Below are positions 1 to 64,000 of a stretch of 64,000 bases of DNA, one piece after another (position 1 is the first letter of the stretch; each line of letters starts with the position of its first letter). Below the pieces are notes generated by a model that was given only the letters and a program-made list of their open reading frames with translations, was not told the origin of the DNA and made no database searches. The DNA lies in NCBI RefSeq assembly GCF_019063845.1, contig NZ_CP077683.1, forward strand, positions 1,178,001 through 1,242,000, in the 5' to 3' direction. Origin of the DNA: Geomonas subterranea. GTDB taxonomy: Bacteria > Desulfobacterota > Desulfuromonadia > Geobacterales > Geobacteraceae. The position numbers and the translations under genes are program-made.

Positions 1-31
1 TTTCGTAAAGTTCTACGCTATGTGATTGGGA

Positions 32-232
32 TTAAACCCTGCTGACGTTCGCTGCCTGGAGACCTTTCGGGCCCTTGACGATTTCGAAGGTCACGCTGTC
101 ACCCTCGGTGAGGGATTTGAAGCCGTCGCTGTTGATGGCGGAGAAGTGAACGAAGACATCCTCGCCGTTCTCCTGCTCAAGAAAGCCAAACCCCTTGCTG
201 TCGTTAAACCACTTTACAGTACCGTTTACCAT
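32..232 (-). CDS. cspA: Cold-shock domain protein (CspA family)
   Basis: A 66-residue single cold-shock domain, the usual family length. RNP1 (KGFGFL, residues 13-18) and RNP2 (VFVHF, residues 26-30) are intact. Family members bind single-stranded RNA or DNA and melt mRNA secondary structure, acting in the cytoplasm. The start has a GGGAGAAG-type ribosome binding site, and a strong sigma70-like promoter lies about 65 bp upstream. Bacteria usually carry several csp paralogues, so whether this one is truly cold-induced cannot be told from the sequence. The family call is very secure; the symbol is generic. Confidence 0.95.
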
Positions 233-294
233 TTACTTACTTCTCCCATATTACTTCTTTTTGGTTTTAATCCACGGGTATTCGCGGACGAGAG

Positions 295-323
295 ACAATA
301 CCACCTCGTCCATACCGTGTCAA
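295..323 (-). promoter_or_regulatory. Sigma70-like promoter for the cold-shock gene
   Basis: On the minus strand a perfect TTGACA (323-318) is followed by a 17-bp spacer and TATTGT (300-295). The distance to the csp start codon implies an untranslated leader of about 55 nt. I see no long cold-box leader. The call rests on sequence match and position. Confidence 0.7.
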
Positions 324-473
324 CCTATTTTAAATTAGATTTAAAGTTTTTTGCTTTGTATACAAATAGACCTGGTTGACAACGCGAAAGCCCTGTGACA
401 CTGTGCCTACCGTTTGGACCGCACCATGACTGTGCAGCAGGCCGCTATGCCAGCAGCCGCTTCGGAGTAACCC

Positions 474-935
474 ATGAAGATCTGGATAGATGCTGACGCC
501 TGCCCGAGGGTGATCAAGGAGATAGTGTTCCGCGCTTCCCAGCGCCTGAAGGTCCCGGTCTGCCTGGTCGCCAACACCGACCTTTCCCGGGCCCATACCC
601 CCCTGATCACCTCGGTGCGCGTGGCCGCCGGCTTCGACGTCGCCGACGACTACATCGCTGAGCACGCCGGGGATGCCGACCTTGTGATCACCGCCGACAT
701 CCCGTTGGCCGCCCGCGTTGTCGAAAAGGGAGGGGTGGCTCTCGACCCGCGCGGCGAACTCTACACCGAGGAGAACGTGGGGGAGCGGCTCACCATGCGC
801 AACCTGATGCAGGACCTGCGCAACGACGGACTGCTGCTGGGCGGCCCCGCGCAGTTCGGACCGTCAGACCGGCAGCGTTTCGCCTCGGCGCTGGACCGGC
901 TGCTGACCCGCATGGTGCGCGGTGATCGTCCCTGA
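474..935 (+). CDS. YaiI/YqxD family protein (DUF188, UPF0178)
   Basis: A 153-residue cytoplasmic protein. The N-terminal motif IDADACP (residues 5-11), the run LVANT near residue 33, and the later [11 protein letters not shown] and [13 protein letters not shown] segments are the hallmarks of the YaiI/YqxD family. The family has a PIN-like fold, but no firmly established reaction is known to me. The gene stands alone: the cold-shock gene upstream is divergent and the next gene starts 245 bp downstream. The length matches the family norm and the start follows a GGAGTAACCC sequence. Family membership is clear; the role is unknown. Confidence 0.9.
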
Positions 936-1179
936 AAAAAGCTTCGTACGCTCTCATAGCCGGGTCGCTGCCGAGCTTTCGCCCTTTGCACGATCCCTTC
1001 CCGCTTTCTCAGATCCCGCCTGACTCCCGTTTCTGCCGGTGCCTCATGTCACTGTCTTCTTACCGCCTGAACCAGAATTCCTTTCAGTGTGATAAAATCT
1101 TTTGTATCTATGTCTCAGGTCGTGTTAATGTCCGCCAAAATGACAGTTCGTCGATAATTATTGAGACAGTGCGACGCCT

Positions 1180-2526
1180 ATGACTGCCCACTATCAACAC
1201 AGCTCCACCGAGGAACTAGAGCTCGAGCAAAGACGTGCCGAGCTGGCGTCGCTGCGCGCCCGTCACGCCGAGGCTGCCGCCGTTTTGCACCAGTTGCGCG
1301 AGGAGATCGCCGGCTTCGAGAGGAGCTACCAGCAGACGCTGGGGCGGCGCATGGCCGAACTCGAGAGGCTGGAGAACGAGATCGCCCGCTTTGCCGGGGG
1401 GGGTGTCCAGCAGGACGAAGGTTTCGGCGATGAGGAGTCGCGGCATCGCGATGAGGATGAGTACAGCGACGGCCAGACCTACAATAGCGGCGCCTCCTTC
1501 CGTGGGGAGGGACAGGCGCGTGGGCGGGTCTGGACATCTGATCCACGGGACATAAAGGCGCTCTACCGGGAGGTGGCCAAGGCCATCCACCCCGACCTGG
1601 CCGGGGAGGGGGCGGGCTCCTTGCGGCACGAGCTGATGCTGAAGGCGAACAAGGCCTACGCCGAGGAGGACCACCGCACCCTGCGTGAGATCCTGAGGAG
1701 CTGGCGCAGGCATTTCCCGGAGCAGGCCGAGCAGAGCGATCTGAGGGCCGAACTGGCGCGGCTGAAAAGGCAGGTGGCGGTCGAGGTCGAGGCCATACGG
1801 GAGATCAACGAGCAGATAGAGCAGTTGCGCGGGAGCTACGTGCACCGCTTCAAGCTGCGCGTCGATGAAAGCACCGCCGCCGGCAGCGATCTCTTTGCGG
1901 ATCTCGTGGCCGCGGCCGATATAAACATCGCGCGCGCCCAGCGGCGCCTGGCCGCCCTGCAGGGGGAAAAGGCCCGGGAACGCACGCAGGGCACGGGGAG
2001 GCGCAATCGCGTGGTCTCCTTCCCCGACGACGCTCCCTGCGGCGACCTCTACCTGCGCGAGCTCTCCTCGGTCAGTTTCAACGCCTGGAAGAAGGCGGGG
2101 CCCGCTATCGGTCCGGTTAAGGTCTACCTGGACCAGGCCCTGCGGCTGGACGTGAAAGAGGGGGCGGGCCGGAAGCTCAAGCTGTTGCAGGGGCTCGGGG
2201 GGGAGGACCTGCAGGCGCTTTACCTGTACGACGTCTGCGACGCCGACCTCGACAGCATCGTCCATCTCTCCGGGCTGGAGGAACTCTACCTCTGCGGGGC
2301 GGAGTTGACCGACGCGGCGCTGCTCTGCATCTCGACCCTGGCCAACCTGAAGCGGATCTACCTGTACCAGACCCGCATCTCCGACCGCGGGCTGGTTTAC
2401 CTGCAGGGGATGCAGGGGTTGCAGGGGCTGACCAGCAGCGGCAACAGCATCACCGACGAGGGGCTCGCGGTGTTCCAAAAGGCGATTCCGGGGGTGAAAA
2501 CGGTGAGCTTCACGTGGAGGCGGTAA
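1180..2526 (+). CDS. J-domain-like protein with coiled coils and C-terminal leucine-rich repeats
   Basis: A 448-residue soluble protein with three parts. Residues 5-65 are a charged, heptad-like coiled coil. Residues about 122-172 resemble a J domain: an R-E-V-A-K-A-I helix leads to the HPD signature (137-139), followed by a KANKAYAEED helix. A second coil spans about 183-222. Residues about 290-440 carry leucine-rich repeats, with L-x-x-L-x-L-Y periods such as LEELYLCGAELTD and LKRIYLYQTRISD. J domains stimulate DnaK ATPase and LRRs bind proteins, so a co-chaperone with its own client-recognition module is a reasonable inference. It is monocistronic and ends at a strong terminator. The HPD identification is good; the client is unknown. 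Confidence 0.8.
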   Translation: MTAHYQHSSTEELELEQRRAELASLRARHAEAAAVLHQLREEIAGFERSYQQTLGRRMAELERLENEIARFAGGGVQQDEGFGDEESRHRDEDEYSDGQTYNSGASFRGEGQARGRVWTSDPRDIKALYREVAKAIHPDLAGEGAGSLRHELMLKANKAYAEEDHRTLREILRSWRRHFPEQAEQSDLRAELARLKRQVAVEVEAIREINEQIEQLRGSYVHRFKLRVDESTAAGSDLFADLVAAADINIARAQRRLAALQGEKARERTQGTGRRNRVVSFPDDAPCGDLYLRELSSVSFNAWKKAGPAIGPVKVYLDQALRLDVKEGAGRKLKLLQGLGGEDLQALYLYDVCDADLDSIVHLSGLEELYLCGAELTDAALLCISTLANLKRIYLYQTRISDRGLVYLQGMQGLQGLTSSGNSITDEGLAVFQKAIPGVKTVSFTWRR

Positions 2527-2563
2527 GGCAGGGCGGGCGCTGAGCCTGATATTGAAAATGAGC

Positions 2564-2594
2564 AAAGCCCGGGAAAGAGCTTCCCGGGCTTTTT
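2564..2594 (+). terminator. Rho-independent terminator after the J-domain/LRR gene
   Basis: A perfect 11-bp stem (AAAGCCCGGGA with TCCCGGGCTTT), a 7-nt loop and a T run, starting 38 bp after the stop codon. Confidence 0.9.
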
Positions 2595-2634
2595 ACGTTT
2601 GGTGCCGGAACACCGGCAACATGTCATCAGGTTC

Positions 2635-2744
2635 CTGTAGGGGCAAATAATTATTTGCCCAGCCGCCCCTGCCTGAGCGCTGCCGATGGCATGTGCGGCG
2701 GAGGTGCGATTGAGGGGGGGGCGAATGATTATTCGCCCCTACAG
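2635..2744. repeat. Pair of inverted GTAG-type palindromic repeats
   Basis: Two copies of the window-wide palindrome face each other: 2635-2660 (CTGTAG then GGGCAAAT...ATTTGCCC, a variant with A for G in the arms) and 2719-2744 (reverse orientation, ending in CTACAG). They bracket about 58 bp of unremarkable DNA between two convergent genes. See the finding on the repeat family. Confidence 0.85.
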
Positions 2745-2785
2745 TGTCAACAGCAGGTGCCGGGGCGCGGGACTTTTGCCTGGCC

Positions 2786-3922
2786 CTAGGCGTTGAGAAA
2801 CCTCGCCATGTCCGCGATCAGGTCGTCCGGGTCCTCGAGACCGACCGAGAGGCGGACCAGGGTGTCCTTGATGCCGCGCGCCTCCCGCTCCGACGGGGGC
2901 ATCGCCGCGTGCGACATCTTCGCGGGATAGGAGAGGATGCTCTCGACCCCCCCGAGGCTTACGGCGAAGGCGGCCAGCTTCACCCCTTCCAGCAGACGCT
3001 TGGTGACGTCGTAGCTTGCGAGCTCGAACGAGAGCACGCCCCCGGGGCCGCTCGCCTGCCGGTTGTGGATCTCGTAGCCGGGATGGTCGGGAAGGCCGGG
3101 GTAGTAGACCCGTTGCACCTCTTTTTGCTCGCAGAGCCAGGCGACTATTTTCCGGGCACTTGCCTGGTGTTCCTCCATGCGGACCTTGAGGGTTTTCAGC
3201 CCGCGCAGCACCAGCCAGCAGTCCTGCGGGCCGAGCACGGCGCCGAAGGCGTTCTGGATGAAACGGAGCCTCTGCCCCAGTTCCGCATCCCTGGCGACGG
3301 CGAAGCCGCAGATGACGTCGGAGTGGCCGTTCAGGAACTTGGTGCCGCTGTGGACCACGATGTCGCAGCCAAGCTCCAGCGGCCGCTGCAGGTACGGGGT
3401 CATGAAGGTGTTGTCCACGATGGTGAGTATCCCGTGCTCCCTGGCCAGGGTGACGGCGGCGGGGAGATCGGTGATCTTTATCAGCGGGTTGGAGGGTGTT
3501 TCCAGGTAGAGCGCCCTGGTTTCGGGGCGGATTGCGGCGGCGATTGCCGCGTTGTCGGTGGCGTCGACGAAGGTCGCCTCCAGTCCCCACCCCTTGAACA
3601 GGGTGGTGAGGAGCCGGAAGGTGCCGCCGTAGACGTCCTCGCACACCACCAGGTGATCGCCCGGCCTGAACAGGAGCAGGGTCGAAGCGGTAGCGGCGAT
3701 GCCCGAGGCGAAGGCGAGCCCGACGGCACCCTTTTCCAGACCGGCCACCGCCTCCTCCAGCGCCTCCCGCGTGGGGTTGCCGGATCGGGCGTAGTCGTAG
3801 CGCCCGAAGCTGTCGACGGAGCGCTGCGCGAAGGTCGAGGAGAGGTAGATGGGGTGGCTGACGGAGCCGTGCTCGGCATCGATCGGGTCGACGCCGTGGA
3901 TCAGTTCGGTGGCGAATTTCAT
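2786..3922 (-). CDS. Cystathionine lyase/synthase family PLP enzyme (second gene of the SAM-riboswitch operon)
   Basis: A 378-residue Cys/Met-metabolism PLP-dependent enzyme. The PLP lysine is K195 in HSGTKFLNGH. The cofactor-binding D170 in IVDNTF and the family signatures YDYARSGNPTR (42-52) and ETPSNPL (141-147) are intact. Family members catalyse gamma-replacement or beta/gamma-elimination on homoserine esters or cystathionine. Sequence alone does not separate cystathionine gamma-synthase, beta-lyase and gamma-lyase. Its ATG overlaps the stop of the upstream paralogue by 4 bp (ATGA), so the pair is translationally coupled. The two proteins look like successive transsulfuration steps toward methionine, one synthase and one lyase. 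Confidence 0.88.
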   Translation of the reverse strand: MKFATELIHGVDPIDAEHGSVSHPIYLSSTFAQRSVDSFGRYDYARSGNPTREALEEAVAGLEKGAVGLAFASGIAATASTLLLFRPGDHLVVCEDVYGGTFRLLTTLFKGWGLEATFVDATDNAAIAAAIRPETRALYLETPSNPLIKITDLPAAVTLAREHGILTIVDNTFMTPYLQRPLELGCDIVVHSGTKFLNGHSDVICGFAVARDAELGQRLRFIQNAFGAVLGPQDCWLVLRGLKTLKVRMEEHQASARKIVAWLCEQKEVQRVYYPGLPDHPGYEIHNRQASGPGGVLSFELASYDVTKRLLEGVKLAAFAVSLGGVESILSYPAKMSHAAMPPSEREARGIKDTLVRLSVGLEDPDDLIADMARFLNA

Positions 3923-5064
3923 GCGTGTTCTCCTTCAAATGCCTGCGCCAGGTCGGCGATCAGGTCGTCCTTGTCTTCGATCCCCACAGAGAGCCGCAGC
4001 AGCAGGTTGTTGATCCCGAGCCGCTGCAGCGTCTCCGGCTCGATGTCGGCGTGGGTCTGCACCTGGGGGAAGGTGATCAGGCTCTCCACCCCGCCGAGGC
4101 TCTCGGCGAAGGATATGAGCCGGGTCTTCATCAGGAGCTGGTTCACGAGCGCCGGATCGGTCACCTCGAAGGCGATCATGGCCCCGAAGCCGCGGCACTG
4201 CCGCTTCATGAGTTCGTGCCCGGGGTGGCCGGGAAGTCCGGGGTAGTAGACCCGTCCCACCTGGGGGTGCTGCTGAAGCCACTGGGCCAGCGCCAGCGCA
4301 TTCTCCTGCTGGCGGTCCATGCGGACGCCCAGCGTCTTGATGCCGCGGATGGTGAGCCAGGAATCCTGTGGCCCCAGCACCGCGCCGGCCCCGTTTTGGT
4401 GGAAGTAGACCTTTTCCGCGAGCGCCTCGTCCTTGACCGCCACCACGCCGCAGACGACGTCGTTGTGCCCGGCCAGGTACTTGCTCCCCGAGTAGACTGT
4501 GATGTCGGCGCCAAGGTCCAGGCAGCGCAGCAGGTAAGGGGTGAGGAAGGTGTTGTCGACGATGCAGAGCATGTCGTGGGCCTTGCAAAGGGCGGCCAAC
4601 GCCCCGACGTCGGCGACCTTCAGGAGCGGGTTGGTGAGCGACTCCACGAACAGGGCGCGGGTGTTGGGGCGGATCGCCTGGCGGACCAGTTCCACGTCGC
4701 TTGTGTCGACATAGCTGAAGCTCAGGCCGAACTGCTGGAACAGCTTCTCGAACAGGCGGTAGCTCCCGCCGTAGAGGTCCTCGGTCACGACCAGGTGGTC
4801 CCCCTGCCGAAACAGGAACATGAGGCTCGTTATGGCGGCCATTCCGGACGCATAGGCGAAGCCGCGGCTGGCGCCTTCGAGCTTGGCGATCCCTTCCTCC
4901 AGTGCCTGCCGGGTCGGGTTGCCGGAGCGGCTGTAATCGTATCCGGTGCTCTGCCCGAGGCCGGGATGACGGAAGGTGGCGGTCTGGTAGATGGGGACGG
5001 TGACCGCGCCGGTCCGGCTCTCGCGCTCCAGGCCTATCTGTGCTGCGGTTGTTGCGATGTTCAT
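3919..5064 (-). CDS. Cystathionine gamma-synthase / O-acylhomoserine sulfhydrylase-like PLP enzyme
   Basis: A 381-residue PLP enzyme, paralogous to the next gene. The PLP lysine is K195 in YSGSKYLAGH; D170 in IVDNTF and YDYSRSGNPTR (43-53) are present. I chose the ATG at 5064 because GGAGG lies 5 bp upstream. The reading frame stays open further upstream, but only through the riboswitch and its terminator. A SAM-I riboswitch directly upstream shows that the gene belongs to methionine biosynthesis and is shut off when S-adenosylmethionine is plentiful. As the first gene it is the better candidate for the synthase (homoserine ester to cystathionine or homocysteine), but the substrate is not provable here. 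Confidence 0.88.
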   Translation of the reverse strand: MNIATTAAQIGLERESRTGAVTVPIYQTATFRHPGLGQSTGYDYSRSGNPTRQALEEGIAKLEGASRGFAYASGMAAITSLMFLFRQGDHLVVTEDLYGGSYRLFEKLFQQFGLSFSYVDTSDVELVRQAIRPNTRALFVESLTNPLLKVADVGALAALCKAHDMLCIVDNTFLTPYLLRCLDLGADITVYSGSKYLAGHNDVVCGVVAVKDEALAEKVYFHQNGAGAVLGPQDSWLTIRGIKTLGVRMDRQQENALALAQWLQQHPQVGRVYYPGLPGHPGHELMKRQCRGFGAMIAFEVTDPALVNQLLMKTRLISFAESLGGVESLITFPQVQTHADIEPETLQRLGINNLLLRLSVGIEDKDDLIADLAQAFEGEHA

Positions 5065-5084
5065 CGTAGCCTCCAAATGAAAAA

Positions 5085-5110
5085 GTCCCCTTCCGGGGTC
5101 GGAAGGGGAC
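5085..5110 (-). terminator. Riboswitch-controlled intrinsic terminator
   Basis: On the minus strand GTCCCCTTCC and GGAAGGGGAC form a perfect 10-bp stem with a 6-nt loop, followed by TTTTT. The stem abuts and shares a base with the 3' strand of the riboswitch P1 helix. This is the geometry expected for SAM-dependent attenuation before the GGAGG site of the first gene. Confidence 0.9.
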
Positions 5111-5239
5111 TTATCTATGGCTCGTCCGCACTTCCTTATCTTTCGGAACGGTTTCCGTTCCGCAGGATTTGGCACCTTCCCCCCGTGGGGAGGTTGCCGC
5201 GACGTCATCGGGCCAGTCCCTCGATCGCTCTAGATAAGT
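5110..5239 (-). promoter_or_regulatory. SAM-I (S-box) riboswitch
   Basis: Reading the minus strand, ACTTATCTA (5239-5231) pairs perfectly with TAGATAAGT (5118-5110) as helix P1. Between them are the S-box core elements in order: AGAG then GAGGGACTGGCCC, a GATGA kink-turn segment, GGCAACC, and GGTGCCAAATCC. The aptamer is followed at once by an intrinsic terminator. This is a class I SAM aptamer that should end transcription when SAM is bound. It controls the two PLP enzyme genes at 5064-2786. Confidence 0.96.
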
Positions 5240-5284
5240 AATGCTATTCGGTTGTAAGAGGTGCTGCTTTAACCAGCGTCTTAA

Positions 5285-5313
5285 CTAATACTGAGATGGT
5301 GCGGTTTTGTCAA
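5285..5313 (-). promoter_or_regulatory. Promoter of the riboswitch operon
   Basis: TTGACA (5313-5308), a 17-bp spacer and TATTAG (5290-5285) on the minus strand, about 45 bp upstream of helix P1. The match and spacing are near consensus, and the position is right for a transcript that begins just before the aptamer. Confidence 0.7.
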
Positions 5314-5621
5314 CCGTAAAACTCTACTTCTTGACTAATATAAAAGTTATTTTCGATAAATCTTTTCCCTACCGTTCCGGTCGTGTTGTTCGGCGCGCCG
5401 CGGTCGTCCGCTTCGCCATCGAAGGGGATTCACCGTTTCTCCGCGGCGCCTTCTGTATCTGGTACAGCACCGGAACGTACTTTTTCTTTCATAGGCCACG
5501 TGGATGGTACCTTCTTTCCGTTACAGGGGGGGGCGCACTGAAAACCGCTCCTTGCATTGCCTGTCATTGATCCGCCTCGTCTGCTATACCGGCTGACATA
5601 GACAAACTTTATTTTGTGGAT

Positions 5622-5652
5622 TTGACAATACTTGGAAACCTGCCACTATATT
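5622..5652 (+). promoter_or_regulatory. Possible promoter of the MucR-type gene
   Basis: TTGACA (5622-5627) and TATATT (5647-5652) are separated by 19 bp, longer than optimal, 34 bp before the start codon. The rest of 5314-5621 holds no gene I can support. An 87-residue open frame there (5307-5570) lacks a ribosome binding site and any recognisable motif. Confidence 0.4.
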
Positions 5653-5686
5653 GCAAAGCAGACAATGATCAATGGAGGGATAATCA

Positions 5687-6241
5687 ATGGCAACTTTGGT
5701 AGAGATCGCGGCTCAGATCGTAGCGTCACATGCGTCCAGCACTCCGATGACTTCAGATCAGCTTATATTCGAAATCAGCAAAGTGCACAGCGCCCTCAAA
5801 AACCTTGAAGCCGGCGAGCCGATCGAGGGGGTTGAGGAGACGAAGCCTTCTATGTCAGTAAAAGAAGCCTTCAAAAAAGGTGAGGTCGTGTGCATGCTGT
5901 GCGGTAAAGGGGGGTTCAAGACGCTGGCCCGCCACCTGAACACCGCTCACGGCATGAAGCCGGGCGAGTACAAGAAGCAGTTCGGCATCCCGGGCAAGCA
6001 ACCGCTGGCGGCCAAGAACTACTCCGAGGCCCGCAGGAAAATGGCGCTTGACCGTGGGCTGGCCGACAACCTCGCCAAGGCGCGCGGGGTACGCATGGCC
6101 AACATCGAAGCCAAGAAGGCCGTCCCCGCCAAGGCCGCCAAAGCGGCAAAACCCGCCGCACCTGCCAAGCCGGCCAAGGCTCCCAAGGCTCCTAAGGTTG
6201 CCAAGGCGCCCAAGGAACCCGCGAAGGCCAAGGTCGCCTAG
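5687..6241 (+). CDS. MucR/Ros-type zinc-finger transcriptional regulator with H1-like tail
   Basis: A 184-residue protein. Residues 1-60 are the MucR N-terminal region. Residues 66-125 carry the Ros/MucR zinc finger: C69-x2-C72, then H83 and H88 in ARHLNTAHGM, followed by KPGEYKKQFGIP, which is diagnostic of the family. Ros/MucR proteins bind AT-rich promoter DNA and regulate exopolysaccharide and surface genes. The last 42 or so residues are almost only Lys, Ala and Pro in KAPKAPKVAK-like steps, resembling eukaryotic or bacterial histone H1-like tails; typical MucR proteins of about 140 residues lack this. The start is fixed by GGAGG 8-12 bp upstream. The gene is monocistronic with its own terminator. 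Confidence 0.88.
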   Translation: MATLVEIAAQIVASHASSTPMTSDQLIFEISKVHSALKNLEAGEPIEGVEETKPSMSVKEAFKKGEVVCMLCGKGGFKTLARHLNTAHGMKPGEYKKQFGIPGKQPLAAKNYSEARRKMALDRGLADNLAKARGVRMANIEAKKAVPAKAAKAAKPAAPAKPAKAPKAPKVAKAPKEPAKAKVA

Positions 6242-6260
6242 AAAAGCCCCACGCGCATCG

Positions 6261-6293
6261 AAAAAGCCGCTCCCTCCCGGGGCGGCTTTTTTT
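6261..6293 (+). terminator. Terminator of the MucR-type gene
   Basis: AAAAAGCCGC and GCGGCTTTTT form a 10-bp stem around an 11-nt loop, ending in a T7 run 20 bp after the stop codon. Confidence 0.92.
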
Positions 6294-6294
6294 A

Positions 6295-6820
6295 TGGCCT
6301 TTTCTTGGAGATTCGCAGGCGTCACAATGCGTGGCGGTCGTCAGGTGCAGAAGCTGACTGCAATCCATCGTATTGTTTCAATGACAGCTGTTCATGGTTC
6401 CGCAAAGGCACATCCCCCTTGCCCCCTTCTCAAAGGGGGGACGTAAGGTCTCGGGCAGCGCTTCGTGGATACATAGCCGGACCCTGTATTGCCGCTGAAA
6501 AAGTGAAATCACGAAAGGCGGCCTGGCCAACTGCGCAGTAGGCACGGCCACGGATTGGTTAGCTTTTGTGATTGGTTTTACTACCGGCTTCGGTTAAACT
6601 CGCCTGCCTCGTCGCGGTTGCTTACTGCGTGGCCATTGTTTGCTCTCTGCCATTGCATGGTTGCCAAAGCGATGCGTGCATGTGACAATGCTTCCTTGGG
6701 AAAGATGACGCGGACGAAGTAGTGTCAGTAGGTGGTGCCGCCCGAGCTTTTCTTTTCATTCAAGTTGTGACGTTACCGTCATTACCTGCAACTGACATGC
6801 GCCGCCTACGGGAGTCAGAT
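6295..6820 (+). other. Gene-free spacer with a short C/G-rich inverted repeat
   Basis: No open frame here has both a ribosome binding site and a recognisable motif. A CCCCCTTG...AAGGGGGG-type palindrome sits at about 6410-6440 and belongs to the loosely related C/G-rich elements seen elsewhere in the window. The frame of the next gene extends back to 6722, but that part has no convincing start. Confidence 0.5.
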
Positions 6821-9301
6821 ATGCGGACACTGGTTGATCTGTTCCACACCTTCGCGCCACGCGGCGATAAAACCGCGCTGGTGAACCGGACCGGGGTGCG
6901 TCGTTTCGCGGTGTCGTACCGGGAGCTGTCGGAGCTTTCCCTGAAGATGGCGAATTTCCTGGCTCGAAACGGAGTCGGGGCCGGGGATCGCGTCCTCTTG
7001 TGGGGCCCCAACTCCTCCTGGTGGGGTGTCGCCTACTGGGGCATCATCATGCGCGGCGCCATCGCCGTTCCTGTCGATTTCATGTCCGACCGCGGCCGCG
7101 CCGAATCGATCCTGAAGCTGACCCAGGCCAAAGTGGTGCTGCAAAGCCGCTTCAAGCCGGAACGGCTCGATGTCCCGGGTTCCCTGCTGCTCGAGGATCT
7201 CAAGCACCTGCTGGATGACATCACCCCTTATCCCGACGTGGCGCATCCCGCCCCCGGCGACATCGCCCAGCTCATCTACACCTCCGGGACCACCGGCAAC
7301 CCCAAGGGGGTGATACTGACCCACAAGAACCTGGTGGCCAACATGGTCCAGATCAACCAGCAGGTGCCCATCATCACCCCGGAGTTTTCCTTCCTCTCGC
7401 TGTTGCCGTTGTCCCACATGTTCGAGCAGATGGGAGGCTTCTTCACACCTCTTTACCGCGGCGCAGCCGTCATCTATCCGCGCACGCTGAAGCCCTCCGC
7501 GATCATGGAGGCGCTGGGCGAGGAAGATGTCTACGTGATCATGTCGGTGCCGCGCCTGATGCAGCTTTTGAAGACCACCATCGAGCGCGAACTGGCCGAG
7601 AAGCATCTCCTGGGCGTGTTCGCGTCCTTGGCGAAGCTTGGGGCGGGGATGGACAAGTCCGGGAGGAAGAAGCTCTTCTTCCCGGTGCAGAAGAAGTTCG
7701 GCTCCCACTTCACGGTGTTCGTCTCTGGCGGCGCCCCGCTCGACCCTGAGGTGTTCCGCTTCTGGGACAGCATGGGCTTTACCGTGCTCGAGGGGTACGG
7801 GCTTTCCGAGTGCTCCCCGGTTCTCTGCGTCAACACCATCGACAAGCAGGTGGCGGGGGCGGTCGGGCCGCCTCTTCCCGGGGTGGAACTCAGGCTGGAC
7901 GGCAAGGAGGTGGTGGTCAAAGGGGACAACGTCTTCCCGGGCTACTACCAGAACGAGGAAGCGACCCGGGGCGCCTTCACGCCGGACGGCTGGTTCAAAA
8001 CCGGCGACCTGGGCGAGATCGCGCCTGACGGCTGGCTCACCATCAAGGGGCGCGAGAAGGAACTGATCGTCACCGGCGGCGGGGTCAACGTCTATCCCGA
8101 CGAGCTCGAGGCGGTGCTGAACAAGGTTCCCGGCGTCAAGGAGTCCTGCGTCATCGGCCTGGACCGCGGCGCCGGTGAGGAGGTGCACGCGGTCCTTTTG
8201 CTGGACGACAGCGGCGCCAAGCCGGACGAGATCCTGGCACGGGCCAACGCCCGGTTGGACACCATGCACCAGATCACCGGCTACACGATATGGCGCGAGC
8301 CTGAGTTCCCCAAAACCACCACCCTCAAGATCAGGAAGTTCCAGGTCAAGGAGCAGGTGAAACAGGGGGCCGCCGCCGGGGGCGCCGGGGCGACCGGGGA
8401 CCACCTGGTGAACCTGCTTGCCAAGGTGACCGGCACCGATCCGGGCGAGATCCGGGAGGATTCCCTTCTGGTCGCCGATCTGGGGCTCACCTCCATCGGG
8501 CGGCTCGAACTGGTCAACTACCTGGAGCAGGAATTCCGGCTCGACATCGAGGACTCGCAGATCGGGCCGCAGACGAGGGTTTCCGAGGTGCGAGGCATCA
8601 TCGCCCGGCGCGAGAAGGGGCGCCGGCGCGGCCACTACCGCTTCTGGACCAACTCCCCGCCGGTGCGCGCCCTGCGCATGATGGGCGACGCGCTCCTGAA
8701 CTATCCTCTGTACCGTTTGTTCGTGAAGCTCGAGGTGCGCGGGCGCGAAAACGTCGAGCGGCTGCAGGGGCCGGTGATCTTCGTCGCCAACCACCTGGGA
8801 TATTTCGACCAGCCCTCGCTGATGTTCGCGCTCCCCAGGGAGGTGCGTTACCGCACGGCGACGGCCGCGTGGGAGGAGTTCTTCTTCGGCGATTACCACG
8901 GTCTCGAGCGCCTTTGGCGGCTCGCCTGCTACCAGTACGGGACCCTGTTCCTGAACCTGTTCCCGCTGCCGCAGACCAGCGGCTTCTCCGGCGCCGTGAA
9001 GTTCATGGGCAAACTCACCGACCGGGGGCTGAACACCCTGATCTTCCCCGAGGGGGGGCACTCGCACGACGGCACCATGCAGGACTTCCAGCTCGGCCTG
9101 GGCATCATCGCCAAGGAACTGGAGATCCCCATCGTGCCGGTGAAGATCGTCGGGACCGACAAGATCCTTCCCCCGAAAAAGAGCGGCCTTCCCAACCGTG
9201 GTACGGTGACGGTCAGCTTCGGGAAGCCGCTGAGCTTCCGCTTCGAGGAGCCCGCCGAGATCGTGGCCCGTGCGCAGGCCGCTGTTAATGAAATTACATG
9301 A
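6821..9301 (+). CDS. Acyl-AMP ligase / acyl carrier / PlsC-type acyltransferase fusion
   Basis: An 826-residue three-module enzyme. Residues 1-515 form an acyl-CoA-synthetase-type adenylation domain (P-loop-like YTSGTTGNPKG near 152-162, EGYGLSE, and the hinge lysine region GREKELIVTGG). Residues 530-595 are an acyl-carrier domain with the phosphopantetheine serine S558 in GLTSIGR. Residues 630-826 are a PlsC/Aas acyltransferase with NHLGYFD (N657-D663) and FPEGGHSHDG. It probably activates a fatty acid, loads it on its own carrier and transfers it to a lysolipid or other hydroxyl acceptor. The ATG at 6821 is chosen over an in-frame start 99 bp upstream because GGGAG precedes it. The downstream MFS gene is effectively contiguous. 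The acceptor is unknown. Confidence 0.88.
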   Translation: MRTLVDLFHTFAPRGDKTALVNRTGVRRFAVSYRELSELSLKMANFLARNGVGAGDRVLLWGPNSSWWGVAYWGIIMRGAIAVPVDFMSDRGRAESILKLTQAKVVLQSRFKPERLDVPGSLLLEDLKHLLDDITPYPDVAHPAPGDIAQLIYTSGTTGNPKGVILTHKNLVANMVQINQQVPIITPEFSFLSLLPLSHMFEQMGGFFTPLYRGAAVIYPRTLKPSAIMEALGEEDVYVIMSVPRLMQLLKTTIERELAEKHLLGVFASLAKLGAGMDKSGRKKLFFPVQKKFGSHFTVFVSGGAPLDPEVFRFWDSMGFTVLEGYGLSECSPVLCVNTIDKQVAGAVGPPLPGVELRLDGKEVVVKGDNVFPGYYQNEEATRGAFTPDGWFKTGDLGEIAPDGWLTIKGREKELIVTGGGVNVYPDELEAVLNKVPGVKESCVIGLDRGAGEEVHAVLLLDDSGAKPDEILARANARLDTMHQITGYTIWREPEFPKTTTLKIRKFQVKEQVKQGAAAGGAGATGDHLVNLLAKVTGTDPGEIREDSLLVADLGLTSIGRLELVNYLEQEFRLDIEDSQIGPQTRVSEVRGIIARREKGRRRGHYRFWTNSPPVRALRMMGDALLNYPLYRLFVKLEVRGRENVERLQGPVIFVANHLGYFDQPSLMFALPREVRYRTATAAWEEFFFGDYHGLERLWRLACYQYGTLFLNLFPLPQTSGFSGAVKFMGKLTDRGLNTLIFPEGGHSHDGTMQDFQLGLGIIAKELEIPIVPVKIVGTDKILPPKKSGLPNRGTVTVSFGKPLSFRFEEPAEIVARAQAAVNEIT

Positions 9302-9327
9302 CCGTTTGTGATGAAGGAGTGTGCCGG

Positions 9328-10578
9328 ATGAAGGAACCCGTCTCCCTGGCTTACCGCCGCTACGCCCTGGGACTGCTTTTAGCGGTGAACCTGCTCAACT
9401 ACATCGACCGCCAGGTGCTGTTCGCCGTCTTCCCGCTGATCAAGGCGGACCTTTCCATAACCGACACGGAGCTCGGCCTCCTCGGTAGCGCCTTCATGGT
9501 GAGCTACATGGTGATCGCCCCCGTGTTCGGCTGGCTCGGCGACCACTGGGACCGGGTCAAGCTCGCCTCCACCGGCGTCGTCATCTGGAGTTTCGCCACC
9601 ATCCTCGCCGGGTTTGCGCCCGGCTACCGTTCGCTCCTCGCCGCCCGCGCCACCGTCGGGGTGGGGGAGGCGAGCTTCGGGACGGTCTCGCCGGGGCTCA
9701 TCGCCGACTTCTTCGAGAAGGAGAAGCGCGGCAGCGTCCTCTCCTGGTTCTACGTCGCCATTCCCGTCGGGAGCGCCCTGGGCTACCTCTTGGGGGGCGT
9801 GCTCGGTCAGCGTTTCGGCTGGCACTCGGCCTTCCTGATGGTCGGCCTGCCGGGGCTTTTGATCGCCGTGCCGCTCTGGTTTTTGCGCGCGCCCGAGCGT
9901 CCCGCCTCCGGCCCCTCCGGGCAGACGACGGGGGAGGGGGGTGAGGGACTCTCCGGCTACCTGCAGCTCTTCCACAACCGCTCCTTCGTCACCAACACCC
10001 TCGCCATGGCCGCCATGACCTTCGCCATAGGCGGGCTGGCGCAATGGATACCCACCTTCCTGTTCCGCACCCATGCCCTCAACGTGGAGAAGGCGAACCT
10101 CATGTTCGGCGCCGTGACCGTGGTGGCCGGCATCCTGGGCACGCTGGTGGGGGGTGTCCTCGGTGACCGCTGGCAGCAGAAAAGCAGCAAGGGGTACCTG
10201 CTCGTGTCCGGGTGGGGCTTTTTCATCGGTGCACCCTTCGCCGCCTGGGCGATCCTGGCACGGGACGTTCCCTCCTGCATGGCCGCGATCTTCATGGCCG
10301 AGTTCTTCCTCTTTCTCAACACCGGACCGCTCAACACCGTCATCATAAACGTCACCAACCCCGGGATGCGGGCCATGGCCTTCGCGGTCAACATCTTCTT
10401 CATACATGCCCTGGGGGACGCCATCTCGCCGTCCATCCTGGGGTGGTTCTCCGACCAGTGGGGGCTAAGGAGCGCGCTCCTGTCCACCCCGCTCGTGATG
10501 GCGCTCGCCGGCGTCTTCTGCTTCGTCTGCGGACGCTTCGTGGCCCGCGACATGGCGCAGGCCGAACCGTCCGCCTGA
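9328..10578 (+). CDS. MFS transporter, spinster-like
   Basis: A 416-residue, twelve-helix inner-membrane carrier. The N-terminus has NLLNYIDRQVLFAVFP, characteristic of spinster/phthalate-type MFS members. The loop 2-3 MFS signature appears as GWLGDHWDRVK, and the segment after helix 6 as RAPERPA. I prefer the ATG at 9328 because GAAGGAG lies just upstream; an ATG at 9298 overlaps the previous stop but has no better site. It sits between the acyl ligase/acyltransferase and a LolB-like lipoprotein, which suggests movement of a lipid, lipid precursor or organic acid, but the substrate cannot be read from sequence. Confidence 0.85.
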   Translation: MKEPVSLAYRRYALGLLLAVNLLNYIDRQVLFAVFPLIKADLSITDTELGLLGSAFMVSYMVIAPVFGWLGDHWDRVKLASTGVVIWSFATILAGFAPGYRSLLAARATVGVGEASFGTVSPGLIADFFEKEKRGSVLSWFYVAIPVGSALGYLLGGVLGQRFGWHSAFLMVGLPGLLIAVPLWFLRAPERPASGPSGQTTGEGGEGLSGYLQLFHNRSFVTNTLAMAAMTFAIGGLAQWIPTFLFRTHALNVEKANLMFGAVTVVAGILGTLVGGVLGDRWQQKSSKGYLLVSGWGFFIGAPFAAWAILARDVPSCMAAIFMAEFFLFLNTGPLNTVIINVTNPGMRAMAFAVNIFFIHALGDAISPSILGWFSDQWGLRSALLSTPLVMALAGVFCFVCGRFVARDMAQAEPSA

Positions 10579-10607
10579 CAGGCCACCCATCCCCAATCGA
10601 GGTCACC

Positions 10608-11309
10608 GTGATCGCAAGCAACGTCCTTCCTTTTCGCAGGCTGGTCCTGCTCGTACTCTGCGCCGCCACCCTTTTCGGCTGCGCCACCGTAAAGAAGCCT
10701 CTCACCGGCCTCGTGCCGGGACGCGGCATCAGCACCGTGCAGTCATCGGTGAGCCTGTCGGCCTCGTCGGGTGAGCGCACGAGCGCCGGGCGCGGCTACC
10801 TGGTCTACCAGGCGCCCGACCTGTACCACCTGCTCATCCTCTCCCCGTTCGGACAGACCATCCTGGAAGCGTTCGGCGAGAGCGACCGCTTCACCTGCGT
10901 CGTCCCGTCACGGCAGATCGCCTTCACGGGATACCTCTCGGAACTCCCGGAGCAGAGCGCCCTCAAGAGCCTGCAGCTCTTCCGGTGGGTCATGGCGCCG
11001 TCGCCCCTGCCGCTTCCCGGGCCGCCGCGCCAGAAGGTGGATATCACAGGGACCGCCTATTATTACGACGAGATCGGGATGCTGGAGCGCAAGGTGGCCC
11101 CTTCGGGTGACCAGGTGCGCTACGAGGGGTATCAAAGCATCGAGGGCATCCCGTTCCCGGAAACCGTCGAGATACGCAACGCCGCCGGGGGCGAGGTACG
11201 CATCGTCTTCGACGAACCCCAGCTGAACGCACCGGTCGACGCCTCGACGCTGAGACCCGAGCTGTCCGGGATGACGCTTTATCCACTTTCGGAATTCAAG
11301 GTGATGTGA
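10608..11309 (+). CDS. LolB/LolA-like outer-membrane lipoprotein
   Basis: A 233-residue protein starting at GTG 10608, with GAGG 5 bp upstream. A hydrophobic signal ends in the lipobox LFGC, giving lipidation at C25. The body (residues 45-230) is predicted beta-rich, and its layout resembles LolB- or DUF4292-type lipoprotein carriers: YLVYQAPDLYHLLILSPFGQ, then a central YEGYQSIEGIPFPETVEI and a C-terminal YPLSEF. Such proteins hold lipid moieties in a half-barrel. It follows the MFS gene by 29 bp, so the acyltransferase, carrier and lipoprotein probably form one operon concerned with envelope lipids. The fold assignment is moderate; lipoprotein export is strong. Confidence 0.72.
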   Translation: MIASNVLPFRRLVLLVLCAATLFGCATVKKPLTGLVPGRGISTVQSSVSLSASSGERTSAGRGYLVYQAPDLYHLLILSPFGQTILEAFGESDRFTCVVPSRQIAFTGYLSELPEQSALKSLQLFRWVMAPSPLPLPGPPRQKVDITGTAYYYDEIGMLERKVAPSGDQVRYEGYQSIEGIPFPETVEIRNAAGGEVRIVFDEPQLNAPVDASTLRPELSGMTLYPLSEFKVM

Positions 11310-11555
11310 CCCCGCAGGTTGACCACAGGCAGTTCTTTGCCATAATGTGCCACTGGTTGTGTTTTTGGCGGCAGTTCGATCCTGAATGATTTGCGTTGAT
11401 GCTGCTGGAGTTGCCGGGCCGTTCAAAACAAAACTTTTAATTATATCTGCATCTTGCTATCCTTACTCTCAGCTCCGGCAAGGAGTGCGGAAAGAACGCT
11501 CAGCAGCAGAAGTTGATTCAGCTCACCGGCAACTAAGCCTTCAGGAGTCGACGCC

Positions 11556-11840
11556 ATGAGACACGTACATTCAACGCTACTAGTAATCGCTCTGCTGTCA
11601 CTCAGCGCCTGCACGATCTTCGAGGCCAACCAGCAGCCCCAGACGCAGCCGGCACAGGTAAAAGAGCTCTCCGTCCCGGTCGGTAAGAACTGGAAGGTCG
11701 TTGAGGAGCCGCCCGCCCTGGGGAACGAGAGGCGGGAACGGCTGCCGTTCCAGACCGAGCAGTCGGTCCAGCCCGAAGGCGTCCAGCGCCCCGGCGCCGC
11801 ACCCGAGGAGAAGGAACGCAAGATCGAGACCACCCGTTAG
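11556..11840 (+). CDS. Small lipoprotein, Pro/Gln/Glu-rich
   Basis: A 94-residue protein with a clean type II signal: MRHVHS, a hydrophobic core, and lipobox LSAC with lipidation at C19. The mature part is short, polar and probably disordered (many Q, P, E and R), with no domain I recognise. An AGGAG-type site (CAGGAGTCGACGCC) precedes the ATG. It lies alone between two operons, with 246 bp of featureless DNA upstream. Its role is unknown; an envelope-anchored accessory peptide is the most that can be said. Confidence 0.7.
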   Translation: MRHVHSTLLVIALLSLSACTIFEANQQPQTQPAQVKELSVPVGKNWKVVEEPPALGNERRERLPFQTEQSVQPEGVQRPGAAPEEKERKIETTR

Positions 11841-11974
11841 CTACATAACCCTTACCCGTCAGGCGGGCGCCCCGGTGCCCGCCTACATCAGGGACCGGTC
11901 CGGTCCAGCCATGGCACTTCCCGAAGCACCCCGGTAATCCGGCAACGCCCATACCACCCTCCAAGGGGAGCCCG

Positions 11975-13040
11975 ATGGACAGAAAACTCTACCTCAGTAT
12001 TTTTGCGGCCTTCATCACGGCCGCCGCGATCGTCCTGATGGTTATGCTGGCCGCCCCGGTCCTGAAACCGCTCGCCTGGGCGCTCATCATCGGCGTGGCC
12101 ACTATGCCCCATTACAACCGCGTGCTGCGTCGCTACCCCGAGCATCCGGACCGCTCCGCCGGGATCATGGTGTTCATCGTCGCGATATGCTTCGTCCTCC
12201 CGGTGGCCGCGTTGGTGGTCACCGCGGCGGTCAACGCCCCTGAAGTGGTACAAGCAGGTGGTGCAACTGGTCCAGAGCGTGGCCAAGACCGGCACGACCA
12301 GCTTCGGCCACTGGCCCGTGGTGCAGAAGGTCATGTCGCTGGTGGAGCGCTTCAACATCGATCTGGCGGGGCTGGGCGGCAAGGTCGCCTCCACGAGTTC
12401 CACCGTGATACTGGGGATGGCCGCGGATCTCGCGCGCAACATGTTCAGCTTCCTGGGGACACTTGCCGTCGCACTCTTCATCCTTTACTTCATCTATCGC
12501 GACGGGGAGCGGGCGGTCTGCGCCTTCATCGGCAGGCTCGCGCCCGACCCGCGCAAGGCCCAGCACTACGCGAGCCAGGTCCGTTCCATCACCACCGCGG
12601 TGACGGTGGGGACGGTGCTCACCTGTGCCACCCAGGGCGTTCTCGCAGGGCTTGGCTACTGGGTCGCGGGGGTGCCGGCGCCGATCTTTTGCGGTGGACT
12701 CACCGCCATCGCCGCGCTGATCCCCGTGGTTGGGACCGGGGTGGTGTGGGTGCCTTTGGTCGCCATCCTCGCCCTCAACGGCTCCTACCTTGCCGCCGGA
12801 CTCCTCGCAGCCTGGTGCATCATCTTCGTCGGCATAGCCGACAACGCCATCCGCCCCCTCGCCATCGGTGCCTCCAGCGACATCTCGACCCTCGCCGTGG
12901 TCCTCGGCGCGCTCTGCGGCGTGGTCAGCATGGGACTGCTCGGGCTGATCGTGGGGCCCGTCATTTTCGCCGTTTTGTTCTCCCTGTGGGACGACGCCGT
13001 TGCCGATGCCGACGAGGCGGAGCAGGGGGAAGTTACCTGA
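11975..13040 (+). pseudogene. AI-2E/PerM family permease, interrupted by a frameshift at about 12239
   Basis: The first 88 codons (from ATG 11975) give two membrane helices typical of the AI-2E transporter superfamily: LAAPVLKPLAWALIIGVAT, then FIVAICFVLPVAALVV. At 12236-12240 the frame meets a C4 run. The family sequence continues one frame over as LKWYKQVVQLVQSVAK and runs to 13040 with GGLTAIAALIPVVGTG and IVGPVIFAVLFSLW, the usual C-terminal family motifs. Removing one C restores a single protein of about 354 residues. The interruption may be a true mutation, an assembly error in a homopolymer, or (less likely) programmed slippage. The out-of-frame continuation to 13105 is not family-like. 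Confidence 0.82.
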
Positions 13041-13094
13041 TGTCCGGGCGCCGGCCTGGTTTCACCTGCCTGCGGGCGGAGGAGGTTGTATCGT

Positions 13095-14012
13095 ATGGCA
13101 GCTAGCAAACGGATCACCGGAGCCGCCCTGTGCGCCTTCGCCCTGTTGATGGTTCTTATCTGCAGCAGCCTCGCTTGCGCCGCCGACACCGAGTCATCGG
13201 GGGAGCGGGCCCTGCTCGCCAAACACGCCGCCATCAAGGCGAAACTCGACAAGAACCAGTTCGGCGCCCCCATCTACCTCGAATCCACGGAGGGGCCGGA
13301 CTCGGTGCGGGTTGACATGTACGGCGTGTTCCACTACCCCTTCGAGACGGTCCGCGAGGCCCTGCAGTCCCCGGCGGCCTGGTGCGATATCACCTCCCTG
13401 CACATCAACATCAAGGCCTGCATCTATAAGACGGTGAAGCAGCAAACACAGTTGACCCTCTACAGCGGGCGCAAGTACTTCCAGCCTCCCTCCGACGCCT
13501 ATCCCCTGAAGCTCGCCTTCCGCGCGGCCGCAAGCCACCCCGGCTACCTGGAACTTTCCCTGGTGGGGGAGGAGGGGCCCTTCGGTACCCGGGACCACCG
13601 CATCGGCGTGCAGGCTGCATCACTTGAGGGGCAGGCCACCTTCCTCCACTTCAGCTACACCTACAGCCACGGCACCATGGCAAGGATGGCCATCAAGACC
13701 TATTTCGCGACGCTTGGGCATGACAAGGTCGGCTTCACCCAGGTCGGGGAGGACGGGAAGCAGACCTACATCGACGGCGTGCGCGGGGCGGTGGAGCGCA
13801 ACACCATGCGCTATTACCTCGCCATGCAGACCTACCTTGACACCTTGAAGGCCCCTGAGGGGCAGCGCTTCGAGCAGCGCTTGAACCGCTGGTACGACCT
13901 CACCGCCAAGTACCCACGCCAGTTGAAGGAGATCGACAAATCCGCCTACCTGAACAACAAGAAATTGGAGCGTGCCCAGCAGGAAGCCCTGCAGGCGAAG
14001 CAGGGGAGCTGA
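13095..14012 (+). CDS. Exported protein of unknown function, first gene of the ABC/lipocalin operon
   Basis: A 305-residue protein with a Sec signal peptide (basic start, hydrophobic 8-25, cleavage near A29-A30). The ATG at 13095 has GGAGG 9 bp upstream; a TTG codon at 13086 abuts that site and is unlikely. The mature part has no domain I can name with confidence. It begins with a helical AKHAAIKAKLDKNQFG segment, then YGVFHYPFETVREALQSPAAWCDI, which recalls START/SRPBCC-type openings. Only 40 bp separates it from the ATPase gene, so it probably acts in the periplasm with that transporter. The lipid-binding idea is inference only. Confidence 0.72.
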   Translation: MAASKRITGAALCAFALLMVLICSSLACAADTESSGERALLAKHAAIKAKLDKNQFGAPIYLESTEGPDSVRVDMYGVFHYPFETVREALQSPAAWCDITSLHINIKACIYKTVKQQTQLTLYSGRKYFQPPSDAYPLKLAFRAAASHPGYLELSLVGEEGPFGTRDHRIGVQAASLEGQATFLHFSYTYSHGTMARMAIKTYFATLGHDKVGFTQVGEDGKQTYIDGVRGAVERNTMRYYLAMQTYLDTLKAPEGQRFEQRLNRWYDLTAKYPRQLKEIDKSAYLNNKKLERAQQEALQAKQGS

Positions 14013-14052
14013 TCCTGGCCGCGCCGCGCCCACCCCAGGCAAAGGACATGCA

Positions 14053-14757
14053 ATGGCAGAACCGGTTGTCGAACTGAAGGGAATCGGCAAGAGCTTTCGC
14101 GAAGGAGACCGGGAGCGTGTCGTGTTGCGCGACGCCTCCCTCTCCATAGATCCCGGCTCCTGGGTCTTCCTGCTCGGGCGCAGCGGTTCCGGTAAATCCA
14201 CCCTCCTGAACCTGATAAGCGGCATCGACCTTCCCGACCAGGGGGACGTCGTGGTGGACGGCGCGGTGCTCAATCGTCTGGGCGAGCGCGAGCGCACCCT
14301 GTTTCGCCGCAACCACATCGGCTTCGTCTTCCAGTTCTACAACCTGATCCCCACTCTCACGGTCGAGGAGAACGTCCTGCTTCCCCTGGAACTGGCCGGA
14401 CTCCTCACCCCCGCACAGCGCCGGCGCGCCATCGAGCTTCTCGATGCCGTGGGCATCGCCGACCGGGCCCGCGCCTTTCCCGACCGCCTCTCCGGTGGCG
14501 AGCAGCAGCGTGTCGCCGTAGCCCGCGCCCTGGTGCACGCCCCCAAGCTGGTGCTGGCCGACGAGCCCACCGGGAACCTGGACGCGGAAACCGGGCGCCA
14601 GGTGCTCGACCTGTTCGAGCGGCTGCTTCGCCCGGCGGGCACCACGCTGGTGCTGGTGACGCACAGCGGCGAGGTGGCATCGCTTGCCGACCGGGTTTTG
14701 AGCATAAAGGACGGCGTCCTGGTGGATGGCGCCGGGGTGCAGGGAGCGGCGCCGTGA
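14053..14757 (+). CDS. LolD/MacB-type ABC transporter ATPase
   Basis: A 234-residue nucleotide-binding subunit. Walker A is GRSGSGKST (about 42-50), the Q-loop is [14 protein letters not shown], the signature is [15 protein letters not shown], Walker B is [12 protein letters not shown], and the switch histidine is in VTHSGEV. The FYNLIPTLT...NVLLPL wording is that of the LolD/FtsE/MacB group, which drives mechanotransmission rather than channel transport. The start follows AAAGGA. The next gene, the permease, begins with GTG inside this stop codon, so the two are coupled. Confidence 0.93.
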
Positions 14758-17288
14758 TCCTGTGGCGCGCCGGGATGCGCAACGTGCTGCGCCACCCCTG
14801 GCTCACCGTGCTGGCCGTCCTCGGCGTCGCCCTGGGGGTCGCGGTGGTCACCGCCGTGGACCACGCCAACGAGGCGGCGCAGCGGGCCTTCCGCCTCGCC
14901 GCCGAAACCGTCGCCGGCCGCGCCACGCACCAGGTCGTCGGCGGTCCCACCGGCCTTGCCGAGGACCTCTACCGCAAGATCCGCGTCGATCTCCGCGTGC
15001 GCGGCTCCGCCCCCGTGGTCTCGGGTCACTTGCAGCTCTCCGGCCGGACCTTCCAGTTGATCGGCATCGATCCCTTTTCCGAACCTCCCATCAGGAGCTT
15101 TTCCTCGCGTTTCGCCGATCGCGGCGTGCTCACCGCTCTGCTGACGCGCCCGGGCGCGGTGCTGATGCTGGAAGAAAGCGCTGCCGGGCTCGGCCTGAAG
15201 CGCGGCGCCACCTTCGCCGCCGACAGCGCAGGTGTCCGGCGGCGGCTGGAGCTGGCCGGATACCTGGACCCTCCCGACGAGGTGAGCCGCGTGGCCCTCG
15301 CCTCGATGCTCGTCTGCGATATCGCCACCGCGCAGGAACTCCTGGGGGGTGCCGGCAGGCTGTCCCGCATCGACCTGGTGCTGCCGGACGGGGAGGAGGG
15401 GGCGAGGGCGCTCAGGGAGGTTCGGGGCATCCTCCCCCCCGGCGCGGACATCGTACCGGCCGGGGCCAGGGCCGGCGCACTGGACCAGATGACGCGCGCC
15501 TTCCGGCTGAACCTGAGGGCCTTGAGCCTCCTGGCCCTCGTGGTGGGGATGTTCCTCATCTACAACACCATGACCTTTTCCGTGGTGCGCAGGAGGCGGC
15601 TGATCGGGATGCTGCGGGCGCTCGGGGTGAGCCGCCGCGAGATCTTCGCCATGGTCTGCGCCGAGGCCCTCGTGATCGGCATCGTCGGCTCCGTTGCCGG
15701 GCTCGCGGTCGGTGCCCTGCTCGGTTCGGAACTGACGCGCCTGGTCACAAGGACCATCAACGATCTCTACTTCGTGATGGAGGTGCGCCGGGTGCCCCTG
15801 CTCCCGGGTGAACTCTGGAAGGGGGCGTTTCTGGGAATTGCCGCCACCCTGGCAGCCACCATGCCCGCCGCCCTCGAGGCGACCGCCGCTCCACCGCGCG
15901 CCGTGCTGTCGCGCTCGCAGGTGGAATCGCGCAGCAGGAGGCTCGTGCCGCTCGCCACGAGTTGCGGCGGTCTCCTGATGGCTGCGGGAGGGGTGCTGTT
16001 CCTCACCGGGCGCGGCGGCATCGTGGCCGGTTTCGTCGGGCTCTTCGCCGTCATCGTCGGGTACACGCTTTTGGTACCCGCCGCCGTGATGCTCCTTTCG
16101 GCGCTGCTGCGCCCTCTGCTGGAATTGCTGCTCGGCTCCCTGGGGCAGATGGCCGCGCGCGGCGTGGTGGTCTCCCTTTCCCGCACCGGCGTCGCCACTG
16201 CGGCGCTGGTGGTTGCTGTTTCCGCCGGGATCGGCGTCGGCATCATGGTGGGGGGATTCAGGCTGACGGTGCAGAGCTGGCTCCAGAACTGGCTCCAGGC
16301 GGACGTCTACCTGACCTCGGCCGACAGAGGCGGTGGCCGCTACCGTCCTCCGCTAAATCCCGCCCTGGTGCGCCGCCTTTCCGGGCTCGAGGGGCGGGCC
16401 CAGGTGACGCTGTCGCGCCGGGTCCGCATCGAGGGGGCGGTGGGAGCGGCCGAGGTGTTCTCGGTGCAGGTGCCGGAGCGGAACTTTCTCCGCTATCCCT
16501 TCAAGGAGGGTGATCCGGCTGCCGCGTGGAGACGCTTCAAAGGCGGCGACGCCGTGCTCATTTCCGAGCCTTACAGCTACCGGCACCACCTGCACCCCGG
16601 AGACAGCGTCACCCTGCGTACCAGCCGCGGAGAGAGGAGTTTTCCCGTCGCTGGTGTCATCTACGACTACGGCTCCGATACCGGCATCGTCATCATGAGC
16701 CGCGCCGGTTACGTCGCCAACTTCGCCGACGAGAGCGTGGACGGTATGTCTTTCACCGCCGGTCCCGGGCTCACTTCGCAGCGGCTCCTCGAGCTGGTGC
16801 GCGAGAGGGCAGGGGGGGAGCAGGTGATGGTGGTGTCCAACGCGCAACTGCGCCAGGCGACGGTCGAGGTGTTCGACCGCACCTTTGCCATCACGGGTGT
16901 CCTGCGTATGCTGACCATGCTGGTCGCCTTCGTGGGGATCCTCTCCGCGCTGATGGCCATGCAGGTCGAGCGGGCCCGCGAGCTCGCCGTGCTGCGCGCG
17001 GTGGGACTCACCCCGGGGCAGGTCTGGGGTGTCGTCTGCGGGGAGACCCTCCTCATAGGTCTCATCGCCGGGCTCCTGTCGATCCCCCTCGGCATCGTCG
17101 AGGCCCTGGTGCTGATCTACGTGGTGAATCTGCGCTCTTTCGGCTGGACCATGCAGCTCGCCATCACCCCGGCGCAACTGGGGCAGGCGCTGCTTCTATC
17201 GGTCACGGCAGCCTTCCTGGCCGGGATCTACCCGTCGCTCAGGATCGCCCGCACCTCGCCGGCGCTCGCCCTCAAGGAGGAGGACTAA
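14754..17288 (+). CDS. ABC permease with two FtsX/MacB modules (LolCE/AttF-like)
   Basis: An 844-residue inner-membrane permease starting at GTG 14754, which overlaps the ATPase stop by 4 bp. It has two repeated FtsX-type units: TM1 ([17 protein letters not shown]), a periplasmic region, three helices around residues 260-370 ([33 protein letters not shown]), a second N-terminal helix near 470-500, a second periplasmic region, and closing helices at 720-830 ([22 protein letters not shown]...[10 protein letters not shown]-type end). This long two-module architecture is the one found with CrtC-like lipocalins (att-type operons). It probably extracts or moves a hydrophobic molecule at the outer face of the inner membrane; the substrate is unknown. 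Confidence 0.9.
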
Positions 17289-17289
17289 C

Positions 17290-18468
17290 ATGCGCCGTGT
17301 CCTTTTTCTGCCGGCGGCGGCAGCGGTCATGGCGCTGCTGGCCTGGTACCTCTGGTCCGCCTCGCGCCCGGCCGGGAACGCGCCGCGTGAGACCTTCACG
17401 GTGGGGCAGACTCTGGGCGGGCCAGCGGCTCCCGGCTTCTTGCGCGCCGAGAAACCACGCCGGTTTTCCTTTCCCGCGGATCACGGACCGCACCCCGGCT
17501 ATCGCAACGAGTGGTGGTATTTCACCGGCAACCTGAAGGGGACCGACGGGCGCCGCTTCGGATACCAGCTCACCTTCTTCAAGACCGCTCTCACCCCCGG
17601 GGGGGTGGCGAGGGCATCGGCCTGGGCGACCAACCAGGTCTACATGGCGCACTTCGCCGTCACCGATGTCCAGGGAAGGCGGTTCCGCTTCGCCGAACGC
17701 TTCAGCCGCGGAGCGCTGGGGTTGGCCGGAGCCTCGGGGGAGCCCCTTGCCGTGCGCCTCGACGACTGGTCGGCGCTGCAGACCACGCCCCGCCCCTGGG
17801 GCGTCAGGCTGGCCGCAGCCGAGAACGGCCTGGCCCTGGATTTGAACCTCGTGAGCGTGAAGCCCGAGGTTCTAAACGGCGCAGGGGGGCTGAGCCGCAA
17901 GGGCGCGAGTCCGGGGAACGCCTCCTACTATTACTCCATCCCGCGCCTGGCTACCTCCGGGACGCTCCGCATCGGGGGGGAGCGCTTTGACGTGAATGGG
18001 CTCTCCTGGCTGGACCGGGAATGGAGCACCAGCGCACTCGAGCCCGACCAGGTCGGGTGGGACTGGTTCGCCTTGCAACTGGAAGACGGCAGGGATCTGA
18101 TGTTTTACCAGTTGCGCAGACGTGACGGCCGCAGCGATCCTTTCTCCGGAGGGACCCTGGTGGCCGCCGACGGGCGTAGCGAAACGCTGAAACGTGGGGA
18201 CGTGCGTCTGGAGGTGGTGAATTGGTGGGAGAGTCCCGCCAGCGGGATTCGCTATCCGTCGGTCTGGCGCCTGCGGGTGCCATCGGCCCGCATCGCCCTG
18301 GAGATTGTGCCGAGGCTCGCCGGACAGGAACTGCTGACCGGGTTCCGGTATTGGGAGGGCGCCGTCGAGGTGCGCGGCCTGGAGGGGAGCCCAGGCGGCA
18401 CAGGTTACCTGGAGATGACGGGGTATTCAGGAGCTGCGGCGGGGAGCGCCGGCGCTGCCGGCAGGTAG
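17290..18468 (+). CDS. CrtC/AttH-like lipocalin-domain protein
   Basis: A 392-residue protein with an N-terminal hydrophobic anchor or signal (residues 5-22). The mature part has the family opening HPGYRNEWWYFTGNL (near residue 70), then GYQLTFFKTAL, WYLDREWSTS-like DREWSTSALEPDQVGWDWFALQLEDGRDLMFYQLR, and a C-terminal YWEGAVEVRG...GTGYLEMTGY. These mark the paired lipocalin modules of the CrtC/AttH family (carotenoid 1,2-hydratase relatives). It starts 1 bp after the permease stop. In related operons this protein is thought to handle a hydrophobic ligand passed by the ABC permease. I do not claim carotenoid hydratase activity: no carotenoid genes are nearby. Confidence 0.88.
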   Translation: MRRVLFLPAAAAVMALLAWYLWSASRPAGNAPRETFTVGQTLGGPAAPGFLRAEKPRRFSFPADHGPHPGYRNEWWYFTGNLKGTDGRRFGYQLTFFKTALTPGGVARASAWATNQVYMAHFAVTDVQGRRFRFAERFSRGALGLAGASGEPLAVRLDDWSALQTTPRPWGVRLAAAENGLALDLNLVSVKPEVLNGAGGLSRKGASPGNASYYYSIPRLATSGTLRIGGERFDVNGLSWLDREWSTSALEPDQVGWDWFALQLEDGRDLMFYQLRRRDGRSDPFSGGTLVAADGRSETLKRGDVRLEVVNWWESPASGIRYPSVWRLRVPSARIALEIVPRLAGQELLTGFRYWEGAVEVRGLEGSPGGTGYLEMTGYSGAAAGSAGAAGR

Positions 18469-18483
18469 CTCAGAAACGAAAAA

Positions 18484-18505
18484 AGCACCGGACCGGGGTC
18501 GGTGC
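18484..18505 (-). terminator. Second terminator hairpin beyond tRNA-Ala
   Basis: On the minus strand AGCACCG and CGGTGCT pair around an 8-nt loop and are followed by a T6 run. It lies just after the + strand lipocalin gene, but its T run faces the minus strand, so it probably backs up the tRNA terminator. Confidence 0.7.
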
Positions 18506-18523
18506 TTCTGGTGAAGAATAAAA

Positions 18524-18552
18524 AAAGGACCCGGGAAGTTCCCAGGTCCTTT
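18524..18552 (-). terminator. Terminator of tRNA-Ala
   Basis: AAAGGACC and GGTCCTTT form the base of a stem around GGGA/TCCC, followed on the minus strand by a T run, 9 bp after the tRNA 3' end. Confidence 0.88.
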
Positions 18553-18560
18553 GTAATTGA

Positions 18561-18636
<76 letters not shown>

Positions 18637-19033
18637 ATCTAAGGAGTCCTGTTTATAGCAAACGGTGGTTTGTGTGTCAATAGCTAATTCTCCAATGGAT
18701 GCAAAAAAGTTATTCCCGCATAGCCGCCCTGGTTGCGGTTCTACGCACCTGGGACGGCACCGTCTGTCTCCTCCTGTTTCAGCGTCGCCGCTATTTTGCT
18801 TCCCAAGTTGAATTGGCCGTGTCCTCCCCGCGATGCTCTTTGCCTGTAAGCTCCAGCGAAATGTCAGTTTCGATTCCTCCTATACAGCCAAGGCGTCAGT
18901 GACCCGATATGACATAGACAGCGGCAGCCGAACCGGTGGCCCTGTCACTCTGTTGCAGTCCGCTCGTCCGTCCGGCAGATCGCGTTTTTGTACTATCGGC
19001 CGAGCACTCTTAACACCCGGGAGAGTGGCTGAG
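18637..19033 (+). other. Intergenic region between tRNA-Ala and the GGDEF-EAL gene
   Basis: The frame of the next gene stays open from 18833, but codons 18833-19033 read as unstructured, non-family sequence, and there is no convincing ribosome binding site before the GTG at 19034. I searched by eye for a GEMM-type cyclic dinucleotide aptamer and saw none. Nothing else is supportable here. Confidence 0.45.
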
Positions 19034-22009
19034 GTGAAATCCGACCAACAAAATTCCTTCCACCGCACTGGATCCGTCAAAACAATCCTCTCTAGAGCTG
19101 TAATCACCGCCCTCGTCTGGACCCTGCTCCTTGCCGTCGCAGTGTGGTGGAACGTGCGCGTCGCCTATCAGCAGGCGCTGGAACTCGCCAAAACCCAGGC
19201 CGAGATAGCGCTGGCCAAAGACCTGGCTTTCAGGAAATGGGCCTCCAAGCGTGGGCGGATTTACATGGAGCACGGGCCGCTGGTCTCCCCGAGCCCGTTT
19301 CTGAATCACGTCCCCGACCGGGACCTGGAAAGCACCAATGGGCTGCGCCTGACACTTAAAAACCCCGCCATGATCATGAACGAGATCACCCGGGAGGCGC
19401 CTCAATTCCACGGCGTCAGTACCAGAATCACCTCCAGGCTTTACCTCAATCCCATGGACGCGCCTGACCCGTGGGAGCAAAAGGCCCTGTTCATCGTGGA
19501 GGGGACCCGTGAAGATTATCACGCCGCCACCCTCATCGACGGCCAACCGTACCTGCGCATGATGCAACCCCTGATCATGGAGGAATCCTGCCTCAAGTGC
19601 CACGCCTGGACCGGAATCAAGGTCGGTGAGCTGCGCGGCGGCACCGACGTCTCGATACCGCTTGCCCCTTTTTACGCCGCGGCCGGGAAGCAGGCCCGGG
19701 GAGTGGCGGCCAGTCACGGCGCGATCTGGCTTTTGGGACTGGTCTCGATCGGATTCATCACGCGCCGGACCATGATCGTCGAGGTGGAGCGCTCCCAGCA
19801 AGAGGCGCAGTTGAAGGAGAAGAACCTCGAACTGCAGGACTCGAAGCAGTACCTTTTGACCATCATCGAGTTCCTGCCGGACGCCACCCTCATCATCGAC
19901 AACAACGGAAGAGTTGTCGGTTGGAACCGCGAGCTGGCCCGGCTGACCGGGATTGCACCCGAGGCGATGATCGGCCGCGGCGAGCTGGAATACGCCCTTC
20001 CTTTCTACGGCCATCGGCGCCCGCTCTTGATAGATCTCGCGTTGAATCCGGCCCTGGATTGCGAGGGACGCTACGAAGGGTTCGTGCGCAACGGCGACAT
20101 CGTGCAGGGCGAATGCTACGCCCCGAAGCTTGGCGAAACGCCGATCCACCTCACCTCATCTGCCTCCGTCCTGCGCAACTCCAAGGGGGAGATCATCGGC
20201 GCCATCGAGTGCATCAGGGACACCACCGAGCAGATGAAGACGCAGAAGCGGATCAAGCTGCTGGCGAAGATCTTCAATGAGAGCGGCGAGGCGATCGTCA
20301 TAACCGACAGCGAAAACAAAATCATGGAAACCAACAAGGCCTTCGCCCAGTTCACCGGCTACTCCAGGGAGGAGGCGCTCGGCAAGAACCCGAGAGTCTT
20401 GAAGTCCGGCATCGAGGACAGGAAGTTTTACGAGAACATGTGGCGCTCCATCCTGGAGACCAATTACTGGCAGGGAGAGATCTGGGACAAGCGCAAAGAC
20501 GGCTCCCTCTATCCAAAATGGCTCACCATCACGGCCATTCGCGGCCAAGACAACACCATCACCAACTACTTTGCGACTTTCTCAGACATAACACAGCGCA
20601 AGGCGGCGGAGATGCGGATCGAACAGCTGGCACATACCGATACCCTCACCTCGCTCCCCAACCGTCATACACTGGTCGAGCGGTTGACCCAGTCGCTCGA
20701 GCAGGCGAAGAGGGGAGGGCACATGCTCGCCGTTCTTTTCGTCGACCTTGACCGTTTCAAGATGATCAACGACACCCTCGGGCATCACGTAGGTGACCTG
20801 CTGCTCACCGAGGTGGCGTCCAGGCTGAAGGAATCGCTGCGGGCGGAGGATGTCGTGGCGCGTTTCGGCGGGGACGAATTCGTGGTGGTGCAACCCAAAA
20901 TCAGGTCGCAGATAGAGCCAGCGCACGTGGCCGAGAAGATCCTGAAGACCGTTGCGGAGCCGTACTTTCTGGACAACAACACCGTCTACACAAGCCCAAG
21001 CATCGGCATCAGCGTCTTTCCAGATGACGGAACGACCGTGGCTGAGCTGTTCAAGAACGCGGATGCCGCCATGTACCACGCCAAGGCCGCCGGGCGCAAC
21101 ACCTACCAGATGTTCACCCGCGAAATGCATACGGCCGCCCGCCAGCGTCTCGCGATAGAGAACAGCCTGCGCAGTGCCGTAGCCAACGACGAATTCGTGC
21201 TCCATTACCAGCCGCAGGTGGACCCTGCAAACGGCAGGCTGGTCGGGTTCGAGGCGCTGGTACGCTGGCAGAACCCGGAGAACGGCCTGGTGTTCCCGGA
21301 CCGGTTTATCCCTGTTGCCGAGGAGACGGGACTCATCCTGGAGATCGGCCGGCAGGTCTTCGAGAAGGCGTGCCGGCAGGCGGCTGCATGGCGTGAGGCC
21401 GGGCTCCCGCCGGTGAAGATCGCGGTCAACCTATCGGCCCGGCAACTGCGGCAGCCCGATCTTCCCGAGACCCTTTCCGCCATCATGAAGAGCTGTGGTG
21501 CGGACCCGGGGATGATGGAACTTGAGATGACCGAAAGCATGACCATGGAGCGCCCTGTGGAAAGCATCCGCATTCTCGGGGCCTTCAAGGAAATGGGGAT
21601 CGGCCTCGCCATCGATGATTTCGGAACCGGTTACTCGTCGCTTAGTTACCTGAAGCTCTTCCCAGTCGACAAGCTGAAGATCGACCGGTCCTTCGTAAAA
21701 GACATAGAGGTCGATCCTGACGATGCCGCGATCGCATCGGCGACCATCGCCATGGCGCATACTCTTGGCAAGAAGGTGGTAGCGGAAGGGGTGGAGACTC
21801 AAGCCCAGCTGGAATTCCTGGTGCGGCACGGCTGCGACATCATTCAGGGGTATCTCTTCAGCAAGCCTTTGTCAGCCGAAGAAGCGGAACTCTATCTATC
21901 GAAGCGGGGGGAGGAGCAGGGGGATTCGACACGAATGCGGTACGTTAGGGAAAGTTACTTGACCGGCATTCGATTTATTGATATAAGGTGTGTCTCTTTG
22001 AGGCGGTAG
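19034..22009 (+). CDS. Membrane sensor with c-type heme domain, two PAS domains, GGDEF and EAL
   Basis: A 991-residue protein starting at GTG 19034. An N-terminal helix (about 17-37) leads into a periplasmic Tll0287-like (DUF3365) domain. This carries a heme c motif, CLKCH (C186-C189-H190), before the second helix near 230-247. The cytoplasmic part has a coiled linker, two PAS domains (about 270-400 and 405-525), a diguanylate cyclase domain with an intact GGDEF (612-616), and a phosphodiesterase domain with an intact EAL (740-742) plus the downstream DDFGTGYSSL and KIDRSF motifs. It can in principle both make and degrade cyclic di-GMP in response to redox state or a heme ligand. The gene stands alone, and which activity dominates is unknown. 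Confidence 0.92.
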   Translation: MKSDQQNSFHRTGSVKTILSRAVITALVWTLLLAVAVWWNVRVAYQQALELAKTQAEIALAKDLAFRKWASKRGRIYMEHGPLVSPSPFLNHVPDRDLESTNGLRLTLKNPAMIMNEITREAPQFHGVSTRITSRLYLNPMDAPDPWEQKALFIVEGTREDYHAATLIDGQPYLRMMQPLIMEESCLKCHAWTGIKVGELRGGTDVSIPLAPFYAAAGKQARGVAASHGAIWLLGLVSIGFITRRTMIVEVERSQQEAQLKEKNLELQDSKQYLLTIIEFLPDATLIIDNNGRVVGWNRELARLTGIAPEAMIGRGELEYALPFYGHRRPLLIDLALNPALDCEGRYEGFVRNGDIVQGECYAPKLGETPIHLTSSASVLRNSKGEIIGAIECIRDTTEQMKTQKRIKLLAKIFNESGEAIVITDSENKIMETNKAFAQFTGYSREEALGKNPRVLKSGIEDRKFYENMWRSILETNYWQGEIWDKRKDGSLYPKWLTITAIRGQDNTITNYFATFSDITQRKAAEMRIEQLAHTDTLTSLPNRHTLVERLTQSLEQAKRGGHMLAVLFVDLDRFKMINDTLGHHVGDLLLTEVASRLKESLRAEDVVARFGGDEFVVVQPKIRSQIEPAHVAEKILKTVAEPYFLDNNTVYTSPSIGISVFPDDGTTVAELFKNADAAMYHAKAAGRNTYQMFTREMHTAARQRLAIENSLRSAVANDEFVLHYQPQVDPANGRLVGFEALVRWQNPENGLVFPDRFIPVAEETGLILEIGRQVFEKACRQAAAWREAGLPPVKIAVNLSARQLRQPDLPETLSAIMKSCGADPGMMELEMTESMTMERPVESIRILGAFKEMGIGLAIDDFGTGYSSLSYLKLFPVDKLKIDRSFVKDIEVDPDDAAIASATIAMAHTLGKKVVAEGVETQAQLEFLVRHGCDIIQGYLFSKPLSAEEAELYLSKRGEEQGDSTRMRYVRESYLTGIRFIDIRCVSLRR

Positions 22010-22032
22010 CAGTCAGGACCGTTGCATAAGAC

Positions 22033-22117
22033 GCCGGAGTGGTGAAATTGGTAGACGCACTGGATTCAAAATCCAGCGCCGCAAGGCGTGCCGGTTCGAC
22101 CCCGGCCTCCGGTACCA
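22033..22117 (+). tRNA. tRNA-Leu (anticodon CAA)
   Basis: An 85-nt class II tRNA. Acceptor GCCGGAG/CTCCGGT with ACCA encoded, D arm with AAATTGGTAGACGC, anticodon stem CTGGA/TCCAG with loop TTCAAAA (anticodon CAA), a long variable arm (CGCCGCAAGGCG), and T arm CCGGTTCGACCCCGG. It reads UUG codons. It starts 23 bp after the GGDEF-EAL stop and ends before a terminator. Confidence 0.97.
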
Positions 22118-22126
22118 TACAAAATT

Positions 22127-22166
22127 AAAAGGCTTAGCTCTCACGGGCTAGGCCTTTTGTTTTTTC
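22127..22166 (+). terminator. Terminator of tRNA-Leu
   Basis: AAAAGGC...TAGC pairs with GCTA...GCCTTTT around TCTCACG, followed by a T-rich tail (GTTTTTTC), 9 bp after the tRNA. Confidence 0.88.
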
Positions 22167-22434
22167 TGACGTCAGCAGTTGCGTCCGAATTCAAACACAG
22201 GACCATGCGTCTAACCATGCTCATGGTGAGACTGCAGATTGGCAACAGTACAAGAAATATAATTGATCCATACTAACCCTGCATGTTAATCTGCTGCCTG
22301 CTGCTCAATCTTGTTCCGCAGCTACTATCAGTTGAAAAGTGTCGTTGCACTGTGCAAGATCAACCCAACACGCCAGGGGAGCAGTCGCGGTAAAACCGCG
22401 CCGCTCGTCGGCGGCACGTTATAACGGAGGGGAA
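22167..22434 (+). other. Leader region of the glutaredoxin-like gene
   Basis: No gene is visible. A GC-rich stem-like stretch (GCGGTAAAACCGC, then GCCGCTCGTCGGCGGC) lies about 30-50 bp before the ribosome binding site. It could fold in the leader RNA, but it does not match a riboswitch class I recognise. Confidence 0.4.
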
Positions 22435-22941
22435 ATGATGATGCGGTCATTAGTTGCCATGTTTGCAGTGTTGCTTGCGTTCCCAATCGTCATTCATGCG
22501 GAGATGTACAAATGGATTGACGATACCGGCGCCGTGACGTTCAAGGACACTCCTCCGCCGGCATCGAAAAAGAAGAAAAAAGTTAAAACTTACACCGATG
22601 CCGATTTCGACCCTGCCCCAACTCAGCAGCCGGCAGCCAAGCCCCCTCCGCGCAAAACCGCTTCAGTCGCTTCGGAAAAGCAGACCCCACCGAAGCAGCA
22701 GTTCAGCGGCACCGTCGAATTGTACGTCACCTCATGGTGCGGTTACTGCAAAAAGGCCCGTGCCTACCTGGACAGTAAGGGAGTTCCTTACGTCGCATAT
22801 GACATCGAGAAAGACGCCGCCGCCGACCGGCGACACAAGGAGTTGGGAGGCCGCGGCGTGCCGCTCATCGTTATTGGCTCCAACAAGATCTCTGGCTTTT
22901 CCGCACAGGCGATAGACCACTACCTGGAGAATGCCAAGTAA
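22435..22941 (+). CDS. Exported DUF4124-glutaredoxin fusion
   Basis: A 168-residue protein with ATG at 22435 behind GGAGGGG. A signal peptide (1-20, cleavage after HA) precedes a DUF4124 motif (EMYKWIDDTGAVTFKDTPPP, the usual pattern of this periplasmic module). A Lys/Pro-rich linker follows, then a glutaredoxin-like domain with active site CGYC (C102-C105) and the conserved cis-Pro in GRGVPLIVIGSNKISGF. It should act on thiols in the periplasm, perhaps on exported c-type cytochromes or metal proteins. Partner genes are not adjacent, so the electron donor is unknown. The domain calls are strong. Confidence 0.88.
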   Translation: MMMRSLVAMFAVLLAFPIVIHAEMYKWIDDTGAVTFKDTPPPASKKKKKVKTYTDADFDPAPTQQPAAKPPPRKTASVASEKQTPPKQQFSGTVELYVTSWCGYCKKARAYLDSKGVPYVAYDIEKDAAADRRHKELGGRGVPLIVIGSNKISGFSAQAIDHYLENAK

Positions 22942-23159
22942 TGGTGGACTGCCTGTCTAACATTTCAGAGAAACGAATATACCGCAGTGAAAGAGGAACA
23001 CATGTCTCGATTCATAATCATGATGCTTCTTGTCCCCCTTTTACTGGTTTAGGTCTGATGTGCTTCTGTTCAAGCCACACAGCGTGAGCCGTGTGCCGGA
23101 TTCCCGTATCCTGAGGAGATCCCATCTGAGAAATGATAGTCGATACTGGGAGAAGAGCC

Positions 23160-23882
23160 ATGACTTCACCTGAGGCAAGCACGGCCCTCGCGGTTTGCCC
23201 TAAGTGTTCGGCGCCGCGCCAGCTAGATTGTGACACCTGCCCCAGGTGTGGGGTCATCTTCGCTAAGGTACGGCAGCGCCCGGATCAAACGCCTGCGGAG
23301 CAGGAGTTTGACTTGTCTTTTGCTGCGGCTGTTGCTGCCAAGCCCGCTGCCAGGGGCGTGGTTGCTGCCCGATGTGCGTTTCTCGCTCTCCTTGCATTCT
23401 ACAGCTTTCGCATCCTGACCCATCCTGTCGCCTCTAATTACGTGGGCGAAACTTTCCTGCACCTCGTCAATCTTCCCTTCCACGAGGCGGGGCACGTCCT
23501 CTTTTCACCTTTTGGCCGCTTCCTCCAGGTCGCCGGGGGGACGATCATGCAGCTTCTGGTTCCGGCGGTTGTGGCAATCTCCTTCTACATGCGCAAGGAC
23601 CGCTACGCTGCAGCGGTCGGTATCTGGTGGTTGGGAGAGAGCATGGCGGATGTGGCTCCCTACGCGGATGACGCACGTGCCGGCCAACTGCCGCTCCTGG
23701 GGGGTGTCACGGGGAGCGAGGTGGAAGATTACCACGATTGGGAGGTGATGCTGGGGAAACTTGGGCTCCTTACTTGGGATCATTCCATCGGCAGCTTTTT
23801 CTTCGTCACCGGTGGTGTCGTCATGGCAGCGGCCATTATCTGGGGCGTCATGGTATCCTTTCGCCAGCCAGAAGCTGACTGA
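23160..23882 (+). CDS. Zinc-ribbon membrane protein with HEAGH motif (M50-like)
   Basis: A 240-residue protein. Residues 12-35 carry a zinc ribbon (CPKCSAP then CDTCPRCGVIF). Four to five membrane helices follow from about 65. HEAGH at 108-112 sits at a helix start, as in site-2-type (M50) metalloproteases, and is followed by FSPFGRFLQVAGGTIMQLLVPAVVA. A second metal-ligand motif of the classic NPDG type is not evident, so activity is uncertain. I chose the ATG at 23160 (GGGAGAAG upstream) over an ATG at 23133. The neighbours do not reveal a substrate. An intramembrane protease or a metal-binding membrane protein are both possible. Confidence 0.75.
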   Translation: MTSPEASTALAVCPKCSAPRQLDCDTCPRCGVIFAKVRQRPDQTPAEQEFDLSFAAAVAAKPAARGVVAARCAFLALLAFYSFRILTHPVASNYVGETFLHLVNLPFHEAGHVLFSPFGRFLQVAGGTIMQLLVPAVVAISFYMRKDRYAAAVGIWWLGESMADVAPYADDARAGQLPLLGGVTGSEVEDYHDWEVMLGKLGLLTWDHSIGSFFFVTGGVVMAAAIIWGVMVSFRQPEAD

Positions 23883-24065
23883 TGCCTCAATGGCCGGGCG
23901 AGATATCGACAACCTTGCGCAGGTAACTGACTCCTGCGCCGACTGTTATTCATCGAGGATCTGAAAATAGAGGTAGTTGTAGTTGTCAACCGAGCGTGTT
24001 AATCTGCTTAGCCTCGACTTAACCTGAAGTGCCAAAAAGCTCGTCCCATACTTGCAGGAGCCACA

Positions 24066-25334
24066 TTGCCATCTGAAAACGGAACTCGTCGAGTAGTCAT
24101 CGCCGCAGCCTGCACGCTTCTCATGTTGAACCTGGGTACTGTGTATGCCTGGAGCTTCTTTCAGAAGCCGTTGTGCGAAACCTATGGCTGGTCCAACAGC
24201 CAAGTGGTATGGACGTTCAGCCTCGCCATCTGCTTTCTCGGCCTTTCCGCCGCTGCCGGCGGTCTCATTCTCCCCAAAACCGGACCGCGCCCCCTCGCCC
24301 TCGCAGGGGCTGTACTGTTCGGTTCGGGGTACCTCCTTGCGGCACTCGCTCTCCAAATGCACTTGCTGCCGCTCCTTTACCTCGGATACGGCGTGGTCGG
24401 TGGCATCGGGCTGGGTCTTGGCTACGTGACCCCCGTCGCGACGGTCTCCCGCTGGTTTCCGGACCACCGGGGATTGGCGACGGGGACGGTGGTGATGGGG
24501 TTCGGCTTCGGCGCGCTGCTCATGTCGAAGGTGATCGCCCCGTTTTTGCTGCGAAGTGTCGGTGGAGATATGGTGCTTGCCTTCACGGTAATGGGGGTGC
24601 TTTTTCTTGCTCTTTCGCTGGCTTCCGCTGCCTTCATTCGCAACCCTCCCGCTGCGTCACCTGCCAACGCCACAGCCGGTGATCTCCCGGATAGTGACGC
24701 GGCGACAGCCGGAAGTCGCATAGCCTCCAAGTCGTTCGTCTTGATGTGGCTGATCTTCTTTTGCAATATATTCGCGGGCATCGCCCTGATCGGGTTTCAG
24801 TCACCACTGTTTCAGGATGTTTGCGCGAAGTACGATCCCGGCCTCGGTAGGGAAACTCTGGCGGGCTATGGCGGGACTCTGATCGCCGCAAGTTCGGTGT
24901 TCAACGGCATCGGGCGTTTTCTCTGGGGAGCTTTATCCGACCGCCTGGGGCGACTTCTTGCATTCAGGTTGATCCTTGCCTCGCAGATCGCAGCCTTCGC
25001 CGTTTTGATGCAGACCGCCCACCCGTGGCTGTTCGCGACGCTCGTCTGCTATATCCTTCTCTGTTACGGGGGCGGGTTCGGGACCATGCCTTCGTTCGTC
25101 CTCGATATGTTCGGAGCTCGATTGATGCCGGCGGTGTACGGGACCATCCTCACGGCGTGGTCGGCTGCCGGGATAGCCGGTCCCCAGCTCGTGGCGATGA
25201 TGAAAGATCGGTTCCCCGGTCAACCTGCGCTTGCTTCCTTCTACAGTTTTGCCACCGCCATCTGTTTCCTGGGGACGGGCATGTTGCTTTCCTTGTTCTT
25301 GAAGGAGAGACGGAGGGAGCCATGCTGTTCCTGA
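24066..25334 (+). CDS. MFS transporter, OxlT (oxalate:formate antiporter)-like
   Basis: A 422-residue carrier starting at TTG 24066, with AGGAG 4-8 bp upstream and no competing ATG before helix 1. It has twelve predicted helices. The opening LGTVYAWSFFQKPLCETYGWSNSQVVWTFSLAICFLGLSAA and the closing YGGGFGTMPSFVLDMFGARLMPAVYGTILTAWSAAGIAGP are typical of the OxlT-like subfamily, which exchanges small carboxylates. The start of a 55-codon gene lies 75 bp after its stop, so the two may be co-transcribed. The substrate is not identifiable from sequence. Confidence 0.88.
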   Translation: MPSENGTRRVVIAAACTLLMLNLGTVYAWSFFQKPLCETYGWSNSQVVWTFSLAICFLGLSAAAGGLILPKTGPRPLALAGAVLFGSGYLLAALALQMHLLPLLYLGYGVVGGIGLGLGYVTPVATVSRWFPDHRGLATGTVVMGFGFGALLMSKVIAPFLLRSVGGDMVLAFTVMGVLFLALSLASAAFIRNPPAASPANATAGDLPDSDAATAGSRIASKSFVLMWLIFFCNIFAGIALIGFQSPLFQDVCAKYDPGLGRETLAGYGGTLIAASSVFNGIGRFLWGALSDRLGRLLAFRLILASQIAAFAVLMQTAHPWLFATLVCYILLCYGGGFGTMPSFVLDMFGARLMPAVYGTILTAWSAAGIAGPQLVAMMKDRFPGQPALASFYSFATAICFLGTGMLLSLFLKERRREPCCS

Positions 25335-25409
25335 CACTCTTGCCGTCGTCAGGGCTGAGCAGCCCCGACACTCGCTCACGTTACGCTCTTAAAAAAGGAG
25401 AGTTGCACA

Positions 25410-25577
25410 ATGTTTGAGACGCAGTACAACGAGGAGATGGAAGCAGAGGTAAGGCGGTTGGAGGCCAAGAAGAGGGCCGAGGAGGCGGGGCACCCGGAAT
25501 GGGACAACGCCTGCGCGTCTTGCCGATGCCGGCTGGCCGGTACCGACGACAAGTTCTGCACGGCCTGCCGCCGCTAA
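25410..25577 (+). CDS. 55-residue zinc-ribbon protein
   Basis: A small ORF with AAAAAAGGAG 10 bp before its ATG. The first 25 residues are a highly charged helix rich in Glu and Lys. The rest holds two Cys pairs, CASCRC and CTACRR, spaced like a rubredoxin-type zinc knuckle. It follows the MFS gene by 75 bp and directly precedes the 42/43-bp hairpin array. I do not know a named family for it. The ribosome binding site, the Cys pattern and the coding-like composition support a real gene; a metal- or nucleic acid-binding role is only inference. Confidence 0.72.
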   Translation: MFETQYNEEMEAEVRRLEAKKRAEEAGHPEWDNACASCRCRLAGTDDKFCTACRR

Positions 25578-25608
25578 GGAGCTGTCCCAATGCAATTCCG
25601 GGTTAAAC

Positions 25609-26345
25609 GGCATGTCACTCAACCCTAGCGGGTATGCCCTAAGGGGCTAATGGCATACCATGTAACGCTAACCGGTATGCCGTTAAAGTCTAACGGCATA
25701 CCATGTAACCTAATCAGTATACCGTTTAGGTCTAACGGCATACCATGTAACCTAATCAGTATACCGTTTAGGTCTAACGGCATACCATGTAACCTAATCA
25801 GTATACCGTTTAGGTCTAACGGCATACCATGTAACCTAATCAGTATACCGTTTAGGTCTAACGGCATACCATGTAACCTAATCAATATGCCGTTTGGGTC
25901 TAACGGCATGCCATGTAACCTAACCGGTATGCCGTTTAGGTTTAACGGCATACCATGTAACGCTAACCGGTATGCCGTTTAGGTTTAACGGCATGCCATG
26001 TAACGCTAACCGGTATGCCGTTTGGGTTTAACGGCATGCCATGTAACCTAACCGGTATGCCGTTTAGGTTTAACGGCATACCATGTAACGCTAACCGGTA
26101 TGCCGTTTAGGTCTAACGGCATACCATGTAACGCTAACCGGTATGCCGTTTAGGTTTAACGGCATGCCATGTAACGCTAACCGGTATGCCGTTTAGGTTT
26201 AACGGCATACCATGTAACGCTAACCGGTATGCCGTTTAGGTCTAACGGCATACCATGTAACGCTAACCGGTATGCCGTTTAGGTCTAACGGCATACCATG
26301 TAACGCTAACCGGTATGCCGTTAAGGTCTGACGGCATGCCACTCA
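25609..26345. repeat. Tandem array of 18 hairpin units, 42/43-bp period
   Basis: Units begin with GGCATACC or GGCATGCC at 25609, 25652, 25695, 25737, 25779, 25821, 25863, 25905, 25947, 25990, 26033, 26075, 26118, 26161, 26204, 26247, 26290 and 26333. Each unit reads GGCATACC, ATGTAAC(G)CTAACC, GGTATGCCGTT, a 7-nt T(A/G)GGT(T/C)T, then AAC into the next unit. GGTATGCCGTT pairs with AACGGCATACC across the 7-nt loop (11 bp), and GGCATACC can also pair with GGTATGCC across 14 nt. Units at 25695-25821 are four identical 42-mers of a subtype (AATCAGTATACC). The first and last units are degenerate. The array lies between two convergent genes. There are no unique spacers, so it is not CRISPR. Confidence 0.96.
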
Positions 26346-26409
26346 GGCTTTGCGGCACTCCAAAGGGGTGTAGAAACAGGGGACATGGCAGTTGCTTGCC
26401 TGACGGTAA

Positions 26410-26443
26410 AACAAAAGGGTCTCTTGCGGGAGACCCTTTTGTT
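26410..26443. terminator. Bidirectional terminator between the hairpin array and superoxide dismutase
   Basis: A perfect 14-bp stem (AACAAAAGGGTCTC with GAGACCCTTTTGTT) around TTGCGG. T-rich on both strands, it can stop transcription from the dismutase gene and from the array side. Confidence 0.9.
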
Positions 26444-26472
26444 CCTTTGAGTGGCGGGGCAAGGTCCCGGAT

Positions 26473-27057
26473 TTACATCTGCATCCGCTCCTCGGCCTTG
26501 GTCCACTCGATGTTCTGGAAGAAGGAGTTGATGTAGTCGGCGCGCTTGAGGCCGTAGTCGGTCATGAAGGCGTGCTCGAAGACGTCCATCACCAGGATCG
26601 GGACGCAGCAGGCAGGATGACCGACGTCGTGCTCGTTTATCCAGCAGTTCATCAGCTTGCCGCTGTGCGCGTCCTGGTACAGGATGGCCCAGCCGATACC
26701 GCGCATGGCTCCCACGGACTTGAAGTCCTGGACCCACTCGTCGTAGCTACCGAAGTCCTGGTGCAGTCTTGCCGCCAGCCTGCCATCCTGGTTGATCGGC
26801 TGGTTGCCACCAAGGTTCTCGAAGTAGAGCTCATGCAGCTTCATGCCGTTGAACTCCCACCCGAAGCGCCTCTTCAACTCGGCAAAGACCGGTTCCGAGC
26901 CCTTGCCCTCTTTGCACATCTGCATGAGCTGCTCGTCGAGGGCGTTGCTGTTTTTCACGTACCCCTGGTACAGGGTGAAATGGTTGTTGAGAAGCGCCTC
27001 GCTGAATCCGGGCATCCCGATCAGTTGGGAGTATTCTTTTGCCGTGAACGCCGTCAT
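26473..27057 (-). CDS. Superoxide dismutase, Fe/Mn family
   Basis: A 194-residue cytoplasmic enzyme; the ATG at 27057 is preceded by AAAGGAGAGAG. The four metal ligands of the family are recognisable: a His in the first helix (LLNNHFTLYQGY), a His in KLHELYFENLGG, and Asp plus His in VMDVFEHAFMTDYG. The usual FYW and DVWEHAYY wording is altered (LYF, DVFEHAF), marking a divergent branch, so metal preference (Fe or Mn) cannot be called. It converts superoxide to hydrogen peroxide and oxygen. It is monocistronic, with its own promoter and terminator. Confidence 0.92.
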   Translation of the reverse strand: MTAFTAKEYSQLIGMPGFSEALLNNHFTLYQGYVKNSNALDEQLMQMCKEGKGSEPVFAELKRRFGWEFNGMKLHELYFENLGGNQPINQDGRLAARLHQDFGSYDEWVQDFKSVGAMRGIGWAILYQDAHSGKLMNCWINEHDVGHPACCVPILVMDVFEHAFMTDYGLKRADYINSFFQNIEWTKAEERMQM

Positions 27058-27116
27058 AACTCTCTCCTTTATTAGTTGGATTGGCACGTGCCGTGGTCAC
27101 GCAAAAACACCGACCA

Positions 27117-27144
27117 ATTGTACCGGTGTGGTTAGTTATGTCAA
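27117..27144 (-). promoter_or_regulatory. Promoter of the superoxide dismutase gene
   Basis: On the minus strand TTGACA (27144-27139), a 16-bp spacer and TACAAT (27122-27117), 60 bp before the start codon. Near-consensus in both boxes. Confidence 0.68.
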
Positions 27145-27346
27145 ATGTGGTGTGGTGGCGGAATAGGCAGATTATTTTCATTGACCCCAGGTTCAGTGAT
27201 GGTTAAAGTGACGGTTTGACTGCGGATTGCAGAAATTTCATTCGGTTCATCTTTCTTGCACATTTGGCATCTACCCTGTCGCAGGACTGGTGCTGCCAAC
27301 CCGTCGATGCAGGTGCAGTCTTAAGAATCATTCAAGAGGTGGAATC

Positions 27347-28594
27347 GTGAAAAGAATCATAGGCGCCGTCATACTGTTGACCGTTCTGGGAGTGGCCGGC
27401 TATTTCTACTTCAAACAACCCCCCAAAGCGCAGTACAAGACGCAAAAGGTCGAGCGCGGTGCCATAACCTCCACCGTCTCCGCTACCGGTACCCTCAACG
27501 CGGTGGTCACGGTTCAGGTCGGTACCCAGGTCTCCGGGACTATCGCCAAGCTCTACGTCGACTTCAATTCGCCGGTGAAGAAGGGGCAGCCCATCGCCCA
27601 GATCGATCCCGCCCTGTTCAATTCGGCCGTGCAGCAATCGCGCGGCAACGCCCTCAACGCCGAGGCGACTCTCGCCAAGGCCAAGGTGACGGTTGCCGAT
27701 GCCAAGAGGACTCTTGGACGCAACAGGGAACTGCTGAAGGAAGGGATCGTCGCTCAGAGCGATCTCGACGCTGCGCAGACCGCGTATGATTCCGCGCTTG
27801 CCGGCGTGAGGGCGGCCGAGGCATCCGTGATGCAGACTCGCGGCTCCCTGAAGCAGGCCGAGACCAACCTGAACTACTCCACCATCAGGTCCCCGGTGGA
27901 TGGCATCGTCGTCTCGCGCAACGTGGACGTCGGGCAGACGGTTGCCGCCTCATTCCAGACGCCGACCCTCTTCACCATCGCCCAGGACCTCACCAAGATG
28001 CAGATCGACACGAGCGTGGACGAGTCGGACATCAGCAAGCTGAAGGTGGGGCAGAAGGCAACCTTCACGGTGGACGCCTACTCGGACCGGCAGTTCGAGG
28101 GAACCGTGGTGCAGATCAGGAACGCACCCGTCGTCACCCAGAACGTGGTCACGTACGTCACGGTCATAGCGGTGGACAACAAGGAACTGAAACTAAAGCC
28201 GGGGATGACGGCCAACGTCACAGTGGAGACGCTGAGAAAGGATAACCTGCTCAAGGTCCCGGCTGCGGCGCTCCGTTTCAAGCCGCGATCCGATAAAGAG
28301 AAGAGCGCCTCCGGGAAGGGGGGTGCCGGGAGCATGACCGGCGCAGGCGGCGGACGCGGCGCGGGGAACGGTCCCAAGGGAAAACCCGGTGGCAAGGATG
28401 GCGGACAGAAGGTCTACACCCTCGATGCCGAAGGGAAACCGTCGCCGGTCACCATCACCACCGGGATCAGTGACGGAAGTTTCGTCGAGGTGTTGAGCGG
28501 CAATCTGAAGGAAGGCGACGACGTCATCATCGAGCAGGTGAGCCAGGATAAGAAGAAAAACGGCATGAGCTCCCCCATGGGACCGAGGTTCTAA
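27347..28594 (+). CDS. macA: MacA-like periplasmic adaptor (membrane fusion protein)
   Basis: A 415-residue adaptor starting at GTG 27347, with AAGAGGTGG upstream. Residues 4-22 are an N-terminal membrane anchor. A barrel-sandwich half motif (GTLNAVVTVQVGTQVSGTIAKLYVDFNSPVKKGQPIAQID) leads into a long helical hairpin (about 90-170). The second lipoyl half follows (IRSPVDGIVVSRNVDVGQTV), then beta-barrel and membrane-proximal domains. A Gly/Lys-rich insertion near 325-350 (GKGGAGSMTGAGGGRGAGNG) is unusual and probably disordered. It starts the adaptor-ATPase-permease-TolC operon and links the inner-membrane pump to the outer-membrane tube. Confidence 0.92.
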   Translation: MKRIIGAVILLTVLGVAGYFYFKQPPKAQYKTQKVERGAITSTVSATGTLNAVVTVQVGTQVSGTIAKLYVDFNSPVKKGQPIAQIDPALFNSAVQQSRGNALNAEATLAKAKVTVADAKRTLGRNRELLKEGIVAQSDLDAAQTAYDSALAGVRAAEASVMQTRGSLKQAETNLNYSTIRSPVDGIVVSRNVDVGQTVAASFQTPTLFTIAQDLTKMQIDTSVDESDISKLKVGQKATFTVDAYSDRQFEGTVVQIRNAPVVTQNVVTYVTVIAVDNKELKLKPGMTANVTVETLRKDNLLKVPAAALRFKPRSDKEKSASGKGGAGSMTGAGGGRGAGNGPKGKPGGKDGGQKVYTLDAEGKPSPVTITTGISDGSFVEVLSGNLKEGDDVIIEQVSQDKKKNGMSSPMGPRF

Positions 28595-29320
28595 ATGGAC
28601 GAAGTGGTCCGTCTCAGCGACGTCGTCAAGATCTATACCATGGGAGAGGAGCGCGTCGAGGCCATGAAGGGGGTTTCCTTCACGGTGCACCGCGGCGAGT
28701 TCGTCTCCATCATGGGGGCCTCCGGCAGCGGCAAGTCCACCTGCATGAACATCCTGGGATGCCTGGACGTCCCGACGCGGGGTAGCTACTTCCTGGACGG
28801 CGTCGACGTGGGGAGGCTTTCCGCCGACGCGCTGGCCGAGGTGCGCAACAGGAAACTCGGCTTCGTGTTCCAGGGGTTCAACCTGCTGGCCCGCACCACT
28901 GCGCGGCAGAACGTGGAACTCCCCCTGGTTTACTCCCAGGTTCCCGCGGCAGAGCGCAGGGCGCGCGCACTCGAGGCGCTGGAGCGTGTGGGGCTCGCGG
29001 GAAGGGAAGGGCATTATTCGAACCAGCTTTCCGGCGGACAACAGCAGCGCGTCGCCATCGCCCGCGCCCTGGTGAACCGGCCGTCCATCATCCTGGCAGA
29101 CGAGCCCACCGGTAACCTCGATTCCAGGACCACCATCGAGATCATGTCGATCTTCCAGGAATTGAACCGGCAGGGGATCACCATCATCATGGTGACCCAC
29201 GAGCCCGACGTGGCCGAGTTCACTAACCGGCACATCATCTTCCGCGACGGGGAGGTCATCTCCGACCAGCCGTACCAGCCCAAGACCGCAGCCTTGCCCG
29301 CGGAGGTGCAGCACCCATGA
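28595..29320 (+). CDS. MacB-type ABC ATPase
   Basis: A 241-residue nucleotide-binding subunit that begins immediately after the adaptor stop codon. Walker A is GASGSGKST, Q-loop FVFQGFNLLARTT, signature LSGGQQQRVAIARAL, Walker [13 protein letters not shown], and H-loop VTHEPDV. In classical MacB this domain is fused to the permease; here it is a separate polypeptide, as in many Gram-negative YknY/LolD-like sets. It overlaps the permease start by 4 bp (ATGA), implying coupled translation and equal amounts. Confidence 0.94.
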   Translation: MDEVVRLSDVVKIYTMGEERVEAMKGVSFTVHRGEFVSIMGASGSGKSTCMNILGCLDVPTRGSYFLDGVDVGRLSADALAEVRNRKLGFVFQGFNLLARTTARQNVELPLVYSQVPAAERRARALEALERVGLAGREGHYSNQLSGGQQQRVAIARALVNRPSIILADEPTGNLDSRTTIEIMSIFQELNRQGITIIMVTHEPDVAEFTNRHIIFRDGEVISDQPYQPKTAALPAEVQHP

Positions 29321-30546
29321 CGACCCTTTACCAAAGCCTGCTCATAGCGCTGCGCGCCCTGCGCGTCAACAAGATGCGCGCGCTGCTCACCATGCTGGGC
29401 ATCATCATCGGGATCGCCGCGGTGATCGCCATGGTTGCCATCGGCGCCGGCGCGAGCAAGATGATCTCTGACCAGATCTCCAGCATCGGATCGAACCTGC
29501 TCCTGGTGCTCCCGGGATCGGTCACCTCCGGGGGGATGCGCTCCGGTTCCGGCGGAACCCAGACGCTCACCTATGACGATGCGCGTGCCATCAAGGCAGA
29601 GTGCCCGTCGGTCGGGGCGGTGGCCCCGAACGTGCGCGGCTCCGGCCAGGTGGTGTATGGCAACCAGAACTGGTCCACCGTAGTCTACGGTGTCACGCCG
29701 GAAATGGTCGACGTCCGTGACTGGACCATCGTCGGCGGCCGCAACATCACCCAGTCCGATGTCGATGGCGCCACCAAGAACTGCTTGATCGGCCAGACCG
29801 TCGCTGATAACCTCTTCGGCGGCACCGATCCGGTGGGAAAGATCATCCGGATCAAGAAGATACCCTTCGCCGTGGTCGGCGTTCTCGGGAGGAAGGGGCA
29901 GTCGCCCCAGGGGCAGGACCAGGACGACGTGATCTACGTGCCACTGCGGACCGCGCAGAGAAAGCTTTTGGGGAGCCAGTTCCCCAACGTGGTCGGCTCC
30001 ATCATGGTGCAGGCCAAGGATGCCGAGGTGCTGGACAAGGCTCAGGACGAGGTCACCGAGCTTTTGAACCAGCGGCATCGGATCGGCCCCAACCGCGAGG
30101 TCGATTACACCATCAGGAACCTTTCCGAGCTTCTGGCGGTCACAGAGCAGTCCTCCAAGGTGATGTCCATCCTGCTGGGCGCAGTGGCCTCGATCTCCCT
30201 CGTGGTAGGTGGGATCGGCATCATGAACATCATGCTGGTCTCGGTGACTGAGAGGACCCGTGAGATAGGCATCCGCATCGCCATCGGAGCGAAGAAGCGT
30301 GACATACTGCTGCAGTTTCTGACCGAGGCCGTGCTCCTCACCACGTGCGGCGGCTTGATCGGGATGCTGCTCGGGGTGGCCGGAGCGAAGCTCGTGGCGA
30401 GTCTCATCGGCTGGCCTACCCTGGTCTCCGTCAACACCATCATCATAGCCTTCGCCTTCTCTGCCGGAGTGGGGGTCTTCTTCGGTTTCTACCCGGCGCG
30501 CAAGGCGGCGGCGCTGAACCCCATCGACGCACTGAGATACGAGTAG
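29317..30546 (+). CDS. MacB-type ABC permease
   Basis: A 409-residue permease with the MacB_PCD plus FtsX layout: TM1 at about 17-40 (MRALLTMLGIIIGIAAVIAMVAIGAG), a large periplasmic domain (45-280), and three C-terminal helices with SVTERTREIGIRIAIGAKKRDIL and the closing PARKAAALNPIDALRYE. MacB-type permeases do not form a channel for the substrate. They push the adaptor-TolC conduit to expel periplasmic cargo such as macrolides, peptides or siderophores. The cargo is unknown here. Confidence 0.93.
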   Translation: MTTLYQSLLIALRALRVNKMRALLTMLGIIIGIAAVIAMVAIGAGASKMISDQISSIGSNLLLVLPGSVTSGGMRSGSGGTQTLTYDDARAIKAECPSVGAVAPNVRGSGQVVYGNQNWSTVVYGVTPEMVDVRDWTIVGGRNITQSDVDGATKNCLIGQTVADNLFGGTDPVGKIIRIKKIPFAVVGVLGRKGQSPQGQDQDDVIYVPLRTAQRKLLGSQFPNVVGSIMVQAKDAEVLDKAQDEVTELLNQRHRIGPNREVDYTIRNLSELLAVTEQSSKVMSILLGAVASISLVVGGIGIMNIMLVSVTERTREIGIRIAIGAKKRDILLQFLTEAVLLTTCGGLIGMLLGVAGAKLVASLIGWPTLVSVNTIIIAFAFSAGVGVFFGFYPARKAAALNPIDALRYE

Positions 30547-30577
30547 CGTTTCAACAAGCAGGTTGAAAGGATCGCTT

Positions 30578-32059
30578 ATGAAGAAAAACAGCAAAACCGC
30601 GCTGGCCCTCTCCCTCGGCCTTGTGCTCGGCGCCACCGCCCCGGCTTTCGCCCAGCCGGCCGTCAACCTGACACTGAAAGACGCCATCAGGATGGCGTTC
30701 GAGAAGAACCTCGACCTGAAGGTGGAACTCTACAACCCCGCCATGGCCGAGGCCGACATCCGCCGCAACCTGGGGATCTACGACCCGAAGCTTACCCTGG
30801 GCGTTAACTATGAACGCAGCAACAGCAGCAACATCCTGACCTTCCGCCCGCAGCCGGTTGACCAGGTCACCGCGAGCGCCGGGGTGAGCCAGCTTCTTCC
30901 GACCGGAACGGTCGTCGGGGTGACAGCGCAGAGTGGATGGATCAGCAACTCGGCCAAGTACTACTCCAACGCCATCGACCTCTCCCTGGCGCAACCCCTG
31001 CTCAAGGGGTTCGGGCAGGAGAACACCGAACTGGCCATCAACGTCTCCCGTTTCACCAAGGGTGAGACGATGAACGTCTTCAGGACCCGGCTGAGCGACA
31101 CCGTCGCCAGGGTGCGCAACGACTACTTCCAGCTCTACAACCTGCTGGAGGTGCTCGAGGTGCGCCGTACCTCGCTCGCCCTGGCCAAGCGGATTCTGCA
31201 GGACGACCAGGGGCGGGTCAAGGCGGGCGTGCTCCCCGCGTACGAACTTTTGAACTCCGAGTTCCAGGTCGCCACCCGGGAGAAGCAGGTCATCGACGCG
31301 GAGCGGGCGGTCCGGGACCAGATGGACGTGCTGCGCGTGGAACTGCAGCTTCCTCAGGACGCGGAGATCGTCCTGGCCGACCAGCCGTACCGCGGCAACT
31401 TCAACATCCTTGAGCAACAGGCGCTGAACGATGCGCTTGAAAACCGCACCGAACTGGCCACGCAGCGTGACGTCATAAAGATCAACGATCTGCAGCAGCG
31501 GGTGGCGAAAAACCAGACATTGCCCGACCTTACCCTGAACGCCAGCGTCGGCACCGGTGGCTTTGACCGCCGATTCCTGGGGGGGCTGGAGAAGACCGCC
31601 ACCATCGACGAGCCGAGCTGGGGGGTGGGGCTTCAGTTCAGCTATCCGCTTGGCAACCGCAGCGCCGAGAACGACTACATAAGGAAGAAACTCGCCCTGG
31701 AGCAGGCGCAGACCCAGTTGCAAAACCTGGAATCAACCGTGGTCAGGGACGTGAAGGCGGCGCTCCGCCTGGTGGCGGCAAGCTACACCCAGCTCGACGT
31801 GACCGCGCGCGGCACCGCCTACGCCCAGGACCGGTTGCGCGCCTTCCAGAAACGGCACGACGTGGGGCTTGCCACCACCAAGGATGTCTTCGACGTGGAG
31901 AACGACCTGGTGACCGCCAAGGGGAACCAGATCCAGGCCCTGGTGGATTACAACAATTCCATCACCCAGCTCTGGCGGGTGACCGGGATGATTTTGGACC
32001 AGGAGGGGATCAACGTGACGGAGACCCAGGCCGACCACCTGTATCAAAATATGAAGTAG
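30578..32059 (+). CDS. TolC-family outer-membrane efflux protein
   Basis: A 493-residue protein with ATG at 30578 (AAGGA upstream; an in-frame TTG at 30563 is less likely). A signal peptide is cleaved after AFA, near residue 24. Two OEP repeats follow, with long helices and periodic strands, including LTLKDAIRMAFEKNLDLKVELYNP at the mature start and RGTAYAQDRLRAFQKRHDVGLATTKDVFDVENDL near the end. It forms the trimeric outer-membrane duct for the adaptor/ATPase/permease set encoded just upstream (31 bp gap), completing a self-contained tripartite exporter. Confidence 0.92.
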   Translation: MKKNSKTALALSLGLVLGATAPAFAQPAVNLTLKDAIRMAFEKNLDLKVELYNPAMAEADIRRNLGIYDPKLTLGVNYERSNSSNILTFRPQPVDQVTASAGVSQLLPTGTVVGVTAQSGWISNSAKYYSNAIDLSLAQPLLKGFGQENTELAINVSRFTKGETMNVFRTRLSDTVARVRNDYFQLYNLLEVLEVRRTSLALAKRILQDDQGRVKAGVLPAYELLNSEFQVATREKQVIDAERAVRDQMDVLRVELQLPQDAEIVLADQPYRGNFNILEQQALNDALENRTELATQRDVIKINDLQQRVAKNQTLPDLTLNASVGTGGFDRRFLGGLEKTATIDEPSWGVGLQFSYPLGNRSAENDYIRKKLALEQAQTQLQNLESTVVRDVKAALRLVAASYTQLDVTARGTAYAQDRLRAFQKRHDVGLATTKDVFDVENDLVTAKGNQIQALVDYNNSITQLWRVTGMILDQEGINVTETQADHLYQNMK

Positions 32060-32141
32060 CCGCCGCGACCGCCCCTTGTTTGCCAGTCGCATGATACACG
32101 CTACAATTGGCGGGTGTTAAGGCGGGAGGGCGGAGGTGGCT

Positions 32142-32399
32142 ATGCAAAGGGTGCGTTACGAGCATGTTCATCAGATCAGGTTCACGGCGGTCGGAGCCGA
32201 GACCATCGGTGACCTGATCCGGACTTTCGAGGAGAGTCTGCAGCTCTTGAAGCATTGGGACGAAAAGGGAATTCAGCTGGACCCACATGGCGTGGGGAGC
32301 AACTACGCCATCTTTTACACCTACGACGAAGCAGTGGCCAGGGAGGAGGGGTTCGAACGGATACGGACCGAGTCGGGAAACCCGCTTCCACGCCGCTGA
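32142..32399 (+). CDS. Small conserved-looking protein of unknown function
   Basis: An 85-residue soluble protein with GGAGG 5 bp before ATG 32142. The sequence MQRVRYEHVHQIRFTAVGAETIGDLIRTFEESLQLLKHWDEKGIQLDPHG has a helix-rich middle and ends in a Pro/Arg tail. I recognise no domain or catalytic motif. It follows the TolC gene by 82 bp and has its own terminator. The good ribosome binding site and codon pattern make it a likely real gene. Confidence 0.65.
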   Translation: MQRVRYEHVHQIRFTAVGAETIGDLIRTFEESLQLLKHWDEKGIQLDPHGVGSNYAIFYTYDEAVAREEGFERIRTESGNPLPRR

Positions 32400-32423
32400 G
32401 TGGCTGGTACGTGGGACAGTGAT

Positions 32424-32460
32424 AAAGGGGACAGGCACCTGCGGAGCCCGTCCCCTTTTT
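32424..32460 (+). terminator. Terminator (AAAGGGGAC...GTCCCCTTT type)
   Basis: AAAGGGGAC and GTCCCCTTT form the stem, extended by GGC/GCC with one A-C mismatch, and a T5 run follows. A relative of this hairpin lacking the T run sits at 35821-35860. Confidence 0.85.
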
Positions 32461-32534
32461 GCTTCCATGATACGCCTCACCTGTGAGATACTTTGCCGTC
32501 ACCATCTCCGCACGACGTCAAAGGCAAAGGAAAC

Positions 32535-33311
32535 ATGTCACATCTGCACCGCTTTTCCCGTACCGAACTCCTCATTGGACCCGCTGGGCTCGACAAACTG
32601 AAAAACTCAACCGTCGCCATCTTCGGCCTGGGGGGGGTAGGGAGCTACGCCGCCGAAGCGCTGGTGCGCGCAGGGGTAGGCCACCTGGTCATCGTCGATT
32701 TCGACGACATCTGCCTCACCAACGTGAACCGGCAGTTGCACGCCATGGACGGCACCGTCGGCAAGGCCAAGGCCCTGGTCATGGCCGAGCGCATGCGCCA
32801 GATCAACCCGCAGGCCGAGATCGTCCCCTACCAGGATTTCTACTCCGCCGAAAACAGCGAGTTCCTGCTCCATGATCACTACGATTATGTCGTCGATGCC
32901 ATCGACCACATAACCAGCAAGCTGCACCTGATCCGCACCTGCCGCGAAAAGGACATCCCCATCATCTCCAGCATGGGGGCCGCCGCCAAGGTCGACCCGA
33001 CCAAGATCGGCGTCGCCGACATTTCCCAGACCCACAAGTGCCGCATGGCGCGCTCGGTCCGCAAACTGCTGAAGAAGCAGGGGATAGAAAAGGGTGTGAA
33101 GGTCGTGTTCTCGACCGAGGAGTACCGCGAGCAGGAGGTGAAGGATGGCGGCTGCAAGGGTAACTGCATCTGCCCCAACAAGGACGACCAGAAGTTCTCG
33201 TGCGAGCACCGCCGCGTCATCCTCGGGAGCGTGTCGTTCATCCCGTCCATCTTCGGGCTCACCATGGCGGGGGTGGTGGTGAACGATCTGCTGGCGGCGC
33301 GGCCCGATTAG
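32535..33311 (+). CDS. tcdA: tRNA threonylcarbamoyladenosine dehydratase (TcdA/CsdL, ThiF superfamily)
   Basis: A 258-residue E1-like enzyme with ATG 32535 behind AAAGGAAAC. The nucleotide-binding motif FGLGGVGSYAAEAL, the VDFDDICLTNVNRQ segment with the adenylation Arg, and YVVDAIDHITSKL match TcdA rather than ThiF or MoeB. A late KGNCICPNK cysteine cluster is also present. TcdA uses ATP to cyclise the t6A modification at position 37 of ANN-decoding tRNAs. It acts in the cytoplasm, and its sulfur partner genes (csd) are not nearby. It stands alone with a terminator. Confidence 0.92.
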   Translation: MSHLHRFSRTELLIGPAGLDKLKNSTVAIFGLGGVGSYAAEALVRAGVGHLVIVDFDDICLTNVNRQLHAMDGTVGKAKALVMAERMRQINPQAEIVPYQDFYSAENSEFLLHDHYDYVVDAIDHITSKLHLIRTCREKDIPIISSMGAAAKVDPTKIGVADISQTHKCRMARSVRKLLKKQGIEKGVKVVFSTEEYREQEVKDGGCKGNCICPNKDDQKFSCEHRRVILGSVSFIPSIFGLTMAGVVVNDLLAARPD

Positions 33312-33341
33312 GGGGCGCTGCAGGGGGAGGGTGGATCATAG

Positions 33342-33376
33342 AATGCCCGGGGGTGTTGCTTCGGGCATTTTCTTTT
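33342..33376 (+). terminator. Terminator of the tcdA-like gene
   Basis: AATGCCCG and CGGGCATT (8 bp) around a 12-nt loop, then TTTTCTTTTT, 30 bp after the stop codon. Confidence 0.82.
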
Positions 33377-33436
33377 TCCACCGGTGTGAAGTTCTGGCAT
33401 CCGCGTTGGCGATGGTCGTGGTGTCTTGGGTATGGG

Positions 33437-33515
33437 GGGCGAATGATTATTCGCCCCTACAGTGGACGGGATCGCCGTCGGTTTGCGCCTTGTAGGGGCG
33501 AATAATCATTCGCCC
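33437..33515. repeat. Pair of GTAG-type palindromic repeats
   Basis: Copies at 33437-33462 (GGGCGAATGATTATTCGCCC then CTACAG) and 33491-33515 (TGTAG then GGGCGAATAATCATTCGCCC), pointing apart, between the convergent tcdA-like and DUF72 genes. Confidence 0.88.
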
Positions 33516-33539
33516 GGTTTTCGTACCAGTGCCGGCTCC

Positions 33540-34433
33540 TCACGCCGGTCGCTGACAATGGCGGCGCATCTCCAGTGCGTTTTGTGCGGCATAGCCGCAG
33601 CGGCAGTTGTTGAACATGATGAACGTCGTTCGCGCCCTCTCGCCAAGCTGCAGGGCGTGCCGCGCGATCTCCTTCAGTTCCGCTTCCTGGTAGAGGTACT
33701 CGTCGCCGGGTACGTCGCTGTGCCAGCAGTCGCCGTTTCTGCCGTGCAGCCTGAGATAGGCTATGCCGGTGGTGGCGTCGGGATGGAAGGGGGCGGTGGT
33801 GAGGTTGCCGTACTGCGGCTCGTCACAGGTGATGTAGGTGATCTTGTGCTCTTTCAGGAAAGCCAGCATTTCATCCCGGTGCTGCGAGGTAAACCAGCTG
33901 CCGTGGCGGAATTCCACCGCGATGGGAAACCCTGCCACCAGTTCCTTGCAGTAGCTCAGGTAATCGAGGTTGGCCTTCTTGTAGCCGAACCAGGGGGGAA
34001 ACTGGAAGATGATGAACCCCATCTTGCGCGCCTGCCGGAGCGGTTCCAGGGATGCCAAAAGCGCCTGCGCCATCGCCTTGAGCATCCCCGGCTCGGCCAC
34101 GTGCAGCTCCTCCCTGCCCAGGTCCCCGGGCGCCAGCATCCCACGCAACTCTTCCGGCAGCCGGCGCGGGTCGATGTTGTGCCCGGTAAGGGCGCCGAAG
34201 GCCTTGACGTGGAAAAGGAACCCGGGCGGCGTACGTCCCGCCCAGGCCTGCGCCATATCAATGGACGGAATCTGGTAGTAGGAACTTTCGATTTCGACGG
34301 TGTCGAACTGGCGGGCGTAGAACTTGAGTCGTGCCTTGGGCGTGCCGGCGCCGCGCGGGTAGAAGGCGCCGCTTTCGATGAGGCTGCTTTCGGTCCAGGA
34401 GCAGGTGCCGATGCGGATCTTGCCTGGTGCCAT
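33540..34433 (-). CDS. DUF72 family protein (YecE-like)
   Basis: A 297-residue protein with the family opening IRIGTCSWTESSLIESGAFYP, the TIM-barrel-like motif FDTVEIESSYYQIPS, FLFHVKAFGALTGH, and the late IAYLRLHGRNG (Y-R-x-H-G) and NNCRCGYAAQNAL segments. DUF72 proteins have a TIM-barrel-like fold and no settled reaction. The gene is divergent from the methyltransferase gene; between them, at about 34443-34493, lies a CCCCTCTCCCC/GGGAGAGGGG element that may hold the start signals. The family call is strong; the function is unknown. Confidence 0.9.
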   Translation of the reverse strand: MAPGKIRIGTCSWTESSLIESGAFYPRGAGTPKARLKFYARQFDTVEIESSYYQIPSIDMAQAWAGRTPPGFLFHVKAFGALTGHNIDPRRLPEELRGMLAPGDLGREELHVAEPGMLKAMAQALLASLEPLRQARKMGFIIFQFPPWFGYKKANLDYLSYCKELVAGFPIAVEFRHGSWFTSQHRDEMLAFLKEHKITYITCDEPQYGNLTTAPFHPDATTGIAYLRLHGRNGDCWHSDVPGDEYLYQEAELKEIARHALQLGERARTTFIMFNNCRCGYAAQNALEMRRHCQRPA

Positions 34434-34510
34434 GAAGCCTCCGTGCCCCCCCTATACCCTCACCCCCACCCCCTCTCCCCGCGGGAGAGGGGGGATAAGG
34501 AACCCGCGAA

Positions 34511-35167
34511 GTGGACCGATCTTCCAAGAACCGGCTTACCGGGCATATGCTGCCGCACTTTCCCGATGACAGCCTCTTTTGCCGCATCGCCCGCGCCGTG
34601 TGCCGGGCCGGCTGTCTCCCCAGAAAGGAGCTCTACGAGGCCTGGGAAATGGCGCGACGGGTGCACCGGCGCTTTCGAGGGGGACGGGTGGTGGATCTTG
34701 CCGCCGGGCACGGTTTGCTGGCGCAGGTGCTGCTCATCCTGGACCGCGACCTCCGGGAAGGGATCGGCGTCGACCTGCGCATCCCGCAAAGCGCCGCCCG
34801 GCTCGCCATGGAAATCCGCGCGGAGTGGCCAGGTGCGGCCGACCGGTTCTCACTCCTGGAGCGGGACTTGAACCTGGTCCAGTTGCGCCCGGACGACATC
34901 GTGGTATCCGCCCACGCCTGCGGCTCCCTTACCGATCTCGTCCTGGAGAAGGCCGCTGCGGCCCGTTGCCGTGTGGCGGTGCTCCCCTGCTGTCACGATC
35001 TGCGCGCTTGTGACGATGGCGGAGTTTCCGGCTGGCTCGATGGGCCTCTCTCCATCGACGTGACCCGGGCCGCCTGGTTGCGCTCACGCGGATACCGCGT
35101 CTACACGCAGACCATTCCGCCCGATATCACGCCGAAGAACCGCCTGTTGATGGGGGAGCCGCTCTAG
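34511..35167 (+). CDS. SAM-dependent methyltransferase-like protein
   Basis: A 218-residue protein from GTG 34511 (AAGGA 10 bp upstream is weak, so the start is uncertain). The Rossmann motif I appears as RVVDLAAGHGLLAQVLL, motif II as GIGVDLRIP, and IVVSAHACGSLTDLVLE corresponds to motif IV. A CCHDL segment follows, as in the methyltransferase-domain family related to GSTCD. The substrate is unknown. Its end overlaps the end of the convergent membrane-protein gene by 4 bp. Confidence 0.78.
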   Translation: MDRSSKNRLTGHMLPHFPDDSLFCRIARAVCRAGCLPRKELYEAWEMARRVHRRFRGGRVVDLAAGHGLLAQVLLILDRDLREGIGVDLRIPQSAARLAMEIRAEWPGAADRFSLLERDLNLVQLRPDDIVVSAHACGSLTDLVLEKAAAARCRVAVLPCCHDLRACDDGGVSGWLDGPLSIDVTRAAWLRSRGYRVYTQTIPPDITPKNRLLMGEPL

Positions 35168-35496
35168 AGAACCGCGTTCAGCAGGAAGTTAACCACAGAC
35201 AGCACCAGGCTGAACAACAGCGCCCACAGGAATCCGTCCACCGAGAAGCCGCGCACCAAGGCGCTGGTCAACATGATGAGCAGGGCGTTGATCACGAAGG
35301 TGAGCAGCCCCAGGGTCAGGATGTTGATCGGCAGGGTGAGCAGCATCAATAGCGGCCTGATGAAGGTGTTGATGAGACCGAGCACCAGCGCGGTGATCAG
35401 CGCGGCGCCGAACCCGGAGAGGCGCACCCCCGGCAGAAGATAGGCCGTGATGACAATCGCCACGGCGTGTACCAGCCACTTCACTATGAATCCCAC
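35164..35496 (-). CDS. Phage holin family 4-like small membrane protein
   Basis: A 110-residue protein of four hydrophobic helices with little else: IVKWLVHAVAIVITAYLLPGVRLSGFGAALITALVLGLINTFIRPLLMLLTLPINILTLGLLTFVINALLIMLTS-type sequence. The LPGVRL and N-T-x-I-R-P segments are the signature of the YvlD-like phage-holin-4-superfamily proteins, common in bacterial chromosomes and not evidence for a prophage. The role is unknown. The start follows an AGGGAGG site. Confidence 0.88.
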   Translation of the reverse strand: MGFIVKWLVHAVAIVITAYLLPGVRLSGFGAALITALVLGLINTFIRPLLMLLTLPINILTLGLLTFVINALLIMLTSALVRGFSVDGFLWALLFSLVLSVVNFLLNAVL

Positions 35497-35767
35497 GTGA
35501 ACCTCCCTTTAATGTGCTGACAACGACCGGGCAATTATACCCGATTCTCTCCCGCGACAAAGCACTCTCTTGCCACCCGCGATAAAGGTGGCTTGGCTTC
35601 AAATCCGCCTGTTGTTTCGCCTCCCCAAAACGATGTTCAACCTGACAGTAAACATCGCCTCAGCGGTATCTTTCAAAACTGCACAAAGCTCTCGCCCCTC
35701 CCGGAACACCAAGGGCTAAACCCGCATAAATATTGATTATAGCGATTAACTTGCTCCTATAAACAAG
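35497..35767 (+). other. Gene-free spacer before the ior promoter
   Basis: No open frame with a ribosome binding site and no repeat of the window families is visible. The stretch becomes AT-rich near 35720-35770, as expected for the promoter region that follows. Confidence 0.45.
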
Positions 35768-35797
35768 TTGACAGCGTGGGCAATACTCGGGTATATT
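35768..35797 (+). promoter_or_regulatory. Promoter of the ior operon
   Basis: TTGACA (35768-35773), an 18-bp spacer and TATATT (35792-35797). It lies about 78 bp before the iorA start; a degenerate GGGGACGGGC...GCCGGTCC hairpin (35821-35860) lies in the leader. Confidence 0.65.
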
Positions 35798-35874
35798 TCG
35801 CCGACTCTCACATTAATAGCAAAAGGGGACGGGCACCTGACGGAGCCGGTCCGCTTAAAGAGGACACGCAACCC

Positions 35875-37629
35875 ATGAAGGAAATACTTTCCGGCAACGA
35901 AGCCATTGCCAGAGGCGCCTACGAGGCAGGGGTGAAAGTCGCCTGCGCCTACCCGGGCACCCCTTCCACGGAGATCCTGGAAAACACCATCCGCTATAGG
36001 GAAATCGACTCATCCTGGGCCACCAACGAAAAGGTCGCCCTGGAAGTCGGCATCGGCGCCTCCTTCGTCGGCGCCAGGTCCCTGGTCACCATGAAGCACG
36101 TCGGCGTCAACGTCGCCGCCGACCCGCTGTTCACGCTCTCCTACACCGGCGTCAACGGCGGGCTGGTGCTTGTCTGCGCCGACGACCCCGAACTGCACTC
36201 CTCCCAGAACGAGCAGGATAGCCGCAACTACGCCAAGTTCGCCAAGGTCCCGATGCTCGAGCCTGCCGACTCGCAGGAGTGTCTCGAGTTCACCAAACTC
36301 GCGTACGAGATATCCGAAAAGTACGATACCCCGGTCCTGCTGCGCACTACCACCCGCATTTCGCACAGCAAATCGGTGGTGAACATGGGCGAGCGCACCG
36401 GCGCCGTCCGCGACGCGAAGATCGAGAAAAATGCGGCCAAGTTCGTCATGCTGCCGGGCAACGCACGAGTACGCCACGTGGCGGTCGAGGAACGCACCGT
36501 GCAACTCTCCAAGGACGGCTGCGGCATGCCGATCAACCGCGTGGAGATGCGCGATGGCAAGATCGGCGTCATCACGGCCGGTATCGCCTACCAGCACGTG
36601 CGCGAGGCGCTTCCCGAGGCTTCCGTGCTGAAGCTCGGCATGGTGCATCCGCTTCCCTTCGACCTGATCGGCGACTTCGCCGCCAAGGTGGAGAAGCTGT
36701 ACGTGGTCGAGGAACTGGACCCGTTCATCGAGGAGCAGGTGAAGGCGATCGGAATTCCGGTTATCGGCAAGGAGATCATATCGATCTGCGGCGAACTCAC
36801 CCCGGGGCGGGTGCGGAAGGCATTCGGTCTGCCGGAAAACGCCCAGAGCGCTGTGGAAAAGCTTCCGGGGCGTCCCCCCAACATGTGCCCGGGGTGCCCG
36901 CACCGCGGCGTTTTCTACACCCTCAACCAGCTGAAGGCCTACGTCTCCGGCGACATCGGGTGCTACACCCTCGGCTTCATGCCGCCCCTTTCGGCCATGG
37001 ACACCTGCGTCTGCATGGGTGCCTCCATCGGCATGGCGACCGGCGCGGTCAAGGTGCTCCCCCCCGAGGAGCGCAAGAAGGTGGTCGCGGTCATCGGTGA
37101 CTCCACCTTCCTGCATACCGGCATCAACGGCCTCATGGACATGGTCTACAACAAGGGGGCCGCCACCGTCATCATCCTCGACAACAGGATCACCGCCATG
37201 ACCGGCCGCCAGGAAAACCCGGGCTCCGGCCATACCCTGATGAACGATCCGGCCAACGCCGTGGACTTCGAACTGCTGTGCAAGGCGATCGGCGTCAAGA
37301 ACGTGCGCACCATCAACCCCCTCGACCTGGACGAGTGCCGCACCGTGATTTCCGAGGAGATGGAGCGTCCCGAGACGTCGGTCATCATCACCGACAAGCC
37401 CTGCGTACTCATCAAGAGGGAAGGTATCTTCAAGGCGGGCGCCCCGCTGCAGGTGGTCGATGAATCCTGCACCGGATGCCGTGCCTGCCTCAAGATCGGC
37501 TGCCCCGCCATCGAGTGGGTGCCCGCCAGCGGCAAGAAGGGGAAGGCGCACATCGATCCGCTTTTATGCAACGGTTGCGACGTCTGCAGCCAGCTGTGCA
37601 AGTTCTCTGCGATTCAGGAGGCAAAATGA
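35875..37629 (+). CDS. iorA: Indolepyruvate:ferredoxin oxidoreductase, alpha subunit
   Basis: A 584-residue subunit. The N-terminal pyruvate-oxidoreductase domain begins ILSGNEAIARGAYEAGVKVACAYPGTPSTEILE, and a TPP-binding domain follows (GDSTFLHTGINGLMDMV...VIILDNRITAMTGRQ). The C-terminus has two Cys sets for 4Fe-4S clusters: CTGCRACLKIGCP and CNGCDVCSQLC. The enzyme oxidises aryl-pyruvates (from Trp, Phe, Tyr transamination) to aryl-acetyl-CoA with reduced ferredoxin. I set ATG at 35875; the frame runs upstream but reads through the promoter leader. It is coupled to iorB by an ATGA overlap. Confidence 0.95.
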   Translation: MKEILSGNEAIARGAYEAGVKVACAYPGTPSTEILENTIRYREIDSSWATNEKVALEVGIGASFVGARSLVTMKHVGVNVAADPLFTLSYTGVNGGLVLVCADDPELHSSQNEQDSRNYAKFAKVPMLEPADSQECLEFTKLAYEISEKYDTPVLLRTTTRISHSKSVVNMGERTGAVRDAKIEKNAAKFVMLPGNARVRHVAVEERTVQLSKDGCGMPINRVEMRDGKIGVITAGIAYQHVREALPEASVLKLGMVHPLPFDLIGDFAAKVEKLYVVEELDPFIEEQVKAIGIPVIGKEIISICGELTPGRVRKAFGLPENAQSAVEKLPGRPPNMCPGCPHRGVFYTLNQLKAYVSGDIGCYTLGFMPPLSAMDTCVCMGASIGMATGAVKVLPPEERKKVVAVIGDSTFLHTGINGLMDMVYNKGAATVIILDNRITAMTGRQENPGSGHTLMNDPANAVDFELLCKAIGVKNVRTINPLDLDECRTVISEEMERPETSVIITDKPCVLIKREGIFKAGAPLQVVDESCTGCRACLKIGCPAIEWVPASGKKGKAHIDPLLCNGCDVCSQLCKFSAIQEAK

Positions 37630-38207
37630 GCGACAAGGTAACCAACATCGTCCTGGTGGGCGTGGGTGGCCAGGGCATTCTGCTCGCCGCCGAGATCCTC
37701 TCCGAGACCTTCATGCTGGCAGGCTTCGACGTCAAGAAGAGCGAGATCCACGGCATGTCCCAGCGCGGCGGCTCCGTCGTGTCCCACGTCCGTTACGGCA
37801 AGGAAGTCTTCTCCCCCATGGTCCCCGAAGGGGAGGGGGACATCCTGTTCGGCTTCGAGCTGATGGAGAGCTACCGCTACCTGTCCCTTCTGAAACCGGG
37901 CGGCACCGTCGTGGTCAACGACCTCTGCATCGCGCCCCCGTCCGTCCTTGTCGGGCAGGAACAGTACCCGGCTGACATGGCGCTGAAGATCCAGGAACTC
38001 TGCCCGGATTGCCTGCTGGTGGATGGCCAGAACCTCGCCATTCAGGCAGGCAACGCCCGCGCCGCCAACACGGTGCTGCTGGGTGCTGTTTCCAAGCGTC
38101 TGGACATCGAGGAGAAGTACTGGATCGAGGCGATCGAGAAGATGGTGCCGAAAAAGGCCCTCGCCGTGAACCTCAAGGCGTTCGAGATGGGGCGCGGTCT
38201 GAAATAA
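37626..38207 (+). CDS. iorB: Indolepyruvate:ferredoxin oxidoreductase, beta subunit
   Basis: A 193-residue gamma/beta-type pyruvate-oxidoreductase domain (NIVLVGVGGQGILLAAEILSETFMLAGFDVKKSEIHGMSQRGGSVVSHVRYG). The GVGGQG and SEIHGMSQRGG motifs are diagnostic. It starts inside the iorA stop and completes the heterodimer. The downstream phenylacetate-CoA ligase gene supplies an alternative way to the same CoA thioesters, which fits a role in aromatic amino acid or aryl-acid metabolism. Confidence 0.95.
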   Translation: MSDKVTNIVLVGVGGQGILLAAEILSETFMLAGFDVKKSEIHGMSQRGGSVVSHVRYGKEVFSPMVPEGEGDILFGFELMESYRYLSLLKPGGTVVVNDLCIAPPSVLVGQEQYPADMALKIQELCPDCLLVDGQNLAIQAGNARAANTVLLGAVSKRLDIEEKYWIEAIEKMVPKKALAVNLKAFEMGRGLK

Positions 38208-38219
38208 CAGAACCTGATA

Positions 38220-38327
38220 TTTAACGCAAAGCCGCAAAGACGCTAAGACACCAGGCAAAGGCAAAAAAAGAGTTTGGTTTAAACCCGTCTATAGGTTTTC
38301 TTTGCGCCTCTGCGGCTTTGCGTTAAA
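38220..38327. repeat. Large imperfect inverted repeat between iorB and paaK
   Basis: The arms 38220-38243 (TTTAACGCAAAGCCGCAAAG...) and 38304-38327 (...CTGCGGCTTTGCGTTAAA) pair over about 23 bp with few mismatches, enclosing 60 bp. It may act as a terminator-like or mRNA-stabilising structure, or be a mobile intergenic palindrome. Confidence 0.8.
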
Positions 38328-38385
38328 TAGAGCCTTTGACTGACTTTGAGAGTCGGTGCTGTAAGTATCAGTTAAGGAGTGAGTC

Positions 38386-39690
38386 ATGTTTTTCAACGAG
38401 GAATTCGAGACGCTGCCGCGGGAGGCGCTCGAGGCGCTGCAGCTTAAGAGGTTGAAGGCCATGGTGGCCCGGGTCGAGAAAAGCGTCCCCTTCTACAAGG
38501 AGGCGCTCGCCAAGGCCGGTGTCACTTCCGATTCCATCAAGTCGCTCGCGGACCTGCAGCGGCTCCCCTTCACCTACAAGCAGGACATGCGGGACTCCTA
38601 CCCCTACAACCTGTTCGCGGTGCCGATGGAGGACATCGTCCGCATCCACGCCTCCTCCGGCACCACCGGCAAGCCGACCGTGGTCGGTTACACCAAAAAG
38701 GACATCGAGACCTGGAGCGAGCTGATGGCGCGCTGCTTCATGGCGGCCGGGGTGCACAAAGGGGACATCATCCACAACTCCTACGGCTACGGCCTCTTCA
38801 CCGGCGGCCTGGGCGCGCACTACGGCGCCGAGCGGCTGGGGGCCTCGGTCATCCCGATGTCCGGCGGCAACACCAAGAAGCAGATCATGATCATGCAGGA
38901 CTTCGGCTCGACCGTCCTCACCTGCACCCCTTCCTATTCGCTCTTCATGGCGGAGGCAGCCAAGGAGGAGGGGATCGACTTCCGCGACCTCAAACTGCGC
39001 GTCGGCATCTTCGGCGCCGAGCCCTGGTCCGAGGAGATGCGCCGGGACATCGAGGGGAAGCTGAACCTCTCCGCCGTCGACATCTATGGCCTCTCCGAGA
39101 TCATGGGACCGGGCGTCGCCATCGAGTGCTGCGAGGCCAAGAAGGGTCTCCACGTCTGGGAGGACCACTTCATCCCCGAGATTATCAACCCCGAGACCTG
39201 CGAGGTGCTTCCCGAAGGGCAAATGGGTGAGCTCGTCATCACCACCATCACGAAGGAGGGGATCCCGCTTATCCGCTACCGGACCCGCGACATCACCTCC
39301 ATCACCTACGAGCCGTGCGTCTGCGGCAGGACCCATGCCCGCATCGCCCGCATGAGCGGCAGAAGCGACGACATGCTGATTATCCGCGGCGTCAACGTCT
39401 TCCCGTCCCAGATCGAGGCGATCCTCATGGGGGTCGAGGGGGTCGAGCCGCATTACGTGCTCATCGTGGAAAGAAAGGACAACCTCGATACGCTCGAGGT
39501 GCAGGTCGAGGTCGGCGAGAACCTCTTCTCCGACGAGATCAAGCACCTCCAGGCGCTGTCGGCCAAGATCGAGAAGCAGATCAAGGAGATGCTCGGCGTC
39601 ACCTGCCGCGTGAGGCTGGTCGAGCCCAAGAGTATCACCCGCAGCGAAGGGAAGGCGAAGCGCGTCATCGACAACAGGAACAAGGCCTAA
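38386..39690 (+). CDS. paaK: Phenylacetate-CoA ligase (first copy)
   Basis: A 434-residue adenylate-forming ligase of the PaaK type: [22 protein letters not shown] at the start, the P-loop [41 protein letters not shown], and the C-terminal [20 protein letters not shown]. It makes aryl-acetyl-CoA (phenylacetate, indoleacetate or similar) from the acid, ATP and CoA. A GGAG site precedes the ATG. A paralogue lies at 46677. Next to iorAB it can scavenge the free acid that escapes the oxidoreductase, a pairing common in anaerobes. Confidence 0.94.
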
Positions 39691-39702
39691 GGAGGGAACG
39701 TC

Positions 39703-40134
39703 ATGCACGTAGAACAGATCTCCATATTCATCGAAAACAAGTTCGGACGTCTGGCCGAGGTGACCCGCATCCTGGGCGATGCCGGGGTGAACATCCGCAC
39801 CCTGTCCCTGGCGGACACCTCCGACTTCGGGATCCTGCGCCTGATCGTGAACGACACGGAAAAGGCGAGGACCGTCCTCAAGGAGCGCGGCTTCACGGTG
39901 AGCAAGACCGAGGTGGTCGCGGTCGAGATTCCGGACCGTCCCGGCGGGCTCGCCGACATCCTGCAGGTGCTGGACGCCGACGGGATCAACGTCGAGTACA
40001 TGTACGCCTTCGTGGAGCGCTGCGGCGAGAACGCCGTGATGATCTTCCGCTTCGACGAGACGCAGAAGGCGATCGCCACCCTGACCGGCAAGAGCTTCAA
40101 CGTGCTGCCGGGGGAGAGGCTGTACAGCATGTAG
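39703..40134 (+). CDS. ACT-ACT domain protein
   Basis: A 143-residue protein of two ACT domains: residues 1-68 ([36 protein letters not shown]) and 70-140 ([34 protein letters not shown]). ACT domains bind amino acids and control neighbouring metabolic enzymes. It begins 13 bp after the ligase gene with AAGGAGG upstream, so it is almost certainly co-transcribed. The likely effector is a branched-chain or aromatic amino acid. Confidence 0.92.
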
Positions 40135-40150
40135 TTTTGAGCCTTTGGTC

Positions 40151-40314
40151 CCCTCGCCCTCCGGGAGAGGGTGGCCGGAGGCCGGGTGAGGGTGAGGCGC
40201 AGGCAAGAATCCCTCACCCCAACCCTCTCCCAGAGGGAGAGGGAGAAAGGGCGGCGTCACCGAAATTAGATGCCCTCAACCCAACCCTCTCGCAGAGGGA
40301 GAGGGTGATAAGGG
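40151..40314. repeat. CCCTCTCCC/GGGAGAGGG palindromic elements
   Basis: At least three related stem-loop elements of the C/T-rich and G/A-rich type: around 40151-40190 (ending in CCGGGTGAGGGTGAGG), 40211-40250 (CCAACCCTCTCCCAGAGGGAGAGGG), and 40279-40314. Part of the 393-bp gene-free gap 40135-40527. Confidence 0.85.
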
Positions 40315-40403
40315 CTGTAGGGGCGAATGATTATTCGCCCCTACAGGTGAGGCCGTAGACGGGGGGGATTGTGGTCGCTGTAGGGGCGAATAAATATTCG
40401 CCC
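40315..40403. repeat. Pair of GTAG-type palindromic repeats, one perfect
   Basis: The copy at 40315-40346 is a full 14-bp-arm palindrome (CTGTAGGGGCGAAT, GATT, ATTCGCCCCTACAG). A second copy lies at 40378-40403 (CTGTAGGGGCGAAT then AAAT...CGCCC). Confidence 0.9.
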
Positions 40404-40527
40404 AGGGCACTCGCTCCGGCCGGACCGTCGCCCGGCGGCAGCCCAGCCCGGCATGAACCGTTTCTTTAACAGCCGTAGTTCAACCTGCCGATATTCAATG
40501 TGGTTAACCAAGTAGAGGGGGCAACAG

Positions 40528-41670
40528 ATGAGAAAGATGTTCGCTGTATTCGGTATCACCATGCTGCTTCTGTGCAGTGCCAGCGCGGCCCTCGCCGCTG
40601 CTCCGATCAAGATCGGGGCGCTCTTCGCCGTTACCGGGCCTGCTTCCTTCCTTGGCGAACCTGAAAAGAACACCCTCGAACTGCTGGTCAAGGAAGCCAA
40701 CGCGAAGGGGGGCATCAACGGCTCCAAGATCGAGCTCTTCGTCTACGACACCGGCGGCGACGCCACGAAGGCGGTGCAGCTCGCCAACAAGCTGATCAAG
40801 AACGACAAGGTCGTCGCCATCGTCGGCCCCAGCACCACCGGGGAATCCATGGCCGTCATCCCGGTCGCCGAAAAGGAGCAGATCCCGCTCGTCTCCTGCG
40901 CCGCGGGCATCAAGATCACCGATCCCGTCAAAAAATGGGTCTTCAAGACCCCGGCCAACGACCACGTCGCCGCCGAGAAGATCCTGATCCAGGCCGAGAA
41001 GCTGAAGCAGAAGAACATCGCCCTGATCACCGTGTCCGATTCCTTCGGATCCTCCGGCCGGGAGCAGTTGAAGCAGATGGCGGCCAAGCGCGGCTTCAAG
41101 GTCGTGGCGGACGAGGTGTATTCCCCGAAAGACACCGACATGACCCCGCAGCTCACCAAGATCAAGGCTGCCAAGCCGGACGCCATCATCTGCTGGGGCA
41201 CCAACCCCGGGCCTGCCATCATCACCCGCAATCTTCAGCAGCTCGGTATCAAGACCCAGGTCTACCAGAGCCACGGCGTGGCTTCCAAGAAGTACATCGA
41301 GCTCGCCACCCCCCAGGCCGCGGAAGGGATCATGCTTCCGGCCGGGAAGCTGGCGGTGTTCGATCTGCTGAAGCCGACCGACCCGCAGGCGAAACTGCTC
41401 AAGGACTACAACACCGACTACAAGAAGAGCTACGGCGTGGAGGCCTCCACCTTCGGCGGCTACGCCTATGACGGCTTCCAGCTCATCGCCGCGGCCATCA
41501 AAAAAGGTGCGGTCACCCCGGCGCAGATCCGCGACGGCATAGAGAAAAACGGCCGCATGGTCGGCGTGTCCGGCATCTTCAAGATGTCGCCGGCCGACCA
41601 CAACGGCCTCGACCTGGGCGCCTTCGAGATGGTGCGCATCGTCAAGGGCGACTGGGTCATCGTAAAATAA
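40528..41670 (+). CDS. livK: Branched-chain amino acid-type ABC substrate-binding protein (first of two)
   Basis: A 380-residue periplasmic binding protein with a Sec signal (cleavage after ALA near 23). The mature part opens APIKIGALFAVTGPASFLGEPEKNT, the usual LivK/Leu-Ile-Val-BP pattern, followed by VAIVGPSTTGESMAVIPVAE, which forms the hinge and ligand pocket. It delivers a branched-chain or aromatic amino acid, amide or aryl acid to LivHM. AGAGGGGG precedes the ATG. It is the first gene of the transporter operon and is paralogous to the next gene. Confidence 0.92.
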   Translation: MRKMFAVFGITMLLLCSASAALAAAPIKIGALFAVTGPASFLGEPEKNTLELLVKEANAKGGINGSKIELFVYDTGGDATKAVQLANKLIKNDKVVAIVGPSTTGESMAVIPVAEKEQIPLVSCAAGIKITDPVKKWVFKTPANDHVAAEKILIQAEKLKQKNIALITVSDSFGSSGREQLKQMAAKRGFKVVADEVYSPKDTDMTPQLTKIKAAKPDAIICWGTNPGPAIITRNLQQLGIKTQVYQSHGVASKKYIELATPQAAEGIMLPAGKLAVFDLLKPTDPQAKLLKDYNTDYKKSYGVEASTFGGYAYDGFQLIAAAIKKGAVTPAQIRDGIEKNGRMVGVSGIFKMSPADHNGLDLGAFEMVRIVKGDWVIVK

Positions 41671-41711
41671 CGACCGGCGGCGGGAGCGCCGCTCAAAAGG
41701 GGAAGGAAATC

Positions 41712-42851
41712 GTGAAAAAACTTGTCTCGACTGCTTTTGCTTCGATTGCTTTGTTCTGCCTGTCCACCGCCGCACTGGCAGCTCCGCCGATCAAGATCGG
41801 CGCGCTCTTCGCCGTGACCGGCCCAGCTTCGTTTCTCGGCGAGCCTGAGCGCAACACCGCGCAGATGGTGGTAGACGAGATCAACAAGGCCGGCGGCGTC
41901 AAGGGGCGCAAGCTGGAGCTGATCACCTACGATACCGGCGGGGACGCCACCAAGGCGGTCCAGCTCGCCAACAAGCTGGTCAAGAACGACCAGGTCGTCG
42001 CCATCATCGGTCCCAGCACCACGGGCGACAGCATGGCGATCATCCCCGTCGTCGAGAAGGCCCAGGTTCCGCTCATCTCCTGCGCGGCCGGCAGCAAGAT
42101 CACCGAGCCGGTGAAGAAGTGGGTGTTCAAGACCGCCCAGAACGACGGCCTTGCCGTCGCCAGGATCTACGAGCAGTTGAAGAAGGAGAAGAAGACCAAG
42201 GTGGCCATCCTCTCCGTCTCCGACGGCTTCGGTGCATCCGGGCGCGAGCAGCTCAAGGCGCAGGCGTCCCGCTACGGCATCCAGATCCTCTCCGACGACA
42301 CCTATGGTCCGAAGGACACCGACATGACCGCGCAGCTCGCAAAGATCCGCGGCTCCCAGGCCCAGGCGCTCATCTGCTGGGGGACCAATCCCGGTCCCGC
42401 CGTCATCGCGAGAAACGCGAAGCAGCTCGGCCTCACCATTCCGGTGTACATGAGCCACGGCGTCTCCTCCAAGAAGTTCATCGAACTGGCCGGCGATGCC
42501 GCCGAGGGGATCAGGCTGCCGTCCGGCAAGGTGCTGGTCGCCGACCTGCTCCCCAAGAACGACAAGCAGAGGGGCTCCCTGCTCGCCTTCATCAAGGACT
42601 ACCAGAACCACTTCAAGGCCGAGGGTGACCATTTCGGCGGCCACGCCTGGGACGCCGTCATGCTCCTGAAAGGCGCAATCGAGAAGGGGGGGGACACCCC
42701 GGCCGGCATCCGCAACGCGCTGGAGGCGACTCGCAACTTCCCGGGCATCGGCGGCGTGTTCAGCTACTCCGCCAAGGACCACGCCGGTCTGACCAAGGAC
42801 GCGTTCACCCTGGTCGAAGTGCGCAAAAAAGACTGGGTGCTGGTCAAGTAG
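41712..42851 (+). CDS. livK: Branched-chain amino acid-type ABC substrate-binding protein (second of two)
   Basis: A 379-residue paralogue of the previous protein, with the same mature opening (PPIKIGALFAVTGPASFLGEPERNT) and VAIIGPSTTGDSMAIIPVVE. It differs through the second lobe. Tandem binding proteins with one permease set usually widen the substrate range. A GGGGAAGGAA site precedes the ATG, and the gap to livH is only 13 bp. Confidence 0.92.
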   Translation: MKKLVSTAFASIALFCLSTAALAAPPIKIGALFAVTGPASFLGEPERNTAQMVVDEINKAGGVKGRKLELITYDTGGDATKAVQLANKLVKNDQVVAIIGPSTTGDSMAIIPVVEKAQVPLISCAAGSKITEPVKKWVFKTAQNDGLAVARIYEQLKKEKKTKVAILSVSDGFGASGREQLKAQASRYGIQILSDDTYGPKDTDMTAQLAKIRGSQAQALICWGTNPGPAVIARNAKQLGLTIPVYMSHGVSSKKFIELAGDAAEGIRLPSGKVLVADLLPKNDKQRGSLLAFIKDYQNHFKAEGDHFGGHAWDAVMLLKGAIEKGGDTPAGIRNALEATRNFPGIGGVFSYSAKDHAGLTKDAFTLVEVRKKDWVLVK

Positions 42852-42864
42852 GTAAAGAGGATTC

Positions 42865-43749
42865 ATGGAGCTTTTAAACCAGGTAACGCAGTTCGTCATA
42901 TCAGGGCTCGCCACAGGTTCCATTTACGCCCTGATCGGCCTCAGCTTCGCCATCATCTTCAATTCGACAGGGATCATCAACTTCGCCCAGGGTGAGTTCG
43001 TAATGCTGGGCGGGGTGTTGACCATTTTCTCGCTGAACGTGCTGCAACTGCCGCTTTTGGCGGCCATCATCGTCGCGGTGGCGGTGACCACCGTAATCGG
43101 TCTTGTTTTCGAGCGGCTGGCCATCCGGCCGCTCAAAAACGCCACCCCGCTCTCGCTCATCATCATCACCATCGGCGCCAGCATCCTGATCCGTGGTTTG
43201 GTGATGCTGCTGTGGGGCAAGGACACCCAGGCGCTGCCGGCCTTCTCGGGGACCGACCCCATCAGCGTCGCAGGGGCCACCCTCTTGCCGCAGCACCTCT
43301 GGATCTTCGGCGTCACCGTCCTGGTCATCATCGGCTGCCGGCTCTTCTTCAACCACACCATCAGCGGCAAGGCCATGCGCGCCTGCTCATTCAACCCGCG
43401 CGCCGCCAACCTGGTGGGGATCAGCGTCGGGCGCATGGTGCTCTTCTCCTTCGTGATCAGCGCCGCCGTCGGTTCGCTGGCGGGCGTCATCATCGCGCCT
43501 CTCACCATGACCGCCTACGACGTCGGCGTCATGCTGGGGCTGAAGGGATTCTGCGCCGCCATCATGGGGGGGATGGGAAGCGGCCTCGGCACCGTGCTGG
43601 GGGGGCTCATCCTCGGCACCTTGGAGTCGCTTGGGGCGGGGCTCATCTCTTCGGGTTACAAGGACGCCATCGCGTTTTTCATCCTGCTCCTGATTCTTTT
43701 CATCAGGCCGCAGGGACTTTTCAAGAAGGGTGAAACAGAAAGGGTTTAA
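42865..43749 (+). CDS. livH: LivH-type ABC permease
   Basis: A 294-residue permease with about eight helices (SIYALIGLSFAIIFNSTGIINFAQGEFVMLGG at the start). The cytoplasmic coupling segment is AMRACSFNPRAANLVGISV, and the closing GGLILGTLESLGAGLISSGYKDAIAF is typical of LivH. It pairs with LivM to form the membrane channel. AGAGG is upstream of the ATG. Confidence 0.94.
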   Translation: MELLNQVTQFVISGLATGSIYALIGLSFAIIFNSTGIINFAQGEFVMLGGVLTIFSLNVLQLPLLAAIIVAVAVTTVIGLVFERLAIRPLKNATPLSLIIITIGASILIRGLVMLLWGKDTQALPAFSGTDPISVAGATLLPQHLWIFGVTVLVIIGCRLFFNHTISGKAMRACSFNPRAANLVGISVGRMVLFSFVISAAVGSLAGVIIAPLTMTAYDVGVMLGLKGFCAAIMGGMGSGLGTVLGGLILGTLESLGAGLISSGYKDAIAFFILLLILFIRPQGLFKKGETERV

Positions 43750-43758
43750 GGTTTTACT

Positions 43759-44724
43759 TTGAAATCGGACAGAATTAAATTTCTCGTTTTTGCCCTCGTG
43801 GTGCTGCTCATCCCTCTGCCGCTGTCGGGAGGGTATCTCACTAACGTCCTCATCTTCGTCGGGATCAACAGCGTGCTGGCCCTGGGGCTCAACCTCCTTT
43901 TGGGCTACGCCGGCCAGATATCGCTGGGGCAAGCCGCCTTCTTCGGCCTTGGCGCCTACGGTTCCGGCGTGCTGACCACCGCCTATGGCTTCAACCCGTG
44001 GCTTGCCATGATCGTGGTCGCCGCATGCGTCGCGCTTTTCGCCTTCGCCATAGGGTTCCCGGTGCTGCGCCTGAAGGGGCACTATCTCGCCATGGCCACC
44101 CTGGGCGTCGGCGTCATCGTAAACATCGCCTTAAACGAGACCGTCGATCTTACCGGCGGTCCCTCTGGCCTTTCCGGCATCCCCAACCTCGCCATCGGCA
44201 GCTTCACCTTCGACTCGGACGTGAAGAACTACTACCTGGTATGGGTCTTCGCGCTGGGGATGATCCTCCTGTCGCTGAACCTGGTCAACTCGCGTTTCGG
44301 CAGGGGGCTTCGCGCCATCCACGACTCGGAGGTGGCCGCGCGCGTCATGGGGGTCAACGCGAGGCTCATGAAGGTGCAGGTCTTCACGCTCTCGGCCTTC
44401 ATGTCGGCCATCATGGGGAGCCTGTACTGCCACGTGATGACTTTCATCTCTCCCAACTCCTTCGGTTTTCATTTCTCGGTCGAGATCCTCACCATGATCG
44501 TCATCGGCGGCCTGGGAAGCGTCTACGGTTCCATCCTGGGGGCGCTGCTCTTGACCCTGCTCCCGGAGATGCTGCGCACCTTCCAGGATTACGACATCAT
44601 CGTGTACGGGCTCTTGCTCATCACCATGACCATTTACCTCCCCGGCGGCCTGGTGGAGGGGATTCCTGCGCTGTTCCGGTGCCTGCTGCCGGCCAGGAAG
44701 GTGACGGAGGGGAGCGATGCTTAG
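43759..44724 (+). CDS. livM: LivM-type ABC permease
   Basis: A 321-residue permease starting at TTG 43759, as no ATG lies before the first helix. The hallmark LNLLLGYAGQISLGQAAFFGLGAYGSG and the coupling region GLRAIHDSEVAARVMGVN are present, with GGLGSVYGSILGALLLTLLPEMLR near the end. It follows livH by 9 bp and overlaps livG by 8 bp. Confidence 0.93.
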   Translation: MKSDRIKFLVFALVVLLIPLPLSGGYLTNVLIFVGINSVLALGLNLLLGYAGQISLGQAAFFGLGAYGSGVLTTAYGFNPWLAMIVVAACVALFAFAIGFPVLRLKGHYLAMATLGVGVIVNIALNETVDLTGGPSGLSGIPNLAIGSFTFDSDVKNYYLVWVFALGMILLSLNLVNSRFGRGLRAIHDSEVAARVMGVNARLMKVQVFTLSAFMSAIMGSLYCHVMTFISPNSFGFHFSVEILTMIVIGGLGSVYGSILGALLLTLLPEMLRTFQDYDIIVYGLLLITMTIYLPGGLVEGIPALFRCLLPARKVTEGSDA

Positions 44725-45469
44725 CCTGAACGGAATCGGCAAGAGGTTTGGCGGGCTGACCGCGCTGGAGCAGATCAGCTTCAACGTCGGCAAGGGGTCC
44801 ATCACCGGCATCATCGGGCCCAACGGCGCCGGCAAGACCACGCTCTTCAACGTGGCCACCGGGATCTATCCACCCTCGAGCGGGGCGGTCCTTCTCGAGG
44901 GTAGGGACATCTCCAAACTGCCGCCTGAAGGGCGTGCGCGGCTCGGGCTGGTGCGCACCTTTCAGAATATCGAGCTCTTCGGCAAGATGACCGTGCTGGA
45001 GAACGTCATGGTGGGCCTGCACACCCGGAGCAACTCCGGGCTTTTTGCCTGCTCCTTCAGGATGCCCTGGCAGATGAGCGAGGAGCGCCGTATCCGCGAA
45101 CGGGCCATGGAGCTTCTTGAATTTGTCGGGATACCGGATCTGGCGGGTGTCCAGGCCGGGACCCTTTCCTTCGGGAAGGGGAGACTCCTGGAGATCGCCC
45201 GGGCCATGGCCCTGGAGCCGAAGCTCCTCTTGATGGATGAGCCGGCGGCTGGGCTGAACAGCAGCGAGACCGCGGAGCTGGCGGAGTTGATCAAGAGGAT
45301 CCGTGACCTTGGTGTCACCGTGGCGCTGGTCGAGCACGACATGGACCTGGTCATGGACATCTGTGACCAGCTGGTGGTGCTCAACCTGGGGACCATGCTG
45401 GCCGAAGGGACGCCGAGGCAGATCCAGGACAACCCGGCCGTCATAACCGCGTACCTCGGCGAGGAATAG
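44717..45469 (+). CDS. livG: LivG-type ABC ATPase
   Basis: A 250-residue ATPase: Walker A GPNGAGKT, Q-loop RTFQNIELFGKMTV, signature LSFGKGRLLEIARAM (Gly-Lys in place of the common Gly-Gly), Walker B LLLMDEPAAGLN, H-loop VEHDMDLVMDICDQ. The RTFQNIELF and EPAAGLN wording is that of LivG. The 3' end of the gene, including the GEE codons and stop, is repeated twice downstream in a duplicated element. Confidence 0.93.
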   Translation: MLSLNGIGKRFGGLTALEQISFNVGKGSITGIIGPNGAGKTTLFNVATGIYPPSSGAVLLEGRDISKLPPEGRARLGLVRTFQNIELFGKMTVLENVMVGLHTRSNSGLFACSFRMPWQMSEERRIRERAMELLEFVGIPDLAGVQAGTLSFGKGRLLEIARAMALEPKLLLMDEPAAGLNSSETAELAELIKRIRDLGVTVALVEHDMDLVMDICDQLVVLNLGTMLAEGTPRQIQDNPAVITAYLGEE

Positions 45470-45913
45470 CTCCATCCCCTTTTCTCCGGTCCCTCTCCCT
45501 GTGGGAGAGGGTGCCCGAAGGGCGGGTGAGGGAGATGCCCCAGCGAGAGTGACGCCTGTTTGCGTCGCCCTCACCCCCAGCCCCTCTCCCAAAGGGCGAG
45601 GGGGGAATGACACGGCGAGGAGTAGTTCCATCCCCGGTCCCTCTCCCTCTGGGAGAGGGTGCCCGAAGGGCGGGTGAGGGAGATGCCCCGAGCGAGAGTG
45701 ACGCCTACTTGCGTCTCCCTCACCCCCAGCCCCTCTCCCAAAGGGCGAGGGGGGAATGACACGGCGAGGAGTAGCTCCATCCCTTTATTCCGGTCCCTCT
45801 CCCTCTGGGAGAGGGTGCCCGAAGGGCGGGTGAGGGAGATGCCCCGAGCGAGAGTGGTGCCAATTTGCGTCGCCCTCACCCCCAGCCCCTCTCCCAAAGG
45901 GCGAGGGGGGACA
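45458..45913. repeat. Three tandem copies of an element that includes the end of livG
   Basis: Copies begin at 45458, 45614 and 45763, each with CGGCGAGGA(A/G)TAG followed by (C/T)TCCATCCC. The body is CCCTCTCCC...GGGAGAGGG, a GGGCGGGTGAGGG turn, and ACCCCCAGCCCCTCTCCC with a GGGCGAGGGGGG end. Copy lengths are about 156, 149 and 151 bp. The first nine to twelve bases of each copy equal the terminal codons and stop of livG. The array sits inside the liv operon, between livG and livF. Confidence 0.92.
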
Positions 45914-45930
45914 ACCAAGGACAACCGTTA

Positions 45931-46674
<744 letters not shown>

Positions 46675-46676
46675 CT

Positions 46677-47978
46677 ATGCAGATTTGGGAGCCAGATTAC
46701 GAGTGCATGCCGCGGGAGGAGATCGAGCAGCTCCAGTTGGAGCGGCTCCAGGCTACTCTGAACCGCGTTTACAAGAACGTTACCTGCTACCGCAACAGGT
46801 TCAAGGAGATGGGGATCGTCCCCGAGGACGTCAGGTCCCTCGCCGACCTGGCCAAGCTCCCGTTCACCACCAAGGAGGACCTGCGCCTCAACTACCCGTA
46901 CGGCATGTTCGCGGTGCCGCTGCGCGAGGTGGTCCGCATCCATTCCTCCTCCGGCACCACCGGCAAGCCCACCGTCGTGGGCTACACCAAGCACGACCTG
47001 AAGGTCTGGTCGAGCCTCGTGGCGCGCTTCATGACCGCGGCGGGGGTCAACAGCGATGACGTGGTGCAGATCGCCTTCGGCTACGGACTCTTCACCGGCG
47101 CCTTCGGCCTGCACTACGGCTCCGAGATGATCGGCGCCTCCGTTATCCCGATGGGCGCGGGGAACACCGAGAAGCAGATCATGATCATGCAGGACTACCG
47201 CACCACCGCGCTTGTTTCCACCCCGAGCTACGCCGTCACCATCGCGGAGCGGATGGAGAAGATGGGCATCGACCCCAAGAACCTCACCTTGAAGGTCGGT
47301 CTCTTCGGCGGGGAGCCCTGGTCCGAGGCTATGCGCCGCGAGATCGAGGAGCGGCTCGGCATCACCGCCACAGACAACTACGGCCTCTCCGAGGTCATCG
47401 GCCCGGGTGTCGCCGGCGAGTGCCTGTGCAAACGCGGCATGCACATCTCCGAAGACCACTTCATCGCCGAGATCATCGATCCGGACACGGGCGCTGTGCT
47501 TCCTCCGGGGAGCGTAGGCGAACTGGTGCTCACCTCGCTCACCAAGGAAGCCTTCCCCATGGTCCGTTACCGGACCCGCGACATCACCTCTCTGGACTAC
47601 GAAAAGTGCGACTGCGGCAGAACCATGGTGCGCATGAAGAAGACCATGGGGCGTTCCGACGACATGCTCATCATCAAGGGGGTCAACGTCTACCCGTCGC
47701 AGATCGAGGATGTGCTGTTCGCCATCGAGGGGTGCCAGCCGCACTACCAGTTGGTCGTGGACCGCAAAGGGGCGCTGGATACACTGGAAATCCGCATCGA
47801 GGTGACCGAAAACATCTTCTTCGACGAGATGAAGAAACAAAAGGCCTTCCTGGACAAGGTGGAGAAGAAGATCGATTCCGTGCTCGGCGTTGGGGCGGTG
47901 GTAAAACTGGTGGAGCCCAACAGCATCCCGAGGGCTGAAGGCAAAGCATGTCGCGTCATTGACAACAGAAAAATCTAG
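46677..47978 (+). CDS. paaK: Phenylacetate-CoA ligase (second copy)
   Basis: A 433-residue paralogue of the ligase at 38386. It has the same architecture: [30 protein letters not shown], the P-loop [34 protein letters not shown], and [20 protein letters not shown]. It starts 2 bp after the livF stop, with GGGAGAGG upstream. The two copies bracket the Liv transporter, which suggests the imported compound or its transaminated, decarboxylated product becomes an aryl- or acyl-acetyl-CoA. Confidence 0.93.
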
Positions 47979-48082
47979 ACTAGCATTGATTCCGCTTTTG
48001 CTTTCAAGCCGGGTGTCAATGACAAGGCTGCAAGCATACTCGACTGGGGCACGCCCCCCCGATACTACCAAGGAGGAATCAA

Positions 48083-48415
48083 ATGAAGAAAGTTGCCATT
48101 TTTACTGCTGCTGTGCTGTCTATGTCGGTGATCGCTGTTCCCGCCTTCGCGGAGGCCAAGAAGGGCGAGAAGATCGACGCCAAGGCGAAGTTCGACCAGC
48201 ACTGTGTCGCCTGCCACCCGAAAGGCGGCAACCTCATCAATCCCAAGAAGGGGCTGGGCAAGAAGGACCTCGCCGCCAACGGCGTCAAGACCGAGAAGGA
48301 CATCGTTGCCAAGATGCGCAATCCCGGTCCGGGCATGACCAAATTCGACGCCAAGGCCGTGCCCGACGCCGAAGCCAACGCGATAGCGAAGTACATCCTG
48401 GCTACCTTCAAGTAA
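48083..48415 (+). CDS. Monoheme c-type cytochrome
   Basis: A 110-residue exported protein. The signal peptide is cleaved after AFA (about 23). One heme motif, CVACH (41-45), is present, with the likely axial Met at M85 in NPGPGMTKFD. The size and Met-ligand spacing match class I small cytochromes (c553/c6-like). It would carry electrons in the periplasm. AAGGAGG precedes the ATG. It follows the ligase gene by 104 bp and ends at a terminator, so it may be a separate unit. Confidence 0.93.
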   Translation: MKKVAIFTAAVLSMSVIAVPAFAEAKKGEKIDAKAKFDQHCVACHPKGGNLINPKKGLGKKDLAANGVKTEKDIVAKMRNPGPGMTKFDAKAVPDAEANAIAKYILATFK

Positions 48416-48441
48416 ATCCCGTTTCAGATAGGAACCTCCAT

Positions 48442-48480
48442 AAGCACCTGCCGGCCCCGCGCCTGCAGGTGCTTTTTTTT
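48442..48480 (+). terminator. Terminator of the cytochrome gene
   Basis: AAGCACCTGC and GCAGGTGCTT (10 bp) around a 13-nt loop, then T8. Confidence 0.92.
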
Positions 48481-48741
48481 CCTACGGGGCAGTTGTGAGC
48501 CAGGGCATGGATGCCTCGCAGGACAGTCCACGCCCTCACGTCCCCCCTTTGCGAAGGGGGGAGACGTGATGCACCTGCAAACCTTCGTGCAACTCACAGG
48601 TGCTCTCCAGAATTCTTCAAAGAACCTGGGATGCGAGCGCTTGAGCATCTCCCCGTCAAAGAACTCTATTATTCCAAACGGCATTAATGGCCCCAGTTTT
48701 TTAAGCACACCGCCCGCCTTTTACCCCTCTCCCGAGGGGGA

Positions 48742-48951
48742 GTGTTGTGGACGGCGGCCAAGGCCGCCCTCGTCACCGGCATCCTGGTCGAGTTGCTGCC
48801 GGTGCGCTCTCCGTTGAAGAGGAAGGTGAGCGGGGCCCTCACCACCATCGGGGCCATCTGTCTGCGCTTTGCGCTGCTGGAAGCGGGTAAGACCGCCGCG
48901 CGTGAGCCGCGGGCGACCTTCAACGTGCAGCGCAGCAGGATGCGGCGCTGA
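48742..48951 (+). pseudogene. Probable 3' remnant of an NrfD-type membrane subunit
   Basis: A 69-codon open frame whose translation reads like the last transmembrane helix and tail of NrfD/PsrC-type membrane subunits: LVTGILVELLPVRSPLKRKVSGALTTIGAICLRFALLEAG, then KTAAREPRATFNVQR. No start with a ribosome binding site exists, the region upstream is a C/G-rich element, and no partner iron-sulfur subunit is nearby. I read it as a degraded gene end. The family label is tentative; that it is a fragment of a membrane protein is more secure. Confidence 0.5.
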
Positions 48952-48978
48952 GGGTGGCAGGTAAGGGTCGGCATAAGC

Positions 48979-49014
48979 AAAGAGCGCCGCAGAAAAACTG
49001 CGGCGCTCTTTTTT
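48979..49014 (+). terminator. Terminator after the membrane-protein remnant
   Basis: AAAGAGCGCCGCAG and CTGCGGCGCTCTTT form a perfect 14-bp stem around AAAAA with a T run. The surrounding gap 48481-49151 otherwise holds C/G-rich elements near 48540-48565 and 49095-49135. Confidence 0.93.
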
Positions 49015-49151
49015 GTTCACTCGGGAAGTCCACTTTCCCCTCAGAGAAGGTGCCGGGAGGGGGCGGGGCTTCATGCGGCACATTGCCTATTGCAGCGCCC
49101 TCACCCCCAGCCCCTCTCCCAAAGGGCGAGGGAGGATTTTTGGGGGGGTGC

Positions 49152-49532
49152 TTAAAGGGTCTGCTTTGCGGCAAGGATCTTGATCTCCATCACGGCCCGC
49201 GCCCACGGGAAGGCGGCTTTGGTCGAGTCGAAGGTGGGGCCGGAATGGACGATGGTTCCTGTTCCTTCCACGAAGAACCCCGTGCCGGGGCCGTGACTCC
49301 CTTCCACTTCGCGTGTGCCCAGCGTGATCAGGACTCTCGGGTTCTGGGCCAGGTTGTTCTCCGTCACGTGCATGTAGCCGACCGGTACCAGGAGCTTCCC
49401 GTCTGCGCTGATCCTCAGGTAGCTGTTCCAGGTGTTGACCATGTGCGGGCCTTCGATCCCCTGTGTCACTATGGCCACCACGCCCTCATGCGCCATCACT
49501 TCTTTCATCTTCTCAGGAATCGGGATCATCAT
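49152..49532 (-). CDS. Pyridoxamine 5'-phosphate oxidase-like FMN-binding protein
   Basis: A 126-residue split-barrel protein: IPEKMKEVMAHEGVVAIVTQG...HMVNTWNSYLRISADGKLLVPVGYM, then NNLAQNPRVLITLGTREVEG and FFVEGTGTIV. These match the PPOX-family flavin-binding barrel that often appears as small general oxidoreductases. It starts behind AGGAGG and is the third gene of a minus-strand unit (MFS, VOC, PPOX), 19 bp after the VOC gene. Confidence 0.82.
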   Translation of the reverse strand: MMIPIPEKMKEVMAHEGVVAIVTQGIEGPHMVNTWNSYLRISADGKLLVPVGYMHVTENNLAQNPRVLITLGTREVEGSHGPGTGFFVEGTGTIVHSGPTFDSTKAAFPWARAVMEIKILAAKQTL

Positions 49533-49551
49533 ATAGCACCTCCTTTGGTGG

Positions 49552-49932
49552 TTACCACTGTCTCAGTTCGATGGGGAAACCGTCGCAATCACGTATTTCG
49601 GCACGCTTGGAACTGCCGAGTGTTACCGGTCCCCAACTGGGGGTGACGCCTTTGCCGGCCAGGTAGGCGAGGGCGGCGTCCATGTCTTCCACCTCCAGCG
49701 CCATCATCCGGTAACCGGTGCCCCAGGGTTCCAGGGCGGATATGGCTGCATCCTGCACCCGCATAAGCTCGAGCACCGTGTCGCCAAGCGCGAGGTATGC
49801 GATTTCTTCCAGCGGCGCCGCGGCCACCGCCATTTTCTCCTTGATGGAAAACCCGAGAATCTCCGTATAGAACTTGATGGAGCGTTCGAAGTCGCACGGG
49901 ATTATCTCAATGTGATCGATTCTTTTGAACAT
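49552..49932 (-). CDS. VOC superfamily (glyoxalase/bleomycin resistance-like) protein
   Basis: A 126-residue protein with two beta-alpha-beta-beta-beta modules: FKRIDHIEIIPCDFERSIKFYTEILGF, then TGYRMMALEVEDMDAALAYLAGKGV. The metal ligands H7 and a late Glu (IELRQW) fit the VOC fold. The reaction is unknown; it may be a lyase, isomerase or binding protein. It lies 48 bp after the MFS gene and 19 bp before the PPOX gene on the same strand. Confidence 0.85.
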   Translation of the reverse strand: MFKRIDHIEIIPCDFERSIKFYTEILGFSIKEKMAVAAAPLEEIAYLALGDTVLELMRVQDAAISALEPWGTGYRMMALEVEDMDAALAYLAGKGVTPSWGPVTLGSSKRAEIRDCDGFPIELRQW

Positions 49933-49980
49933 GATTACCTCTTTACTGGAATATCTACTTACCGTCTTACTTGTGATCGT

Positions 49981-51183
49981 TTATTTTGCTTCCGCTATGA
50001 GTGGGACCTCGGGCGCTTTCTCAGGCACCCGCATCCACTGTGCCGCTATGAGTGAGATGACGCCTAGCACTGTGCCGCCGATGAAAGGTATGCGGTAATC
50101 CATCATCCAGAAGTATCCCCCCAGGGCGGGCAGGAACACGGCCGCAATGTGGTTGATGGTGAACCCCACAGACATCGACGATGCGATATCAGCGGGATCG
50201 GCCACCTTCTGGAAGTACGTCCTGATCGCGACCTCGAAATTGTAGAGGATGTTGTCCAGTATGTACATGAGCATGACCAGATTTTTGGATGTGGTGAACG
50301 CGTAGACCAGGAAGATGACGATGACGCCCGAATACTCGATGGAGGAGATGGTGCGCTCGCCGAAGTGGTTGATCGCTTTGCCGATCAGTGAGTTGAGGAT
50401 GTAGGCCACCACGTTGTTCACGATGAAGAGGATGGTCATCTCGCGCACCGTGAAATGGAACACCTGGACCAGGAGCAGGATGGAGAAGACCACGAAGATC
50501 TGGCGCCGGGCGCCGGAGAGAAGCGTCAAAAGATAAAAGAGCGAATACCGGCGGCGCAGGATCATCTTCTTGCGCTGCGGCACGATCCCGGCGTGGGTGG
50601 GGTTTTGGAACAGCCCCCAGATCCCGGCTGCGAGGACCAGGGCGCCGATGGCGAGATACATCTCGCGGTACTGCGCCACTCCGCTCAGGCAGTACACGAT
50701 GATCCCCGCCACTACGCTCGACACCGCTGCGAGCGCGCGCAGCCGGCCGAAGATGAGCGGCGACAGCGCCGTCGAAAAATACTGCAGCGTGAGGGACTGG
50801 TTGGTGCTCTCGTAGTAGTGGAATCCGAAGCTCATCACCACGGTGGTGAAGATGACCCATCCGTAGGAGGGGATCAGCGCCGTGATGCCGGTGCCGAGCC
50901 CAAGTAGCGCCACCGAAAGCGCCGCCAGCTTGTGCTCGCGTACCAGCAGCAGGACGAACACCACCAGGAGCGACAAGAGACCCGGGATCTCGCGCACGGA
51001 CTGGGTCACGCCCACCTGGCTTCCGTTCAGATGAACCATTTCGGCGGCGAAGTTGTTGAAAAGGATGGTATATCCCTGCAGCCCGATGGTCGAGGCGGCG
51101 GTGAGCACCACCAGAAAGCGCAACATCGGGCGCTGTTCCGAGGCCAAAAGCCCCATGTCGAATTTTCCCAGTACACCTTTCAT
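49981..51183 (-). CDS. MFS transporter of unknown substrate
   Basis: A 400-residue protein with about twelve helices. It lacks a strongly conserved MFS A-motif (the loop reads VREHKLAALS). The region PSYGWVIFTTVVMSFGFHYYESTNQSLTLQYFSTALSPLIFGRLRALAAVSSVV is distinctive and resembles unnamed MFS groups found in anaerobes. It begins the minus-strand MFS-VOC-PPOX unit. The substrate and direction are unknown; export of a reactive or toxic small molecule is a plausible guess from the neighbours. Confidence 0.78.
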   Translation of the reverse strand: MKGVLGKFDMGLLASEQRPMLRFLVVLTAASTIGLQGYTILFNNFAAEMVHLNGSQVGVTQSVREIPGLLSLLVVFVLLLVREHKLAALSVALLGLGTGITALIPSYGWVIFTTVVMSFGFHYYESTNQSLTLQYFSTALSPLIFGRLRALAAVSSVVAGIIVYCLSGVAQYREMYLAIGALVLAAGIWGLFQNPTHAGIVPQRKKMILRRRYSLFYLLTLLSGARRQIFVVFSILLLVQVFHFTVREMTILFIVNNVVAYILNSLIGKAINHFGERTISSIEYSGVIVIFLVYAFTTSKNLVMLMYILDNILYNFEVAIRTYFQKVADPADIASSMSVGFTINHIAAVFLPALGGYFWMMDYRIPFIGGTVLGVISLIAAQWMRVPEKAPEVPLIAEAK

Positions 51184-51418
51184 GCGAGACTCCGGTTGTG
51201 AATGCTACCTGCGGCACCCGTCGCCGCGCAGAGCGCTATCTTTAGCACCGATGGTCTCCGCTGTACATACTGCTTTCTCTAATGATCGCGAGACGGCTTG
51301 ACTTTAATGGGGCGCCAGCTACTTTTTATGGATGTTTTTCAACGCACGACCCGCCCTGCCACAATGGTAATGGCAGGGAAGGGGACTGTATCAACTCTGG
51401 ATGGCAAAGGAGGAACTC

Positions 51419-51577
51419 ATGCAGAAGTACCGCTGTACCGTTTGTGGTTATGTCTATGATCCTGAGGTGGGCGACATCGATAGTGGCGTGGCCCCGGGAA
51501 CGGCCTTTGAGGATATTCCTGATGACTGGGTTTGCCCGGTGTGCGGCGTCGACAAGAGCATGTTCGAACCCGAATAA
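51419..51577 (+). CDS. Rubredoxin
   Basis: A 52-residue rubredoxin with the four iron ligands C6, C9, C39 and C42 (RCTVCGY and [10 protein letters not shown]) and the typical YDPEVGD and IPDDWVCP segments. AAAGGAGG precedes the ATG. It is a small one-electron carrier in the cytoplasm, encoded 17 bp before a flavoprotein that can reduce it. Rubredoxin in anaerobes feeds superoxide reductases, rubrerythrins or oxidases. Confidence 0.97.
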
Positions 51578-51594
51578 ACTGCAGGGGAGATCTC

Positions 51595-52929
51595 ATGAAG
51601 TGCGTCATCATCGGCGGCATTGCCGCCGGCCTTTCGGCTGCGAGCCAGATCAAGAGGCAGTCTCCGGAGGCCGATGTGATCGTCCTCGAGAAGAGCGGCG
51701 ACGTCTCCTACGCCGCCTGCGGAATGCCGTACAACCTATTCTTCAAGGACCGGCCGGTGGAGAGGCTCTACGCCATGCCGCTGGAGGTAATACGCGGCGA
51801 GCGCGGGGTCGACTACAGGCTGCACCAGGAAGTCACCCGGATCGACGCAGGCGGTAAATGGGTTGAGGTCACCGACCTGCAAACCGGTAAAAGCTACAGT
51901 GAAAGTTACGACTTCCTGATCTATGCCACCGGGAATAAAGCGATCCATCTGGACATCCCCGGCTTCGACGCCATCGACGTCTTCTATTTTCGTACCCTGG
52001 AAGATACCCGCCGGGCAAAGGAATTCCTCTATCAAAAGCCTCCCGCGAAGGTACTCCTTGTCGGGGCAGGTTATACCAACCTCGAAGTCGCCGATGTCCT
52101 CACCAACCTGAAGCTCGCCCCGGTGATCCTGGAGAAGGCACCGCTGATCCTCCCCTCCTTCTGCGAGGAGGTGCGCGAGAAGGTCGTGGCGAAGGCGCGG
52201 GAAAAGGGGGTCGAGCTGCTGACCGGCGTCGACATCGAGGAAAAGTCTGGGCGACAGGTGAAGACTTCCGCCGGGACCTTCGATGCCGATATGGTGGTAG
52301 TTGCCGCGGGGGCCAGGCCCAATACCGCCCTCTTTGCCGCGGCGGGGGGGGAGCTGGGTGTTGCCGGCGCAGTGAAGGTGGACCGCTACCTGCGCACCAA
52401 CCTCGACGGCGTCTTTTCCGGCGGTGACTGCGCGGAGCACTACGTGCGGCAACTGGGACTCAACTCCTACTTCCCTCTCGGACCGGCGGCAAACAAGCAG
52501 GGGCGGGTCATCGGCCACAACATCTGCAACCCCGACCGGATGACGGAGTTCTGGGGGATCGACCAGACCGCGGTCTTCAAGTTTTTCGACTACACCGTGG
52601 CCACGACCGGGCTCAGCGAGCGGCAACTGCAGACGCTCGGCAAGGACGTGGTCAAGGTGGTGGTGGACGGCCCGACCCGTGGGGAGTTCCCCGGTGGCGG
52701 CACCATCCGCATCGTGCTTTTGTGTGAGAAAGGAAGCGGTCTCCTGCTCGGTGGGCAGATGGTCGGCGAGGACGTGGTGGCCAAGCGGCTGGATATCCTG
52801 GCGACTGCCATCTACAAGAAGATGACCGTTTTCGAGATCGCCGAGCTGGATCTGAGCTATTCCCCGCCTTACGCGCCGGTATGGGACCCGGTCCTGGTCG
52901 CCGCGAACGTCGCGGTAAAAAAAGTCTGA
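51595..52929 (+). CDS. CoA-disulfide reductase-like FAD/NAD(P)H oxidoreductase
   Basis: A 444-residue flavoprotein of the NADH oxidase/CoA-disulfide reductase class. FAD motif GGIAAGLSAASQIKR (7-21), active-site C42 in SYAACGMPYN, the NADH-binding GAGYTNLEVADVLTNL, and VFSGGDCAEHYV near the end. The single redox Cys distinguishes it from thioredoxin reductase-like enzymes. It could reduce CoA disulfide, oxygen or peroxide, and could also pass electrons to the rubredoxin encoded upstream. The start is fixed by GGGGAG before ATG 51595. Confidence 0.9.
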   Translation: MKCVIIGGIAAGLSAASQIKRQSPEADVIVLEKSGDVSYAACGMPYNLFFKDRPVERLYAMPLEVIRGERGVDYRLHQEVTRIDAGGKWVEVTDLQTGKSYSESYDFLIYATGNKAIHLDIPGFDAIDVFYFRTLEDTRRAKEFLYQKPPAKVLLVGAGYTNLEVADVLTNLKLAPVILEKAPLILPSFCEEVREKVVAKAREKGVELLTGVDIEEKSGRQVKTSAGTFDADMVVVAAGARPNTALFAAAGGELGVAGAVKVDRYLRTNLDGVFSGGDCAEHYVRQLGLNSYFPLGPAANKQGRVIGHNICNPDRMTEFWGIDQTAVFKFFDYTVATTGLSERQLQTLGKDVVKVVVDGPTRGEFPGGGTIRIVLLCEKGSGLLLGGQMVGEDVVAKRLDILATAIYKKMTVFEIAELDLSYSPPYAPVWDPVLVAANVAVKKV

Positions 52930-52939
52930 GGAGAAAAGC

Positions 52940-55753
<2,814 letters not shown>

Positions 55754-55779
55754 GCGCAGGCACAGTCAACCGCATCAAC

Positions 55780-55907
55780 CTGTAGGGGCGAATAATCATT
55801 CGCCCCTTTTTCTTTGCACACAATGTTGAAACTTGAGCCTCGGCTTCCGTCCTGCGTCCTGCGGCGTCATCCAACCAAAGGCGGGCGAATGATTATTCGC
55901 CCCTACA
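55780..55907. repeat. Pair of inverted GTAG-type palindromic repeats
   Basis: Copies at 55780-55806 (CTGTAGGGGCGAATAATCATT...) and 55883-55907 (reverse orientation, ending CCCCTACA) flank 76 bp, between the aconitase gene and the metal operon promoter. Confidence 0.88.
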
Positions 55908-55938
55908 CGTTCTTATGGATCCTGATGCATAATCCCTC

Positions 55939-55997
55939 TTGACCTTTGATACCCCCTGGGGGTATTGTCTGTGTAACAGTATACCCCCGTGGGGTAT
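55939..55997 (+). promoter_or_regulatory. Promoter with two CsoR-type operators
   Basis: TTGACC (55939-55944) and TATTGT (55963-55968), spaced 18 bp, form the promoter. A palindrome ATACCCC-CTG-GGGGTAT-type (55949-55965) overlaps the spacer and the -10 box, and a second, ATACCCCCGTGGGGTAT (55981-55997), lies 32 bp downstream, 20 bp before the repressor start. Both have ATACCCC arms as in CsoR/RcnR-class operators, which supports metal-responsive autoregulation of the whole operon. Confidence 0.88.
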
Positions 55998-56018
55998 CAT
56001 TGAAGGAAGGAGGGAGCC

Positions 56019-56309
56019 ATGAGCGACTCGTCGAAGAACAAGCTTAATACCCGCGTGAAAAGGATCGCCGGGCAGGTGGCCGGCATTGAGCGGATGCTGG
56101 AGGAGAAGCGCTACTGCGTCGACATCCTGAATCAGATCTCCGCGGTGCGCTCCGCCCTCGATTCCCTTGGCGTCGAGCTGCTGACCCGCCACCTGGAGAA
56201 CTGTGTCCTGGGGCAGGGGGGCGACAAGCAGCACGACCAGGCCAAGCCGATGAGCCAGCAACAATTGCTGGACGAAGTCAAGACGGCACTGTCGCGTTTC
56301 CTGAAGTAG
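56019..56309 (+). CDS. csoR: CsoR-family metal-sensing repressor
   Basis: A 96-residue all-helical repressor. The sensing ligands fit the CsoR copper triad C33, H58 and C62 ([14 protein letters not shown] and [10 protein letters not shown]). Copper(I) binding in such proteins releases DNA. It is encoded directly behind its own operators and 23 bp before the copper-type ATPase gene. Closely related family members sense nickel, persulfide or formaldehyde; the C-H-C pattern plus the CPC-type pump argue for copper. Confidence 0.93.
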
Positions 56310-56331
56310 CGGTTTAGGGAGGATAAAGCCA

Positions 56332-58866
56332 ATGGTTGAAAAAGTATCGTTACGCGATCCGGTTTGCGGGATGGAAGTCGGAGAAGCTGCACCCCTCTCC
56401 GCGACACACCTGGGGACCAGTTACAAATTCTGCTCCGCGAGTTGCCTGGAGAAGTTTCTGGCCTCTCCCGACACGTATCTGAAGCAAGCCGCCGTGCCCG
56501 CACCGGACGAGTCGCCTGCAGCGGCAGAGCCGCTTGCTCCGCTTGAGCGGCCTGCTCCGGAGCAGGTGGAACAGTGCGAGTTGCCGCTTCTGGGGATGAA
56601 CTGCGCCGGATGCGCCGGGCGGATCGAGAAGACCCTGAACACGACGCCCGGCGTCGTGACCGCGGCGGTCAACTTCGCCACCACGCGGGCCAGCGTCACC
56701 TACGATCCGAACGGGACCAGCCCCGACGCGCTGAAGCAGGTGGTGCGCGACATGGGGTATGACGTCCTGGAGGCAGGGAGCGCCGGGACTGATACTGACG
56801 AGGCCAGCATGCTGGAAGCGCAGACCCAGGTGCACGAGGCGCAGTACCAAAAGAACAAGAAGAAGTTCTTCCTGGCGCTGGCGCTCACGCTGCCGGTCGC
56901 CATACTCGCCATGGCCGGCCATCTGGTCCCTGCCCTGGCCGATGCCTTCAACTTCCCGGGACGCGCCTGGGTCGAACTCGCCCTGACTACCCCGGTTCTG
57001 TTCTGGGCCGGGCGCGAGTTCTTCACCGGCGCCTGGGCCGCGGCAAAGCACCGGGTGGCCGACATGAACACCCTGGTTGCGCTTGGCACGCTCTCCGCGT
57101 ACGTCTTCAGCCTAGTGGCCACCATCGCGCCGGATTGGCTCATGGCGGGCGCGGGTAGCGAGGCTGGCGCTGCCGGGCACGGACATGCAATGGCATCACC
57201 GGTCGGCGTCTATTACGAGGTGGCCGCCATCATCGTCACCCTGATCCTTATGGGGCGCCTCCTGGAAGCACGTGCCCGCAGCAAGACCAGCGGCGCCATC
57301 CATGCCCTGATCGGCCTGCAGCCGAAGCTGGCGCGCGTGGTGCGCGACGGCAGGGAAGAGGACATCCCCATCGCCGAGGTTCAACTGGGTGACGTCATCG
57401 TGGTGCGCCCCGGCGAAAAAGTGCCGGTAGACGGTGAAGTGGTCGAAGGGGGCTCTTCAGTCGACGAGAGCATGCTGACCGGGGAACCGTTGCCGGTGCA
57501 CAAGAAACTCGGCGATACCGTCATCGGCGCCACCCTGAACAAGACCGGCTCATTCCGTATGCGCGCCACCCGGGTCGGCAAAGACACCGTGCTGCAGCAG
57601 ATCGTGCGCCTGGTGCAGCAGGCCCAGGGGAGCAAAGCCCCCATCCAGCGCCTGGCCGACCTGATCGCCAGCTATTTCGTCCCCGTTGTCATCAGTCTCG
57701 CCATCGCCACCTTCGTGATCTGGTTTGATGTGACGCCACCCGAGACCCGTCTCAACATGGCGGTGCTCACCTTCGTCTCGGTGCTGATCATCGCCTGCCC
57801 GTGTGCCCTCGGTCTGGCCACCCCGACTGCCATCATGGTTGGCACCGGACGCGGTGCCCAAAGCGGCATCCTGATCAAGGGGGGCGAGGCACTGGAAACG
57901 GCGCACAAGCTGACCACCATCGTTTTGGACAAGACCGGCACCATAACCCGCGGCGTCCCGTCAGTCACCGACATCGAAAGCGAGGGGCTGGACCGGAAGA
58001 CCTTGCTGCAGCTTGCCGCCTCGGCGGAGGGGGGCAGCGAGCACCCGCTCGGGGAAGCTATCGTGCGCGCGGCCGAAGAAGAGGGGCTCTCCAGATTGCC
58101 GGTAACCGGGTTCAACGCAATCCCCGGGCACGGCATCGAGGCGGAGGTGGACGGGAGGAAGGTCCTGGTCGGGACCGAACTGCTCCTTAAAAACAACGGC
58201 ATATCTGCCGATGCCGAATCTCTGCACCGTCTCGCCGATGCAGGCAAGACCCCGGTCCTGGTAGCGGTTGACGGGAGCTATGCCGGCGTCGTCGCCATTG
58301 CCGATCCGATCAAGGAAGGGTCAGCCGGCGCCGTGAAGCGGCTGCACGACCTGGGGCTCGAGGTGATCATGCTGACCGGCGACAACCGCCGCACCGCCGA
58401 TTCCATTGCCCGCCAGGTCGGCGTGGACCGCGTGGTGGCCGAAGTGTTGCCGGACGGTAAGGGCGAGGAAATCAGGAAACTGCAGGCGCAGGGCAAGATA
58501 GTCGCCATGGTGGGCGACGGCATCAACGACGCCCCGGCGCTAGCCCAGGCCGACGTCGGCATCGCCATGGGAAGCGGCACCGACGTCGCCATCGAGGCGG
58601 CCGACATCACGCTGGTGCGCGGGGACCTGAACGGCGTCATTTCCAGCATCGCGCTGTCCCGCGCCACCATCGCCAACATCAAGCAGAACCTGTTCTTCGC
58701 TTTCATCTACAACATCCTCGGCATCCCGATTGCGGCCGGGATCCTGTATCCGTTCACCGGCTGGCTGTTGAGCCCGATCATCGCCTCGCTCACCATGGCA
58801 CTCTCGTCGGTGAGCGTGGTGACCAACGCCCTGCGGCTGCGCGGCTTCACCGTAGAAAGGGGGTAA
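56332..58866 (+). CDS. copA: Copper-translocating P-type ATPase with N-terminal YHS domain
   Basis: An 844-residue P1B-ATPase. Residues 6-48 form a YHS/TRASH-type metal module (DPVCGMEVG...[13 protein letters not shown]). Residues 84-150 form an HMA domain with [10 protein letters not shown] (C91, C94). Eight helices follow, with the transport motif CPC (489-491) in [14 protein letters not shown], the phosphorylation site DKTGT (D533), TGDN, and [14 protein letters not shown]. It exports Cu(I) (or Ag) from the cytoplasm. A GGAGG-type site precedes the ATG. The YHS domain at the N-terminus is a less common addition and may take metal from a partner. Confidence 0.95.
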
Positions 58867-58868
58867 CC

Positions 58869-59087
58869 ATGGACGCGTCTCAAATTTTCGTCACCCTGGG
58901 CGGAGCGGCCCTGATTTTATTCAACCTCTGGTTCTTTTTCGGCAAGAAGGCTACCATCAAGCCTGTCGCCGCTAAGGGAGCACTTTATGCCTGCCCGATG
59001 CACCCATGGATCACCAGCGAGGACCCGACCGCCGACTGCTCGATCTGCGGCATGAAGCTCGTCAAGAGCGAAGAGGTGGGTAAGTAG
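58869..59087 (+). CDS. Small membrane-anchored heavy-metal-binding domain protein
   Basis: A 72-residue protein that starts 2 bp after the ATPase stop. Residues 6-25 form a membrane anchor. Residues 40-66 form a heavy-metal-binding domain with ACPMHPWI, then CSICGMKLV. The same CPMHP...CPICGM pattern recurs in the CusB-like adaptor at 63329. It probably hands Cu(I) to or from the pump. Being coupled to the ATPase gene makes the function more certain. Confidence 0.92.
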   Translation: MDASQIFVTLGGAALILFNLWFFFGKKATIKPVAAKGALYACPMHPWITSEDPTADCSICGMKLVKSEEVGK

Positions 59088-59315
59088 CAGGGATGCGGTT
59101 GTGTGTGGAATATTCTGCTGGATACGTGGAATATTCCCCCGCAGCCGTTGCCCTGGACCGCCGTCGCCTCCCGCTGGTCACGCCATTCCAGCTGGTTACG
59201 CTTTTATTCCTGTTTGGCATGACACTTGATTAAGAGTAGCCGGTGGTTGTTGAAAGGAGATGCCGCGGGGTTCCGCCTCCTCGGTCCCGCGGCATCTTTC
59301 AACTTCAACACCTCC

Positions 59316-59540
59316 CTCACCCGGCCTTCGGCCACCCTCTCCCAGGGGGCGAGGGCAGGGGCCACCATCCGGCCTTCGGCCACCCTCTCCCAGGGGGCGG
59401 GGGCAGGGGCCACCATCCGGTTTTCGGCCACCCTCTCCCAGAGGGCGAGGGCAGGGGCCACCATCCGGCCTTCGGCCACCCTCTCCCAGGGGGCGAAGGC
59501 AGGGGCCACCATCCGGTTTTCGGCCACCCTCTCCAGAGGG
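59316..59540. repeat. 48-bp tandem repeat, five copies
   Basis: Units of about 48 bp with GCC(T/-)TCGGCCACCCTCTCCC and a C(A/G)GGGGGCGAGGGCAGGGGCCACCATCCGG tail. Two subtypes alternate (GGCCTTCGGCC and GGTTTTCGGCC). An open frame runs through because 48 is a multiple of 3. It occupies the 551-bp gene-free stretch between the metal operon and the ABC permease. Confidence 0.92.
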
Positions 59541-59573
59541 GGGAGGGTGTGGTCAGCGATGTACACACGTCCA

Positions 59574-59600
59574 CTGTAGGGGCGAATAATCATTCGCCCC
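59574..59600. repeat. GTAG-type palindromic repeat
   Basis: A single copy, CTGTAGGGGCGAATAATCATT-like, followed by CGCCCC; it ends 38 bp before the ABC permease start. It is the only copy in the window not found as a pair. Confidence 0.88.
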
Positions 59601-59638
59601 CCCATTTGCACCGATCGACACCGCAGCACGGAGAAACG

Positions 59639-60799
59639 ATGAAACTGCACACCATCTCGATCAACAACCTGAAACGCCGCAAGGCCAAGATGGCGTTCTT
59701 GACCATCGGCCTCATGGTCGGCATAGCCACCATCGTGACCCTGGTCACCCTGACCCGCTCCATGTCCAACGACATCGAGCGCAAAATGGACGAATTCGGC
59801 GCCAACATCCTGATCACCCCGCAGAGTAACGGCCTGTCCATGAACTACGGCGGCATCAACCTCGGTGGCGTCACCTTCGACCAGCGCGAGATCAAGGAGG
59901 CTGACCTCGACAAGGTCCGCAAGATCAAGAACAACAAGAACATCTCCTCCATCTCTCCCAAGGTGCTGGGCGGCGTCAAGGTGGGTACCCACGACGTGCT
60001 GCTGGTCGGGGTCGATTTCGCGGCAGAGCTCAAGATGAAGCAGTGGTGGCAGATCTTCGGCAGCGAGCCCAAGGCGGACCACGAGGTGCTTTTGGGAAGC
60101 GACGCCTCCAACACCCTCAACGCAACTTCCGGCGACAATATCGAGATCAAGGGTGAGAAGTTCAAGGTGGCCGGTGTTCTGAACCAGACTGGCTCACAGG
60201 ATGACTCGCTGGTCTTCATGGCGCTCCCGAAAGCGCAAAAGGTGCTCGGCAAGGAAGGAAAGATCACCATGGCGGAGGTCGCCGCCCTCTGCTCCGGCTG
60301 CCCCATCTCCGACATGGTGAACCAGATCGCCGAACTGCTCCCGGACAGCAAGGTTTCCGCGATCCAGCAGGTCGTGGCGGGGCGCCTGAAGGCACTGGAC
60401 CAGTTCAAACGCTTCTCCTACGCCATGGCAAGCGTGGTCGTCTTCATCGGCTCCCTCATCGTCTTCGTCACCATGATGGGGAGTGTGAACGAGCGCACCA
60501 CCGAGATCGGTGTGTTCCGCGCCATCGGCTTCAGGAAGAGCCACATCATGCGCATCATCCTTCTGGAGGCCGCTCTGGTGAGCCTTTTGGCCGGCGTGCT
60601 CGGCTACGCGGCCGGCATGGGGGGCGCGAAGCTCGCGCTCCCGTTCATGGCGGAGACGAAGAACGCACACCTGGTCTGGGACACCACTATCGCCTTCGGC
60701 TCGATAGCGCTGGCGCTGCTTCTTGGCATCCTGGCCAGCCTCTACCCTGCGCTGCACGCCAGCAAGATGGACCCGACCGAAGCCCTGCGGGCACTCTAA
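59639..60799 (+). CDS. FtsX/MacB-type ABC permease
   Basis: A 386-residue permease with ATG 59639 behind ACGGAGAAA; the frame is open further upstream, but only through repeats. TM1 is at 19-41 (MAFLTIGLMVGIATIVTLVTL), followed by a periplasmic domain (45-265) with LCSGCPI as a possible metal-ligand Cys pair near 219-222, then three helices with MGSVNERTTEIGVFRAIGFRKSHIM and the closing LHASKMDPTEALRAL. It couples to the ATPase gene downstream. Its position between a metal ATPase operon and a TolC/CusB-like set suggests an envelope stress or metal export job; the substrate is unproven. Confidence 0.9.
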   Translation: MKLHTISINNLKRRKAKMAFLTIGLMVGIATIVTLVTLTRSMSNDIERKMDEFGANILITPQSNGLSMNYGGINLGGVTFDQREIKEADLDKVRKIKNNKNISSISPKVLGGVKVGTHDVLLVGVDFAAELKMKQWWQIFGSEPKADHEVLLGSDASNTLNATSGDNIEIKGEKFKVAGVLNQTGSQDDSLVFMALPKAQKVLGKEGKITMAEVAALCSGCPISDMVNQIAELLPDSKVSAIQQVVAGRLKALDQFKRFSYAMASVVVFIGSLIVFVTMMGSVNERTTEIGVFRAIGFRKSHIMRIILLEAALVSLLAGVLGYAAGMGGAKLALPFMAETKNAHLVWDTTIAFGSIALALLLGILASLYPALHASKMDPTEALRAL

Positions 60800-60912
60800 C
60801 CTCTCACCCCCCTCCTTTGACGGGAGGGGGCAGGGGGGGGATGTTGCCATCGGCGTTGCCTGTGGCCGCTTCCCCCTCACCCGGCCCCTTCCTCCCCGTC
60901 AGGGGGGAGGGG
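60800..60912. repeat. C/G-rich palindromic elements between the ABC permease and ATPase genes
   Basis: Two back-to-back C/T- and G/A-rich stem-loops: TCACCCCCCTCC...GGAGGGGGCAGGGGGGG and CCTTCCTCCCC...GGGGGGAGGGGG. They separate two genes that are expected to be co-transcribed. Confidence 0.8.
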
Positions 60913-60934
60913 GACTGCGATAAATGAGGACGAA

Positions 60935-61603
60935 ATGGCTATCATAGAGATGAAGAACGTGAAGAAGCAGTACCAGACCGGCTCCGACCTCGTGGAGGCG
61001 CTGCGCGGCGTGGACATCACCATCGAGGCAGGAGAATTCATCACCATCATGGGGCAGTCCGGTTCCGGCAAGAGTACGCTCCTCTCCGTCCTGGGGGGGA
61101 TGAACCATCCAACCAGCGGTGAAGTGGAGATGGCCGGGGTGAAGCTGTACCAGTTGAAAAGCGAGGAGTTGGCCGACTTCCGCGCCCAGAACCTCGGCTT
61201 CGTGTTCCAGTCCTTTCACCTGATCCAGTACCTGACCGCGCTCGAGAACGTCATGCTGCCGCTCGCCATCGTGAAGATGAGCACCGCCGCCAAGAAGGAG
61301 GCGGCGCGCCAGGCGCTGGAGCGGGTCGGACTCGGTGCCAAGACCGACCGGCTCCCCAACCAGCTCTCCGGCGGGGAACAGGAGCGTGTCGCCATCGCCC
61401 GCGCCATCGTCAACAACCCGCACATCCTGCTCGCCGACGAGCCGACCGGAAACCTCGACTCGAAAACGAGCGAGGAAGTCATGGCGCTCTTCAGGCAACT
61501 GAATGAGGCGGGGCAGACAGTGGTCATGGTCACTCACAACCCCGAGAACGGAGCTTATTCGGACCGCACCATCCATCTCAAGGATGGCTTGATCAGTGCG
61601 TAG
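60935..61603 (+). CDS. LolD/MacB-type ABC ATPase
   Basis: A 222-residue ATPase partner of the upstream permease. Walker A is [10 protein letters not shown]-loop [15 protein letters not shown], signature [15 protein letters not shown] (with E for Q in GGEQQ), Walker [17 protein letters not shown]-loop VTHNPENG. The group is mechanotransmissive rather than import-type. It is followed by a strong terminator, so the pair is its own transcription unit. Confidence 0.93.
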
Positions 61604-61628
61604 AGTCGGCAATCGTTGCTTAAAATCT

Positions 61629-61678
61629 AAAAATCTGGAGAACACACACTTCTCGTACTTCGTGCTCTCCAGATTTTT
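61629..61678 (+). terminator. Terminator of the ABC permease/ATPase pair
   Basis: AAAAATCTGGAGA and TCTCCAGATTTTT form a perfect 13-bp stem (AACACACACTTCT... loop), and a T-rich tail follows. Confidence 0.9.
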
Positions 61679-61873
61679 CTATTTATGCGATTTTCTTCTC
61701 ATCTGAAAGATTAACCTGCCGATGTGTGTATAATATTCCACTGTAACTGCCGAATATCCTTCGCTGAAATTTATGCCCCCAGTGTCTGATGCTTTGTAAA
61801 TCGCGCAGTTATCAGTCGGGCACGGATCGTGTAAAAGTATCGTGAAAGTTACTGTCAAGTTTGTGGAGTCACC

Positions 61874-63151
61874 ATGAAATACCGGCTTCTTTTTCTGTAC
61901 CTGTCGTTGACCCTCCTGCTCTCCGCACCCGCGGTTCATGCCGACCAGGCAAGCCCAGCCATAGAAAATCTCGATCAACTGGTGCAGACCGCCCTGGCCA
62001 ACAACCCGGAACTCAAGTCGTCGTCGGCCCGCTGGGAGATGTACCGAAGCCGTATCAGGCAGGCGGGCGCCCTGGAAGATCCCATGCTGATGCTGAAGAT
62101 CCAGAACGGCGTGGTGACCGATCCCGTGAACTTCAAGCGCGACGGCATGACGCAGAAGGTGGTCGGTATCAGCCAGTTGATCCCCTTTGCCGGCAAGAGA
62201 CAGCTGAAAGAGGATATCGCCGCCGCCGAGGCCGAGACCTATCGCTGGAGCGTGGAGGAGCGCAAGCTCGAGCTCGCCCGCATGGTGCGCGAGGCATACT
62301 ACCAGGTCTACTTCGTCGACAAGTCGCTGGGGATCATCGACAAGAACATCAGGATACTGGACGACTTCATCACCCTGGCCCAGACCAAGTACTCGGTGGG
62401 GCAGGGCGCCCAGCAGGACATCTACAAGGCGCTCCTAGAGCGCTCCAAGATGCTGGACATGAAGATATCCCTGGAGCAGCAGCGCAGGAGCCTGGAGGTC
62501 AACCTCAACTCCCTGTTGAACCGGCCGCAGACGACCAAGGTCGGCGCCATAACGGATTTCAAGCTGGCCCCGTTCACGTACACCCCCGAGCAATTGCTCG
62601 ACATCGCTGAGGAAAACCGCCCGCAGCTGAAGACCATCAAGGCACAGATCGAGAAGGGGAGGGTGGGGCACCTGCTGGCCCAGAAGGAATCGTATCCCGA
62701 CTTCAACGTCTCCTTCGAGTACATGCAGCGCGACAAGGCGATGGGGAGCGACGGCTCCGACATGTATTCGCTGGGCGTCACATTCAACCTGCCGATCCAG
62801 AAAGAGCGGCGGGCAGCCATGAGGGCGGAGTCCTCCTCCGAGGTCAACATGGCCAGCGAGGAGCTGAGCGGCGCCAGGAACACCATCTCATCCGGGATCA
62901 ACGACCTCCTGGCGCAGCTGGAGCGGCGCAAAAAGCTGATTGATCTCTACACCACCGGCATCATTCCCCAGGCCGAGCAGTCGCTCGAGTCTGCGGTGAT
63001 CGGCTACCGGGTCAACAAGGTGGACTTCCTGACCCTGCTGGACAACCGGGTCACCCTTTTCAACTACGAGCGCGAATACTACGACTCGATGGCTGATTAC
63101 CAGATGAAGCTGGCCCAGCTGGAAGCGCTGGTGGGCAAGGAACTGCGCTAG
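61874..63151 (+). CDS. TolC/CusC-family outer-membrane efflux protein
   Basis: A 425-residue protein with a signal peptide cleaved after VHA (about 23). Two OEP repeats follow, including LDQLVQTALANNPELKSSSARWEMYRSRIRQAGALEDPMLML and the GKRQLKEDIAAAEAE helix, typical of the heavy-metal (CusC/CzcC-like) group. It is shorter than the TolC at 30578 and clearly different from it. It probably pairs with the CusB-like adaptor 177 bp downstream to form an RND-type metal efflux set, the pump itself lying beyond the window. Confidence 0.9.
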   Translation: MKYRLLFLYLSLTLLLSAPAVHADQASPAIENLDQLVQTALANNPELKSSSARWEMYRSRIRQAGALEDPMLMLKIQNGVVTDPVNFKRDGMTQKVVGISQLIPFAGKRQLKEDIAAAEAETYRWSVEERKLELARMVREAYYQVYFVDKSLGIIDKNIRILDDFITLAQTKYSVGQGAQQDIYKALLERSKMLDMKISLEQQRRSLEVNLNSLLNRPQTTKVGAITDFKLAPFTYTPEQLLDIAEENRPQLKTIKAQIEKGRVGHLLAQKESYPDFNVSFEYMQRDKAMGSDGSDMYSLGVTFNLPIQKERRAAMRAESSSEVNMASEELSGARNTISSGINDLLAQLERRKKLIDLYTTGIIPQAEQSLESAVIGYRVNKVDFLTLLDNRVTLFNYEREYYDSMADYQMKLAQLEALVGKELR

Positions 63152-63162
63152 CTCCGTTTCCC

Positions 63163-63256
63163 TATCGCTCCTCCCCCCGGAGGGGGAGGAGCGATAGGGG
63201 GGGGACGCTGTCAGGAGCCCCCTCCCTGTCCCTCCCCCTCCGGGGGAGGGGACTTA
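63163..63256. repeat. C/G-rich palindromic element
   Basis: Two CTCCCCC/GGGGGAG stem-loops in a row (CTCCTCCCCCCGGAGGGGGAGGAG and CCTCCCCCTCCGGGGGAGGGG), between the outer-membrane and adaptor genes. Confidence 0.82.
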
Positions 63257-63328
63257 GCTGCCGGACTGTGAGGCCTTTGTGAATCGAAGGCCGCCTGAAT
63301 AAATTTCTACCCCACGAGGTATTTACTC

Positions 63329-64000
63329 ATGAACAAAAGCGTCAAGGTTGCAGTTCCCATCATCCTGATTCTGGTAGCGGCGGCAGTCGGCGGAGGATAC
63401 TACCTGTGGCACCAGAAGCACCAGGCGCCGGCCGGCAAGGAAAAGGCGGCCCAGGGGCAGGTGCTCTACACCTGCGCCATGCACCCTTTCATCATCAAGG
63501 ACAAGCCGGGGACCTGCCCCATCTGCGGGATGCAGCTGATCAAGAAGGTGGAGGGGACCCAGGCGAGCGCCGAGGAGCAGAAGATGCTCGGGCACGTCTC
63601 GCTCTCGCCGACCCAGTCGGTCATGGCCAACGTCGCCACGGTGCCTGCCGAATACGCGCCCCTTTCCAAGGAGATCAACGCGGTCGGCATCGTGCAGTAC
63701 GACCAGTCCAAGCAGGCCAAGGTGACCGCATGGGTGGCCGGGCGCATCGACAAGCTTAACGTGAACACGGTAGGCGCCTTCGTCTCCAAGGGACGGCCGG
63801 TGGCGGAGATCTACTCGCCCGACCTGGTCGCCGCGCAGCAGGAATACCTCCTGGCGCTGAGAAGCCGCGAGCAGTTCAAAAAATCGAGCATCGACGCCAT
63901 CTCCCAGGGGGGCGAAGGGCTGGTGGCCTCGGCGCGCCAGAGGCTCAAGCTCCTGGGGGTGAAGGACGAGCAGATCGCCGGACTGGAAAAGGCGGGACAC
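63329..64000 (+). CDS. CusB-like RND efflux adaptor with heavy-metal-binding domain (partial, 3' end cut)
   Basis: The window ends inside this gene; 224 codons are visible from ATG 63329 (CACGAGG upstream). A membrane anchor (4-23) is followed by a heavy-metal-binding domain with CAMHPFI, then CPICGMQLIKK. The adaptor body then begins with VATVPAEYAPLSKEINAVGIVQYDQSKQAKVTAWVAGRIDKLNVNTVGAFVSKGRPVAEIYSPDLVAAQQEYL, the CusB/CzcB lipoyl and helical hairpin region. It should bridge the TolC-like protein to an RND pump encoded to the right. The Cu(I)/Ag(I) subclass fits the CPMHP-type module. Confidence 0.92.
   Translation, partial: MNKSVKVAVPIILILVAAAVGGGYYLWHQKHQAPAGKEKAAQGQVLYTCAMHPFIIKDKPGTCPICGMQLIKKVEGTQASAEEQKMLGHVSLSPTQSVMANVATVPAEYAPLSKEINAVGIVQYDQSKQAKVTAWVAGRIDKLNVNTVGAFVSKGRPVAEIYSPDLVAAQQEYLLALRSREQFKKSSIDAISQGGEGLVASARQRLKLLGVKDEQIAGLEKAGH

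Follow-up and report, generated by a model that had tools for sequence, protein, structure and literature searches.

Tandem, helically phased sites beside the gene of the protein that binds them are a feature of plasmid iterons and centromere arrays, such as the RepA iterons and parC/ParR. A spacing of 21 bp corresponds to about two turns of B-DNA. REP/BIME sequences and their RAYT proteins, together called "REPtrons", are intergenic and palindromic, alternate in orientation and often lie between convergent genes (PMC3733652). In CRISPR and TIGR-Tas systems, a protein gene is accompanied by an adjoining tandem array (PMC12385481). In Geobacter metallireducens, multicopy intergenic sequences have been described as dispersed repeated DNA of unknown function (PMC2700814). 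Minisatellites (VNTRs) are tandem, homogenized and variable in copy number.

The window analyzed here is a stretch of 64,000 nucleotides of the Geomonas subterranea genome. It contains a tandem array that belongs, as an orphan, to a class of noncoding arrays having a base period of ~21 bp. Members of the class occur in three or more phyla and mostly adjoin a gene of a single protein family, the members of which are termed gene A and gene B below.

The resemblance to REP/RAYT systems lies in the intergenic, palindromic repeats and in the gene that may accompany them (PMC3733652). However, the window unit carries no GTAG/CGTC tag, and its neighbors are a zinc-ribbon gene and sod rather than a tyrosine transposase; REP elements occur in many dispersed copies, whereas the gene A/B arrays occupy few loci per genome, keep a strict ~21-bp period and accompany a different protein family. 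Tandem sites, helical phasing and the adjoining gene of a presumed binding protein recall iterons and centromeres, but gene A has no partition or Rep domain in Pfam, neither gene B nor the window array matched plasmids, and the gene A/B arrays are chromosomal, with several paralogues per genome. The preliminary description of this DNA had stated that the array is not a CRISPR, and, judged on spacers, this holds: the units are contiguous and homogenized, and no unique spacers separate them. TIGR-Tas (PMC12385481) likewise differs in its variable spacers, in the Nop domain (for which gene A/B had no match in Pfam) and in the ~21-bp period of the present arrays. The G. metallireducens sequences come from the same bacterial family and are intergenic, but no gene-linked 21-bp tandem array is described in the available portion of that source (PMC2700814). 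Unlike minisatellites, the gene A/B arrays are tied to one gene family across phyla and have a period of about two helical turns. Searches of the open-access literature turned up no account of gene-linked 21-bp arrays; the class is apparently undescribed.

Structure of the window array

TRF placed the array at 25647-26341 (period 43, 16.3 copies, 95% matches, score 1110). Exact GGCAT[AG]CC starts number 17, run from 25652 to 26333 and follow one another in steps of 42 or 43 bp; the 18 units originally reported are reached only by including, as a near variant, a degenerate additional start at 25609 (GGCATGTC). The 11-bp arms described for the unit were confirmed (GGTATGCCGTT/AACGGCATACC, 7-nt loop), as was the alternative 8-bp pairing with the neighboring unit, for which the loop is 13 or 14 nt. 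ATGTAA is indeed present in the 16 complete internal units; it is not kept in relatives (G013 has ACTTAA).

The better-conserved repeat element is the half-unit of ~21.4 bp, marked by GG-N4-CC sites at that spacing. The two sites of a unit are in opposite orientation, and in the units at 25695-25904 the second has decayed to AGTATACC/AATATGCC. The chain of sites spans 25631-26361. The array is noncoding, a 43-bp step breaking the reading frame, and its 42/43-bp period is 2 x 21.4 bp. Four-site GGN4CC patterns occurred six times in the window vs. none in 100 shuffles. Five-site patterns with such spacing were not found in most related genomes, and shuffling yielded no such chains. The array is far beyond chance.

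Two other tandem repeats in the window, at 45457-45911 (156 bp x 3) and 59321-59547 (48 bp x 4.7), are rich in CTCTCCC/GGGAGAGGG and unrelated to the 21-bp class. The only Rfam matches in the window were a SAM riboswitch and two tRNAs (Table 1).

Table 1. Positions of features in the window.
Feature	Position	Strand	Basis or detail
SAM riboswitch	5133-5240	-	Rfam
tRNA	18564-18636	-	Rfam
tRNA	22033-22114	+	Rfam
Zinc-ribbon gene	25410-25577	+	55 aa, CxxC...CxxC
Degenerate first unit	25609-25651	none	GGCATGTC...GGTATGCC
16 complete 42/43-bp units	25652-26332	none	two GG-N4-CC sites each, 21-22 bp apart
Partial last unit and decaying edge	26333-26370	none	GGCATGCCACTCAGG...
Bidirectional terminator-like stem, between array and sod	26410-26444	none	AACAAAAGGGTCTC...GAGACCCTTTTGTTC
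Fe/Mn superoxide dismutase gene (sod), convergent neighbor	26473-27057	-	PF02777, E 1.2e-25

Flanking genes

The zinc-ribbon ORF and sod converge on the array, as had been claimed; no transposase was seen among these immediate neighbors. The 55-aa zinc-ribbon protein had no match in Pfam or NCBIfam. In G017, which has no array at this site, the stem equivalent to that before sod comes shortly after the zinc-ribbon stop codon; thus, the array fills the interval from the stop codon to the terminator and, given this position, may also be transcribed. The zinc-ribbon gene had been proposed as the candidate partner of the array. This proposal is not supported: 34 of 58 genomes have the gene, some of them from genera that have no such arrays, and similar arrays lie behind another gene family. 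Because it is so widespread without arrays, the zinc ribbon is probably not the partner.

Arrays in other Geomonas species

Close relatives were inspected for the absence that the preliminary description had named as an objection, and they hold arrays at the same site. Arrays were located in the zinc-ribbon intergenic region of G002, G003, G010 and G013, and remnants in G005 and G012. Unit sequences vary among species and are homogenized within most arrays; copy number varies widely, and certain species have no array.

A second array of the window type lies in the same genome at 1,792,809-1,793,253, ~590 kb from the window array and behind gene A1, a 122-aa gene at contig position 1,792,232. 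Other species have similar arrays at the equivalent locus, where the sequence diverges and the spacing is the same. In three species (G013, G002 and G005), species-specific units are common to the zinc-ribbon and second loci. When 21 arrays were compared, the array closest to that at the zinc-ribbon locus was the same-genome gene A1 array in four of seven species and was not in the other three; the nearest to the window array was the gene A1 array of its own genome. Arrays of other sequence types in the window genome were located through gene A/B.

A helicase was considered as the partner of the second array and rejected: in G005, G006 and G014 it lies kilobases from the array, which is still found with gene A. 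The second locus thus points to gene A as the candidate partner.

The gene A/B family

Gene A encodes a small, unannotated protein (~122 aa) whose C-terminal tail is basic (RKK..APA), and it belongs to a paralogous family with several members per Geomonas genome. Gene B comprises more distant relatives in which the gene A domain is joined to an fn3-like C-terminal domain; the helical domains of the two are homologous (hhalign probability 99.2, E 3.7e-19). By sequence, gene A matched nothing significantly in Pfam, NCBIfam or PDB; its single marginal match was to a PHROG of unknown function. Searches against Pfam, NCBIfam, PHROGs and PADLOC were otherwise negative, apart from a weak match of gene B to fn3. 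No DNA-binding domain was recognized in the domain searches, and no nuclease, transposase or recombinase domain was detected in the family. Phages gave no match to gene B, and viral contigs gave no match. A model of the gene A family built from a single sequence was all-helical and of low confidence (pLDDT 54.7), and a fold search with it returned nothing significant; the DGR protein Avd came up at no better than E > 5 and is given no weight.

Association of arrays with the family

Arrays with a period of ~21 bp or a multiple were counted within 1.5 kb downstream of gene A. In a first set of loci, an array lay downstream in 28 of 30 and upstream in one; the second set gave 15 and one, respectively, of 19. 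Both sets together thus have downstream arrays at 43/49 loci and upstream arrays at 2/49, compared to 5/73 control loci with an array (2/32 and 3/41). The corresponding Fisher p for gene A (~1e-18) overstates the evidence because the counts include partly orthologous loci, which are not independent; the independent evidence is the recurrence in different phyla, paralogues and array sequences.

Among gene B loci of Geobacterales, 18 of 21 were flanked by an array on one or both sides. In Verrucomicrobia and Bacteroidetes an array lay upstream at 19 of the 22 loci that had upstream sequence, in genomes that were met through the array scan. When the class of one Verrucomicrobia/Bacteroidetes genome was sampled, with arrays not a selection criterion, the array was upstream at 18 of 22 gene B loci and downstream at two. 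The sequences of the arrays differ, and the base period fitted to 49 strong arrays was 21.06 +/- 0.36 bp. The link of ~21-bp arrays to the gene A/B family is strongly supported.

Neither the window nor the fetched flanks of relatives' zinc-ribbon loci contained a gene A/B member. The window array therefore has none within 1.5 kb, for which reason it is termed an orphan; it was placed in the gene A/B-associated class by its sequence similarity to A1 arrays. Another array, G001:C12, has a unit nearly the same as that of the gene B-linked array G001:C11 and no gene A/B within the fetched 6 kb. Gene-less arrays such as this suggest that arrays act, or spread, in trans.

Further arrays were noted during the survey. 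A Chitinophagales MAG (JAAFIK; L083-L132) has more than 20 arrays of a 43-bp unit (TATAGGNNNNCCTAT...AAAAGTTTA) on many contigs. The inner four bases vary between units, and the flanks and linkers are nearly constant. Gene A/B was not beside the four of these arrays that were checked; gene B was matched three times in this genome, and two of these matches have other ~21-bp-phased arrays. A Planctomycetaceae MAG (L094; 3571-4015 and 5239-5535) carries a 21-bp x 21 array; ~1.2 kb from it lies an ORF that by eye resembles an IS200-like Y1 transposase. This genome had no gene B match. Arrays of ~21 bp were also seen at contig ends (G002:C17, G002:C21, G010:C53, G024:C15, G024:C23, G024:C25, G024:C34 and G024:C72), so draft assemblies break at these arrays, and the number of arrays has probably been underestimated.

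Constraint, symmetry and RNA folding

In two arrays with diverged units (G006 and G014), the GG and CC positions are 82-94% conserved and the 21-bp steps persist, while most other positions vary. Differences between these two arrays fell on GG/CC at 6/108 positions vs. 47/464 elsewhere (p = 0.20), which is no more than suggestive of purifying selection on GG..CC. A fixed GG..CC grammar was rejected as a general feature of the class, as it holds only for A1-type arrays; the common feature is the period.

RNA folding of the window array is strong on both strands (z of about -7 and -10 relative to mononucleotide shuffles), and several related arrays fold weakly or not at all. Pairing of neighboring arms, strong in the window array, is poor in G002, G005, G012 and the A1 array of the same genome. 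Across 40 arrays, dyad symmetry did not hold as a general property (combined p 0.65). The hairpin or dyad was accordingly dropped as a general feature, and the structured RNA that had been offered as one possibility is weakened: certain arrays do fold strongly, but others do not.

A terminator-like stem separates gene A from its array at 18 of 19 loci, which probably leaves the array outside the gene A transcript. At several gene A loci (e.g., L188, L215 and L186), the stem between stop codon and array has a recurrent CCCTCG or CCCCCGAG arm. The results on constraint, dyads, folding and terminators favor a role at the level of DNA, with helical phasing.

Discussion

A putative multi-copy protein-binding array, neither a CRISPR nor an insertion sequence, is still the best class of explanation for the window array. 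Within it, we give a probability of roughly 0.55 to the reading that this orphan array is a helically phased stretch of DNA serving as platform for a gene A-type protein. Each gene A/B protein would recognize its own array sequence as double-stranded DNA, and the two-turn spacing would set the sites on one face of the helix. Bound subunits aligned in this way could touch and build a nucleoprotein structure. The array between the zinc-ribbon gene and sod would then be a second platform for the A1 protein. Candidate cellular roles are regulation, protein titration, and chromosome organization or insulation.

Much of the variation described above would also be expected if slippage and gene conversion had simply amplified and homogenized intergenic repeats whose location and period have no function. 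Homogenization within species, widely varying copy number, the lack of an array in certain species and the freedom of array sequences to diverge all suit such a neutral minisatellite. We consider it unlikely, as three things are hard to account for in this way: the link to one gene family in several phyla, a period that stays close to 21 bp and the spacing retained in arrays whose units have diverged. The orphan state of the window array bears on a different proposal, in which the gene A/B product drives its own repeat to amplify or spread, binding exists to propagate the array, and the window copy landed in trans. Rapid turnover, the repeat common to the zinc-ribbon and A1 loci in certain species, and the near match of the gene-less G001:C12 unit to G001:C11 are in keeping with a selfish array of this kind; nevertheless, the failure to detect nuclease, transposase or recombinase domains, the few loci of the window-array sequence type per genome and the long retention of orthologous positions make it distinctly unlikely.

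Two further proposals concern the array at its own locus. Tandem hairpins at the 3' end of the zinc-ribbon mRNA, or in a separate transcript, might stabilize or terminate RNA, and the window array does fold strongly on both strands and precedes a terminator. A structured RNA is still improbable given the poor folding and arm pairing of related arrays (the A1 array of the same genome among them), the lack of general dyad symmetry, the position of the gene A-locus arrays past a terminator-like stem and the lack of an Rfam match to the window array. That the array binds the adjacent zinc-ribbon protein is very improbable: the two adjoin in about seven Geomonas species, but most genomes with the gene have no adjoining array, and similar arrays lie behind gene A where the zinc ribbon is absent.

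Beyond the window, the platform reading extends to a two-part system in Geobacterales, Bacteroidetes and Verrucomicrobia, to which we assign an even chance: helical proteins, optionally fused to fn3, would each have their own arrays, co-diverge with them and have orphan arrays in trans. An uncharacterized multi-phylum protein family would thereby gain its first functional lead, namely arrays dedicated to it whose period has a physical meaning. If true, this would account for intergenic tandem repeats, at times found at the ends of draft contigs, that could easily be passed over as minisatellites. Should the proteins bind the arrays, the system would amount to a nucleoprotein assembly that is programmed by DNA and helically phased. 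Its many natural sequence variants would make it useful for the study of protein-DNA co-evolution and as a set of possibly orthogonal binding arrays.
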